Assembly: GCA_034440575.1 (NCBI GenBank)
Contig: JAOTOL010001655.1
Span: forward strand, 4,373,001 to 4,437,000
Direction of reading: 5' to 3'
Length of the DNA: 64,000 bases
Source: Imbricaverruca yamaguchii
Lineage: Eukaryota > Arthropoda > Thecostraca > Neoverrucidae
The notes below the pieces were generated by a model. That model was not told where the DNA came from. It was given only the letters and a program-made list of their open reading frames with translations, and made no database searches. This document shows, piece after piece, positions 1-64,000 of this stretch. Position 1 is the first letter of the stretch; each line of letters opens with the position of its first letter. The position numbers and the translations under genes are program-made.

Positions 1-309
1 GAAGCATGTGTTGGAGAGGATGGGTCTGGCATAAGCACTTCGGTACTGATGCTTAATAATAATGTTGACATATTTATATTGGGCACCTTATAGTAGATTT
101 TGTGGCTTTGGGCAGAACTTGACATTTGTGGGAAACGACGTGGCCACAGCGCCAACCAAGCCTTTGTGGCGGTCGGTCGTCTTTGACTTTCTATATTTTC
201 TATATTTGCCACCGGGTTTAATAATATCATGTTGCATGTTGCATGCGATGCGCTTATCAGTATGCAATAGGTCACATGATATATCTGCCGCTTATGGGGT
301 ATCGTTGAA

Positions 310-440
310 AACTGGGAGGGGTGGGCGGATTGCTCCACCCCACCCCATACCCGGAAAACAGGAGGGATGGGTGAATTCTCCCTCCCCTCCGGTCAATAGG
401 AGGGACGGGCGGATTCCGCCTCCCTCCGGTGAACATGAGT
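310..440. repeat. Short degenerate GC-rich tandem repeat
   Basis: About three diverged copies of a unit of roughly 41 bp, each containing a GGAGGG-GGGCGGATT-like block followed by a CT-rich block. The frames through it show no protein character. Confidence 0.55.
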
Positions 441-597
441 TGTGAGCGGGTCCCCACTGGAACTTCCGTCTTCCGCAAACAGGTACTTGTGCCACAGAAC
501 GAGCGGTGATAAGTTGATCTCTTCGCTGTGGGATGTGAATCTGGGCGCACTGGGAGTGGTTGTCACCGCTACAGAGTGAGCATGTACTTCGGGGCCT

Positions 598-740
598 TCT
601 AGTCCGGTGCAGACAATGCAAAGCGTGCAGTCACCGCGGCCTCAGAAAATACACTTTTGCAATGTTTTTCTAGTCAGGTTCAGACAATACAGAGCGCATT
701 GTCACCACGACCTCAGAACATACACTGTTGTAATCCTCCT
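598..740. repeat. Two-copy tandem duplication, about 75 bp unit
   Basis: Two diverged copies in tandem. Each has a CAGACAAT block, then GTCACC, then CCTCAGAA, then ATACAC and TTG. A partial third copy may precede it near 555-597. No gene is visible in 1-997. Confidence 0.6.
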
Positions 741-997
741 CCAAGCACCGGTGCTAACGAAATAGCCATAGACTACTATCGACTGGAGAATTCGAAGAAG
801 TTCCCATGCCACGTCTGTCGCCATTAACCCCTGCCTTAACAAAGAGAGCAGCAAGCACTCCATTCATTGCTTAATAATTTTCGGAAAATATGTTGCGCTG
901 TATTGCTAATTTACATTTTGGATTGCTCGTTAATTGGCCACCGAATGGAGAATTCGTGTTTGGGTGTCTGAGTTCAATGGACGGGATTTATTTTCGA

Positions 998-1325
998 AGT
1001 GAGTCCGAATTCTTCTTTGGGTGGCCTTATGGGCCAGGGTCCTACGCTGAGCAGAACTTCTCGTGTGAACCTCGTCCCCACCACCCGATCCGGGAATTCT
1101 AGTTCAACGGCATAATTTTGACCGGGAGTCCCACCGTCGTTGCACAAACATGGAAGCTCCGGTAACTCGTCCCCCCCCCCCCTCCTCATCGGGGAAGTTG
1201 TCAATTGACCCTTCAGTCGGGGGTTAAGCGTGAGCACGTGAAGCGATTGTAACCCTGTCTCGCCAGGAGTGGGGACACAGATACGGGTCAGCGCTCTAAT
1301 CACTGAGCTACCGAGGCGGTGATAA
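998..1325 (-). mobile_element. tRNA-derived SINE, family C, copy 1
   Basis: Read on the minus strand, the element opens near 1322 with a tRNA-like A box (GGTAGCTCAGTG) and runs for about 325 bp. The body matches the minus-strand element at about 31388-31712. Shared blocks include the GAATTC region, GGTGGTGGGG, GGTTCAC, a CTGCT-AGC block, a GG-CCATAA block and a final AATTCGGA block. Two diverged copies in one orientation with a shared head and tail define a dispersed family. That it is a Pol III-derived SINE is inferred from the head; I did not find clear target-site duplications. Confidence 0.7.
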
Positions 1326-1555
1326 AATCAGTGTTATCGTGTCGTCCTGCAAGACCAGTTATAAATCACCCACACCATCATTCAATATAATACTAGTGGT
1401 CGAAGGCAAAACATACTGGATTAGGGCGCACGATATACTTAGGGGCACACAGGATAGCATTAGTATTTCATGTAAAAACTTGTGTATATTATACTACGTG
1501 GATTTTGCTTTTTCGGCATGGCATGAAGTACTACATACTGTTATGGGCACTCGTC

Positions 1556-1712
1556 GTTAGTTAGTTATTTGAGTTTAAGTGCGCTTCGACCAAAACGTGA
1601 TCATTTACCGCCCATTATGGGTACTCGTCATGAAATCGAAACAAAACACTCATAAGCACTCAGCATTGAAAATTTTGATTAGGGGCACTCGTCATCAAAT
1701 CAAAATTATCAA
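1556..1712. repeat. Dispersed motif and degenerate GGGCACTCGTC repeat
   Basis: Contains a GTTAGTTATTTGAGTTTAAG block that recurs in variant form near 23009, 38203 and 56032. Around it are three diverged copies of a G-GCACTCGTC...AAATC unit. It is probably the edge of an old dispersed element. No gene is recognised from 1326 to 2470. Confidence 0.45.
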
Positions 1713-2469
1713 TGATAAGTATTTAGAAGCTACAATTAGCAGAGCTACTTTGTAGTGTTCTCTGTTGTTCGAACATCACATACCTCACGATAGGCTACAC
1801 CCGACCTGGCAATGCACAACTACCTATTATGCTTTGATTACAGCGTATCGGTCTTTTTAATAGCTCTCAAGTCAGACTGACCGAGGGAGTTTGGCCGAGT
1901 GAGTAGAGGGTGTGTGGAGTGCGCACCAAACAGTCGCTACGATAACAAATGCTGCAATATATGCCGTGTGAACCAACCAACAGAATATGGAACTGAATAT
2001 TGTCTGAGATAATCCACGATATTCCGCAGGATCGTGAGCATTGCTCCCCAACAGTCAAGGCGGCACGATGCAAAACAGAAATTGATTTCTGATGCGATCG
2101 TCTTCTACCAATTCATCACCACATGAGGGAAAATGAAGCCATTCTAGTTGGGCCGTGGCCGCCGGTGTTTTCGTCAAGTACTTGTGGTTGATGTGACCTA
2201 AATGTTTCATACCGCATGGGTGCGGGCCAAATCGTCCGTTAACGATGTTTCGGAATTCGGCCTAATCCATAATGCATGAGAGCGGGAACGGTTGTGAGTC
2301 CTCTGACCGCGCGTGGCAGCGCGTCCGTCGGCGAGGCGTTCACACTCGTGCGAGGAATCGGCAGCCCGCAGCATCTGGCCAGCATTTCCGGCGGCTCTGC
2401 ACGGCTGGATCGGTGAGCCTGCGCGCCCCTCGTTCATCCTCTCGTCTGCGCCCGCATTCGTGCTGTGAC

Positions 2470-3450
2470 GACGGCGGCGGCGGCGCCAAGAGTGGAGGTG
2501 CCGGTGGCGGCGGCGGTGGTGGAGTCCAGAAAGGCAGCGGCGGTGGTGAAGTCCAGAGAGAAGGCGGCGGCAGTGGTGGAGTCCAGAGAGGCGGCGGCGG
2601 CAGTGGTGGAGTCCAGAGCGGAGGCGGCGGCGGCAGTGGCGGAGTCCAGAGCGGAGGCGGCGGCGGCAGTGACGGAGTCCAGAGAGGAGGCGGCGGCGGC
2701 AGTGACGGAGTCCAGAGCGGAGTCGGCGGCGGCAGTGGTGGAGTCCAGAGAGGAGGCGGCGGCAGTGGCGGAGCCGAGAGAGGAGGCGGCGGCGGCAGTG
2801 GCGGAGTCCAGAGCGGAGTCGGCGGCGGCAGTGGCGGAGTCCAGAGAGGCGGCGGCGGTGGTGGAGTCCAGAGAGGCGGCGGCAGTGGTGGAGTCCAGAG
2901 AGGCGGCGGCGGCAGTGGTGGAGTCCAGAGAGGCGGCGGCGGCAGTGGTGGAGTCCAGAGAGGCGGCGGCGGCAGTGGCGGAGTCCAGAGGCGGCGGCGG
3001 CAGTGGCGGAGTCCGGGGGAGTCGGCGGCGGCAGTGGTGGAGTCCAGAGAGGCGGCGGCGGCAGTGGTGGAGTCCAGAGAGGAGGCGGCGCGGCAGTGGT
3101 GGAGTCCAGAGAGGTGGCGGCGGCGGTGAAGTCCAGAGAGGCGGCGGCGGCAGTGGCGGAGTCCAGAGCGGAGTCTGCGGCGGCAGTGAGCGGAGTCAGG
3201 GCGGTCGGCGGCGGTGGTGGAGTCAGAGAGGCGGCGGCGGCAGTGGCGGAGTCCAGAGGAGGCGGCGGCGGCAGTGGCGGAGCCGAGAGAGGAGGCGGCG
3301 GCGGCAGTGGTGGAGTCCAGAGAGGCGGCGGCGGCAGTGACGGAGCCGAGAGAGGCGGCGGCAGTGGTGGAGTCGAGAGAGGAGGCGGTGGCAGTGGCGG
3401 AGTCCAGAGAGGCGGCGGCGGTGACGGAGCCGAGAGAGGAGGCGGCGGCC
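2470..3450. repeat. GC-rich 33-bp minisatellite, about 30 copies
   Basis: The unit reads as GGAGTCCAGAGA followed by GGCGGCGGCGGCAGTGGT-type sequence. The length is mostly 33 bp, a multiple of three, so long frames stay open on both strands, giving Gly/Ser/Val/Gln-rich, Ala/Val/Glu-rich or Pro/Ser/Thr-rich chains. Units vary by whole GGC triplets. Equal openness in several frames argues that frame is maintained by unit length and lack of AT, not by selection for a protein. No start or splice context stands out. Confidence 0.85.
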
Positions 3451-4600
3451 GGCCACCGACGCGCTGTCGGCGCGGCGCAGAGGCGGAGACTGCAGTTCGA
3501 CACACGCGCCTAACACCAGCCGGGCTGAGACTTGAGCTCGGCACACGCACCTAACACCGACCGGAGACTTCGACGCGCGCCGACGCCAGGTCGGCCGGGT
3601 GACGGCCCCGCTGGCGGTCGCGCCGTGTCGCCTGTCGGCCGCGGTCGGCCGCGTGGTCACACCAAGGACAGAACGCGCTGCCGGCGTGTCGCCGCCGGAC
3701 GGTGAGACGACGTGCCGTGGTGGGCGAACGACGTGCGGTGATCTCGCGGCTGTCAGCGGCACGGCCAGCTCGAGAATTGGCCGAACAGAAGCTGCAGCCA
3801 CAGGCAGGTAAGGGCGACTGCTGTGAGCCGCTGACACCCGCTTCAGGGACATGCATCGCACGTGCTTCGTGAGCTCGGCGCACTCGTTGTGGTCGTTTGG
3901 AATCCACACAGCTGTTGCAGTTGGATCGTCCTTGCTCTCTGCATTTAATTTCTTTGATTGTTGCGATGCATAGTGCGAGAATCATGCACTCATCTCGCAG
4001 CGTTCACTTGTTCACTTACTGCGCCGCGGGCGGATGGTGGATATGTGTTAGTGCGGGACTCCACCGTGCAGCCCGAGAAAGCTCTCGTCACCCAGGCTAC
4101 GAAAGCCATGGAGACCAGACGCTGGCCGATCGACTGGCTAACTGAGAGACTTGGGAGATGACGTCACAGCAGGCGTGATGACGTCTCGCGCATGCTGAGC
4201 ACACGCCAGCTGGCTGTCGCCGACCGACGGGACGGTGACGGATAGTGGTGCGCCGCCATGTCGGGGGACGGAGGTGTGAAGCTGGTAGTGTGAGTGACGA
4301 AAATTGTCCCAGATATAAGCTACCGTGGCCGATGCTACTTCACTCCCCACTGCTCGGCTCCTCCCCAAGTACACTTCCACCGTTATCTTCGCCCAATGTG
4401 GGGTCATGGTCAGACATGTATTATGAAGTGATAATCATCTTCGCGCTTCATAAATGGATGGTACACGCCGGCGTCACGGTGGTGACGTGAGACTGCTTTC
4501 CGTGTCATCGCCCACCTGGTGTTGGGAGTGATACCAATGGAGGACCACCAGCGTCAAGCTGCTGGCATGAAGCTCATGCCCTGATGCTCATGCCTCATGC
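3451..4600. other. No gene recognised; GC-rich then mixed DNA
   Basis: The first 400 bases are very GC- and CpG-rich and continue the composition of the adjacent array. The rest is mixed composition. I see no exon with convincing codon use and splice sites. Confidence 0.5.
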
Positions 4601-4619
4601 CCTGGTGTCAAAATCTAAT

Positions 4620-4775
4620 GAACTGGGTCAGATATCCCGCTGACTAGTCATGTATCTCTCGACCTTGGGTCAGATATTTCGTGATACGAGACCAGATATC
4701 TAGTGACCTGGACCAAATACTTCGTGGCCGAGGGTCTGATGTCTCGTGACCTGGGGGTAGATATCTCCTAGCCAT
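4620..4775. repeat. Degenerate tandem repeat, about 30 bp unit
   Basis: Four to five diverged copies of a unit with a GGGTCAGATAT block followed by a TCGTGACC-like block. It is an old, decayed minisatellite. Confidence 0.5.
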
Positions 4776-5689
4776 TGAACAAACACATCAGAGCGAAATG
4801 CATGTAATCTTAAGCATCTTCGAAAACGAAGTGCGCTGCGACAGTGACATGACCAAACCACGATCAAAAGAATTTGAAACGGAATTACCCTTTCTGACAT
4901 GATTCAGAGGTCTTATGGAATTGAAACAAATACTTCTTCACGATAGCAAGTAATTCCTTCACAAAGAGGAATCAAAACTGAGTCACTTGCCATCAGATGT
5001 CCCACAACACACTGAGACATGCCACGGCACACCGGCTGGAGTGCATGCAAAAATGCGCGACCAGAAAGCTGATTATTGGTGGCTCGGGACAGTCCTCTGG
5101 AGTAGGAATCTCTGTTACATCAGTGGCCGTTACAAATCCCGCGAAGCCCTGTATGGACCATGCGACAACGAAAACCACATCGGTGCGGAAGAGCTTATCC
5201 CTAAAGCTGGCTGACCCACTCTCGCGCCTACTGCTGCCACACGCCCTTCGTTCCGGATGGCTCAGGCAGCTCAGGCTGTGGCGATAGCCGACTGGGCGCT
5301 AGCTTTTGACGTGCTCAGCCACCCGTGAAGGTGTCCATCACCTGTCACGTGGGCGCCGGCGCGACCGACTCGCCCGGTCGGCTTGATCCGGTTTTCACTC
5401 GCATCCACGCACTCCCGACACACTCACTTCATGACGTCAGTGCCGTCGGCGTTGGTGCTGCCATCAGCAACGGACCGACAAAGCATCATTGTACATCGCG
5501 CATCACGTCTGCTGCATGCAGAGGTGGGCCAAAAGGTACGAAGGAACTGTGTACAGCTTAGAAGTCGTCGGCTGTTTTAAGTCGATTCTTTCCAACCAAT
5601 GTTAGTGGTGTCGGCGCTAAGCTCGTCCGAAGTGGAGAAAGGGGCGCTATCTCATCTGGCCTCCACCCCCGGTTCCCACGGGAGCATTC

Positions 5690-5930
5690 ATATTGTCCAA
5701 GGTTCATCTAGTACCAAAGTTCATAACGTCCAAAGCTCACAACGTACGAGGATCATAACGTTCAAATGCGAAATAGTCCAAAAAAGTCCAATATGTTTCG
5801 GATAGGGGGATTTCATAACGTCCAGATTTCATAACGTCCAAGGATCACAACTTCCAAAACAGGCTTCAGGGGGAGCGTTCAAAACGTCCTAGATATCTTT
5901 AGTACCAAAGTTCATAATGTCAAAAAAAAG
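5690..5930. repeat. Degenerate TTCATAACGTCCAAAG repeat
   Basis: At least eight diverged occurrences of a 16-20 bp motif centred on CATAACGTCC, unevenly spaced. The core also appears as AAAACGTCC and CATAATGTC. It looks like a decayed low-copy satellite. The flanks 4776-5689 and 5931-7060 show no recognisable gene. Confidence 0.6.
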
Positions 5931-7060
5931 TTCTTAAATTCTCCGCTAGAGGAGCCAGCGGAACCCTGGCAGTGAAATCGTGCGGCTTTGTCTCCGTTTT
6001 CTGTCAACAGGTGGTGGCAGCGTGCGGTTATTATCGCATGGCATCTCGCAAATGTGCCACCAAATGTGGTCTGTTGGTTTCTTCAGGTGTGCATTCTGAA
6101 ATATTGTACAGTTCCTCCACGGGACGAATGCATTTCTTCAGAGGGTCGCCTTCGGATGGAAAATTAGTTGAGCGTGAGCAGGGGCTGCGATCGGGAATAC
6201 CGAGGAGAATCTCTTCTTCCGATGGCTCGAAAATCCGTTCTAAGGGGGTGGGGGAGGGTCCTTCCAGGTCGGAACAGCGCCACCTTACTCTGGGGAGCGA
6301 GGGTAAAGACTGCCGCGGGATGCTGGGGAATGTATCGGGACGTCGTCGCTTATCACTTATCAGCTACCTGGACGGTCCCCAATGGCGGAACTTTTGACTT
6401 CAACCTTGAGGGGTGCAGCTCACCGACGCGCCGGGCCGGGCATCGTAGCAAGCGATGGGGCGTAAGTTTGAATGCATACAGTTCAGTTTAGTGAACACAT
6501 AGCAAAATATATTGGGCGATACTTTCCATTCGAATCCCATCGAGCACATGTATTCTTGATGTATAAAAGCTCAGAAATATACTTTATTCCCATATCCTTA
6601 TTTTCCTCACGTTATTCACAATAGATAACCTCACGGCTTAAGAGAAAATGCACATAAATTGTCCTGTGCGCTGCAAGAAAAATGAAAACACAGGAGGTAA
6701 TGCCCAAATAGAGAGAGCAAACTGGACATATTTCGCCCGGATATGGTGAATACTCGACTAGAATCTGATTGCAATGGTTCTTGTTCACTCTGGTGGAGCA
6801 TTATTGCGATGCGCGGATCCAGGTTGCAGGGCGGGATGATATGATGCAAAAAGATGCCTTTTATCTGATCGTATTTACAAGAAACAGCCGTTCACCTATG
6901 TCAACTCCTCGTTGTGATGTCGTATTCCCGCCATTCAGCGGGAAATATTTCTGATTGCATGAAATGCATCCATGCAACAACGGCTTCACGGTTATTTGAG
7001 GTACTTTATACTCGTTTTAACAACATGACTTCACTATATTTGCTCAAATTGCAAGTGTCA

Positions 7061-7305
7061 AGCAAGTTCTGCGACCTGTTTTTCCTATTGTGACGTTCTT
7101 AGTCACCACCAAAGCCTCGGCGCATCATCAATTTAAATTGCTTTATATATTTAACTCTATTTTCTGGCGACTGTGTATGGAATATCTCTCCTGTGTCATG
7201 ATCAGGCCAAAACGTTTCACTTTTCGCTCGAAAGATCTGGGCAGCCTGGAGCTTTGCCTGCGGCCCCATACCACTTCCCCGTTGAAAAGACAAACACGCA
7301 GCGAA
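7061..7305 (+). repeat. Dispersed repeat D, copy 1
   Basis: About 245 bp that returns in inverted orientation at 10647-10887. It starts AGCAAGTTCTGCGACC, contains TGACGTTCTTAGTCACCACC and a GCCAAAACGTTTCACTTTTC block, and ends near GTTGAAAAG. By eye the copies are roughly 85 percent identical. No tRNA head or coding domain is visible, so the class is unknown. It could be the end of a larger DNA transposon or an LTR fragment. Confidence 0.7.
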
Positions 7306-7914
7306 GGGTTAACAACCAATATTCAATATGTGAGGACCAACGACAGGCGATGCATGCACCGACATGAAACACATGCTGCCACATGAACAAGTGACTTCAT
7401 TCGTGATCGAAGTGCCACACAGTACATACTACTGTGGGCGTAAAGCGACACAAAATCGGCTAAATCCCACGGTACTTCCACTGAATTATCAAATCCAGCT
7501 GCAACAGCAATAAAAATTGTCTGGATGAGTTTCAGCTGGCCTGACAGCCGGCTCGATGCACTTCATAACGGCGCTCCTTCCAGGCAGTCGGTGTTACTCT
7601 GTCAGGCTCCCGTTGAAGTAAAAAGCACACGAACCTCTAAATGGAACAACCTGCGAGCCAACGAACGGATTATCTTCATAATTCCGCGCTGATCGAAAGT
7701 CACGTGTATGGTGTCATAAATGACTATTTGGAAAGTTTCGACGACCACAGACTTACTCATCTGGTTGCACGCTACGCTTCACGCCAAAAAGTTCTTACCA
7801 GCTCCGGCTGAAATATGCCAAGGCTAAGCATCCGCCAAGGTTACGCCGGCTGCAACGGTAGTTGCCGGCGTGGGAACAGTTCCCACGCCTCAATCAATGG
7901 AGCGTTGATGGCGT

Positions 7915-8350
7915 TGCGCAACTGAGACCCTCCCCTACCCCGCCTCACCTTCCCCGCAGCTGAGACCTTCCTCTATCCCGCATCACCTTCCCAGCAGCTG
8001 AGGCCTTATCCTACCCCGCCTCACCTTTCCCGCAGTTGAGACCGTCCCCTACCCCACCTCATCTTCCTCGCACTTGAGACATTCTCCTACCCCGCCTCAC
8101 CTTCTCTGTAGCTGAGACCTTCCCGTACTCCACCTCACCTTCCTCCCAGTTGAGACCTTCTCCTACCCCGCCTCACCTTCCCCGCAGCTGAGACCTTCTC
8201 CTACCCCGCCTCACCTTCCCCGCAGCTGAGACCTTCCCCTATCCTGCATCACCTTCCCAGCAGCTGAGACCTTATCCTACCCCGCCTCACCTTTCCCGCA
8301 GTTGAGACCTTCCCCTACACCGCCTTCCCCCTCCGCAGCTGAGACCCTTC
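7915..8350. repeat. CT-rich minisatellite, about 39 bp unit
   Basis: About eleven copies of a unit with GAGACC, TTCCCCTACCCC, GCCTCACCTTCC and CGCAGCT blocks. The CAGCTGAG junction is well kept. No protein is supported. A small 10-bp inverted repeat (GGCGTGGGAA / TTCCCACGCC) lies just upstream near 7868-7890. Confidence 0.85.
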
Positions 8351-9361
8351 CCTGCCCTAGGGTCCTGAGTGTTAGTCTACCTTACAGAAAATAATAAACA
8401 GATAAATAAAATAAAATATAGCGCATTTCGATACACTGGAATCCAGGTCACGTTTTGGTGTTTCTATGCGATCTAGGAAGAGTTAGCTGGATTTGAGGCG
8501 CACTGGCAACGATGATCATTTAGCGCCAGAAGCGCGAAGTGAGTTCTGGTGTTCGAAGTCAGTAGGTGTGAACAGCGTCAGAGTAACTATGAAACGTGCT
8601 TGCACTGCCATGGATCGATATCTATTTGGCTCTACGACATACCAAGATCATGTTCAGATTGCAATTTAGTTCTCACTATAAGTGTTCTTGACAATGTCCA
8701 TTCGGAAGCTGGAAATTATCTCAGTTGCCTCAATATTTACTTTGAAGCTACCAGGAAACTGGTGCCGCACATGGCGATAAGCATGCTGCTGCTCATGTTG
8801 CAGCATAACCATGCTGCTGCTACTTCGCTTGAGACGGTAGGCGTGCCCACGTAAGCTAAGGATAAGGGATGATAACTCCGCATGATCTCACCAGCATTTG
8901 GCTGCTGGCACTCAAAGGCTGCAAATTAAACTCAACACAGTGCTTATACGATGACCGAATCTCAAAATGACATGGCAGTGTACGGTAAAAAACCTTAAAG
9001 CTACTTTGGTGGCGTTGTTGATGCTTCGTAAAAGTATAGCTAAGATGCCCACACAGGATATATTGTAATGTAAGACGAGCATCCAAGACGAACTGAACAT
9101 GTCCTTGTTGGTGTCACACGGCCAAATTACAAATGTTTGCAAGCGATGCCGTTCCACCGTGGGAACGACCCGCCACGTGACAGGCCACACATGTTCTCAC
9201 TGCCCAGATGGAGTTGAGCACCAGTTCCAGAGCCTTAATTCTGCTGAGACAACTGTCTGCCCGTCCGCGCCTGCAACCTGACACGGCCGTTACCGCTGTC
9301 CACACGTCCACGGCGATCCGCGGGCCTGACGTCAACATGACCGATTACTGTCGCGCCGGCC
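8351..9361. other. No gene recognised
   Basis: Mixed-composition DNA without repeats I can align elsewhere and without a convincing exon. The short open frames here lack codon bias or motifs. Confidence 0.5.
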
Positions 9362-9862
9362 GTGCCGCCCACGGTCCCGGTCTTCACCACAACGCTGCCC
9401 ATGGTCCCGCTCTGCCCCTGGTCCCGCTCTGCCCCACAACGCTGCCCATGGTCCCGCTCTGCCCCTGGTCCCGCTCTGCCCCACAACGCTGCCCATGGTC
9501 CCGGTCTGCCCCACAACGCTGCCCATGGTCCCGCTCTGCCCCACAACGCTGCCCGTGGTCCCGCTCTGCCCCACAACGCTGCCCATGGTCCCGGTCTGCG
9601 CCTCAGCGCTGCCTATGGTCCCGGTCTGTCCCACAACGCTGCCCATGGTCCCGCTCTGCCCCACAACGCTGCTTCCCTATGGTCCCGCTCTGCCCCACAA
9701 CGCTGCCCGTGGTCCCGGTCTTCCAACACAACGCTGCCCATGGTCCCGCTCTGCCCCTGGTCCCGCTCTGCCCCACAACGCTGCCCATGGTCCCGCTCTG
9801 CCCCTCAACGCTGCCCATGGTCTCGGTCTGCGCCTTCAGCGCTGCCTATGGTCCCGGTCTGC
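9362..9862. repeat. 30-bp minisatellite, about 16 copies
   Basis: The unit consists of CCCATGGTCCCGCTCTGCCC plus CACAACGCTG. Shortened units lacking the CACAACGCTG part occur several times. Because 30 is a multiple of three, both strands show open frames with Pro/Leu/Ser-rich or Gly/Thr/Ser-rich chains; these are by-products. One copy carries a small insertion near 9672, which breaks the register. Confidence 0.9.
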
Positions 9863-10646
9863 AGTAGGGTACGAAAGGTGCCCCTTCGGAGGAATTGCGT
9901 CCCTCCAGAGCAAAGGTGCCCTCACCACCCCACTGATCCACCCGGATTAACATTTCTGGATTCGCGCCTGAGCGGAAAGCACGGTCCGGCAAAATAATGC
10001 AATAATACATGTATAACAATGAACTATGTATACAAGAAGCATACGCATAAGTATGTGAGCATAATATGCCATTCATGACACATATTATCTACCATCAACG
10101 CTGTGGTATTGTAGCGAAATTAACTTGTGACGCTCATAAGCTAGGAAACCCGCCGCATAATTCCAGCCACACCTGACCTCTCGACTTGTTCCGCCTTACC
10201 GCGTCCCGTCAAGGATCCAGCCGCTAAGACAAGGCCTGCACCCGTCGGACGGCGCCGGCCCGGCTCCCACGTGGGTAGATCACTCCGCGGGACGCGGCTG
10301 ACGCGGTAGCTGGCCTTGCATAGTCAGATGCTGTCCGGGCCACCGGCCGGCACGCGCTATGCCGTCACCGTGTAACATGGCACTGCACTTCTGCCGGGCT
10401 GCGCGCACCCGTTGCACATGGCGGCTGCGGCTGAGCGAGGTCGCTGACCGAGCCCCTGCCTCCGCGGTGTGGGTGCGGGGGTGGGTGTTTTCGGACGGGC
10501 CAGGCCAGAGTCGGGGGCGTGACCCGAGCAGCGCGCGTCTGTCACCGACCGCGGCAGACGAAGCCGAGCGGAGGGGTACTTGGACAGTTCACTGCCGTTG
10601 TGCCGAGAAATATGGTGTAGAGAAATGTGTGTGTAGAGAAATAGGG
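9863..10646. other. No gene recognised
   Basis: The first part is AT-richer and resembles ordinary intergenic DNA. From about 10190 to 10570 it is GC-rich. No exon with convincing borders is seen. Confidence 0.45.
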
Positions 10647-10887
10647 CGCTACGCATTTGCCTTTTCAACGGGGAAGTGGTAAGGGCCGCAGGCAAAGCTC
10701 CAGGCTGCCCAGACCTTTCAAACGAAAAGTGAAACGTTTTGGCCTGATTATGACATAGGAGTGGTATTTCCATACACAGTCACCGGAAAATAGTAAAATA
10801 TATAAAGCAAGTTACATTGATGATTAGCCGAGGCTTTGGTGGTGACTAAGAACGTCACAATAGGAAAAACCGGTCGCAGAACTTGCT
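10647..10887 (-). repeat. Dispersed repeat D, copy 2 (inverted)
   Basis: Inverted partner of 7061-7305. On the minus strand it runs from AGCAAGTTCTGCGACC to GTTGAAAAGG. The two copies bracket about 3.3 kb that includes the 39-bp and 30-bp arrays. Confidence 0.7.
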
Positions 10888-12108
10888 GAAGCACGAACTG
10901 TTGAAAGACACGAGTCGGGATCTGCCAAAGCCTTTGCTGGACATGTTGTACAGCAAGCTGTCGCCGGTTGCCGCTCACAAGCCTGGTCAGCAGACGGGCA
11001 ACTAACGGATATTGCACGTCCGAGCAAATTGTCGCGGAGCGAGATCCACCCGAGACTATCGGAGCCACGAGATCAGAATTCTCCTCAGATATTGTCCGAT
11101 AATCTGAGCCGCCGAAGAGCGTCTTCGGCGGCCAGCCAACTTTGGATGAGTTTAATATTCACCTTACGGCAGTGGAATTCTCTTTCATTTTCATAACGTG
11201 GCACCTTGACAAGGGACACGTCGATTTACGAAAAGGGCTCTCAGTGTAGGCTTTTCCGGGGCATTGGGTTTACCCAGTGTCCGGCGCTAGGGGCATGCAA
11301 GGAAACTATTTTTTGCAGACTATTGAGCAGAGCTACACACAATTTTCGTTAGTGATAAGACTTATCCTGACCATATCCGTAGCCAGGCCGGGGCACTCTG
11401 GGCCGCCACTAGCCATCCCACTCCTCCCGCCAGCAATGCTTACCCTGACCATGACTGTAGCCCGCCAGAGGTACTGTGGGCTGCCAATAGTCCCCCCCCC
11501 CCTCCCACCGACAAGCCATGCGCCCCTATTACCTGAACATTGCGCCTATTGGGATGTGCACTGGACAAATTTGGTCAGAAGAAGTTTCTGCTCCCCGACG
11601 ATTTCGACTGGCTTCAGGGCAGGGGAAATCCCGAAAAACTATCCATTTCGGCTGTAGCGAGCCGTAACAGTGTGGAATCCGCCATATAAGCGATATAATA
11701 CGTGGCGCGTAAGTACTCGCCTGTATACCGCTTCAACACGAGCTGACAGCATTTAATCTTGAGCTTGCTCTTGGGAAATGCGACACCAGTAAGAGAAGAC
11801 TCCTGGGAAATCCAGTGTGACGTCGGCAGTAGCGTTGGCCACTTTCCAGTCGCGGGATATACGGCGCGGACTCGGCGACGGCGCGAGTCGGCCTGAGCGC
11901 GGTGTGGCGAGGCTTCAGCGTGCACCGCAGCACGGTGACGGCCGGCCCTGCCCTCTGCGGCAGGGACACCGCACGGCCATCACCGGCGGAACATCCTGCG
12001 GAGCTGGAATTCCCGCTCCGGTCCGCGATCGACGTCACCTGACGTGGTCCGGTGACGTCACTGCCACTGAATACCTGCTGTCCTGTGATCAACGCGAGCA
12101 GACCCAGA
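10888..12108. other. No gene recognised
   Basis: Unique-looking DNA. A homopolymer C run lies near 11492. The stretch from about 11850 to 12108 is GC-rich and runs into the 44-bp array in an open frame ending in residues CDQREQTQRRKIDQ, followed by GTGCAG. This could be an exon end with a donor, but there is no other support. Confidence 0.4.
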
Positions 12109-12420
12109 GAAGGAAAATCGACCAGGTGCAGACGAGAAACAGACGAAGAACGGAAGGAGAATCGACCAGGTGCAGACGAGAAACAGACGAAGAACGGAAG
12201 GAGAATCGACCAGGTGCAGACGAGAAACAGACGAAGAACGGAAGGAGAATCGACCAGGTGCAGACGAGAAACAGACGAAGAACGGAAGGAGAATCGACCA
12301 GGTGCAGACGAGAAACAGACGAAGAACGGAAGGAGAAGCGACCAGGTGCAGACGAGAAACAGACGAAGAACGGAAGGAGAATCGACCAGGTGCAGACGAG
12401 AACAGACGAAGAACGAAAAC
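12109..12420. repeat. 44-bp minisatellite, 7 copies
   Basis: Seven nearly identical copies of a unit with GACCAGGTGCAGACGAG, AAACAGACGAAGAAC and GGAAGGAGAATC blocks. The last copy is shortened. The high identity suggests recent expansion. Each unit contains CAG/GTGCAG, which resembles a splice donor. Confidence 0.9.
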
Positions 12421-13876
12421 AGAACCGGCTGAGTACGGACAGCGAACGGACCGAAGGAGAGAGGACGGAGAATGGTCACCGATAAATGACGTCACGTGAT
12501 GGTTACACGTGACGTTATTTAGCGCTTGCTCGTCGCAAGACGGCATGCGCGCGCGGACATTAAGTTGTCTCAGGCGGATCCATGTCAGTGATTGATGATC
12601 CGTGACTAAGTAGAAAGATTTAGTCGATACTAAGCTTCGAAACGTCATTTACACTCCATCCAGTTCGGAGATGCTAACTACCGATGGTGTCTTGCGGTCG
12701 TGGTAACACGTGTCCGTGACAAAGCGAGGGGCACGCTACACATGATGTAACCATCCTCCACTCGTGGGAATAAGTTCGCTCTAATCGGTATAATTCCCAC
12801 ACCATTCTATTAATCATTAATCAACTTCCAAACATTCCACTTCGGAACGCGTTTGTCTGCTGCTCACTTACCTTGAAACGATTGCAGCGTGCATATCACA
12901 TATTAACGCAGCTTAATTGAATACTTAAAGCTTGTGGTTGCTTTTAGCACTTCGGTACCGTGTCTGATGTGCTTAGGGGAACAGTTGAGCAACTCTTCTT
13001 TTCTTCATCACATCAGGGCTTGTGTGATGTTGATATCCGTGCCACACTGGCTTGCATTGCCGACGAAGACGTGTGTCCACTGCGGGGCGATGTCGCATCG
13101 TATGTCAATATTTCCAGCATGTTTTCCCGGCAGCTATTTTGCGGCTCCGGCGGGAACTTAGCAGCGATATGCTGATACGGATGCGAGTGACAATTTCCGG
13201 GGTTTGCATCACCAGCAACCAGGCCATGGAATTGTGCCAATATCTACTGATATGCCCTATGTTAAGTAGTCATAAAATAATCATATTCACGGGGCCGATC
13301 TGGGGCTGGAAGATGGGGCGATCATTTGTGCAGGGCGACTCTACTTGCCCCAACTTACAATCCATTTTAGTAAATCATGCTGTCTCCTGCTTTTGCTATG
13401 CTAAGTGTTCAAGAAAGCGGAAAGACGCTTTCTTTCGGTGTGCTGCCCTCTCCTTCATTACACAATGTAGATAAGTGCTTCAGTCGTGCCAGCGGAAACA
13501 ATATTATAGAGAAGTCTACCTTCTGTTGTGGGTTCGATCTTAGCAGGAATTTTGCCACGGAAATGGCATGGGAGTTGATGAGAAAGTTCGGTTAATTTCA
13601 CCGATGTTCAGCCATATTAGGCATACGGTTCAGGTGAGGTCATTGGGTACACAGTATCTTTATTACTTATTGTCTTGCACTACCGGCTTGGATGCCGTCT
13701 CCCCCTCGCTCAGCGAATTTCTTCGTCGAAAAGACGCCCATCCGTGACAATGTTCCCCCATTAAAATTTCTGGATTCGACCCTGAATGGCGATCGATTAT
13801 TGTATTCTGGTGACCCCCACCCCCACCCCACCACTATCCCAGTCATTAAAAAAGCTACATCATGGTGCTGACACGT
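12421..13876. other. No gene recognised
   Basis: Mixed intergenic DNA. There is a GC-rich edge after the array, then AT-richer sequence with unremarkable short open frames. A C-rich run lies near 13814-13832. Confidence 0.5.
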
Positions 13877-14180
13877 GATGCTGAACAGTGGTGCTGACTA
13901 TTGGCACTGACCAGTGGACTTTCCTCCACCGCTGGCACTGACCAGTGGACTTTCCTCCACCGCTGGCACTGACCAGTTGTGGACTGCTATCGTCCTCCAC
14001 CCACTGACTAGTGGACTTTCTCCCCCCCCATGTTTCTGGCACTGACCAGTGGACTTCCCTCCACCGCTGGCACTGACCATTGGACTTCCCTCCACCCCTG
14101 GCACTGACCGGTGGACTTCCCTCCACCGCTGGCACTGACCAGTGGATTTCCCTTCACCGCTGGCACTGACCGGTGGATGT
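13877..14180. repeat. 31-bp minisatellite, about 9 copies
   Basis: The unit contains CTGGCACTGACCAGTGGACT followed by TTCCTCCACCG. Copies differ in ACCAGT versus ACCGGT and in small insertions. Confidence 0.88.
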
Positions 14181-14315
14181 CATGTGACCGGTGAGTGTCA
14201 CGTGGCATCCACCGGCGGCTGCCCCGTTTGTCAGCAGGACTCGTTGCGTTTGCCTCACGGGCCGGACTGGCACCACGGCCGTGCAGCCGTCCGTGCGTCC
14301 GGAGCGGCGCTGGTC

Positions 14316-14475
14316 TGGCCAGCTGTGTCAGACAGCGGACACCGTAATGTCAGGCCGGACAGCCGGACAGCCGTCCGCTGGCGACTGGTCTGGCCAGCTG
14401 TGTCAGACAGCGGACACCGTAATGTCAAGCTGGTCAGCCGTCCGCTGGCGACTGGTCTGGCCAGCTGTCGTCAGA
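14316..14475. repeat. Two-to-three-copy tandem repeat, about 74 bp
   Basis: A block with GGTCTGGCCAGCTGTGTCAG, CGGACACCGTAATGTCA and a GTCCGCTGGCGACT segment is repeated head to tail. The region 14476-15490 that follows is GC-rich with a GCC triplet run near 15319-15350. No gene is assigned. Confidence 0.75.
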
Positions 14476-15316
14476 CGATGTCGACCCGCCACTGCTGGAG
14501 TCGGCTCTGGCTTCTGAACTCTGGTCACCAGGTGAAACAAGAAGCCGACCAAGAAGAAGAACAAGCAAGTCGCCCAGTCCAGTCGGCATCGTCACCGACA
14601 CCGACACTCAGTTCAGTCGACACTGACCATCACCATGCAAGAGTGATGTCATCACACAAGCAAGACGTCACCACACAAGCATGGCCCAAACAACCAACAT
14701 CAACAGCTCTGTCATGTTGCTGCTCCAGCCACCGTCGACGACGCACTGCCAAAGCTGCCGCGCGTGGCACAGACAGGTCGTCATCTTAAAGCCTGTGGCT
14801 ATAAGAAGACGACACTTAAAATCCGTGAGAACGCTTGCGTGCACATTGATAGATAGATGAAGGCGTGCAAGTGACCGTGGAAGTGCACGTCGCTAACGTT
14901 TTAGGAATACTAAGATTCGCCACTAGGCCAATACGCCAGCTGTTTCGCCTACTCGCTACCCACTCCCGTTGCTGTTGTCCTATCGATCGCACCCGACTCA
15001 CTGACCGTGTCCCACGTACCCCGCTCACTGCGCTGATCACAACACCAAGTCAGATGACCCAGAGCCTTTGTTCGCTTCGCCTGCGCTCTCACGGCGTGTT
15101 TTCAGCTCGCCGCTCAGCATCGGAAGTTTCTCTGCCTGGGGCCGACGCGCACTCGCTGGCCGCACCACGCGTCGGCCGGTGTGCACCCCCCGACACGAGC
15201 TGTTGGCGTGTGACGGACGGTGCTGGACGGCGCGCACGGCCGTGACGTGACATCCGGGGCGGGCTGTGAGCGGCGCGCGCTCACCTTTGACTGGGTCGGG
15301 CGGCCAGAGACGCCCG

Positions 15317-15347
<31 letters not shown>

Positions 15348-15502
15348 CCGCAGACAGCCGACCATTCAGTGGAGACTGTGGAGAGCAGGGCTCTCATGAA
15401 TATGATAACGTCCGGCCGGCAGACCCGGCCTCAGCACCTCGCCGCCCCGGCACCGCCGCATTCACGGTTTGAGGTCAGCCGCCGCCCACACGTGGCGAGT
15501 AC

Positions 15503-17240
15503 ACTGGTGGGCGGGAGGGCCCTCACACCGGCACATCTGAGAGTAGTTCCCACCAGAGGGAGGTGGACTGGTGGGCGGGAGGGCCCTCACACCGGCACAT
15601 CTGAGAATAGTTCCCACCAGAGGGAGGTGGACTGGTGGGCGGGAGGGCCCTCACACCGGCACATCTGAGGACAGTTCCCACCAGAGGGAGGTGGACTGGT
15701 GGGCGGGAGGGCCCTCACACCGGCACATCTGAGAATAGTTCCCACCAGAGGGAGGTGGACTGGTGGGCGGGAGGGCCCTCACACCGGCACATCTGAGAAT
15801 AGTTCCCACCAGAGGGAGGTGGACTGGTGGGCGGGAGGGCCCTCACACCGGCACATCTGTGGACAGTTCCCACCAGAGGGAGGTGGACTGGTGGGCGGGA
15901 GGGCCCTCACACCGGCACATCTGTGGACAGTTCCCACCAGAGGGAGGTGGACTGGTGGGCGGGAGGGCCCTCACACCGGCACATCTGAGAACAGTCCCCA
16001 CCAGAGGGAGGTGGACTGGTGGGCGGGAGGGCCCTCACACCGGCACATCTGAGGACAGTTCCCACCAGAGGGAGGTGGACTGGTGGGCGGGAGGGCCCTC
16101 ACACCGGCACATCTGAGGACAGTTCCCACCAGAGGGAGGTGGACTGGTGGGCGGGAGGGCCCTCACACCGGCACATCTGGGGGAAGTTCCCACCAGAGGG
16201 AGGTCGGACTGGGGGCAGGTGGGCTGCTCACACCGGCACATCTGCGGACAGTTCCCACCAGAGGGAGGTGGACTGGTGGGCGGGAGGGCCCTCACACCGG
16301 CACATCTGCGGGCAGTTCCCACCAGAGGGAGGTGGACTGGTGGGCGGGAGGGCCCTCACACCGGCACATCTGCGGACAGTTCCCACCAGAGGGAGGTGGA
16401 CTGGTGGGCGGGAGGGGCCTCACACCGGCACATCTGAGGGCAGTTCCCACCAGAGGGAGGTGGACTGGTGGGCGGGAGGGCCCTCACACCGGCACATCTG
16501 AGGTAATAGTTCCCACCAGAGGGAGGTGGACTGGTGGGCGGGAGGGCCCTCACACCGGCACATCTGAGAGACAGTTCCCACCAGAGGGAGGTGGACTGGT
16601 GGGCGGGAGGGCCCTCACACCGGCACATCTGCGGACAGTTCCCACCAGAGGGAGGTGGACTGGTGGGCGGGAGGGCCCTCACACCGGCACATCTGAGGAC
16701 AGTTCCCACCAGAGGGAGGTGGACTGGTGGGCGGGAGGGCCCTCACACCGGCACATCTGAGGACAGTTCCCACCAGAGGGAGGTGGACTGGTGGGCGGGA
16801 GGGCCCTCACACCGGCACATCTGAGAATAGTTCCCACCAGAGGGAGGTGGACTGGTGGGCGGGAGGGCCCTCACACCGGCACATCTGCAGGACAGTTCCC
16901 ACCAGAGGGAGGTGGACTGGTGGGCGGGAGGGCCCTCACACCGGCACATCTGAGAATAGTTCCCACCAGAGGGAGGTGGACTGGTGGGCGGGAGGGCCCT
17001 CACACCGGCACATCTGAGGACAGTTCCCACCAGAGGGAGGTGGACTGGTGGGCGGGAGGGCCCTCACACCGGCACATCTGAGGACAGTTCCCACCAGAGG
17101 GAGGTGGACTGGTGGGCGGGAGGGCCCTCACACCGGCACATCTGAGGACAGTTCCCACCAGAGGGAGGTGGACTGGTGGGCGGGAGGGCCCTCACACCGG
17201 CACATCTGAGGATAGTTCCCACCAGAGGGAGGTGGACGGC
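15503..17240. repeat. 64-bp minisatellite, about 27 copies
   Basis: The largest regular array in the window. The unit contains GTGGACTGGTGGGCGGGAGG, GCCCTCACACCGGCACATCT, a variable GAG(G/A)A(C/T)AGT segment and TCCCACCAGAGGGAG. Copies are nearly identical apart from the segment after ACATCT, with one diverged unit near 16200-16250. Because 64 is not a multiple of three, open frames shift every unit and encode nothing plausible. Strong homogenisation implies recent unequal exchange or slippage. Confidence 0.95.
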
Positions 17241-17277
17241 GGCATGGAGATCCCGCAGATCGGCATATCGAGATCGT

Positions 17278-17365
17278 ACCCCCCCACACACACACACACC
17301 CACACACCTACCCCACCCACACATACACCCCACCCACACACCCACCCACACCCCACCCCCATCCG
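17278..17365. repeat. CCCACA / CA-rich low-complexity tract
   Basis: Irregular run of CACACA and CCCACCCACA, bordering the end of the 64-bp array. From 17366 to 18044 nothing is recognised except C runs near 17938-17951 and 18000-18010. Confidence 0.85.
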
Positions 17366-18044
17366 AGAGATTTATACTGGAAGAGACGATAAATTGCGAT
17401 CATTGTAACAGAAGCTGTTGTTGAAAGAGATTCCAATTCCACCAATAGCTGTGGCTTTTAGTTATTGTTGACAAGCTTTAAGATGGCAGACCCGAACTTA
17501 TAAGTTATCTAAATTTCGATGAGAACCTGATGACATCCTGCGATAATTCCTTGTCAAGCATGTGATGAGCATTTTCTTGAAACGCTTGTTTAAAGGGTCA
17601 ACTCTTCGACTTTCCCTCCAAGAACGACACGTGGGCACTGATGGTTTATGCTACGACGCTATGCGGGTATTCAGTTATTCCCCGGGGGAAATAATTTGCT
17701 GGGCTTTGGAACCGACTCCGGCAGCAGCCATGACTCCCACATAATCCCGGCTTGGACTACACTCTCGACCCAGACCGCAATCCCAACCCAGGCCGGAAAT
17801 ACCAGTTCTATCTGTTCCGGTCAGGGCAGGCACAGCCGACTGGGATATCGGCTCGGCCCGGTACGGCCCCAGAGTCTGTGACTGGAGAACAGGGGTGCCC
17901 CAGTGGACAAACAGAGGAGTCGCACTTAATATGCAGACCCCCCCCCCCCCCACTAGACAAGCGAGCAAAGGAGGAGCCGCTCTAGATAAACAGGGACAAG
18001 CCCCCCCCCCTCTGGAGAAACAGATGAGCCGTACTACATAGCCA

Positions 18045-18210
18045 GAGATGACCCCCACTGAACGAACAGGAGAATACTACTGGACGAACAGGAGACTACT
18101 ACTGGACGAACATGAGACTACTACTGGACGCACAGGAAACTACTACTGGACGAACAGGAGACTACTACTGGACGAACAGGAGACTACTACTGGACGAACA
18201 GAAGACCCCC
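18045..18210. repeat. 22-bp minisatellite, about 7 copies
   Basis: The unit is CTACTACTGGACGAACAGGA plus GA, decaying at both ends into related sequence up to about 18275. Confidence 0.8.
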
Positions 18211-18304
18211 ACCGGATAAGCAGAGACGATCTCCACTGGATACACAGAGGAGCTGTACTAGATAAATAGAACCGATCAACGGTGGACGATCGCTGACACA
18301 TACA

Positions 18305-18820
18305 ATGGCGACACAGCACCAGCAGGACGTGTACAGGGGCGACACAGCACCAGCAGGACGTGTACAGGGGCGACACAGCACCAGCAGGACGGGGACAGGA
18401 ACACAGCACCAGCAGGACGGGACAGGGGCGACACAGCACCAGCAGGACGTGTACAGGGGCGACACAGCACCAGCAGGACGGACACAGAAGGGCGACACAG
18501 CACCAGCAGGACAGAGGTACAGGGGCGACACAGCACCAGCAGGACGTGTACAGGGGCGACACAGCACCAGCAGGACGGGTACAGGGGCGACACAGCACCA
18601 GCAGGACGGGTACAGGGGCGACACAGCACCAGCAGGACGGGTACAGGGGCGACACAGCACCAGCAGGACGCGTACAGGGGCGACACAGCACCAGCAGGAC
18701 GGGTACAGGGGCGACACAGCACCAGCAGGACGGGTACAGGGGCGACACAGCACCAGCAGGACGGGTACAGGGGCGACACAGCACCAGCAGAACGCGTACA
18801 GGGGCGACACAGCATCGACT
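18305..18820. repeat. 31-bp minisatellite, about 16 copies
   Basis: The unit is GCGACACAGCACCAGCAGGA followed by CGGGTACAGGG. Variants are CGTGTACAGGG, CGCGTACAGGG and two shortened units near 18390-18430. Open frames on both strands are by-products. Confidence 0.92.
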
Positions 18821-20180
18821 GAACTGAGCACAGGACGACCGAGGCTGTCAATTGCCATGGAAGGTAACAATGCCAGGAAGGAATTGTACCGTGAGTAAGC
18901 GCACGGGTACAGCAGATTGCCCGCCAGAATGGCGATCGTCGTCAGCGCTGGACACTGGCATTCGGCTTCGAAAACGAGTCCGAAATATGTCATGAAATAT
19001 GTCATGTCATGAAAATACCGATCATATGTGTCACTTTAAAAGCATGGCCGGCTTAAAAATCAAAAGCATTGGGCCACTCTCGAAATTGTATCGTATGTCT
19101 CCGCAGCAAAGCAAGCGGTCTGCCAAAGCACAATACATCCCGTTGAATCCGGTAATGTAACGGCCGTGACAAATATCCATGCCTCGAGAGATGGGACTAG
19201 TGGAAAGTCTAGTGCTTTCAAACAAGGTACCTAGAGGCAACAAAGCGCCGGCATACCAGACGAGGCACGCTGCCTTATCTCTGGCCCATTCAGCCGGTCA
19301 CGTCGCTCGTGATCGGCGGCCGAGATCGGGGCCTCGCCTCGTGCCGATCAGCCGCCTGTGTAACGGGGTCGGCGAGCGTAACAGCACAACACCGACGGCA
19401 ATTGGCATATCCCGGCCAATACGTGTTCGGATGAGCCGATATCAAGTCCGTGTCCATGTTCGCATCAGATAGAGATGTCAATCCGTGCCGAAGTATGCAA
19501 GAGCTAAATAACACCTGATTGGTGGCAGTCAGGCCGGTGATCTCTCAGGAAGTAAGGGGGATCCAAGTCGTTACTTTCCAGATATGTTTTCTGATTGAAT
19601 AGGGAAAATGACGAATCAACATTAGCAAGGTACCAATCCAGGGGCGACGCAGATCCTCAACCTTCAGAGATCTTCAGCCTTGGTTACAAGAAAAAGGCAT
19701 GTAGAACATCAGCAATATACAATATTTTAGCGAGCAGAACAAACGAACAAAAATAATAACGAACGAGAAAAAAAGAACGACAACGGAAAAACTCAAGTTA
19801 ACAGTTAGTGTGAAATATAAATTGCAATTGTCAATACCTGAGCACCATACGTCACAAAGCATACACAACAAGCTTCATTTCAGATCATGTGTGCAGATTC
19901 TGCAGTCCTCTAACCTATGCTATCTCACGGTGCATGAGCATGAACAAAACATTCGAGAAAACATGCGCTGCAGATGGGGCCTATTGAAGAAGTATCCCCG
20001 ATAACATGACGTGCGTAAGCCGACTGAATGCCCTATTCTGATAAGCTACCTGGAGCTTGGGAGCCTGGAGAGCACGTGAGAAGCGCGCGCGCGTATCCAG
20101 TCAGAGGCAGGGTGATCCCGGAATTGTGACTCTGTTTTGGAGGGTTCTGGAGCACCATGCCCACCACGCGTTCGTCTGAC
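18821..20180. other. No gene recognised
   Basis: Mixed DNA, AT-rich between 19680 and 19900. I see no exon, tRNA head or alignable repeat. Confidence 0.5.
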
Positions 20181-20185
20181 TGGTC

Positions 20186-20360
20186 CCCCGCTGGTCCTTC
20201 GCTGTTTTTCCGATGGTCCTCCGATGGTCCTCTAATAGTCCTCCAATGATCCTCCGCTGGTCCTCCTCTGGTCCTTCGCTGGTCCTTTGCTGGTCCTCCG
20301 CTGATCCTCCGCTGATCCTCCGATGGTCCTCCGATGGTCCTCCGATGGTCCTCCTCAGAA
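20186..20360. repeat. 11-bp repeat TGGTCCTCCGA
   Basis: About fifteen units of 11 bp with substitutions (ATCCTCCGC, TCCTTCGC). The start is degenerate and the end more uniform. Confidence 0.85.
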
Positions 20361-20701
20361 GGATCAGTGTCGAGGAATCCCCTCAAGCGGAAGCACCACA
20401 CAGACCACGTGGCAGTGCGTCCGTGTCGCCGGACGGTGGTCGCCAGCGTGTAGCAGTTCAGTATTTATCAAAGCACATCCTCAGACGCTACAACTGGCTT
20501 TTCATGGACTTGCGTCACAGAGATAACATAGGAGGCCATTCCGCTATGGAAAACATAACACTCGTCAAGACTCATACCCTGCGCGTCCACCCCATGATAC
20601 ATGCATCGCCTGAACATATGCTGAGAAAGCCATACTAGAGCTTACCCACTCGTGGAATGCATGTGACGTTTCAACCGGTGTTTGTATGTCATAGGTGCAG
20701 A

Positions 20702-21283
20702 TTATTTTATGCTGGTGGGCCCCGCGTTATATGCAAAGGCCGCTCGATTTGCGAATGTTCTCCTGCCGCATCCAGTTCGGATTATGGGCACCTCCAGTTG
20801 TCGGTGTTGTCGGGTGTTCCATGACCGGACAGTTTGGCATCTGACAAACGGTGCAGCCCACTCTCTGAGCTCGATGTGCACTAGCACGCGTTTTGTGAAG
20901 CAGAGTGAACGGCACTTCGTGTGCTCGTGGGCACATAGCCATCCCGTCTCCCGCAATGGGTCCCGCGCGTGATCTTGCCGGCGCCTACTCGACGGAACGC
21001 GTGCCATAAAGTTCATCGCCCTCTATGCCCGAGCCATGTTCTGAGCGGAAGCATTGTCATATACGGATATGCAGTACCTGATAAGGGGAAGAACAATTCG
21101 GCTGATGACGACCGGAAACACTTGCCGTCGGCCACAGCGGAGAACGCGAGAAATTCCATTGAGAGGGCCGGTATATTTTGTTGTTAGTTGACTTACATGT
21201 TGAGTGTAGGATAAGTTGCGATCAGTAATAACACCCAGGTTGGTTACATGAGTGGGTTCGGTGACAGTATCTATCTGCTGCAT
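20702..21283 (-). pseudogene. LINE C-terminal fragments
   Basis: Two frames joined by a frameshift near 21016. The first carries NLGVITDRNLSYTQHV and VISRIVLPLIRYCISVYDNA, typical of the segment after the RT active site. The second carries a KYDH-like RRRQDHARDPLRETGWL block and ends VPIIRTGCGRRTFANRAAF, typical of the C terminus of CR1/Jockey ORF2. Confidence 0.65.
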
Positions 21284-21519
21284 GCAATGCTATCTTGGGA
21301 ATATTTGAGATCATCTGGCATGTGCCGAGAACTAAAAGCTGTTTTTTTCCGAATTGGGTGTCATCTGACTTTCTATGAACCACTTGTAAAGTGTAGAAAT
21401 AGCCAACTTCATTACACTACAGCTCAATTAGAGATTAGGGCGTGTTCTCACGTACAATGAGCTGCGTGTTATCGGATAATTGGACCATATTAGGGTCGCT
21501 CTCGATATATAAGCTCAAG

Positions 21520-21807
21520 TCATTCTAAAATATGTTGAACAAAAAAGCGCCTAGTCAGGTTCCTTGGTACGCGCCGATGGTATTTCAACCGTTTTGGAAA
21601 GCGGCTCACGGGATTGCGAGCTGTCCCTTGTCCATTTAGCCCAGAGCTCTGTGAATTTTGGCGAACTTGTTGAAAGTGACCCGAGATATAGGTTTGGAAC
21701 CGTGTGCTGCGAATTAAGTAATCCCCTAATTCCGTTGTTAATTTTGCGTGATCAACTACATCAAAGCATTTGCTTAAGTTCAATAAAACTAGAAGTGCAA
21801 TTTTCAC
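21520..21807 (-). pseudogene. LINE reverse transcriptase fragment
   Basis: The residues ALLVLLNLSKCFDVVDHAKL correspond to the RT domain motif LLVLLDLSKAFDTVDH, in which the first Asp of LDLSKAFD is a metal ligand. Here that position reads Asn, so the surviving copy would be inactive even if intact. It is followed by a YISGHFQQVRQN block matching the YLSGR-QRV segment. The YxDD region that should follow is missing. Confidence 0.7.
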
Positions 21808-22004
21808 ACCTGGTCCATTGCGGTAAGTACATTGACAGTGACAACGACAAGGCTTCTTTCAGTGGAAGGACACGGTCGAAATCCATGTTGGGTGCTAGAA
21901 AAAAAACTTGTTCTGGAAGTAAGCATAAGCTGCCCATGCACGACTCATCCAGCTGCAAAGCGGGCTAAATGCATAGTTTATGTACCTAACTGAGCTTGTG
22001 ATGA

Positions 22005-22187
22005 TTATCTCCGGAATTGAGCCGGCGCGCAGGAACCCTGTGTCGCTGCGTCGCAAATAATCTGAGACAATGCATACCCAAGTAGCAAAACCGCTCGGTA
22101 CCATCCCGTACCACTACCACCAACAACTCGCACATCACAGTTCAAATCTCCAGCTACAATCGCAAGATCACGATGTTCGGTAATCAC
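22005..22187 (-). pseudogene. LINE endonuclease fragment
   Basis: A 60-residue frame whose residues DLAIVAGDLNCDV match the central GD(F/L)N motif of the EEP-type (apurinic-like) endonuclease in non-LTR retrotransposons. In that family the Asp and Asn of this motif are catalytic. Only this motif region survives. The neighbouring Glu and His motifs are not seen in the same frame. Confidence 0.55.
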
Positions 22188-22589
22188 GTGCTGCTGCTCG
22201 TGTTATGCTAGCTAGTCTGAGTCAGCCATCGATTGGGGACCGGCAGCAGAAGCTGGCCGATACACAGAACAGAGCACGATACGCCTATTGCGGCCGGGTG
22301 CATGTAATACGAGGTGAGAGCGAGTCTAATTTGGCTGTTTGCTGTACAGTGCGGTTCAATCTTGAGGCCGTGTCGCCGACTAGCCCGAGGCCCCGATAGA
22401 GAGTGACCCCTGCGGGCGCCGGCTGTCACAGCTCCTGCCAGCTCCTGCCACAGCTGGATACTCGGCACACCTAACGAGTGACTGTCGCTGACGTATTGAC
22501 TTGGACAGAACTAGGGGTTGCCTCCTCGCGGGGACGTCAGGTGTTGAATGTCAGGTCAGATATTCACTATGTCATCCGCACGCCCTGGT

Positions 22590-22835
22590 CGACCTAGGTG
22601 ACGGTCGGTGATGTAAGCTGTGCAAAGGTCCACCTTGGTGACTACCTGTGACGTAAGAAATACCACGGTCCACCTAGGTGACTACCGGTGACGCAAGCAA
22701 TACCACGGTCCACCTTGGTGACTACCGGTGACGTAAGCAATACCACGGTCCACCTTGGTGACTACCGGTGACGTAAGCAATACCACGGTCCACCTAGGTG
22801 ACTACCGGTGACGTAAGCTGTACCACGGTCCATCT
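22590..22835. repeat. 40-bp minisatellite, 6 copies
   Basis: The unit contains ACCACGGTCCACCTTGGTGA, CTACCGGTGACGTAAGCAAT. Variation is confined to CTTGG/CTAGG and AGCAAT/AGCTGT. Every unit includes GACGTAAG, a good match to a splice donor, though no exon is seen beside it. Confidence 0.9.
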
Positions 22836-23008
22836 AACCAGGCTCCGCAGCTGTTCGACTGGGCTGTGCCCATGACGCGGCGGGTGTGCAACTGCAAGTG
22901 CACCCTCCCTGCCACCCTATTAATAGGCTATAGTCAGCTGAACTGAATATCCGCCGTGAAACATTTTTCGCCATCATTTTCTTGCTCTCTAAGTTGCTTG
23001 CTTATGTT

Positions 23009-23062
23009 GTTATTTGAGTTATTTGAGATTAAGGGCGCATCGACCGTGTCGGTCATGCAGCT
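23009..23062. repeat. Dispersed motif (GAGTTTAGGGGCGCATCGAC type)
   Basis: A TTATTTGAGATTAAGGGCGC block followed by ATCGACCGTGTCGGTCATGC. Related copies lie near 38203, 56032 and, more diverged, 1556. It is a piece of an unidentified dispersed element. Confidence 0.5.
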
Positions 23063-23501
23063 TGCTTATGTTTTGAAATTACTCCAAGTCAGGATGGGTG
23101 ACTCCACCTGCAATGTTAACGTTTACAACTTTTCGTTTCCAACTTGAGCCCACCCATCCCTTCCGCCATCGGGACGCAGCGAACCGGTCTATGCCTCTGC
23201 TGAAACATGACGGGAGCTGGAAGATAGCGCGCTGCAGGTGAATGTAACGCATGTCATAACCCACACGAGCCATTCCGGTCGAGAGTCGACTACAACTGAG
23301 AGCTAAAAGCCGGTCGTAATTTGGGCCTACCGCCGCTGCCAGTGTGATGTGCTAAAACGCCGCCCCCGAGATGAGAGCCGGCGGTGGTGTCGGCCTTCAC
23401 CGGCGACCTGGCGCCTGACCTCAGCTGTGCGCGTGAGACGGTGCGACTCGACTAATGATGCTGATATCGCACCACTCCAACAGTACCCAACCCGGGCTGC
23501 C

Positions 23502-23502
<1 letters not shown>

Positions 23503-23571
<69 letters not shown>
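23503..23571. repeat. (TA)n microsatellite
   Basis: An uninterrupted run of about 34 TA dinucleotides. Confidence 0.97.
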
Positions 23572-23573
<2 letters not shown>

Positions 23574-23654
23574 TTAAATGTATGTATATGTCTGGCTCGA
23601 GACAGACTAGTATTCAAACTGACCGCTGTCTGGAAGAAGAAGTCGGCTGCTCCG

Positions 23655-24117
23655 AGCCACCTCACCACGTCACCACCCCACCCCGAGGCCGGGCCGTCGA
23701 GCCAGACCACCTCACCACCTCACAACCTCACCACCTCACCACCCCACCATCCCACCACCTCACAACCTCACCACCTCACCGCCCCACTACCTCACCCACT
23801 CGCCACCTCACCACCACACCACCTCACCACCCCACCACCCCACCACCTCACCACCTCACCACCTCACCACCTCACCCCACCCCACCACCCCACCACCTCA
23901 CCACCTCACCACCTCACAACCTCACCACCTCACCACCCCACCATCCCACCACCTCACAACCTCACCACCTCACCGCCCCACCACCTCACCACCTCACCAC
24001 CTCACCACCTCGCCACCTCACCACCACACCACCCCACCACCTCACCACCTCACCACCTCACCACCTCACCACCCCACCACCTCACCACCTCACCACCTCA
24101 CCACCTCACCACCCCAC
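23655..24117. repeat. 8-bp repeat CACCTCAC, about 55 units
   Basis: Nearly pure CACCTCAC octamers with CACCCCAC and CACAACCT variants. Larger blocks of about 240 bp recur in the same order within the tract (compare 23700-23830 with 23915-24035), so it was also duplicated at a higher level. Confidence 0.92.
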
Positions 24118-24456
24118 GGCCCGGCCTGTCCCAGCAGCAGCCACCCCTGACGGCTGGCAGTGATGCACACGTCGGCTTCGGCCATGGACTTCCGGACCGG
24201 GAGGTCAGTGTCCACGGTACCGCACGCTGCCAGCACAGCATGGTGCATCGCAGGTCGAAAATACACTGTACAATACCTGAATATGACATTGCTTTTCGCT
24301 CCTCATTCCGAACAACAAGCGAGCAAATTAATCTTCCAGCTTGCACACTGAGACGGTACCTCGTGTCACGCGCGGGGCTCTGTCCGCTGATGGATACTGG
24401 CGTTCTGGAAGGAAAGCGCCCTGATACAGAATGGAGCAGCGGTGTGCCGTCTCGCA

Positions 24457-24658
24457 CTATTTGGACTTGACCCGGTCAATGAAGCCATGCGAGATGTTGG
24501 CCTCGGCCATATTGTTTCCAGTACCGGCGGCCGAAGGCTACAGCAGCGCTGAAGCAACAGCGGGGTCAGGCGGCCCCACGTTGGCCAACAGCTCCGAGTC
24601 TCGACCCAGGGCGACATTGTCGTGCACGCTGTGCAGCATCCGCTCTGGATTGTCAGCT
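24457..24658 (-). CDS. Possible exon, with an in-frame TAG
   Basis: On the minus strand, a possible acceptor (CACACTTGCCGGCAG) precedes a frame rich in G/C third positions that reads residues such as MLHSVHDNVALGRDSELLAN and VGPPDPAVASALL, then TAG at 24538-24540. The same frame then continues in coding-like fashion to a second TAG at 24457-24459, including a Met-started stretch MAEANISHGFIDRVKSK. I do not recognise the protein. It may be a terminal exon ending at the first TAG, a decayed exon, or chance in GC-rich DNA. No partner exon was found upstream on this strand. Confidence 0.3.
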
Positions 24659-24940
24659 CTGCCGGCAAGTGTGGTGCAACACGCTCGACCTGACCGGTCA
24701 AAGGCCAGAGGCCAACAGGCGACCGTTTACCCGCCGCCTGCGGGTCGGCCGCTCCTTGATGCAGGGGTGTGCCCAGGAATGGCCGCTGGAGGAATAGCTC
24801 TTCCAGTCACCTCCAGTTGCAAACAGTCCTCTTGGCGTTTTTCTCCTCCGAGATGTTCTCTTTCGCCTCGAGTTAGGGCGGAGTGTCAGCACGCTCTGTC
24901 CCCACTTTTCTATATCCTGGCGACGCCCTCGGTGCGATGA

Positions 24941-26741
24941 CTGATTATGCACTGTCGCGCGGGCCATTATTCTTGCGGTGAGTACACGATCCGTCATAGA
25001 ACCTGAAGTGGCATAGTCCATCCATCACGTTCAGAAGCGGTGTTCACGAGAGCTGGAATTTGGCTGGGTGCAGACGGCAGCACGCGGAATGCCTATCGGT
25101 GGGCCCTGCCGGACAGGCGAATCACAGCTTAATAATGAATTGGGAGAAAAGTTTCGCAGAGAGGTTTCCAGCGCTTCAACGACAGTTTTGTTCTAACAAA
25201 ACATTGGAATGATTAAATGAAAAGCATACATGTGATTCGCAATCACAGGTGTGATTTGTTCAGAGATGAAAGCAGAGCGCAGCATGTGGGTGCATTGGCG
25301 GCCCGTCTGATCTTCCCTTGACATGCCAGTGGTGCACTTTTAGCAGGGGTGCAAACTGGCGTAGGACAGGCAGAAGGGCAACCACGTGAGGGGGCTGAGG
25401 CACGGCCCCTTAACAAAGAGTACACCAGATTAGCAAAACATTTTTTACTTGCATCACACCAAGGGAAAACAATTATACGCGCCTCGTGCACCGAAAACTT
25501 TTTCTGTGAAGTGACATCTTTTGGTGGATCGGGCCCCTTCAAGAAAATCCTGGCTGCGCCACTTAGGACAGGTACTCCAGCCACAGCAACAACATATATA
25601 TTAGCATATCAAATATATGTGCATCCATGGGCCAGTAAAATAATGCAGAGCGCAGCCTCTCTCATCCCTCTCAACAACTTGTTCTTTAACGAACCCGAGC
25701 AACAACAACATACCTAGGCTCAGGCTTAGTTTTTCTTACGCGAACGGGAATTGCATTGTAAAGGAAAGATTTCCAGTCCTACACCGTTGTTTGTCTTCTT
25801 TAGCTTTAGTGTTACATTATGGCCCCCGGGCGTGGAAATGTCAACGCCCGCACTCTACACGGATCGCGAGTCTTCCTACTGAGCCCCGGTCAGTGCACAC
25901 CGAAAGAACGTCGACGGCCGCAAAAAAAAACAGCAGTCGTAGAGGCTCGAAACGGCATCGACAGCTTGAATGATATCAAAGTCACTCATGAATCGCTGAG
26001 TCAATTATGCCCACCATTGCCACATAACGCAGTATGTGGCAATGGTGAGCACATAACAAAGCATTTTCGGCTATATCTAATCATATTCTCGTAAACTGTG
26101 CACCAGCCATCACTTATTCACGTTCACAAGTGCATGCACAATGAATGCACGACTGGTCTGGCGCGGTCACACCGCAAGTATCCGTATATCTGTGTTCCTA
26201 AAGTTGCCGGAGACGCCAATACCGTTGTTCGACGAGGAATAACAGCCTGCTAGATATACAGCACGCGCTGACATCCATGAGAGGAATGAACTGTCGTGAC
26301 CCACTTTCGGGCTTGGCTGGTGTGTGGTGTCGTGGCCTGTTGGACGGGTACACCAAGGCGAAATGGTCGGCTTGGTGTTAAGTCGCACTGGCCGCCCCAC
26401 CATTGCCCGAACGCCGTGGTGATCGTAATCGTAACGGTAATGGCCACGGCAATGGCAATGCATATGCCCTCAAGCGTCCGCCGAGCGCGAATAAAGCGAC
26501 ATCTCCCAATTCAATGGCGCTAATGTCCTGCTTCGCGTGCGTTCTCGCAGTGTGCGAGTTGGCCCGCACCGTCGCCACCGTACGTCGCATCAAAGCTCAA
26601 TGTCTCTCGTCTGACCTTCGGCCGCTCGCGGCCTGCGGCACCGCTGTCAGCTGTGTCAAAACCACGCGTCCGGGCTTTTCCTGCTGGGAATCACTACTCA
26701 GGCATGGTAACCAGCCGTTTGGGCGGCCCGCGTGACGCTGC
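24941..26741. other. No gene recognised
   Basis: Mixed DNA. It holds a 15-bp-arm inverted repeat at 26012-26047, reported as a finding. The open frames are short and without motifs. Confidence 0.5.
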
Positions 26742-26880
26742 TTGAGACATCTCCGGAGGCGGAGGATCGTAATGCCGTTCGGCGCATCTCCGGAGGCGGA
26801 GGATCGTGACACTGTTCAGCGCATCTCCGGAGACGGAGGATCATGATGCTGTTCGACGCATTTCCGGAAACGAAGGATCG
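26742..26880. repeat. 37-bp tandem repeat, about 4 copies
   Basis: The unit has a CTCCGGAGGCGGAGGATCGT block followed by a variable GATGCTGTTC and GGCGCAT segment. The last copy is diverged. Confidence 0.85.
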
Positions 26881-27221
26881 CCAACTGCACAGGAACCAAC
26901 GCAGCAGGACGCCCTCTGGGATAAACAACAATAACCAACTTGCCTGTAAACCCTTCGGCGGAGCGGAGTTCCTGATGGCGCGAGGGTAAATAATCGGCAG
27001 AGACCGAGTGTGTAGTGCAATTCGACCGTGTCCACTGTCCGTATGGTTTGCGTGAGACGGCAGATGCTGGACCAGGTCGTGGTTGCATGGTGCTGTGGTT
27101 CCGTTCGGCCCGTGCCGCGGCCGGTCAGAGGAGGCGTGGCCGTCCGACAGGCCGCCCGGAAATCCCGCCGGCCGCAGCTCGCCCGGCCGGTGGCGGTGCG
27201 ACCACTGAACAGGTCCACCGC

Positions 27222-28460
27222 GCTGCGGGTACAGAGAGCACGAGAGGGCAGCACTGCTGTTGCCACCAGTACTGGCCATACGGACCCAACACTGCGGGTA
27301 CAGAGAGCACGAGAGGGCAGCACTGCTGTTGCCACCAGTACCGGCCATACGGACCCAACACTGCGGGTACAGAGAGCACGAGAGGGCAGCACTGCTGTTG
27401 CCACCAGTACCGGCCATACGGACCCAACACTGCGGGTACAGAGAGCACGAGAGGGCAGCACTGCTGTTGCCACCAGTACCGGCCATACAGACCCAACACT
27501 GCGGGTACAGAGAGCACGAGAGGGCAGCACTGTTGTTGCCACCAGTACCTGGCCATACGGACCCAACACTGCGGGTACAGAGAGCACGAGAGGGCAGCAC
27601 TGCTGTTGCCACCAGTACCGGCCATACGGACCCAACACTGCGGGTACAGAGAGCACGAGAGGGCAGCACTGCTGTTGCCACCAGTACCGGCCATACAGAC
27701 CCAACACTGCGGGCGGGTATAGAGAGCACGAGAGGGCAGCACTGCTGTTGCCACCAGTACTGGCCATACGGACCCAACACTGCGGGTACAGAGAGCACGA
27801 GAGGGCAGCACTGTTGTTGCCACCAGTACCGGCCATACGGACCCAACACTGCGGGTACAGGAGGGAAGGGCAGCACTGCTGTTGCCACCAGTACTGGCCA
27901 TACGGACCCAACACTGCGGGTACAGAGAGCACGAGAGGGCAGCACTGCTGTTGCCACCAGTACCGGCCATACGGACCCAACACTGCGGGTACAGAGAGCA
28001 CGAGAGGGCAGCACTGCTGTTGCCACCAGTACTGGCCATACTGACCCAACACTGCGGGTACAGAGAAGCACGAGAGGGCAGCACTGCTGTTGCCACCAGT
28101 ACTGGCCATACGGACCCAACACTGCGGGTACAGAGAACACGAGAGGGCAGCACTGCTGTTGCCACCAGTACCGGCCATACGGACCCAACACTGCGGGTAC
28201 AGAGGCACGAGAGGGCCGCACTGCTGTTGCCACCAGTACCGGCCATACGGACCCAACACTGCGGGTACAGAGAGCACGAGAGGGCAGCACTGCTGTTGCC
28301 ACCAGTACTGGCCATACAGACCCAACACTGCGGGTACAGAGAGCACGAGAGGGCAGCACTGCTGTTGCCACCAGTACTGGCCATACGGACCCAACACTGC
28401 GGGTACAGAGAGCACGAGAGGGCAGCGCTGCTGTTGCCACCAGTACCGGCCATACGGACC
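27222..28460. repeat. 69-bp minisatellite, about 18 copies
   Basis: The unit contains GTACAGAGAGCACGAGAGGG, CAGCACTGCTGTTGCCACCA, GTACCGGCCATACGGACCCA and ACACTGCGG. Because 69 is a multiple of three, frames stay open for hundreds of codons on both strands, up to 580 codons on the minus strand. Small indels such as those near 27716, 27860 and 28065 shift all of these frames, which argues that none is a maintained protein. Confidence 0.95.
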
Positions 28461-29040
28461 CGACGCAATCTCGGCTCTCAGTCGGAGGCGCACGTCAAGA
28501 CAGCCCCGTAATCGAAAGCCTCATCGGCGCGTTTCCTGGTCAGACTAAGTTATGCGCCGCGCTATGAGGCGGAATGCGTTCCACATTTGCATGAGCATTT
28601 ATGAACAGGGATGCGTCCCACATTTCTGTTCCTTTGACCATGCCTAGCAATGGAGATGGTAGGCTCAGAGTCGGAGATGAATCGTTGTGGCGCTGCATAA
28701 TTCCTGGCCGTGCTGCATCGCGTAGCTGGTCCACTGATGTCACATTCATTTATTTGCCAAATTAACCTCCAGTTGTTTTCTGATCTTCCGTCCAGGCCGC
28801 ATGAAAACGTCGAACGCATGAGTAAATCCTCCTTGTCCTAGCCGACAAGCTGCCTCCGCTGGGAAAGCGAATAGAAATTATTGGTCGTCACATGTCACTT
28901 TGAACTGACATTCCTGGGCGTTTAATACAACGAAGAATGCCTCTTAAGTGCTCCTGAGTTTTAGACATCGCGTGAGATGACATGTACGACCTTCAATATA
29001 CCAGGAGGTGCTGAGCTTACAACAAAAGTAACGTTTGGGA
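28461..29040. other. No gene recognised
   Basis: Unique-looking sequence between the 69-bp array and the 3' end of the Penelope-like element. Confidence 0.5.
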
Positions 29041-29044
29041 TAAT

Positions 29045-29097
29045 GGTATATTACTGAACGTTTCGGCCAGGGGCCATCGTCAGGAGTGATATATAAA
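29045..29097 (-). ncRNA. Hammerhead-ribozyme-like core
   Basis: On the minus strand the sequence shows CTGACGA (29078-29084), a GGCC/GGCC helix, GAAA (29061-29064), a two-pair AC/GT helix closed by GTTCA, and GTA as a possible cleavage site (29052-29054). This is the order of conserved elements in type I hammerheads. Penelope-like elements are known to carry such motifs. Helix I is poorly paired as read, so activity is doubtful in this decayed copy. Confidence 0.5.
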
Positions 29098-29355
29098 ATG
29101 GCAGGGTTAACAATTTAAAAAAAAACGCGGGGAAAAGACGTGCAAAAATGCACGTGAATGACAGAAAAGCATCATCAGTGGTGCAAACACTTCAAGAAAC
29201 TCCAAACCAGAAATCAACTAGGTCAAGATAGAATCCTCTGAGGAAGCCCGAGTCGATGGTCCATATACATATCGACACATACATGCACGCACATATATAG
29301 TCATATATCCAATATAACGCGTAATACATAAAGTATAATTTATGTTTATGTAATT

Positions 29356-29760
29356 TTATGTGATATACCAAGACGTCGTTTGCGTGTTTAGTTGCGGCCG
29401 TAGATTATGTATGTGTAGAGATTCGAGGACCTTCAGATCAGCGTTGTCCCTGGCTGTTGCTAGAATTTCTACTTTGAAGTTTGTGTTAGTGTCGCTGCGT
29501 TCCATGTTAGAATGTTTGCCGTTCGCCTAAAGGTGTGTATTCTCTCAGAAGTCCGGTATCTCCCAAGTGCTCATTGTACCCATCCCTGATGCTACGCTTG
29601 GTTTCTCCGACATAAAATATTCCAAGACAGCGGTTGCACATTATTTTATAAACTAAGTTTTTCCACATGCATCTACCTATGAGCCCGTTGCTACAGGTGT
29701 GGCACGTTCTTCTACCAGCAGGGCATGGCGACAATTCCAGGGTTGAGCGGACCAGGTAAG
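29356..29760 (-). pseudogene. Penelope GIY-YIG endonuclease domain, broken
   Basis: A CPAGRRTCHTC cysteine motif precedes LVYKIMCNRC, then GIFYVGETKRSIRDGYNEHL, matching the Y-I-C-C-YVGET-R-EH pattern of Penelope-type GIY-YIG nucleases. The helix position that normally holds the catalytic Arg (RxREH-like) reads Gly in DGYNEH, so nicking activity would be lost. A frame change near 29507 is followed by FKVEILATARDNADLKVLES and HIHNLRPQLNTQT, the usual C-terminal end of the domain with its LN motif. Confidence 0.82.
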
Positions 29761-30059
29761 ATTTCAGCGTAGGTCCGCTAGTCCAGGCTGCCCTAACATG
29801 GCTTAGATGATACGAACGGATGGCTGCATTTACCTGTCAACATAGTTGGTCGTTGACAAAAGGAAGTCTCATGTAGACATAGTTGAGATTGCTACCCGCT
29901 CGATGCCGACGTTGCCCACTTATCCTACTCATGTTGTGAGGGTGAACAGCATGAGCGGCGGAGTGTACCCGATGTGCTGGGTATCCGTTTTCCAGGAAGA
30001 GTCGCCATCTTCGCAAGGCTCCGCTCTCACCAAATAGTATGGGAGGAGACTCGTGCTGC

Positions 30060-31222
30060 TCTCTTCATTTGGGATGTTAAAACGGCCTTTTTAGTGGCCA
30101 TTGGGTGGGTCGAATCATAGTGCAAGATGATGGGGGCTGCCATTGGTTTAAAGTACAGTTCGGTGGTGTAGCTACCATCAGCCTGAACTACAAACAATGT
30201 ATCAAGGAAAGGAATCGAAGTGCTATGAGCAATGTGTTCTAAGGTGAACTTGATGCTGGAGTGTTGTTGGTTAATTTATGCAAGGAAGTCGAGCAGGGAG
30301 GCCAAGCCATGTGTACAAACACCAAAAATATCGTCTATATACCTCATGTAGAGAGCTGGCTTCAAATGATACGAAGCTAAGAAGATCGACTCAAGGCGGT
30401 GCATAAAAGCAATCGCTAAAGTAGGTGCACATCGGTTACCCATAGCCACTCCTTTCGTTTGCTTGTAATAGAGTTACCAAAACGTATGAGGTTATTGTTG
30501 AAAATATGTGTTAGCAATTTCACACAGTCCTGTACCCCAATCCCGAAAAGACAGATATCATCCAGATTGTCCTCGATTAGGCGAATTGCAGCATATATTC
30601 CCTCCTTTATCGGCATACTGCCATATAAATTTGTGACGTCCATGGTGAAAACAATACTGCCCTCCGGAAATTTGTCAGGAAACGTTTCTTTCACCCTCTG
30701 TAGGTACGACTCCGTGTTTGTCAGATGGACGGGAACCAACGCTAGTATGTGGACAAGAATCTTTCTCAAGAACCAAGATAGCTTGTCTAGGGGGTCACCA
30801 CTCGTCGACACTATGGGGCGCAGTGGAACCCTTAGGTTGTGTTTTTTTTGGAGGAGCCCGTATAATTCCGATGTGCGGCTGGAATGAGGAAGGAGAGATA
30901 AAACTGTGCCTTTATGCAAATTCCCGGATAAAGTTTGCCTGATAATAGTACATGTTTCGATTTCTAGACGTCTGGTAGGGTTTGGTTGGGAAGGAATGCT
31001 CTGATAATTGTCCGTTATTGTCCTGACCTTTTCAATGTACTAATACGTTTTGTGTAGCACGACGAATCCTTTGCATTTATCTGACGGCTTCACTATTACA
31101 TTATCGTTGTTTTTCATTTCCCGCAGTACTTCCCTCTGTTTCGCATAATTGTCTGATCTTTCGTTCGATCCTTTGTTGTGATATTTATATGCTTTTAGAA
31201 CTTTTGTTTTTATGTCTTTCAA
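30060..31222 (-). pseudogene. Penelope-like reverse transcriptase, broken
   Basis: The first block ends NDNVIVKPSDKCKGFVVLHK, the N-terminal Penelope motif usually ending in DKG-G-VV. A TAG then interrupts the frame, which continues through ELYGLLQKKHNLRVPLRPIV and FTMDVTNLYGSMPIKEGI. The second carries the first metal-binding Asp of the RT palm. A one-base shift near 30478 separates GVAMGNRCAPTLAIAF and LYMRYIDDIFGV, which carries the catalytic YxDD motif. After a TAA the frame resumes with IKFTLEHIAHSTSIPFLDTL and LYFKPMAAPIILHYDSTHP, the conserved region after the palm. The catalytic residues survive; the frame does not. Confidence 0.85.
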
Positions 31223-31257
31223 CTCAGATTGAGTTGAAAGATATAAAAACGAAAGTT
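31199..31257. repeat. 28-bp inverted repeat at Penelope 5' junction
   Basis: Arms 31199-31226 and 31230-31257 are complementary at 26 of 28 positions with a 3-bp GAT spacer. The inner part reads TCTTTCAACTCA / TGAGTTGAAAGA. Both arms can be read as LKDIKTKV in divergent directions. Confidence 0.9.
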
Positions 31258-31387
31258 ATAAACGAGTCCGGCATGGTAGTTCCGAAAAAGAACATCCTGG
31301 AGAAGGGTTACAATTCCAAAGTTGTTAAAGTACACCAACGTTGAGGAACAAATGCTTGTGTATCATCTATCTACGTTTTGCAGAAAT

Positions 31388-31712
31388 TTAATCCGAATTA
31401 TCGCTGGGGCAGCTTTATGGACCAGAGCCCTTTTGCTAAGCAGATCTTGTTGCGTGAACCCCAACCCCACCACCTCTGCAATGAATTCCAGCTTAACGGT
31501 ACACTTTTGGCCGAGAGTTCAACGTGCCGTGAATGCGCCGATACAGCCGCCCGGTAGCCTGTCCCCGGCCTTACCGAGCCAGTTGCCAACTGACCCTCCC
31601 AGCTGAGCGCCAAATCACGCACGCGTGCGACTGCAGCCTTGGCTTGCCAAGACATGGGAGACCACGTACGACAGCAGTTTACCCAACTGAGCTACTGCGG
31701 CGACGAACTACA
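31388..31712 (-). mobile_element. tRNA-derived SINE, family C, copy 2
   Basis: The minus strand opens with GCCGCAGTAGCTCAGTTGGG, an A-box-bearing tRNA-like head, and continues for about 320 bp. The body aligns with 998-1325 over the AAGCTGGAATTC, GGTGGTGGGG, GGGTTCACG, ATCTGCTTAGC and GGTCCATAAAGC blocks. A 3' AATTCGGAT block ends the similarity. The two copies are clearly diverged, so both are old. Confidence 0.72.
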
Positions 31713-32214
31713 CCATGGCAAAGTTCGAAATGATTAGAACCTGGGTGAATGTGGCAGGCCCGAGAGCCTTCTGAGACGTAGGAAGTGCCGCATATGATTG
31801 GTCGCACTATTTTACGTCTGTATGCATGGAACGCCAGACACCATGCCCAAGAGGATGTCATCTGAACAAATACTTGGGTCAATATTCAATACAGATTGGA
31901 CGTTTAGTGAAGAATCACAGCTGGAATTCATCTCACAGGTGGAATTCATATTACCGACGGGCAAGCCGAGTGAAACTGGCATAAATAGTATGCGCCTTGA
32001 AGGAACAGGTTGCAGCATTATCTCTGCGCAACGGTGATAAAATACCATGGCAGTTTTACGGTAAAGCGAGCTCTTCCAACCTGCCATAATTTGACATCCG
32101 ACCTGGTTCCGCGTGATCCATAGCTATGCTGGTGCACAGAGATCTGTACACCTTCACTTGCCACTGCGCGAAGTAAGGGAGAGTAGATAGCTGGGGGTAA
32201 GAGTCTGTGTGTGC

Positions 32215-32450
32215 TGGGTAAATGACACATTGTAGCTGTCCCGCAGTGTAACTGTCTGTACCCGACGACACATTCTAGCTGTCCCGCAGTGTAACTGTCT
32301 GTACCCGACGACACATTGTAGCTGTCCCGCAGTGTAACTGTCTGTACCCGACGACACATTGTAGCTGTCCCGCAGTGTAACTGTCTGTACCCGACGACAC
32401 ATTGTAGCTGTCCCGCAGTGTAACTGTCTGTACCCGACGACACGTTCTAG
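32215..32450. repeat. 43-bp minisatellite, about 5.5 copies
   Basis: The unit has ACATTGTAGCTGTCCCGCAG and TGTAACTGTCTGTACCCGAC blocks. It is the first of three contiguous arrays that share the core TGTA(A/G)CTGTCCC. Confidence 0.92.
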
Positions 32451-32454
32451 ATGT

Positions 32455-32835
32455 CCCATAGAGTAACTGTCCGGACCTGGCATATTGTAGCTGTCCACTG
32501 TGTCTGTCGGTGCCGAGTACACTGCAGCTGTCCCATAATGTAACTATCTCTACCGGGCACACTGCAACTGTCCCAAAGTGTAACTGTCTCTATCGGGCAC
32601 ACTGTAACTGGCCCAAAGTGTAACTGTCTCTATCGGGCGCACTGTAACTGTCCCAAAGTGTAACTGTCTCTATCGGGCACACTGTAACTGGCCCAAAGTG
32701 TAACTGTCTCTATCGGGCTGAACTGCCACTGTAACTGTCTCTATCGGGCACACTGTCCCAAAGTGTAACTGTCTCTATCGGGCACACTGTAACTGGCCCA
32801 AAGTGTAACTGTCTCTATCGGGCACACTGCAACTG
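32455..32835. repeat. 40-bp minisatellite, about 8 copies
   Basis: The unit has AACTGTCTCTATCGGGCACA and CTGTAACTGGCCCAAAGTGT blocks. The first units (32455-32560) are intermediate between the preceding 43-bp array and this one. A rearranged segment lies near 32717-32765. Confidence 0.9.
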
Positions 32836-33345
32836 CCCCACAGTATAGCTGCAGGTAGCGGCACTTTGTAGCTGTCCACAGTATAGCTGCAGGTAGCGGC
32901 ACTTGTAGCTGTCCAAGTATAGCTGCAGGTAGCGGCACTTTGTAGCTGTCCACAGTATAGCTGCAGGTAGCGGCACTTTGTAGCTGTCCACAGTATACTG
33001 CGTAGCGGCACCTGTAACTGTCCGACAGTATAGCTGCAGGTAGCGGCACACTGTAACTGTCCCACAGTATAGCTGCGGTAGCGGCACTTTGTAGCTGTCC
33101 CACAGTACAGCTGCAGGTAGCGGCACTTTGTAGCTGTCCGACAGTATAGCTGCAGGTAGCGGCACTTTGTAGCTGTCCCACAGTATAGCTGCAGGTAGCG
33201 GCACTTTGTAGCTGTCCCACAGTATAGCTGCAGGTAGCGGCACTTTGTAGCTGTCCGACAGTATAGCTGCAGGTAGCGGCACTTTGTAGCTGTCCCACAG
33301 TATAGCTGCAGGTAGCGGCACTTTGTAGCTGTCCGACAGTGACAG
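32830..33345. repeat. 39-bp minisatellite, about 13 copies
   Basis: The unit has CCCACAGTATAGCTGCAGGT and AGCGGCACTTTGTAGCTGT. Central units (32880-33010) carry deletions, while distal units are uniform. Confidence 0.92.
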
Positions 33346-33667
33346 AAGTGGCCGTCACTCGGGCCTTATCTCTGCCCGAATCAGCGGTAGCGCGGTGGCC
33401 GGTGTCGTATGACAGACTGCTCCTCTGACCACCAGTGGCCACGCAGCCACCGGTCACCCTACACCGAGCCTGGCCGGCAGCCGGGCGGCAGTGTGGCGAC
33501 GTCTTGGCCCGGGCACGGACCGGACCCAGCGCCCCCCTCCCCTCCCTGTCGTAATGCTGGGCCGGATTGGGCGAACCCGGACGCAGACTTCCGACTCATC
33601 GCGTCTGATGGTCAGCACACGAGAGCCCCGGATCACATGGGTTGCCGCCCATCAGTGGTGTGCAGAA

Positions 33668-34160
33668 GCGTGACTGTCAGACGGGCGGCCCACTACCCGT
33701 GGTGTTCAGAGGTGTGAGGTCAGATGGACCGCCCACTACCAATGGTGTTCAGGTGTGTGTGAGGAGGTCAGACGGGCCGCCCACTACCCGTGGTGTTCAG
33801 AGGTGTGAGGTCAGATGGACCGCCCACTACCCGTGGTGTTCAGAGGTGTGTTAGGTGGTCAGACGGGCCGCCCACTACCCGTGGTGTTCAGAGGTGTGAG
33901 GTGAGGTGGGACGCCCCTTATGGTGTTAGGGGTGGTCAGATGGACCGCCCACTACCCGTGGTGTTCAGAGGTGTGTTAGGTGGTCAGACGGGCCGCCCAC
34001 TACCCGTGGTGTTCAGAGGTGTGAGGTCAGATGGACCGCCCACTACCCATGGTGTTCAGGTGTGTGTGAGGAGGTCAGATGGACCGCCCACTACCCGTGG
34101 TGTTCAGAGGTGTGTTAGGTGGTCAGACGGGCCGCCCACTACCCGTGGTGTTCAGGGACA
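33668..34160. repeat. 43-47 bp minisatellite, about 11 copies
   Basis: The unit has GACCGCCCACTACCCGTGGT and GTTCAGAGGTGTGAGGTCAG blocks. Two subtypes, GAGGTCAGATGG and TTAGGTGGTCAGACGG, alternate. One diverged unit lies near 33898-33945. Confidence 0.9.
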
Positions 34161-34400
34161 TGACCGACACAAACAACGCAACGCCAGATATCCCAGCCCG
34201 ATCAGAGGCATACCCAGGCGCCTACCGACGAGCAGCATTTGCTGCAGGTGCAGCGAGCGTCCTGCTGGCCCCCTGTGCCAGCTGACCAGGCTGCAGCTTA
34301 CCTGGCTATCCTGGATCAAGCTTAATCGTTTTGTTTATACGTAGACATTGATCCTGGAAATATTATAGGTGGCATCGTTGTGCCCGTCGCTCATTGTTGA

Positions 34401-34448
34401 TACATAAGTACCATACTCGTCTTCTGCTTCGAGTATGGTACTTACGTA
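34401..34448. repeat. 19-bp-arm inverted repeat
   Basis: The arms TACATAAGTACCATACTCG and CGAGTATGGTACTTACGTA pair at 18 of 19 positions around a 10-bp loop. Just outside is a short A run. Confidence 0.85.
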
Positions 34449-34635
34449 CTTTTAAAAAAATACTAGTAGTACTCTGCACTGAAGAATGCCGGACTGAACT
34501 CTCGTATAACCGCCAGCTGCGCATTCACAAGAACAGACCGAGATTGCCGGGCATTGTGAGCAGTGCCACGCTTTCCATGCATCACGCTGTTACTAGCAGT
34601 GCTATTTGCCGTGGCGGCGTCGCCGGGCGATCTGA

Positions 34636-35032
34636 CCATTACCGCGGCCGTTGGCGGGTTATCCCCCTTACCGCGAGCGTTGGCGGGTTACCCCCCTGAC
34701 CGCGGCCGTTGGCGGGTTATCCCCCTTACCGCGAGCGTTGGCGGGTTACCCCCTGACCGCGGCCGTTGGCGGGTTATCCCCCTGACCGCGACCGTTGGCG
34801 GGTTATCCCACTTACCACGAGGGTTGGCGGGTTACCCCCTGACCGCGGCCGTTGGCGGGTTACCCCCTGACCGCGGCCGTTGGCGGGTTACCCCATGACC
34901 GCGAGCGTTGGCGGGTTCCCCCCTGATCGCGGCCGTTGGCGGGTTATCCCCCTTACCGCGAGCGTTGGCGGGTTACCCCCTGACCGCGGCCGTTGGCGGG
35001 TTACCCCCTGACCGCGGCCGTTGGCGGCTGTA
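34636..35032. repeat. 28-bp GC-rich minisatellite, about 14 copies
   Basis: The unit is GACCGCGGCCGTTGGCGGGT followed by TACCCCCT, with GCGGCCG/GCGAGCG alternation and C-run length changes. A GTG-led frame at 34563-34650 with a hydrophobic ITLLLAVLFAVAAS stretch reads into the first unit. It lacks an ATG, has a stop just upstream, and is not called as a gene. Confidence 0.92.
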
Positions 35033-36046
35033 TCCGCCGACCGCGGCTGCCGGTTCCCGCCACCTGACCGGTCGGTTGGCGCCAACTGGCGACCGCTTGA
35101 GCAGCAGGCCGGCCGCGGCCCGTTTTTCTCACACGACCGGCCGCGGCGGCGGCTCCGAGATCGTGTCGGTCGCCGCGCCGCATCTCCGACCTTTGGCCCA
35201 CACCCGGCGACCTCTCACCACGGTCGGGATCGCCAGAGCGACCTGGCCGGATGCCTACTGGGGGGAGGGGCGGGGGAGAAGGGCAGGCACTTGCTCTCCG
35301 TTTCCCTCCCTCCCCTCTGCCACCCGGTGCGACAGACACTATGCGACAGTGCGACAGTGGGAAGAAGGCAGTCGGCGTGCGCGGCCGTCGAGCGGACCGA
35401 TGTTTGTTGTTTGTTTGTTTACTGGTTGGTTCACGACACACTTTATGCACATTCACGGCTAATGGCGCCGCCCACACTGTTTCGCCGGTGGGCCGCGGGA
35501 GCGGACCGATGTGTTCGACAGCGATCGGTGACCGACACGTCCACACCTGATGCGCAAGACCGACGCTCGACAGTCTGCACTGTCACAGCACGTCCGCCGG
35601 CCGGCGAGTGGCCGGCGAACGGCCGCCTGCCGTGCTGTGTGGCTCACCGCAGCCTTCAGGGGGCACCACACACTCGCCCGCCGGTGCCGATGCGCCTGCC
35701 ACTTCGGCTCGACTTTGGCGGCTCCCTCCCGCTGCCCGGAGACCGGCCTCACGATGCTCGCTTTCCCTGCCGGGGTGAGAGGAAGGCGACGAGGAAGGCG
35801 ACAAGGAAGGCGACGCCATAGCCTCAACCACTTAGTGTGTCGCAAATCCACAAACAACATTTGTTCACGTTTTCACCTCGTTTCGTCATGCAATTGCTCC
35901 CTGGCTCGCAGACGCATGTGGTGCTTGTCACGCGTCTACTTTCTACACGCACGTGTGATTATCCGAGTGTATTTCGTCGGTTGCTTCATTTCATTAAGGG
36001 TTGCATTTATAATGTTATCCACATCTGTTAATCTTGCGACTCTGTC
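35033..36046. other. GC-rich DNA, no gene recognised
   Basis: CpG-rich up to about 35820, then normal composition. Several overlapping frames stay open because of GC content. None has splice borders or motifs I trust. It hosts the truncated SINE at 35404-35498. Confidence 0.45.
35404..35498 (-). mobile_element. 5'-truncated SINE, family A, with TSD
   Basis: Minus-strand copy of the 3' half of the element at 42711-42897. It matches from the CGCGGCCCACCGGCGAAACA block through GTGTGGGCGGCGCCATTAGC and GTGAATGTGCATAAAGTGTG to AACCAACCAGT and an AAACAAAC tail. It lacks the tRNA-like head. A 14-bp duplication, GAGCGGACCGATGT, flanks it at 35390-35403 and 35499-35512. The near-identity to the other copy and intact duplication indicate a recent insertion. 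Confidence 0.93.
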
Positions 36047-36180
36047 CGTCTCTCATGACTTTCATGACTCTTGACTTTCATTACTCTCATGAATTTTGAC
36101 TCGCACGACTCTTGACTCTCATGACCCTTGATTCACATGACTCGACTCACACGACTCTTGACTTTCATCACTCGCAAGAC
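36047..36180. repeat. Degenerate GACTCTTGACTTTCATGACT repeat
   Basis: A CTCATGACTC / TTGACTTTCA pattern repeated with many changes, followed by a CT dinucleotide run at 36205-36240. Confidence 0.75.
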
Positions 36181-36496
36181 TCTCATGCCTCCCATGGCTC
36201 GGAAGTCTCTCTCTCCCCCCCCCCTCTCTCTCTCTCTCTCGTACGGACCTCCTCCAGGGTGACGTGGCTGTGGAGCTCGCCTGCCCGCGGGACCTCCCAG
36301 CGCGCGGACACTGCCGGTCCGTTCCCACCCTCCGCTCTGTCGCCGCACCCCCTCGGGTGCTCTCTCCCCGGCGGCCTGTATCGCTGTCGTGTCGTGGGAG
36401 CGAGACCGACTGTCACCGCCGCAGCCGCCCAGAGAGCACAGCAGCCATGACTGTGGTGTGGCTACACCCACGGACGCCGCTGGAGGCATAACAGAG

Positions 36497-36850
36497 GTCC
36501 ACTGACGGCTCCACCGGCACCACTGACGGTACCACTGACGGTACCACTGACGGTACCACTGACGGTACCACTGACGGCACCACTGACGGCACCACTGACG
36601 GCACCACTGACGGCACCACTGACGGTACCACTGACGGTACCACTGACGGTACCACTGACGGCACCACTGACGGCACCACTGACGGTACCACTGACGGCAC
36701 TGATGGTACCACTGACGGTACCACTGACGGCACCACTGACGGCACCACTGACGGCACCACTGACGGTACCACTGACGGCACCACTGACGGTACCACTGAC
36801 GGTACCACTGACGGCACCACTGACGGCACCACTGATGACACCACTAACTG
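36497..36850. repeat. 12-bp minisatellite, about 29 copies
   Basis: The unit is GGTACCACTGAC or GGCACCACTGAC. One unit near 36695 is shortened by 3 bp and keeps the 3-bp register. Frames on both strands stay open (TVPL or VPSV type) as a consequence. Confidence 0.95.
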
Positions 36851-37061
36851 CTCCACTAATGCCTCCGCCGACAGCGCATCAGAGGCGGACACTTTTTGCG
36901 CCAGTTATCACGTTTGGCACGGTTTTCGGCAATGAAAGCACCTGTCAAATCGTGAAAAGGGTGTCCCAGATGAGGTGAGGGCAAAAGCGTTCGTCGGGGC
37001 TTTAGAGAGCGTATTGGATTAACGCACTGAAGTGTATGGCGAACTCATGAATGGGCATCAC

Positions 37062-37205
37062 CCGGCAGTGACTTGATGTGGCGGAGACGCCTGTCCAGTG
37101 CACGAGACCGGACCCACACATCGCATGACACGGCGGTGACCTGGTGTGGCGGAAACGCCCGTCCAGCGCACGAGACCAGACCGACACATCCGCATGTTGG
37201 TGCCT
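37062..37205. repeat. Tandem duplication, about 73 bp
   Basis: Two copies of a block with GGTGACTTGATGTGGCGGA, a GACGCC-GTCCAG segment and GCACGAGACC-GACC-ACACAT. Confidence 0.8.
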
Positions 37206-37319
37206 ACTTTGGAAAACGGTGAGCGGGCCGGCAATACGAACCTTTGAATGCTCAAATGATGGAGCGTCGGTTGCAGCGCGTGTACCGAGTAAATCAGGAG
37301 ACCTCACGTGGAGATGTAC

Positions 37320-38170
37320 TCAGTTTTTGCCGGCCGGCCGCTGTGGGCTATCTCTTCACGGCACCGGCAAAAACAGCCGCCCGGCGCGCCGCGCGCAGAG
37401 GGGGGTGCGTAACCAGCTGATAAAGAGGTGGGCCCCTGTTTTGAATTACGCTACATGCCCGGAGAGGTGCGGCGCGGCACCCCTGTCAGGAGGGACGCAC
37501 GTCGCGCCTCTGCCGGGGGGGGGGGACCTCCGCCGTGGGTCCGGCCGGCCGGGCCCGTTCCCACGTCGGCGTCGGTAATGCTCCGGTCACGCTGCCGTCG
37601 CTGACCGGAGACGTCACGAGCGCTGGGGCCGACAGGGGCGGCGCGACTGTGCCCCTCCGTCGGACGCCGTGTAACTGCGTGAGCTTGCGCCACCGGTGGA
37701 CAGCGGCCGCTGCTGTCGGCCTGCTGTCGGCCTGCTGTCGGCCTGCCGCCGGGGCGTGTCCTCGCGCGCCGCAATTACGCGCCCGCGGACGGCGTCGATA
37801 GCATCGGCCAGCCGGCGCGCCGCTGTCGGCGGCGGCGGCGGCGGCCATTGTGACGCGGCCGGCGGCGGCAGATGCGTGACGCGCCGCCGGAGCGTGACCG
37901 GCGCCGCGCCGCGGCTGGGAAGAGGTCGGCGCGGGTCGGCGGCGCCGTGCCGCGGCACCCGATCAATGGCGGCGCCGGTCAAAGGTCGCCGCCGGACGCC
38001 CCGCGGCGGCCGCCGCCCGGTCAGAGGTCGGCCGACGGCTGCGGCGCGCCCTGTCGCGACGGCTGACCTTCTGGCGGCGGTGTGCTCTGTCAGATGGCGC
38101 ACAGCCGCCGATTCGTCCTGCGCCGCGACTGATTCGTCTTGCACCGCGACTGATGAATGGCTCGACACGA
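37320..38170. other. CpG-rich block, no gene recognised
   Basis: Very high GC with frequent CpG, including GCCG and GGCG triplet runs and three copies of CTGTCGGCCTG near 37710-37745. All frames tend to stay open. It could be a CpG island or a non-coding exon; I cannot show either. Confidence 0.4.
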
Positions 38171-38202
38171 CCAGACATGACCAGCCATGACCATAACCAG
38201 CG

Positions 38203-38262
38203 GCGTTAGTTAGTTATTGGAGTTTAGGGGCTCATCGACTGCATCGGTCATGCAGCGCCCAT
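38203..38262. repeat. Dispersed motif copy
   Basis: TTAGTTAGTTATTGGAGTTT, AGGGGCTCATCGACTGCATC and GGTCATGCAGCGCCC, clearly related to 23009-23062 and 56032-56070. Confidence 0.55.
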
Positions 38263-38267
38263 AGCAT

Positions 38268-38425
38268 CGTCAGTGAAACAGTGAAGTGCAAGCAACATCA
38301 TCAGTAAAACAGTGAAAGGTGAGCAACATCATCAGTGAAATACTGAAATGCAAGCATCAGAAAAACATCATCAGTAAACCAGTGAAATGAATATCACATC
38401 ACAAACAGTGAAAGCAAGCGAAAAT
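38268..38425. repeat. Degenerate CATCATCAGTGAAACAGTGA repeat
   Basis: Four to five copies of a unit of about 31 bp built from ATCATCAGT(A/G)AA, CAGTGAAA and GCAAGCA. The interval 38426-39545 holds no recognisable gene. Confidence 0.7.
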
Positions 38426-39546
38426 CAGTCAGAATGACACGTCATGGCGTGAAATGCATTGTGAAATGCGAAGAATCTAAGATCTGTGAGGCGTTCATTT
38501 GCGATGGTATGCTACCTTTGTTGGGGTGAGTACACCATGTCAAACCCAGCCGCAAAAATGAATGGGAAGAGTTCAGCGACATAGTGTGAACTTTAGCCAA
38601 TAGTTCCACCAGAGTGGACGATGGGGTTCCGAAAAAGCGGCGACGTTCCGTTTAGAGGTGACGACATGCGCTAAGAATATGGGCCACGGACAGGTTGTCA
38701 CCGCAACGTGGACAGGCTGGTCTTCATTCCGAGCATAGAAGGTAGCGCTGTGAAAAATATGTGTGTCCCAGACGCAGTCGGCACAGAACCACCTCACGCC
38801 TCGGTCACCGCGAGCAAGACTGCCACGCACCCAGGCGAGGATTTACCACTTTCAGTGTGTCGCCCGGGACGGCATCCGAGGAAGACTGCCACTTGTTGTA
38901 CAGGTAGGCAGATATACTGGCGTAGAAGTCTCTTGCAGGGAGTGGCTACCGACGCGCGTACCGTGCACTCGCCGAGCGTTTGGCTGCCGCATCGGCGAGC
39001 TCGCTTCCAAAACAATCAGCGGCGGCGGCGGGCGGCTGGTAGGTGGTCTGGTGGGTGGTCTGGTGGGTGGTCTGGCCGATCACGTCCGACATTAGTCTTC
39101 CGGACGACCCCTCAGGATGCGGGACGTTTCAACCGAGAGCTAACGGGTGTGATGGCCTCTGAGGCCTGTCGATTGCTCTTTTACCCGAACCGTTTCACCA
39201 CAAACCGGGCGTTGTTTGTGCGACGACGCCCGCTCATAATGACCGCAGCATCGCACTCGGGTATTTTCGGACCGACAGATTCGGTCTGGGCTGCCTGCGG
39301 TGGCCCGACAGGGTGAAGACCCGTATCGCATGACCCGGCGGCCGGCGATGGCCTACAGTTGGGACCGTTTACCTGGTCAAAACAGTCACATGACCCTGCC
39401 GTCTACGGCGGCAAGCAGCCCAGCTGGCAACTGTACCATCCATTCACCTTTGACAGGGCACGACATCGTTTCTCACAGTCGCCACAACGTAGCAATATGA
39501 ATGTGGCCATTTGTTATCGTCAAATAATTACTGCACGTCACCCCCC

Positions 39547-39550
39547 CCCC

Positions 39551-39639
<89 letters not shown>

Positions 39640-39795
39640 GTATGCATACACACATTCACACATACAAATACACACACATATATATACACACATACACATG
39701 CACACACACATACACATACACATACACATACATACACATACACATACATACACACACACATACACACACACACGCACATACACGCATGCGCGCGC
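39547..39795. repeat. (CA)n-(TA)n-(CA)n compound microsatellite
   Basis: A CA run, then about 35 TA repeats (39563-39640), then about 130 bp of ACATACACA-type repeats. Confidence 0.95.
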
Positions 39796-39829
39796 ACATG
39801 CAAGATCTCACTACTAGGTGTCCCTGGAA

Positions 39830-40736
39830 CGTGCCGTGGACCACCTCACCACTGGGTGTGGGGTCGGGTATGTCGAGCCGGCGCCAGCGTGGTGCCTCCT
39901 CCTCCTCCTCCCTCCCACCCGCCACCTGAGGCCGGACGCACGGACCCGGCCCGTGTCGGCCGGCCGCCCGCCCACTCTCTGACCACCGTCGTCACTGTGG
40001 GGGGTGGGCGTGCTCCGGAGGGCGGGGCGAGCCGCCGCCGCCGCCGCCGCCGCCGCCGCCCTCGCCTCAGTCTGAAGTGTGCCGTCGTCGGCGCGTGGGG
40101 GCGGGCGATGGTGCGAGCTGTGTGACGGGCGCGAGGCGGGCACGGGCGCCAGCGGCGAAGCTTGGGCACGCGTCAGCGGTGGGTTCACCGCTCGCGACTT
40201 CATTCCCCCTCCCCCGGGTCGCCTCGGCACTGACGGCGGCGGTCGTGCCCGAGTTCTGGGTACTGGCGGTGAGATCGCGTGACCTGTGCGGAGCCCAGCG
40301 GCCTCGGTCGTTCTGTTGACCTGCCGACCTGCCGACTTGCCGCGACCTGCCGACCTGCCTATCTGCTGCCGACCTGCTGCCGACCTGTTGCCGACTTGCC
40401 GACCTGCTGCCGACCTGTTGCCGACCTGCCGATCTGCTGCCGACCTGCCGACCTGTTGCCGACCTGCCGACCTGCTGCCGACCTGCCGACCTGCCGACCT
40501 GCCGACCTGCCGACCTGCCGACCTGCTGCCGACCTGCCGACCTGCTGCCGACCTGCCGATCTGCTGCCGACCTGCTGACCTGCTGCCGACCTGCCGACCT
40601 GCCGATCTGCTGCCGACCTGCGATGGCGGCGGGCGCCGCTCGTGCAGACGCTGCGCCCCGTCGGCGAACTGGCCGCCGGCCGGCCGCCACGGCACACTGA
40701 CGGACACTCGGACGTGCGACAACACCGGCGACAGCG
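39830..40736 (+). promoter_or_regulatory. CpG-island-like region before first exon
   Basis: High GC and CpG from about 39830, with a GCC triplet run near 40030-40060, leading up to the ATG at 40737. A short upstream ATG frame lies at 40622-40707. This composition fits a CpG-island promoter and 5' UTR. No TATA box or initiator is evident, and the assignment depends on the exon being real. Confidence 0.35.
40310..40622. repeat. 8/11-bp repeat GACCTGCC / GACCTGCTGCC
   Basis: About 32 units alternating between an 8-mer GACCTGCC and an 11-mer GACCTGCTGCC, with GATCTGC variants. It sits in what would be the 5' UTR or promoter of the exon at 40737. Confidence 0.92.
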
Positions 40737-40875
40737 ATGCTGCTCAACAAGCTGGCGGCCGTGTTCGCCCAGCGGAAGGCCACGTCCAGCCCCATCTACG
40801 AGAGTGTGGACAGTGTGCGCGCCAGGCGCGCGAGCGACCTGGACAGCACGTCCCTGCACTCGGCTGACGGATCAG
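40737..40875 (+). CDS. Probable first coding exon, unknown gene
   Basis: ATG at 40737 opens 46 codons plus one base, closing at TCAG/GTGGGC, a usable splice donor. Third codon positions are almost all G or C, unlike shadow frames. The N terminus is MLLNKLAAVFAQRKATSSPI, followed by a tyrosine motif IYESV (residues 20-24), a basophilic kinase-type site RRAS (30-33) and a Ser/Asp-rich end DLDSTSLHSADGS. No domain or signal peptide is recognised, and it looks intrinsically disordered. Its phase-1 end matches the acceptor at 52130. The ATG choice is the first in frame; an acceptor-like CAG at 40732-40734 means it could instead be an internal exon. Confidence 0.6.
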
Positions 40876-40961
40876 GTGGGCACGGCATCTCTACACACAC
40901 CGGTCCTCCTGGGTCGTATTTGTGAATTCTTTTGGAAGGCCAGTTTCCATTATCCATGTTC

Positions 40962-41130
40962 AGGGACGAGTCTAGTAGCCTCGGGGTAAGTTGCCCGTCT
41001 CACAATCGAAAGGTTGTGGGTTCGAGCCTCAGCCGTCGCTACTCTTCGCCCTCAACCAATCGGTGTGAGAGACTGGCGACGCTACATGACTCAACGGTCG
41101 ACGTGTCGTAGAACCAATAACCACCAACCA
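40962..41130 (+). mobile_element. tRNA-derived SINE, family B, copy 1
   Basis: A tRNA-like head with CACAATCGAAAGGTTGTGGG and a B box GGTTCGAGCC (about 41011-41020), then a body with CCAATCGG, GAGAGACTGGCGACGCTACA and GTCGTAGAACCAATAACCAC. It matches 41430-41590, 57840-58020 and the end of 60529-60888. It lies in the presumed intron. Confidence 0.75.
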
Positions 41131-41429
41131 TTATGTCAAGTTCTGTTTTTTTATCGACGATCCAGTCTACTTCTCCACTGTTAGCTAGTCCAAAATGTCA
41201 CCGAAAAAGTCACCGCAATTAGTCTCCGATAAGACGAGTATCACGCAACTTTCGAAAAACACCATTCTTTGTTTTTGGAGGACAGAAAACTGGTTCCACT
41301 GACCGTATGATCCGCTGTCCGCCTCCTCCAGCCATCCCTCGAACACGACCGCACTTCATCTCAGACGGTAAAGCCGCTATAATGTAGCGACTCAGTTTTG
41401 CTGGCGGGGACGGCCTTTCAAGGCTCATT

Positions 41430-41590
41430 CGAACAATTGGTTGGCTATTTGTGTAACGACATATCGGCCGTTGAGGCACGTAGCGCCGACAATCTCTCAC
41501 GCCGATTGGCCGCGGGCGAAGAGTAGAGACTCAAACCCACAACCTTTCGATTGTGAAACGAGCAACTTACCCTTAGACTACTCGTTCAAT
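41430..41590 (-). mobile_element. tRNA-derived SINE, family B, copy 2
   Basis: Inverted relative to the copy at 40962-41130. The minus strand reads GGGTAAGTTGCTCG, CACAATCGAAAGGTTGTGGG, GTTTGAGTCTC, a GGCCAATCGGCGTGAGAGA block and a tail GCCAACCAATTGTTC. The head is about as well kept as in copy 1. Confidence 0.75.
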
Positions 41591-41734
41591 CGAACAAGGG
41601 GCCAATGAGAGCTGTCAAGGGACGCTCGATGGAAGAGCCAGGGTGAGCAATGGAGTGTCATTGATCATTGGATGATCTATACTGGGAGACCTGTCCAGAT
41701 CCCACATGGAACGCCTAGCACGCGCAATACCGAG

Positions 41735-42425
41735 GTGCGGTGTTCACATCTCACGTCCTATCACCGGATATCTGGCGTAATCTGGCCGTAACGCAGAGGT
41801 GCGGTGTTCACCTCTCACCTTCTATGACCGGGTATCGGGTATAATGTGACCGTAACGCAGAGGTGCGGTGTTCACCTCTCACCTTCTGTGACCGGGTATC
41901 GGGTATAATGTGACCGTAACGCAGAGGTGCGGTGTTCACCTCTCACCTTCTATGACCGGGTATCGGGTATAATGTGACCGTAACGCAGGTGGTTGGGGTT
42001 GTGTGTTAACGCAGAGGTGCGGTGTTCACCTCTCACCTTCTGTGACCGGGTATCGGGTATAATGTGACCGTAACGCGGAGGTGCGGTGTTCACCTCTCAC
42101 CTTCTGTGACCGGGTATCGGGTATAATGTGACCGTAACGCGGAGGTGCGGTGTTCACCTCTCACGTTCTATGACCGGGTATCGGGTATAATGTGACCGTA
42201 ACGCAGAGGTGCGGTGTTCACCTCTCACGTTCTATGACCGGGTATCGGGTATAATGTGACCGTAACGCAGAGGTGCGGTGTTCACCTCTCACCTTCTGTG
42301 ACCGGGTATCGGGTATAATGTGACCGTAACGCAGAGGGGGTGTTCATCACTCCTTCCATACCGGGTATCGGGTATAATGTGACCGTAACGCAGAGGTGCG
42401 GTGTTCATCTCCCACCCTCTGTGAC
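41735..42425. repeat. 64-bp minisatellite, about 10 copies
   Basis: The unit has GCAGAGGTGCGGTGTTCACC, TCTCACCTTCTGTGACCGGG, TATCGGGTATAATGTGACCG and TAAC. A 25-bp insertion lies near 41985-42009, and there is a shortened unit near 42330. It has no sequence relation to the 64-bp array at 15503 despite equal length. Confidence 0.93.
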
Positions 42426-42710
42426 AGAGCGCCGGGAGCGAAGTGCATCACTCCTCCCAACACGCTACAGTATGACTCTGGTCATGAAAACGTTGTCGCG
42501 TGCGCCGTGAGTACAATGCTCTCGCATCGAGAAATATTGGCAATTTCGAGTTTACCCACAAGTTATATAAATGTTTTGCGCTCATGCATCAGAGTGTAAT
42601 TTGTCGCCCGCTAAGCTGTGACACGTATATACTAAAGAAAAAAAACAGTTCGGCCTTCAGGTAGGCCTTTACAAAGATTGGTACAACTCAATACTGTCAG
42701 TGATGTGAAG

Positions 42711-42897
42711 GGGGCGGGGATGGCCGAGTGGTTAAGGTGTCGGGCTAAGGGTACCAAAGGTCCCGGGTTCGACTCTAGCGCCACTCAGGACATTTCCCAA
42801 TCCCGCGGCCCACCGGCGAAACAGTGTGGGCGGCGCCATTAGCCGTGAATGTGCATAAAGTGTGTCGTGAACCAACCAATAAACAATAAATAATAAA
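42711..42897 (+). mobile_element. Full-length SINE, family A, with 13-bp TSD
   Basis: The tRNA-Ser/Leu-like head has an A box TGGCCGAGTGG (42721-42731) and a B box GGTTCGACTC (42766-42775). A unique body follows (GCGGCCCACCGGCGAAACAG, GGCGCCATTAGCCGTGAATG) and a tail of AATAAACAATAAATAATAAA. A 13-bp direct duplication CAGTGATGTGAAG flanks it exactly, at 42698-42710 and 42898-42910. This is a young insertion. It lacks a proper acceptor stem, so it is not a functional tRNA gene. Confidence 0.95.
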
Positions 42898-42910
42898 CAG
42901 TGATGTGAAG

Positions 42911-43219
42911 CTAACACGCGTTGGAACGTCCACATCGTAGATTGTCAATGCAAAACGTCCGCAATTATTGGCACAGACTCGACGGAAGATTGCAAGACCT
43001 CGGGTCTTCCCACTCATGTGATAGGGAACCCTGCCAATGTTTGTCGTCTTAGCTTAGCGTTAATAATAGCATATTGAGGCTAAAGCTTTACTGAGTGAAA
43101 CCTGCTACCTATTTCTACCCATGATTCTGCTAGCGCTACTCACCCGTCATTCCTGCCAGCTGAGGCACATCCATGCAATCCGGACTTGTACTGACAAGAC
43201 AACAGATAAAGTGGTTCCA
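42911..43219. other. No gene recognised
   Basis: Unique-looking DNA between the SINE and the 50-bp array. Confidence 0.5.
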
Positions 43220-43612
43220 CCATCATGCTGCAGCTGAACCCAGCTGGACGAGATACCGTTTCCAGTGGTGCCCCATGCTGTCATTGAACCCAGCTGGACG
43301 GGAGACTGTTACCAGTGGTGTCCCATGCTGCCTTTGGATTCAGCTGGACGAGATATCGTTGACGATGGTGCCCCATGATGCCATTGAATCGAACTGGACG
43401 AGATACCGTTCCCAGTGGTGCCCCATGCTGTCATTGAACCTAGCTGGACGGGAGACTGTTACCAGTGGTGTCCCATGCTGCCTTTGGATTCAGCTGGACG
43501 AGATATCGTTGCCGGTGGTGCCCCAAGCTGCAGCTGAACCCAGCTGGACGAGATACCTTTGCCAGTGGTGCCTCATGCTGCCATTGAACCCAGCTGGACG
43601 GCATGCTGTTGT
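43220..43612. repeat. 50-bp minisatellite with higher-order pattern
   Basis: About eight units with CAGCTGGACGAGATACCGTT and CCAGTGGTGCCCCATGCTG blocks. Subtypes recur in the order A-B-C, A-B-C, so a 150-bp higher-order unit is present (GGAGACTGTTACC units followed by GATATCGTTG units). Confidence 0.9.
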
Positions 43613-43911
43613 CAAAGGGGTTCTGAGATCCGGCACAAATAAGGAGCGGTCACTATGGAAATACAGCCCACCTGTCTTACTTATCGGCTTACATTTATTC
43701 AGGTAACCGACCGATGCACACGCCAGCGTTGTAAGGCATAGGAGACGTACGGCTCGCACTGGCGTCGAGTGTAGCTCTGTACCTCTGGACAGCTGACCGA
43801 GCAGTTCGTTCCATCATGGGTGGCTTAACTGGCAGTGGCGCTGCCCAGATAGAAAGCTGCCGTGAATGCGCTCCTGAGGCGACAGTGCAGAGGATATACA
43901 TATGCACAGAG

Positions 43912-44024
<113 letters not shown>

Positions 44025-44215
44025 GAAAGAGAGAGAAAAAAGAGAGAGGGAGAGGGGAGAGAGAGGGGAGAAGTAGCGAGAGAGAAAGAGAAAGAGAGAG
44101 AGCAAGACAATAAGAGGTGGGGGGGAGATAGGGCGGGCCAGGGAGAGATATAGAGAGGAATGTTGATGGGAACCTCAGGCACACCCAAGGGACCGAACGC
44201 GCTCTCAGCGACGAA

Positions 44216-44278
44216 AGGGGGGGGGAGAGTGGTTTCTTTAGGCGTGCCGGACCATAAAGGTCATTTGCGCCGCCTTTA
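44216..44278. repeat. Dispersed TAGGCGTGCCGGACCATAAA element
   Basis: A G run, a T-rich spacer and TTTAGGCGTGCCGGACCATA, AAGGTCATTTGCGCCGC. The same arrangement occurs at 63316-63380, with sequence identical over at least 35 bp. Confidence 0.75.
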
Positions 44279-44699
44279 AAGGAACACGTTGCATATCTGT
44301 CTGTGAAAGCGAGTGTTACGGTCAAGGTACTGGCAAGTGGACATTTACGTTAAGGGAATTTTGCGTCATACTTTGTGCGAAGTTTTTTGGGTGCTGAAGG
44401 CGGGGGCTGGGTTGGGGACATCTCCCTGATGTCTACCTGGTTTTAATTTTACTTTACTCCTCCACATAATAATTTGTGGTTTGGGTGGGGCTGGGGTGTT
44501 TTGAGTGTCAAGTTGATTTTGCCAGGGTGCCGGCTTTAGCCTACTCCTATCGAAGAGCACCGAGGGATTTTTACCGTGCGGACAAGGAGGCAGTTGTCCA
44601 CACCGCCTCTCACGCCGGCTGCCGCGTGTTAGTTGTTAGTAGTTGGTTAGTTTATGCATACCATGCAGGGTTGTCAGTTGGGTTAGTACGGTGTTCAAT

Positions 44700-44965
44700 A
44701 ATTTGGCTCCTCTACGTCCGCTGTTCCTCTGGGTAGCCATTTACGTTAGGTGGCGGAAGGCAAGTCGGCTCATCTACGTCCGACGGCTCCTCTGGGTAGT
44801 GGTTTTACGTTAAGCTAATTTTAAAAAAAAAGTTTCGTTGTTGTTCTAAAGCAAGTCGGCTCATCTACCTCCGACGGCACCGCTAGGTAGCCAATTATTC
44901 CTAACTGGGAAGCAAATCGGCTCATGTGCGTCCGACGCCATGCGGGGATGACTATTTACGTGTTT
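44700..44965. repeat. Degenerate repeat with AAGTCGGCTCATCTACGTCC
   Basis: Three to four diverged units of about 75-110 bp sharing (A/G)GCAAGTCGGCTCATCTAC, TCCGACGGC and a CTGGGTAG block. Confidence 0.7.
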
Positions 44966-46529
44966 CCTACGAGTGTTTCGCGGTCATGTATTGCTAGTTG
45001 ATGTGAACGTTGGTGGTGCCTAGAGAGCTCCTGCTAGTTCTGTGACATACAGATATTCAAATAACAGCGACGAAAGAGCAACAGGTTAGCTTTATAGTCT
45101 GTTGGTCTCCTACTCTCGCTCGTGTTGAGCCCCAGATGGCGCCTTCTACTGGTGTGTGCATGCTTAGTTTGGACACTGTGATCCCTGTGGCATCAGATAT
45201 AGACCAGCGAAGTCAAGTTCGTGTCGAAAAGCACTTAGTCGGCGTTCGGCTACTTTGTTTCTGCTTCAAAGACAACAGATCTGATCCACTTTCGGTGTTT
45301 TCGCAACACTCAAACCGGCCGAGCCCCAGCATTTCTTCTTTTTAGCAAGTGTAATTTGTTCAGGCTGCCCTCTGAAAGCATTAAGCTACCGCCTTTGATG
45401 TTCTGCGGCACATAAAAGCAGTAGGAAGCCCTGGTCGCGCCATCCGAACAAGGCCTTGGTCGCGACCCATCCGAGGAAGGCCAGGGCCGGTGCCCCTCAT
45501 CTGCACTGTGTCATCGGCGGCGAACCTAGAATCGACCCACCGCGACCACAACTGTCCGACTGGCGAGTGTATTGCACCATGGTCAACCGATGAATTGTTT
45601 TCAATTATAAAACACACTAATCAATTTGCGTTGTTGTCATGCCTGCCGCACCTATGTTCTTTAACGGGGTAGGCTACGCACAGGAGCATCGCAGTACCAG
45701 CAGGGAGAAAAACAATGCGGAAGCTATGGCTCCGCGCAATATACATGCGCACCATATCGTGGTCAGCTGCGTCAGATCTCTGCTACTGACGATGGGATCA
45801 GTTGTGTCAGGTCACCGCTACTGACGTGCCAGGTCACTGTTGGCCGCAGTGCTCAGGTGCACGTCAGGTCACCGCTACCGGTGTCCGACACCGGTGGCTG
45901 TGATCGCCCACGCGCTGTGTGTGTAACGGCGCAGCACCGCACAGGCTCGAGCTGCGCGAGCGCCGTGTTTGTTTTTGACGGCGGTGTGGCTGGGAGCCAC
46001 GGTGCGAGCTGGCAGTGCCGGCATCTCCGGCTGGGAGGTGCCCCGCTGACTAACCCCGCGAGCCGGGATTTATCGACGAGTCTCCGGACAGAAATGCTAG
46101 ATTGTGAGCTGTGATAGCGCGGTATGATGCCTGCGCGCAGCCGGGGAGTCGGCCTGAAACGGTGCCACCACGTGAAGACATCTCGGAAGCGGAGTTCCGC
46201 TGCAACTCGCCACACTGGCACAAACAATTGTGGATGCATCTGACAGCAGCCTACTAAAAATAAAACGTCGACATAAATCTCCCGAGGAATGACAGGAGTC
46301 ATGATGGTTAAAAACTTTTCTTTTCTTATAATCTGTGTTTCCTACCAAGTCGGTATTTCGAAAGCCCTAAAACATTTGGCCTAAAATGTATTTATTTATT
46401 AGCCCTAAAACATTTGGGTTGGGGAGGGGAAATATTTCCTCCTAAAATGTTTTATCGGATGAAAGCCTGAACGCGTGGCCACATCGCGCTTAAACTTGGC
46501 CTGCACGCAAATAAATAGCAGACCTTGTC
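44966..46529. other. No gene recognised
   Basis: Mixed DNA in the presumed intron. A small repeat of CAGGTCACCGCTAC type lies at 45765-45890. Confidence 0.5.
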
Positions 46530-46544
46530 ATGGCAATGCTTGTG

Positions 46545-47545
46545 TTGACTGGCATCGTCTGTCTGTGGGTGGCATCGTCTGTCTGGGAGTGATATAATCT
46601 GTCTGGGAGTGTTGTCATCTGTCTGTGGGTGGTATCATCTATCTGGGAGTGGTATCGTCTGTCTGTGGGTGGCATCGTCTGTCTGTGGGTGGTATCGTCT
46701 GTCCGGGAGTGATATAATCTGTCTGGGAGTGATATCGTCTGTCTGGGAGTGGTATCATCTGTTGGTATCATCTGTCTGGTAGTGTTATCATCTGTCTGTA
46801 GGTGATATCATCTGTCTGGGGTGGTATCATCTGTCTGGGAGTGGTATCGTCTGTCTGTGGGTGGTATCGTCTGTCTGGGAGTGTATCTCTGTTGGGGTGG
46901 TATCATCTGTCTGGGAGTGGTATCGTCTGTCTGGGAGTGGTATCATCTGTCTGGGAGTGATATCATCTGTCTGGGAGTGATATCATCTGTCTGGGAGTGT
47001 TATCATCTGTCTGTGGGTGGTATCATCTGTCTGGGAGTGGTATCATCTGTCTGGGAGTGGTATCGTCTGTCTGTGGGTGGCATCGTCTGTCTGTGGGTGG
47101 TATCGTCTGTCTGGGAGTGATATCATCTGTCTGGGAGTGTTATCATCTGTCTGGGAGTGATATCATCTGTCTGGGAGTGTTATCATCTGTCTGTGGGTGA
47201 TATCATCTGTCTGGGAGTGGTATCGTCTGTCTGTGGGTGGTATCGTCTGTCTGGGAGTGATATCATCTGTCTGGGAGTGTTATCATCTGTCTGTGGGTGA
47301 TATCATCTGTCTGGGAGTGGTATCGTCTGTCTGTGGGTGGTATCGTCTGTCTGGGAGTGGTATCGTCTGTCTGGGAGTGTTATCATCTGTCTGTGGGTGA
47401 TATCATCTGTCTGGGAGTGGTATCGTCTGTCTGTGGGTGGCATCGTCTGTCTGGGAGTGGTATCGTCTGTCTGGGAGTGGTATCGTCTGTCTGTGGGTGG
47501 TATCGTCTGTCTGTGGCTGGTATCGTCTGTCTGGGAGTGGAAGTC
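46545..47545. repeat. 20-bp minisatellite, about 50 copies
   Basis: The unit is TATCATCTGTCTGGGAGTGG with GTATCGTC and CTGTGGGTG variants. Subtypes recur in runs, with blocks of about 160 bp repeated near 47100-47400, showing higher-order amplification. Confidence 0.95.
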
Positions 47546-48470
47546 GCCTGGCTGTTAGGGAGGTAGGTCGCCAGCCCCGCCATACCACACAGATGGGCAG
47601 TTCACCCCTCCCCGACTGTTTATCGAGCGCGAATTGTCAGGGAGCTGTTTGGACGGCTTTTCGCTGCTGATATCAGAGCTAATTGAACGATGACGTATGC
47701 GTAGCAACAGCCCATCGACGCCGGGAGTTTGTCTCCACCTTCAGCCCTGCTGACGCCAGCGGTCGTCGCCTGGAGCTCCGCCCAGCGGGCACACGGTTCG
47801 CTGTCTGCGCTCTGGTGTCACGTGACGCTCGTGAGCACGGTCTGGCGTGCGGCCAACGGTCCAGGCCTGCTGCCGACGTTGCTGAACACCGGGCTCTTCT
47901 TCACCCTCTCCGTGTCCCATTTGTCGTTTTCCCAGAGGTGCCTGTTAAATTGGCAGTATGTCATGGCCAACAACGGTGGTGGAAGAAGATTAGATCCGTT
48001 TCACACGAGAAGCGGCTGTGCGCTGTTCTGCGGAAAATATCGGCATTCGTACGAACGTAGCGGGTCTTCGGGGCGTCTGTGAACGATAATGTACGTTGAA
48101 GCCGGATATGAAGCAGTCGATAAGAAAACCGGTATAGTCCACTTGTATCGCCTGCTGTGTTTTCTGTGGCCGATAAGAAGCCTGCGTCTCCCACGCTCCA
48201 GAGAAGTTGATTACTTTTTCGGCCGGTGATCGATACTACCAACCGTTTGTTCATGTGAGTGTTCTACATGGCGCTTGCACACTCAAACACATCAAATTAA
48301 ATGCCGCAGCTATCCTTGTGATGTCGCGATGATAAGAAACACATCAAGAAAATCCCACAGCGAGTTTGGTTCTTGTCGGGTCGGGGATCGGGCCGGCGAA
48401 AGCTGCGGTGGCTTCCACAATTATCGCCCCCGATAATTGCTCTCTGGAGAGCGGCTGGGCCGTAAAGTGA
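47546..48470. other. No gene recognised
   Basis: Mixed DNA. Frames open between 47680 and 48080 show no recognisable domain or borders. Confidence 0.45.
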
Positions 48471-48475
48471 GTGTG

Positions 48476-48580
48476 TCGACCGTGAAGGCGAAGGTGCTCA
48501 CGGTGCGCTTTGCGAAGGCGCGCACGGTGTGAATGGCCTTCACGGTCGCACCGTGAAGGCCATTCACGGTGCGCTTTGTT
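48476..48580. repeat. GTGAAGGC-rich region with perfect hairpin
   Basis: Arms GTGAATGGCCTTCACGGT (48529-48546) and ACCGTGAAGGCCATTCAC (48550-48567) are perfect complements around CGC. Related GTGCGCTTTG blocks flank on both sides, so a longer imperfect hairpin can form. Confidence 0.9.
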
Positions 48581-49154
48581 CTTAAGGATGAGACGATTAT
48601 CCCGGACTTGCCGCTCGATTCTCAATCCCGCGCAGTGTCAATATCAAGGCTGCCGTGAAGACTGCGCCCATTACCTGGGGATGTCAACAGAACCGAGCCG
48701 GCCGTGAGAATGGAGCGATCCCGTTCTCTTCTCCAAGTTCATCCCGACTTACATCAGAACATAGCAGGAATTTCTGTTTGAGCAGTAAGTAACGTCCACT
48801 GAAGCCTCTTCTCACAGACACCCACAAATGGCAAAGCTATGTAAAACAAATATATTGGAGAGTTGCATGGCAGTGTGAGGTAATATAACAGACGCCCAAC
48901 ATGCTGAGACGTACTTCAATATTTGCCATTGCATTGCTCAGCTCTCCAGCTGCTGGCCTGAGTAGCAATCACTGGAAGCGTCAATCTACAGTCTACCCAG
49001 AGAGGAATTGTAAGTGCCAGATCCCTCGAAGCGTGAATCGCTGCGTGATCGAGACTGTCGCATCACCCGATACGAAGCACCGCGGCACTGGCCAGGCAAC
49101 TGCACCGGCCACAATGCTGAAGCCGCTTCCTGCCGATGGCGGCCGCCCGTCGGA

Positions 49155-49412
49155 TCTGCTCTCGGGATCAGGATCGGATCCGTTATCGGTATCCGGATCG
49201 GATCCGTTATCGATATCAGGATCATAGCAGTTATCTGGATCCGGACCGGATCCATTCTCGAGATCCGGATCGGAACCGTTCTCGAGATCCGAATCGTGCC
49301 CGTTATCGGGATTCGGATCAGATCCGTTACCGGGATCCGAATCGGATCCATTCTCGCCATGTGGATCGGATACAGGCTCGGTATCCGGATCGGACCCGTT
49401 ATCGGGGTCTTC
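49155..49412. repeat. 24-bp minisatellite, about 11 copies
   Basis: The unit is GGATCGGATCCGTTATCGGT plus ATCC, with considerable divergence. As 24 is a multiple of three, open frames of SDPLSVSG or DPIRIPIT type run through it on both strands. Confidence 0.88.
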
Positions 49413-49954
49413 ACGCGGGATCCGCATGGGCTCCGTGGATCAGCGTGCGGACGGTGTGGAGCCGCCTCTCCAGGAGACTCGCTGACGGTACGGACCCCCT
49501 GAAACTTGGCCGCTGCTACCGCAAGTTGACTGAAGCCGCTGACGGCTGTTTGCTTCTCGATGCTGGGTAGGCAGCCAGCTAAGCCATGCAGTGACCGTCG
49601 CCTGTCCCACAGAGCTTCTGCCGACAGGCGAGCAGGAAGGCACGGACTCACCGGACTGGCTTCACGAGGCTTGGCGGGCTGTCTCGGCCCTCTCGCCTCT
49701 CTCGCTCGTGCGGCCCTCTCGTCTCGCCATCTGATGGGCTGACGTGTGTGACTAATAACTGATTCGAACCCGGCTGTAGCGGCATCGGCTGCATGAGTTT
49801 GCTGCGAACTTGTGCATTCATGCTGTTCATATTTCAAACAGTTCATTATTCATACCGTGAACGCAAAAATGTGTCCATGACAGCTATGGCAGCCATCATT
49901 CCTGGAGTCCGCACATTTATGTCATGTAAATCTTGATATAAATCTTAATATACA

Positions 49955-50002
<48 letters not shown>

Positions 50003-50388
50003 TGCTTAGAATAGCAACAAGAACTACTCATTGACTACTCTTTGACGCTGAGATGCGGTACTCAACTACTGCATGCACCAAGAGAATGCAACAAGTAACT
50101 TGACCCACTCAGCTAGCTCGAGGTGGGGTGGGATGGGGAACTGGTCACAGTTTTGGAGGTTGCAGAAAAATTAGCACAACAGCAGCAGCGCGCGGGTGCA
50201 CTACGCACCTCACGGCGCGCGCCTGGAGCACACAGCCTCTGTCTCGGCCTCCGCAGAACACCCGAGCTGCCGGTCCCCACTGGAAACTTGCCTACAGTCG
50301 CCGGCGACTGCAGCGCCCATCACACCAACTGCGGCATGATGCGGGAGAAACCGAACAAAGAGCGTCACGTCCGAATGCTGGAGCGGCC
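49413..50388. other. No gene recognised; (TA)n at 49958-50000
   Basis: Mixed DNA with a TA dinucleotide tract of about 21 repeats. Confidence 0.6.
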
Positions 50389-50476
50389 ATGGACTCCGAC
50401 AGTGGCGGCGCGTCGGCCGTTGACGGCCAGATAGGTCGCAACCCGAATCGCGCCGCCACTACCGCGAACACGTCAG
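50389..50476 (+). CDS. Possible alternative first exon
   Basis: ATG in a strong context (GCGGCCATGG) opens 29 codons plus one base, ending at ACGTCAG/GTGCGC, a good donor. The residues are MDSDSGGASAVDGQIGRNPN then RAATTANTS. Third positions are mostly G or C. The phase-1 end matches the 52130 acceptor just as the exon at 40737 does, so the two could be alternative starts of one gene. The evidence is only phase, context and codon use. A later donor, GGACAG/GTCAGG at 50508, would put the downstream exon out of frame. Confidence 0.3.
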
Positions 50477-50504
50477 GTGCGCCTGCCGACTCGGCCACGG
50501 CTGG

Positions 50505-50840
50505 ACAGGTCAGGTCACGCGCAGGTCAGACCAGGTACAAGTCAGATGATGCGCAAGTCGGATATGGCGCAGGTCAGATGAGGCGCAGGCCAAATCAGGC
50601 GCAGGTCAGATCAGGCGAAGGTCAGGTCAGGCGCGGGTCAAGTCAGGCGCGTGTCAGGCAGGTGCAGGTCAGACCAGGCACAGATCAGACCAGGCGCAGG
50701 TCAGATCATGCGCAGGTCAGGTCAGGCGCAGATCAGATCAAGCGCGGGTCAGGCGCAGGTCAGGTCCGGTCAGATCGGGCGTAGGTCAGATCAGGCCAGT
50801 CGCAGATCAGGTCAGGCGCAGGTCAGGTCGGCGGCGGTGG
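50505..50840. repeat. 15-16 bp repeat CAGGTCAGATCAGGCG
   Basis: About twenty imperfect units of CAGGTCAG followed by (A/G)TCAGGCG or ACCAGGCA. Each contains CAG/GTCAG, a donor-like hexamer in the plus direction. Confidence 0.88.
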
Positions 50841-51355
50841 GCCGCGTCGCGTGGGCCTACTGCAGCTCGGCGCCTCCCCCTGGCGCGGGCCACAAATGGC
50901 GGTGTGCCACACCCGCCCACGTCACAACGGACAGCACGGTCAGTTGCGATGACACGCCGCTTTCGGCATCGGTGACCGGAGCCAGTCGTGGCAGAGCGGC
51001 GGAGAGGAGATCGTGCCGAGCGTCGCATTCCACTGCAACGGCTGCTCCTCCGCCCACGAGCACCGTCCGGATGCTGGTGGTCCAGCCACTCTGATAGTGC
51101 ATGGCACACGCCACGGACAGCGCGAGCGTCACATGACCAAGCCATGGGCTTGGTGGCGCCGCGACAGACGGAAATTCCACCCGGGGTGCGTATGTCAACT
51201 TCTTTTGACGGGCTGTCACGCTCTCGCCAGGTGCAAGGAGCGCCGGCGGTTTTTACGACGCACTCAGCTGAGGTGCGGGGGTGGTCAATCCCTCTCACTG
51301 AATGGTATCGTGGGAATCGAATGGCTAGCACCTTTATGTGTGTGTGTGAAGAGAG
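50841..51355. other. GC-rich DNA, no gene recognised
   Basis: Several frames are open because of composition. I found no exon borders. Confidence 0.4.
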
Positions 51356-51360
51356 AGAGA

Positions 51361-51363
51361 GAG

Positions 51364-51430
<67 letters not shown>

Positions 51431-51472
51431 CGGAGCCAGGAACAGAGCCAGAGACAGAGCCAGAGACGATGA
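51361..51472. repeat. 6-bp repeat GAGCCA, about 18 units
   Basis: A pure hexamer run followed by GAGACAGAG variants. Translation gives Glu-Pro or Arg-Ala dipeptides depending on frame. It is not taken as coding. Confidence 0.93.
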
Positions 51473-51904
51473 GAGTGCTTGAGAGAGAATGTTTGGGCGA
51501 GAGAGAGAGGAGATAGAGAGATGGGGGGGGTGCGTGTGGCCGCGTGGTCAAATGACGTGATCCCAGAGCCACACACCCAGGGCGGGAATACTGTTGGAGT
51601 CGCCAGTATGTGTGTATTAAGCCTCGCCCAGTTGCGGCATCTTGACAACTTCGCCAGTGGAGGCGAGGTGGCCTATTGGTTCCAAACGAAACATCCTAGG
51701 AAGACAAACCAAAACTGACGGGGTGGGACAAGGTCTGGCCATTAACGCCCAATGCCTGTATCTGGGGTGATAGATGACCATTCAGGTCAGGTCATTGTCA
51801 GGTCAAGCTAATTTTCGTAACAATCGAGACGTTTCGCAGGCTTACGAAAAATACTTCTGAAATTGCAACAGGTGTGCACTTTCAAAAAATATTATCAGTG
51901 TGTT

Positions 51905-52129
51905 CGGTATATGACGTCCCTAACCCCCAGTGCCAGATATGACCCGCCGTCCTTGACCCCCAGTACCAGACATGAGTCAACAGTCCCTAACCCACAGCGT
52001 CAGGTATAACCCGCCGTCCCTTACACCCAGTACCAGGCATGACCCCGCCGTCCCTTACCTCAGTGCCAGTTATGACCCCGCCGTCCCTAACCTCAGTGTC
52101 AGTTGTGACCCGGCGTCCTTGACCCCCAG
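51905..52129 (+). repeat. Acceptor-bearing array, about 36-bp unit
   Basis: Seven units with CCGCCGTCC, (C)TTGACCCCCAG and TGCCAGATATGAC blocks. Each has a pyrimidine-rich run ending in CAG or CTCAG followed by T or C, like a 3' splice site. The last unit's CAG (52127-52129) is the acceptor of the exon at 52130. Confidence 0.85.
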
Positions 52130-52326
52130 TGCGGGAGGCGGACGCGATGTCCCGCGTCGACAGCGGACACGAGACGCTCCTCGACGACGACTCGCCGACG
52201 CCGACGTTTGAGGGCGCCGACCTCAACAGCACCCTGCCCGAGCAGCACATTTACGAAGAGGTGCCCAACCGCAGCGGCGGACCGCCGGCCAGACTGCCGC
52301 ACATCAGCGGTGTGCTGCACAACAAG
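52130..52326 (+). CDS. Probable second coding exon, unknown gene
   Basis: It starts after GACCCCCAG and ends at AACAAG/GTGCGT, a near-consensus donor. The first two bases complete the codon split at 40875, giving Val, and 65 full codons follow to a phase-0 end. Joined to the first exon this makes 112 residues. Features are a start READAMSRVDSGHETLLDDD, then SPTPTFEGADLNSTLPEQ, a tyrosine motif IYEEV (87-91), a Pro/Gly/Arg stretch and the end LPHISGVLHNK. Third positions are overwhelmingly G or C. No domain is recognised. The final 33 bases (residues 102-112) are the start of the downstream array. Confidence 0.7.
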
Positions 52327-54090
52327 GTGCGTGTCATAATACCTGCCGCACATAAGCGGTGTGCTGCACAACAGGTGCGTGTCATAATACCTGCCGCACA
52401 TCAGCGGTGTGCTGCACAACAAGGTGCGTGTCATAATACCTGCCGCACATCAGCGGTGTGCTGCACAACAAGGTGCGTGGTGTGCTGCACAACAAGGTGC
52501 GTGTCATAATACCTGCCGCACATCAGCGGTGTGCTGCACAACAAGGTGCGTGTCATAATACCTGCCGCACATCAGCGGTGTGCTGCACAACAAGGTGCGT
52601 GGTGTGCTGCACAACAAGGTGCGTGTCATAATACCTGCCGCCCAGGTGCGTGTCATAAACCGCCGCACATCAGCGGTGGCACAAAAGGTGCGTGGTGTGC
52701 TGCACAACAAGGTGCGTGTCATAATACCTGCCGCACATCAGCGGTGTGCTGCACAACAAGGTGCGTGTCATAATACCTGCCGCACATCAGCGGTGTCTGC
52801 ACAACAAGGTGCGTGTCATAATACCTGCCGCACGTCAGCGGTGTCACAACAAGCGTCACAAAAGGTGCGTGTCTATACTGCCGACTGGTGTGCTGCACAA
52901 CAAGGTGCGTGGTGTGCTGCACAACAAGGTGCGTGTCATAATACCTGCCGCACATCAGCGGTGTGCTGCACAACAAGGTGCGTGATCTGGTGTGCTGCAC
53001 AACAAGGTGCGTGTCATAATACCTGCCGCACATCAGCGGTGTCTGCACAACAAGGTGCGTGTGCCACGTAGCGGTGTGCTGCACAACAAGGTGCGTTGCC
53101 GCACATGCGGGTCTGCACAACAGGTGGTGTGTGCACAACAAGGTGCGTGTCATAATACCTGCCGCACATCAGCGGTGTGCTGCACAACAAGGTGCGTGGT
53201 GTGCTGCACAACAAGGTGCGTGTCATAATACCTGCCGCACATCAGCGGTGTGCTGCACAACAAGGTGCGTAAACCGGTGTGCTGCACAACAAGGTGCGTG
53301 TCATAATACTTGCCGCACATCAGCGGTGTGCTGCACAACAAGGTGTCGTGTCATAATACCTGCCGCACATCAGCGGTGTGCTGCACAACAAGGTGCGTGG
53401 TTGCACAACAAGGTGCGTGTCATAATACCTGCCGCACATCAGCGGTGTGCTGCACAACAAGGTGCGTGGTGTGCTACACAACAAGGTGCGTGTCATAATA
53501 CCTGCCGCTCATCAGCGGTGTGCTGCACAACAAGGTGCGTGTCATAATACCTGCCGCACATCAGCGGTGTGCTGCACAACAAGGTGCGTGGTGTGCTGCA
53601 CAACAAGGTGCGTGGTGTGCTGCACAACAAGGTGCGTGTCATAATACCTGCCGCACATCAGCGGTGTGCTGCACAACAAGGTGCGTGGTGTGCTACACAA
53701 CAAGGTGCGTGTCATAATACCTGCCGCACATCAGCGGTGTGCTGCAAGGTGCGTTGGGTGGCTGCAACAAGGTGCGTGTCATAATACCTGCCGCACATCA
53801 GCGGTGTGCTGCACAACAAGGTGCGTGGTGTGCTGCACAACAAGGTGCGTGTCATAATACCTGCCGCACGTCAGCGGTGTGCTGCACAACAAGGTGTCCC
53901 GTGGTGTGCTGCACAACAAGGTGCGTGGTGTGCTGCACAACAAGGTGCGTGTCATAATACTGCCGCTCATCAGCGGTGTGCTGCACAACAAGGTGCGTGG
54001 TGTGCTGCACAACAAGGTGCGTGGTGTGCTGCACAACAAGCTACGTGGCGTGCTACACAACAAAGTGCGTGGCGTCCTACACAAGGTGTA
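52294..54090 (+). repeat. Exon-end/splice-donor minisatellite
   Basis: The basic unit is 49 bp: 33 bp identical to the last 11 codons of the exon (CTGCCGCACATCAGCGGTGT, GCTGCACAACAAG) plus the first 16 bp of intron (GTGCGTGTCATAATAC). A 24-bp sub-unit (GCACAACAAG/GTGCGTGGTGT type) is interspersed. I count about 43 donor-like AAG/GTGCGT sites. The last units (54035-54090) are diverged. Confidence 0.95.
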
Positions 54091-54690
54091 TGGAGCCCGT
54101 CACAACTTCTGCCGCAACATCAGTAACATATATCACTTAACTGCTGTTTTTGCCGTTGTTAATTCCGTCCTCCAAAAACATTGCCTGTCGATGGTGTTAC
54201 TTGACACGACGCAAGCTGCCACACCTTTGTCAACATCCCCCCCCCCCGCGCCCGCATGCCGATTAATTGCGAAGTGTTCATGAGCAGCGATGCAGACAGA
54301 ACACAGGCACTTCTCCTTCGCAGCGGAGACTCGTGACTCCCACTCGGCTAGTTTGTGCGCTGCTGCTAACTGACCAGGTGTTGAAGTCACCAGACGTGAC
54401 CCAGCGCTCATATACAACGTGTCTGTAGATGGTAAAAGGTCACGTGTGAACGTCGTCAGATGCGACACGGGGTACAGCATGACCAGGTTCTTACGTGCGG
54501 CTCACGATGACAATCCGATTCTCTTTCCTGTTCGTGACTTCTTTGGCGATATATAACGAATTTTCACCTTTGTGTAAGAAGCACCATTGTACCGCCTACG
54601 CAGGCATCTGCTGACAAATTGTGAGTTGATCGCAATCTGCATCACTACTGAACACGATGGATCAATTTAGAAGGCTGGGTCGGCTCCAGT
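54091..54690. other. No gene recognised
   Basis: Presumed intron or intergenic DNA after the donor array. A C run lies near 54239. Confidence 0.5.
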
Positions 54691-54693
54691 TTT

Positions 54694-55028
54694 GTCCTGT
54701 CCTGTCCTGTCCTGTCCTGTCCTGTCCTGTCCTGTCCTGTCCTGTCCTGTCCTGTCCTGTCCTGTCCTGTCCTGTCCTGCCCTGTCCCTGTCCTGTCCCG
54801 TCTGTCCTGTCCTGTCCTGTCTGTCCTGTCTGTCCTGTCCTGTCCTGTCCTGTCCTGTCTTGTCCTGTCTTGTCCTGTCTTGTCCTGTCCTGTCCTGTCT
54901 TGTCCTGTCTGTCCTGTCCTGTCCTGTCTGTCCTGTCTGTCCTGTCTTGTCCTGTCTTGTCCTGTCTTGTCCTGTCTTATCCTGTCTTGTCCTGTCTTGT
55001 CCTGTCATGTCCTGCCCTGTCCTGTTCG
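54694..55028. repeat. 5-bp repeat CCTGT
   Basis: About 65 pentamers. The first 80 bp are pure. Later parts include CTTGT and shortened CTGT units that change the register. Confidence 0.97.
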
Positions 55029-57830
55029 GACCGGTCCGGATCTGCCGCGTCGATCCGGCGTCCGCACAGGTGCGGCACAGGTGTGGCGATTTGTGCTGAT
55101 TGCTCTGTGACGGTGTCGGTTACGGTCGGTATGGGTGCCGACAGTTGGATTTCTGCGAGTCACATGACAGTCCACCTGTCACCCCACACTGCGGAAGCTG
55201 CCATATACGATGCCGTGACACACTGTGACCGCTACTATATGCAATACCACGGCGCACTGCGCACTCCCGTATGGTATGCCAGAGTCCCGCGTCGGTTGGA
55301 CAGCCAGTGGCGCGCGCAGGAGGGTAGGAGACGGTGATGCAGCTGCCGTTGGAGGGATCCTCAGGTCCAACAGGGCTGTGTTGGCTCCGGCTCTGCCTGT
55401 CTGGACATGGCCGGCCAATGCAGTTCATGACAGAAATAGGTAATCGTATAATAGGAAGGATTCGGTCCAATATCCCTTGTTATTTGGAAGCAAATATAAT
55501 CATGGTGATTCAATCGAGCAACAGCTTTCGAAGGAGGTCAACCCATATCGATACATTTTAAGTAGATTAACAAATTATCCCATAAGTACATCCGGCTGTC
55601 CGTGCAAAAGGAAAACATTTGTGATGCCCAACCATTCATCTAAACTGAATGTGATTTTTAGTATATGTGATTGTCGTTTGAATCAATGTGAATTTAATGT
55701 GATTAGCGTTTGATTGTACACGAAGTATATATCGGGATTTGGTGCTAGGACTAACCTTGCTTGATGTTTGGCCAGCTTGTGTTGGTAATTGGTGTGTTTG
55801 TGTGTGTATGCATGCTTTGATGCGCACGCGCAATACTAACTTCCGGTGGATGGGCCGAGTACATACACGACGTGGCATCTTAGGCTTGTTTTGGCCATTT
55901 CGAGACTATGGACTGGATGAGACGGAGAGACAGATAGCATCGTGACAAGAATTACAACTGGATTAGGCTGCGTAGCAGTGCTGGAGACGTCGATGCATTT
56001 TATGAATGAAAGTGCAAGCGAATAACTTCCGGTTGGTTGGTTGGTTATTGGAGTTTAGGGGCGCATCGAGAATAACTTCCGGAATAACTCTCATCACCAC
56101 ACCCGTGTATACGGAAGACCGCTGAATATAACAATATATGCTTTGGATAGCACCTACAGGTTGCAGCGTACAATTCCGGGCTGCCAGCCTAATTCAGCCG
56201 AAATTTATTGCACGATTACAACCCCCGTCTGGGCTCGGGAGCACCCAGGTTCGGAGTGGGCGTAGAGGTAAGTGGTGCCTGGCGAGCGGAGCGGAACTAC
56301 TAGTTGCGTTTTCTTCCGCACATTCGTATCGACTGATATCAAAGTGGTAAAAGGCAACACGGTTGTCTTGGGAGTGATGCCCAGCATAGTTGTGCTATTC
56401 TGGGAGATTATATGTGCAGCTCGGTCCTTGTGTGTGAATACGCTATATTGTTAACATCCGTCAAATTTTACAAATGCCATCCACTTGTCATTGGATTGTG
56501 CATGAGAAGGATTTTGCATGTGAATAGATTCTGAAGCAAATGCGATGTTTTAAGTACGATTTGGGTATATCCGGGTAAAACTAATCAATAAAACCAATAA
56601 TCGTAAGTGAGTATACAATAACATAAACACCAAAATGTACCTTAATGCGGTGACCTTGAAGCAGAACACCCATTGCTGTGCCATAGTGACTATAATAATG
56701 TAATGGGAACTGAAAAAATCAAAGCCAATATGCATGTTTACGTACCCATGGCATTAGCATCTCATTTAAACATCCCAAAGATAGAGACGTTTATTAAGTT
56801 GCCTTGACGGGTCAAGCCTAACTTGATCTGATGCCAACGAGCCCCACCCTTCAAAAACAACCACGTACGTTGCTCATTGGACACACACGAGTCAGGGGCT
56901 TCATGAGCTTAATTCGTCCGTTCTTGACGTGGATGACTAAAGGATGGACCAATGGTAGTCCTCAACTATTTTCTGAGTTCCTTCGCTTCATCTCAACTGC
57001 GGCATTATGAATGGTATAAGAAAAAACTTTGCCATCATTATTGCAAGACTCGGAATGGCCTTGTGTCCCTTCTGAATCGGAATGCGTCGAAACCGAACTG
57101 ATTGGTGACATTGGTGCAAAGATGAAGTGGGCATTATAGTCTCCAGGATAATGGTAGCTAGCCAATACTCCAAACAAGGCCGGGCGGGTTCGCTACCGAT
57201 GAGTGCTGGACCATGGCAACGCTGCTAGAATGGTGTGTGCTTCCGCACATTTCTGGATAGATGCGGCCTTTGCCATCGACATGCGGCAGAAGATAAAGCC
57301 AGTCACTTCTCTCGCCTGGCGTTGTTTCATTAATTCCGATGCAGTGAGCCATCGTCCCAACACGAAGAAAAGTAGGCGACATTGTGCTGGCCGCATTCCG
57401 TGCAAACAACTATTCGTTTATGACCCCCACCTTACCGGTGTTGTGAAGCAATCGCTGCACCAAATTACTATTTTCTCGTATTGCCTTTGGTTGCACTGAG
57501 ATGACTTCCTGGCCAATAAATACAGCTTAGTCTTGGTGTTTGAAGCATAGATGCATTTCATTTGATAAGCTGAATGCTCTCTGTGCAACAACTTGCGTGA
57601 AGTAAAATAATGCGTCAGTTTGAATTTCCTTCTCACTGCACCACTCGTACACCGCGTGTAGCTGGGCTTGAGCCAGCAATGGTGGCGTCCCACTCACACC
57701 ACCACTGGCGCGACACCATCTGACCATCGGACTGTTGCACCTCATTTCCACCCATAGCGGTGGCTTGAGCAAAGCACAATTGGTGGTTAGTCAGTTATTA
57801 GGCTCTTTGTACGCATCAACTTCACCGGAT
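55029..57830. other. No gene recognised
   Basis: Mixed DNA. A dispersed motif copy (GGTTGGTTATTGGAGTTTAG, GGGCGCATCGAG) lies at 56032-56070. Minus-strand frames between 56960 and 57770 look like pieces of one decayed protein, but I could not assign a family. Confidence 0.45.
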
Positions 57831-57839
57831 GTGTACAGC

Positions 57840-58020
57840 GCTAATGACTAAACAATTGGTGGCTATTGGCCTTGCAATAAGTGAACCGTTGGACCACACA
57901 GAGTAGCTAACCTCTCGCGCCGATTTGCCGCGGGCTAGGAGTAGCGAAAGGTGAGACTCGAACCAGCAATATTTCGATTGTGAGGTGGATAGCTTACCAA
58001 AAGACCACCTGCCCCAACCA
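57840..58020 (-). mobile_element. tRNA-derived SINE, family B, copy 3
   Basis: The minus strand reads GGTGGTCTTTTGGTAAGC, CACAATCGAAATATTGCTGG, GTTCGAGTCTC, GCCCGCGGCAAATCGGCGCG, AGAGG and a tail with GGCCAATAGCCACCAATTGT. It is more diverged than copies 1 and 2. Confidence 0.7.
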
Positions 58021-59234
58021 CCGAAGTACAATTATCACACGCGTGCAGTGGTTAGATAAAGGTGGCGCTAGTGTGTGCACAATTGTGGCCTGCGTATGAT
58101 GGGGTGAGGAAAAGGTGGCGCCAGTATAGCCGGCCCGATTCGTCCACCACTGCTGCCGCTTGTGTCACGACTGTCAGTTTGTGGGGCCGACGCGTACGCA
58201 CACTGCTGGCTGATTCCGGTAAACTTAACTGAATATATCCGGTCGTGAAGGGAACGCGCAGCAAGCTTGAGCATGCCATTGAGTGCTTGTTGATGGGCTA
58301 CTAATTTTTACCTCGATTTGTCTTCGAAATAAATGCTATTTCGTTTTTAATGAGAATTACCGAATTTCACAGATAAGAAATGATATGATGATCTGATGAT
58401 CTGACCCGACTCCATCAGACCCGAGTGGTTTGGGTTCATGCATTCGATCGCCATCTTATGTTCCTCTCCCTCGTTCTTAAAATCACCGTGTCGAAGTATC
58501 CGACGGATGCAATGTGAAATAATGCGTTCTGGACACCCCGATTCAAAATAGTCTTGCTTCCGGATATCCGGAAGCAACACTATACGAACTACTCTATTGC
58601 ACGATGAGATGGGACTCATGACATTATGTCATTCCAAGAAGTGGACGTAAGTCAGACGCGGGGATACAGGGGGTGGCGGTGGGGTGGGGGTGGGGGACAC
58701 TGGGAGAATGCGTCTGCCCAATGGAAAGTGGCGCCCCTCTGACCAGGAACAGACACGTCTCAGGTACGGCTTGAGTGCACTCCTTCAGCTCCACTTTTTT
58801 TCAGCCAGAGGCGGCCCTCGGAGACGAATCGGTGCCCATTCGGTATGCTTGAGTGCATCCCCCGCCCCGCTGAACGGGTTTTCATCCGAAGGTGCCATTT
58901 CAGGTACTTTCGAAGTTGCGGCCCTCCGAATAAATGGCGCGCCCGCCCAGACGCATGCACCTTCCCCTGATGTGAATAGGTCATTAAGGCATCCCAAGAA
59001 CAGCCGTGTTCAGGAAGGGAACTCACACAGGCAACTATTTACACTCCAGCTTGCACCACGTCATGCAACTTACAATGCAAAGAGTGAAGAAGTACGGGCA
59101 TTAATAATTCGGTCCTATTTAGTCCATTCTGATGTCGATGACCAGGCGAGTAGAACAGAAGAGCTGAGAGGACTCTGGGAATAAATTAGCGGCGTGTGTT
59201 TTAATTATGAGGCTCCATCACTGGCGCACTGGTA
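58021..59234. other. No gene recognised
   Basis: Mixed DNA. A frame open from 58684 to 59184 lacks motifs and splice borders. A G-rich run lies near 58668-58695. Confidence 0.45.
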
Positions 59235-59239
59235 ACGGG

Positions 59240-59472
59240 ATATGGTGGGAGGATGCTACTTCACAGGGGAGGGGATGCTACCTCACAGGGGTGCTACTTC
59301 ACAGCTGAGGATTCCCTCCACAGGGGGATGGATGCTACTTTACAGCGGGAGAGGTGCTACTTCACAGGGGGAGAGGATGCTACTTCACAGTGGGATTTGA
59401 TGCTATTTCAAAGGGTATATGGTACTTCACAAGAGGATGCTACTTCACATGGGGAATCCTACTTCACATGGT
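59240..59472. repeat. GATGCTACTTCACAGGGG repeat, about 20 bp
   Basis: About ten irregular units of GGATGCTACTTCACAGGGGG with insertions. Composition and spacing vary. Confidence 0.8.
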
Positions 59473-60528
59473 CCCATGATCAATGCAAAATACAAAGTGG
59501 GGGAAGGTGAAATGATCATTGAAAGAATGGCCCAATGAAAAGGACACAGAACGACACCCATATAATGCACGTTTGAATACATGTGGCCGTAAAGCACAAG
59601 TTGGAAGGTTCCCATGAACATTACCTGTCATATTGGGACAATCGCATTCAAGTAAGCCATGTCTTCATCACTTGGCCTCACTCAGCCACGGCGGGCAGCA
59701 GCCCTTTGTCTAGTTTGGGTCCGGCTCACAGGTGGGTTGGAAGATTATCATCCGTTTTAAAATCAGACCCTTTCCTGACCTGTCCAACGAATGCAACCCG
59801 AGGAACCCAAAGAATGCCAGCCTGGTAAGGGGTGCGCAATCTCGCGAGAGATTATCACCAGCACGTTTGAGACGTTGGTGCTGTCCAAGAAAGCATGAAA
59901 TCTCAACCATCTTAATTCGTCGGCAGGAGTAATTGCGCCGCAAGGCTACAATTGGAGGCTGAGTGCATCAAATATGCCGCCGGAAATTACTGCATAGCTT
60001 GTTACCTGGCATAGCCTAACCAATATGCCTCAGCATGTATTCTATCAGGAATGCACAATCAGTCAAGCGAAATGGTGAGTTCCTGCCGTAGACCAGCGTA
60101 CAGGTGTCTTGGTGAATGCGCTGCGGCCGACATCTATCTCCCGGATGGCGCGAACTACAGAATGGCGCGTTTGCAGATTTTCAGTTAATGTCATACTTTG
60201 TCAATGCCTTTTCCATCTAACACGCCGGCGACGTGGATGGGTATTTGCGTCGGCTGGTTATGACGATATTAAAAGTAAATGATATGATGCGCACCGCTGC
60301 CCGACGTATGATCAGCGTCACACCAGCCTGTGGAAGTTGCCGCGTGAAATCACGCTGTTTGAGTTTGACATTACCCCGGCTGCCCAGAACAAATAGTCCC
60401 ACTCACGAGTTGGCCGAGGTGTTCCCGATGGGCACCAACAGCCGCCAGCTAGCTGACGGGAGCGACCTCGGCGGCGCCACCCGGACGAAGAGTGCAAATG
60501 CCGGGGGAATGTCCGGCTCTGACCAGGT
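59473..60528. other. No gene recognised
   Basis: Unique-looking DNA without alignable repeats or exons. Confidence 0.5.
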
Positions 60529-60888
60529 GCCGCGGTAGCTCAGTTGGCGTAGTGTCAAACTTTTGATCGCGCAAGAGTGTGGGTTCGAATCTAACAACTT
60601 AGCCCAGTTGGCAGAGTGTCGGACTCTTGATGGCAAGATTGTAGGTTCGAGTCTCGCAACCAAGCTTAGTTGGCAGAGTGTCGGACTCTTGATGGCAAGA
60701 TTGTAGGTTCAAATCTCAGAACCGAGCTCAGTTGGTGCAGTCACGGACTCTTGATCGAAAGATTGTGGGTTCGAATCTCACAACCGGCGGCATTTACCGA
60801 GTCCTCCCGCGACCAATCGGCATCAGAGGTTGAGTCCAAAATGAGAGGCTGGCGACGCTACATAACCTTCCGGTTGAATGCGTCGTAA
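60529..60888 (+). mobile_element. SINE with four tandem tRNA-like heads
   Basis: Four head units start near 60529, 60599, 60661 and 60723. Their A-box-like AGCTCAGTTGG elements are spaced 64, 62 and 62 bp apart, and their B boxes read GGTTCGAAT, GGTTCGAGT, GGTTCAAAT and GGTTCGAAT. The anticodon regions read ACTTTTGATC or ACTCTTGAT(C/G), closest to tRNA-Lys. A single family B body follows (CCAATCGGCATCAGAGGTTG, GAGAGGCTGGCGACGCTACA, GTCGTAAAG). The acceptor stems are missing, so these are not functional tRNA genes. Confidence 0.85.
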
Positions 60889-61139
60889 AGTAGCCCAAGG
60901 CCCTTCCTCTTCTTCCGGTTCTGACCGGCAGCTGACCGGGTCGCGTGTGCGCGCCTCAGTGGTGAATGTGTCTCGAGAGCGGGCACGCATCCGGAGCTGG
61001 CGCCGCCCCGGTCATGCTGCACACGTGGACACCGACTGTCAGCACAAATCAGCACGAAGCGCGCGAGACGCTGGTGCCGTAGTCGGGATGACGGGCACGC
61101 CATGTGTGTGTGGCCAAACATGGCTGGTGGCAGCCCCGT
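60889..61139. other. No gene recognised
   Basis: GC-rich unique sequence between the SINE and the next array. Confidence 0.5.
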
Positions 61140-61435
61140 CGACTCATGTTCCTAGACATGCAGAGCACATGTCATGCCTCCTGGACATGCTGAGAATATG
61201 CCATGCCTTCTAAGACATGCCGAGTACATGCCATGCCTCCTAGACATGCTGAGAACATGCCATGCCTTCTAAGACATGCCGAGTACATGATATGCCTCCT
61301 AGACATGCCGAGTACATGCCATGTCTCCTGGACATGCCGAGCACATGCCATGTCTCCTAGACTTCCCGAGCACACGCCATGCCTCCTTGACATGCCGAGC
61401 ACATGCAATTACTCCTAGACATGCTGAGAATACTG
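61140..61435. repeat. 29-30 bp repeat with GACATGCCGAGTACATGCCA
   Basis: About ten units with CTCCTAGACATGC(C/T)GAG, (T/C/A)ACATGCCATGC. A TTCTAAGACATG subtype alternates with CTCCTAGACATG in the first half, giving a roughly 60-bp higher-order pattern. Confidence 0.88.
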
Positions 61436-62079
61436 CATCAGGTTCAGTTGCACACTAGCATTGCCTTCTGTCGATGGCGGCTGAGATCGTGCATATCGCA
61501 AAAGGTTGCATTATTCGCCGATGATCAAGGTCCGAATATCCGACAGTGATCAGGATTCGGCGGCAGCCGCCAAGGCACGCAGAAGGCATTCGCACGGCCA
61601 TTTGAAAGTATAAGCGGCGGCGGTGGCGCCTCAGTGGCCGCCCCGTGCGCTTGCATCACTGCACCTGTGGTGTCGGCGCTGTGGCTACCACCAGCTCGGC
61701 GTGCTCCCGTCACGTGTTGCAATGGGCACCAGCAGTACCGGAGGTAGCTCTGAGTAGTGGCGTACCTGGGATTTGCGCTAAGGGAGGCAAACGGATTTGA
61801 GGAGAGTCCATCATACCCCATTACAAAATCACCGGATTTCGGGCACTATTTTTTGTCCTCAAAAGGGACCTTTTAATGAAGGTAATTTCCTTTTGCACGA
61901 TATTTTGTTCGGGTCCAGACGTTTTTGTGTGGATTTTGGCACATGTCGAAGGGCTGTGACAGACAGACAGATGCAGTGACTTCCAGACGTAATGTTAACC
62001 GCAGGGACTTCATTTTTTGGCACAGAGCACTTTCATGGGTATTGACCGAATTTGTGTGGGCCTTCAATGTGATTTTCAC
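61436..62079. other. No gene recognised
   Basis: Unique-looking DNA. No exon or alignable repeat. Confidence 0.5.
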
Positions 62080-62520
62080 GAGTCTCGACGAAGTCTTTTG
62101 GCCCCATCATGATTTTCAGGGTTCCGGTCTGACCTTTTGGAGCCATCAGCGTGATTTCCGAGGCCCCGGCGTGACCTTTTGGACCTCAGCGTGATCTTCA
62201 GGGGCTCGGCGCGATCTTTAGAAGCCCAGCGTGATTTTCAGGGTATCGCACGACTTTTTGTTGCCATCAGTGATATTTTCATGGACCCCGGTCGGATCTT
62301 CTGGGGTTCCAGCATGATTATTCAGGGAGTTGACGAAAGGTTGCGTGTGGGCCCCAGGGCGATCATCATGGGATTGGACCGCAACTTTTGGTCTTTCAAT
62401 GTGATTTTCAGGAACCCCGACGCGACTTATTGGCACTCCCAGCGCGATTTTTATGGGCCCGACGTAATTTTTTCCAAAGTTTGGCGCGATTTTGAGGACC
62501 CCATAACCTCTCAGGGGACA
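62080..62520. repeat. Degenerate GCGTGATTTTCAGGG repeat
   Basis: At least twelve diverged units of about 30-40 bp with (A/G)GCG(T/C)GATTTTCAGG and CCC(C/G)G-CG blocks and a TTTTGG spacer. It is an old, heavily mutated array. Confidence 0.7.
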
Positions 62521-64000
62521 ATTATACCCTTTGCCCTCTTCCGGCACGCCACAGTCTGCAGAAGTGTATGCACGAGCCTGATTGGAAAAGCGCCAGCTCT
62601 GAACTTGGGTTGATGCAGGAGTCTGTGCGAGCCTGCATAGACACCGACTACGCCCAGTTGAGTGCTGACCATTATATGCATGGAGAACTCGATGGTCTTT
62701 ATTTCAAGTGGGAGCATTTATCTTGCAAGGTGGGAGACCGCACGAACGAAGCCTCGTTGCGGAAGCTTGCCTCAATTGCGCTGGAATCGCTTTGATTGCA
62801 CTTGCATCCCACAACTGCCATCTCTACTTGGCATGAAGTCTAAACATGGCACACTCGAAAGGGTTGCCACACTATCGAGGTCGTCCGGCTGGCAAACCCG
62901 TGGAAAACGGGACGCCGAATTCTTCAGCCGACGTATTGGGCGTGACGATTACCCTGAGGTACACAGCGTGACGGCTACCGTGGCGTGACACTCGCTGTTA
63001 CACGGCCGCCGCGGCGAAAGCCAATTGCGTGATATTGCGCGCACACGAGCAGCCGGCCAGCCGTGATGCCCCCCCCCCCCCCACCCCCGCCCGGGCGGCA
63101 CGTACCGAAGCCGCCGCTCCATCGCAACACGTCAGCGCAACCTATTCAGCGCCTGTAGCACTTCGCCAGTCACTACGGTCACTGAACTGTGATCAGTGAA
63201 AGTGCGTGGATGGTCGGTTAACAACAGTATTGTTCGCTTTGTGTAAGCTCTTTCCAGTGCTGAGTATGAGTTTTCTTCACTCCTCTGATTGGGCTTAGTA
63301 ATTACTTTTCGCATACGCTATGGGGTGGGGAGTGTTTTTTTTAGGCGTGCCGGACCATAAAGGTCATTTGCGCCGCTTTTGCATACGCTATGATGACGAT
63401 GACACTTTCACTTTGCTCACTGACATCAACCTAAATGGTAATATGAGGCAAATATGGGTTTGAAATAGATCCCGTAGTATAATTGCAATGAGATAAAGGT
63501 GAAAATGTAAGTTGTGGATTAAAGGTATCTTCGGAAGTCCGAAAATCCCTGAGCACCTGGCAGTAATAACTCAGTTTTGAATTTGAATTACAACTGGTTC
63601 AGTATTGTCAGTTTGTATTCGGCAGCCCAGACAGATGCAGGCTTGGCATCTGCGCCATATACTGGGAGTAAGTGCAGGCACCAGACAGTTGCACGTACAT
63701 CTCGATATAGCAGCTGTTGCAAGGGCTGTTGCCAACCTTTTTTGCTCCAACAGCATTTCCGCGCGCGCCTACCCCGCGCCATCTCGGAGGGGAGGGGGCT
63801 TTTTACATACATCTCCCGAGGTTTTCCGAGGATAGTGAAAACAGCATGGGCGCTACATGACCAAAGTAGTCGATGCGCCCTAAAGCCCTAATAACTAGTG
63901 AAAACAGCAGGCGGCAGTGCGCCGAAATTTAGCATACGTTTTTCCACATCAATTTGACATGTTGTGTCAAAATTTTGAGGTCAGATCATTTGCGGTTACA
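62521..64000. other. No gene recognised; dispersed repeat copy at 63316
   Basis: Mixed DNA. A C run lies near 63069-63082. At 63316-63380 is the second copy of the TAGGCGTGCCGGACCATAAA element found at 44216-44278. Confidence 0.5.

Follow-up and report, generated by a model that had tools for sequence, protein, structure and literature searches.

In the barnacle Imbricaverruca yamaguchii, the end of exon 2 of a gene that is assigned by its sequence to the Fez1/LZTS family has been multiplied, together with its splice donor, into a tandem array. The array spans 52294..54084 on the plus strand of the window, by which we mean the whole 64,000-nucleotide stretch of DNA analysed here, and it is built from 49-bp units and 24-bp derivatives that carry between them 43 AG|GTGCGT sites. 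We regard it as a mirage minisatellite. It has probably grown neutrally and without regard to the junction, and splicing is predicted to pass over it, the first, exon-proximal donor winning by its position.

The repeat unit and its copies

A first-pass annotation of this DNA had described the 49-bp unit as the last 11 codons of the exon at 52130-52326 followed by 16 intron bases, and this holds to the letter. The exon, which ends in ...CACAACAAG|GTGCGT, contributes the 33 nt from CTGCCG to AACAAG (52294-52326), and the intron contributes the 16 nt GTGCGTGTCATAATAC; the native copy is a 100% match to the 49-bp consensus returned by TRF. The tandem unit thus crosses the exon–intron boundary, as it does in a mirage minisatellite, and the splice signal, again as in a mirage, is present in the copies. 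The annotation had also proposed a tandem-repeat search for the 49-bp and 24-bp units; TRF returned both of them over the array, the 49-bp unit at 52294-52844, along with rows of 73/122 bp. The 24-bp unit is the 49-bp unit minus a 25-bp inner piece, and by alignment the array contains 47 core units.

Where about 43 donor-like sites had been estimated, the count of AGGTGCGT in the array came to exactly 43, in register over 1.8 kb, with the native donor (GTGCGT, 52327..52332, plus strand) as the first of them. The longer form AAGGTGCGT is found at 41 of the 43 sites. These 41 make up the total for the window, every one of them lying inside the array, with no copy elsewhere in the window and none on its reverse strand. 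The 42 spacings between the donor sites comprise 13 of 49 bp, 12 of 24 bp, four of 48 bp, and 13 of other lengths.

Scored with a metazoan donor matrix that was not derived from the host species, all 43 sites do at least as well as the native donor, which amounts to 24 such sites per kb in the array against 0.37 per kb (23 sites) on the remaining plus strand of the window. Over the 47 units, the mean number of mismatches is 1.5 for the donor hexamer and 1.0 for the AAG before it, compared with 2.8 for the whole exonic part. The lower variability of these letters could hint at constraint, but may also be an edge effect of the alignment. Both the scores and the slightly steadier donor letters would favor a regulatory decoy platform, on which the donors compete for U1 or slow the splicing of intron 2 and thereby tune expression, with unproductive use leading to nonsense-mediated decay. 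We consider such a role unlikely in view of the paralog and of the similar arrays at other genes described below.

The host gene and its paralog

The gene model is built from exons found to be collinear between 164 kb of sequence surrounding the window and 100 kb surrounding a paralog. Nine exons can be joined into a 591-aa frame in which all phases match and which ends in a stop; exons 1 and 2 lie inside the window, and exons 3–9 are located 9–22 kb past it. The coding part of exon 1, from the ATG (MLLNKLAAVFAQRK...HSADGS), occupies 40737..40875 on the plus strand, is collinear with an exon of the paralog on contig C1317, and ends in phase 1 at the donor G|GTGGGC, a phase that fits exon 2. 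Exon 2 (VREADAMSRVDSGHETLL...LPHISGVLHNK; 52130..52326, plus strand) is entered in phase 1 and left in phase 0, which fits exon 3. The family assignment comes from the downstream part of the protein, which matches Pfam Fez1 (PF06818) with an E value of 7.1e-37 and 128.3 bits against a cut-off of 34.4. Rfam and ARAGORN gave no match on the window, and a PDB sequence search with exon 2 returned a single match with an E value of 1.2, which we took as chance.

A protein search with the gene product yielded 70 matches at E <= 1e-3 (7995 candidates scored), and the top two are both from barnacles, with Amphibalanus amphitrite at 58% over the whole query and Pollicipes pollicipes at 56%. Together with the cuticle-protein matches of the genome, these hits point to a barnacle as the likely host. 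Where exon 2 meets exon 3, the two barnacle sequences have SGVLQN(T or A)GPVIRPVA, and use of the first donor here gives the same join (SGVLHNK|GPVIRPVA). The exon at 52130-52326 and its donor, as first annotated, can therefore be taken as real on the strength of the nine-exon model with its matching phases, the paralog, and the barnacle relatives. Conservation of its frame in relatives, on which the annotation had staked its reading beforehand, was found in the paralog and in the barnacle proteins alike. A donor 4 nt further downstream (GTGC|GTGTCA) had been proposed, since exon 4 starts in phase 1; it was given up when the comparison with the paralog brought out exon 3, which runs from phase 0 to phase 1. 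Among the sequences of Pollicipes, the annotated LOC119089373 joins a PF04931 protein to an end that resembles exon 2 (ADAMSRVDSGHETL...); it is perhaps an ortholog of the paralog of the window gene, mis-joined or broken.

The paralogous copy of exon 2, paralog B (C1317:473414-473603), is 77% identical in nucleotides and 69% in amino acids, and it has the equivalent intron at the identical place and in the identical phase. The two barnacle proteins are closer, by eye, to paralog B than to the window copy. A search for the 21-base core of the array unit with up to three mismatches, on both strands of the 100 kb around paralog B, gave no match. As paralog B is without the unit, the exon probably gave rise to the array once the paralogs had split, the alternative being a loss in B; and as its intron is present without an array, the intron probably predates the array.

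This comparison also bears on the birth of introns from a tandemly duplicated AGGT segment, in which case the array itself would have made intron 2. There is a likeness, in that the duplicated segment includes an AG|GT, and the unit here holds AAG|GT, which that model uses as its proto-splice motif in the available parts of its descriptions (PMC4974935, PMC3443670, PMC3087553). The possession of intron 2 by paralog B, in the same place and phase and with no array beside it, contradicts such an origin and leaves it with hardly any likelihood. The lack of the unit in paralog B, the one copy compared, likewise counts against the decoy platform.

Consequences of the repeated donors for the reading frame

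The first donor leads to the protein of 591 aa. The unit next to the native copy measures 48 bp and not 49 bp, and the second donor (CAACAG|GTGCGT; 52375..52380, plus strand) is therefore in frame: its use would add 48 nt, or 16 aa, with the natural stop still reached, and it is the only decoy of which this is true. Donors 3, 4, and 5 cause a frameshift, and donors 6–43 include a TAA at 52507..52509 on the plus strand that terminates their reading frame. In total, 41 of the 43 donors break the normal protein, a further point in favor of the decoy platform, and one of the 42 downstream donors keeps the frame. The earlier view that the unit shifts the frame, being of 3n+1 length, is thus borne out for most donors, which are frameshifted or stopped, but not for the 48-bp unit next to the exon; similarly, the TAA that had been noted in the unit does act as an in-frame stop, namely for donors 6–43 and at the position just given. 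The idea that 24-bp sub-units alone could add eight in-frame codons has to be given up, because the first three units, of 48, 49, and 49 bp, separate the exon from every 24-bp unit and a transcript gaining just eight codons is impossible.

In the human gene IFI6 (6-16), a splice-donor minisatellite is likewise a tandem repeat of which the downstream units provide extra donors, and two of the downstream repeats are reported, in the part of the account available to us, to be used and to give isoforms (PMC4526556, which cites Turri 1995). With this precedent, and with the 16 in-frame codons offered by donor 2, the array could be thought of as a generator of protein variants, the product of which would carry VRVIIPAAHKRCAAQQ. 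That is very unlikely, in our judgment: the 49-bp unit is of 3n+1 length, donors 3–43 lose the frame, the downstream donors here, as opposed to those of IFI6, are predicted sites only, and the two barnacle proteins have no array peptide or other insert at the join of exon 2 with exon 3.

Other arrays in the host gene

The array at the exon 2 donor is not alone in this gene. On the other side of exon 2, a 33-bp tandem array at 51915..52132 (plus strand) reaches 3 nt into the exon and holds seven acceptor-like AG sites in register with the native acceptor, as seen both by TRF and by the AG spacing; counting the native acceptor, which comes last, there are eight AG sites at intervals of 32–34 nt. 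Exon 2 thus lies between seven acceptor-like sites and 42 decoy donors. Exon 3 has an array of its own at L017:8917-9465 (C1422:4445917-4446465, on the contig that holds the window at C1422:4373001-4437000): the exon end and its donor (GGCA|GTGAGT) form a 35-bp unit in 12.5 copies, and the acceptor occurs twice together with the exon start. A 40/79-bp array starts with the last 3 nt of exon 7 and takes in the exon 7 donor; as it holds only these three exon bases, it was left out of the count of exon-end arrays. Tandem repeats with a period of at least 10 cover 22% of the 164 kb around the host gene and 10% of the region around the paralog.

Junction arrays elsewhere in the genome

Other parts of the genome were sampled through 69 exon matches to protein kinases. 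These were chosen by eye among the 136 matches listed, the rule being a length of 150–330 bp and an open frame of at most 200 aa with no stop, and a fitting match may have been missed in the process. At the first 40 loci, 16% of the flanking sequence consists of tandem repeats. The loci read by eye were those flagged by TRF (first 40) or by a 24-mer test, 14 + 7 in number, and the array counts that follow come from these flagged loci and not from a full reading of the 69. Seven loci have repeats made of an exon end plus its donor: L057 (90 bp), L061 (56 bp, worn), L066 (36 bp), L067 (57 bp), L075 (three copies), L076 (two copies), and L095 (about 29 bp by eye, with nine further copies of the junction in the 24-mer test). 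Four have repeats of an acceptor plus exon start: L062 (40 bp, 10.8 copies), L071 (three copies), L085 (about 39 bp by eye), and, weakly, L055. Sixteen intron bases per unit, common to exons 2 and 3 of the host gene, is not a general rule, as by eye the unit takes in about 18 intron nt at L066 and about 49 at L057.

Whether junctions are favored can be judged from two counts, both of which rest on small samples and on splice sites that, outside the host gene, were placed by matrix score, with a matrix not taken from the host species. In the 24-mer test, which is ungapped and requires at least two further copies, the donors gave 4/34 and the position at +20 gave 2/34, next to 3–5 of 34 (or 33) for intron positions from +40 to +300 and 2/34, 0/34, and 1/34 for exon positions −20, −40, and −60. 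The acceptors gave 3/52 versus 6–9/52 for the introns (−20 to −300), and exon positions +40 and +60 gave 1/52. A gapped 40-base test used flanks of 400 bp and a cut-off above all 345 plain-letter shuffles, which were made on the donor side only; it covered the 47 donors that passed a matrix cut of 2 (22 dropped, among them that of L095, where the reading by eye shows a clear donor array) and the 63 acceptors that passed a cut of 1 (six dropped). On the donor side, 8/47 junctions matched, as did 4–9/47 intron windows and 1–2/47 exon windows; one of these eight matches, at L096, is doubtful and lies in GT-rich sequence, and at L062 the reading by eye covered the acceptor side. On the acceptor side, the figures were 8/63 for junctions (seven of them spanning the junction, L089 being the exception), 11–16/63 for intron windows, and 1/63 for exon windows; for L035, L046, and L095, which are among the eight, the acceptor match is that of the gapped test.

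The notion that donors seed arrays was given up on these figures, since the junction rates are not above the intron rates. Arrays seem to arise irrespective of the junction: exons are spared, donor junctions are repeated about as often as the intron, and acceptor junctions less often. That exons are spared and junctions are taken in is probably due to the extra copies falling in the intron and being removed with it. Junction rates that are close to those of introns and above those of exons fit a neutral, junction-blind growth of minisatellites. The frequency is not uniform, however. Among myosin matches, the donor sides of 16 of the 35 fitting ones were put through the 24-mer test and no mirage was found, the nearest case being L111 with a single extra copy next to a degenerate array; set against the kinase arrays, this means that the frequency differs between samples.

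Kinase exons unrelated to the host gene carry arrays of this kind too, beside acceptors as well as donors and at a rate about equal to or below the intron background, which speaks against the decoy platform. The first-pass annotation had offered a decoy platform, a tuning of U1 binding, and protein variants as possible roles; none finds support in view of such arrays at unrelated exon ends and starts, junction repeats no commoner than those of the intron interior, and the 41 of 43 donors that break the protein. It is also conceivable that the array is an artefact, collapsed or inflated in the one assembly at hand, where the copy number may be off. This too is most unlikely, as the units differ from each other, the 49-bp, 24-bp, and other lengths come in a mixed order with distinct units at the edges, and similar arrays occur on ten other contigs, those of the kinase loci named above apart from L055.

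Origin of the array and its meaning

The neutral growth of a mirage minisatellite would have started with a short duplication across the exon 2 junction, followed by expansion through slippage or unequal exchange. The array would then persist since the copies on the intron side are lost when the intron is removed and the native junction keeps its place at the outer edge of the array. The decoy donors would be ignored, with only or mainly the first donor predicted to be used, because it is the one nearest to the exon. The basis of this argument from position is exon definition, and the amphioxus mirages point the same way; the way the two barnacle proteins join exon 2 to exon 3 lends indirect support to splicing that is not disturbed.

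The kind of structure is already known. In amphioxus, mirages were described in Adh3, in the globin genes BflGb6 and BflGb9, and in PGBD5, with splicing reported as undisturbed in the available portions of the two papers (PMC3087553, PMC3902484); BflGb6 has three and six repeat units in two haplotypes (PMC3902484). The present array differs from these in its barnacle host and in having 43 donor copies against the three and six units given for BflGb6 in that source, and also in that two successive exons of one gene carry arrays and that, by eye, 7/69 kinase exon matches do so. Human tandem repeats at exon–intron boundaries in segmental duplications are alike in being variable boundary repeats, which may activate cryptic splice sites; as far as the accessible text goes, those repeats are linked to recent duplicates and novel introns (PMC2812944), whereas the intron here is likely older than its array. 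Amphioxus, IFI6, and the human boundary repeats are the published cases that we found; our searches of open-licence literature yielded no junction arrays from arthropods, barnacles, or crustaceans, and the main text of a paper on tandem repeats in Daphnia (PMC3152781) is without any word beginning with "splice". What is new, then, is the host group, the copy number, the presence of several arrays in one gene, and the frequency in the sample.

Junction arrays at many barnacle exon ends would be a general by-product of minisatellite-rich genomes. They would also serve as natural competition assays, in which identical donors differ only in their distance from the exon, and thus make the choice of splice sites by position testable; and in such genomes exon ends could be misplaced by gene finders. 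A wider proposal, which we put forward tentatively, is that minisatellite birth in the barnacle lineage may be rampant and blind to gene structure, leaving about 5–15% of exon ends with near-identical donor or acceptor arrays. Splice sites might then be chosen by position and not by sequence, and the array length might act as a fast-mutating knob that shifts splicing, adds short peptides, and moves introns.

Other features of the window and the genome

Over the window (1-64000), 130 tandem-repeat rows were returned, some of them overlapping, and many of these are unrelated minisatellites with units of 20–70 bp. On the minus strand at 29507-31039, there are open frames that resemble pieces of a retroelement, for which Pfam gave no match. 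The genome as a whole (767 Mb) holds at least 150 matches to PF00379, a cuticle-protein family typical of arthropods.
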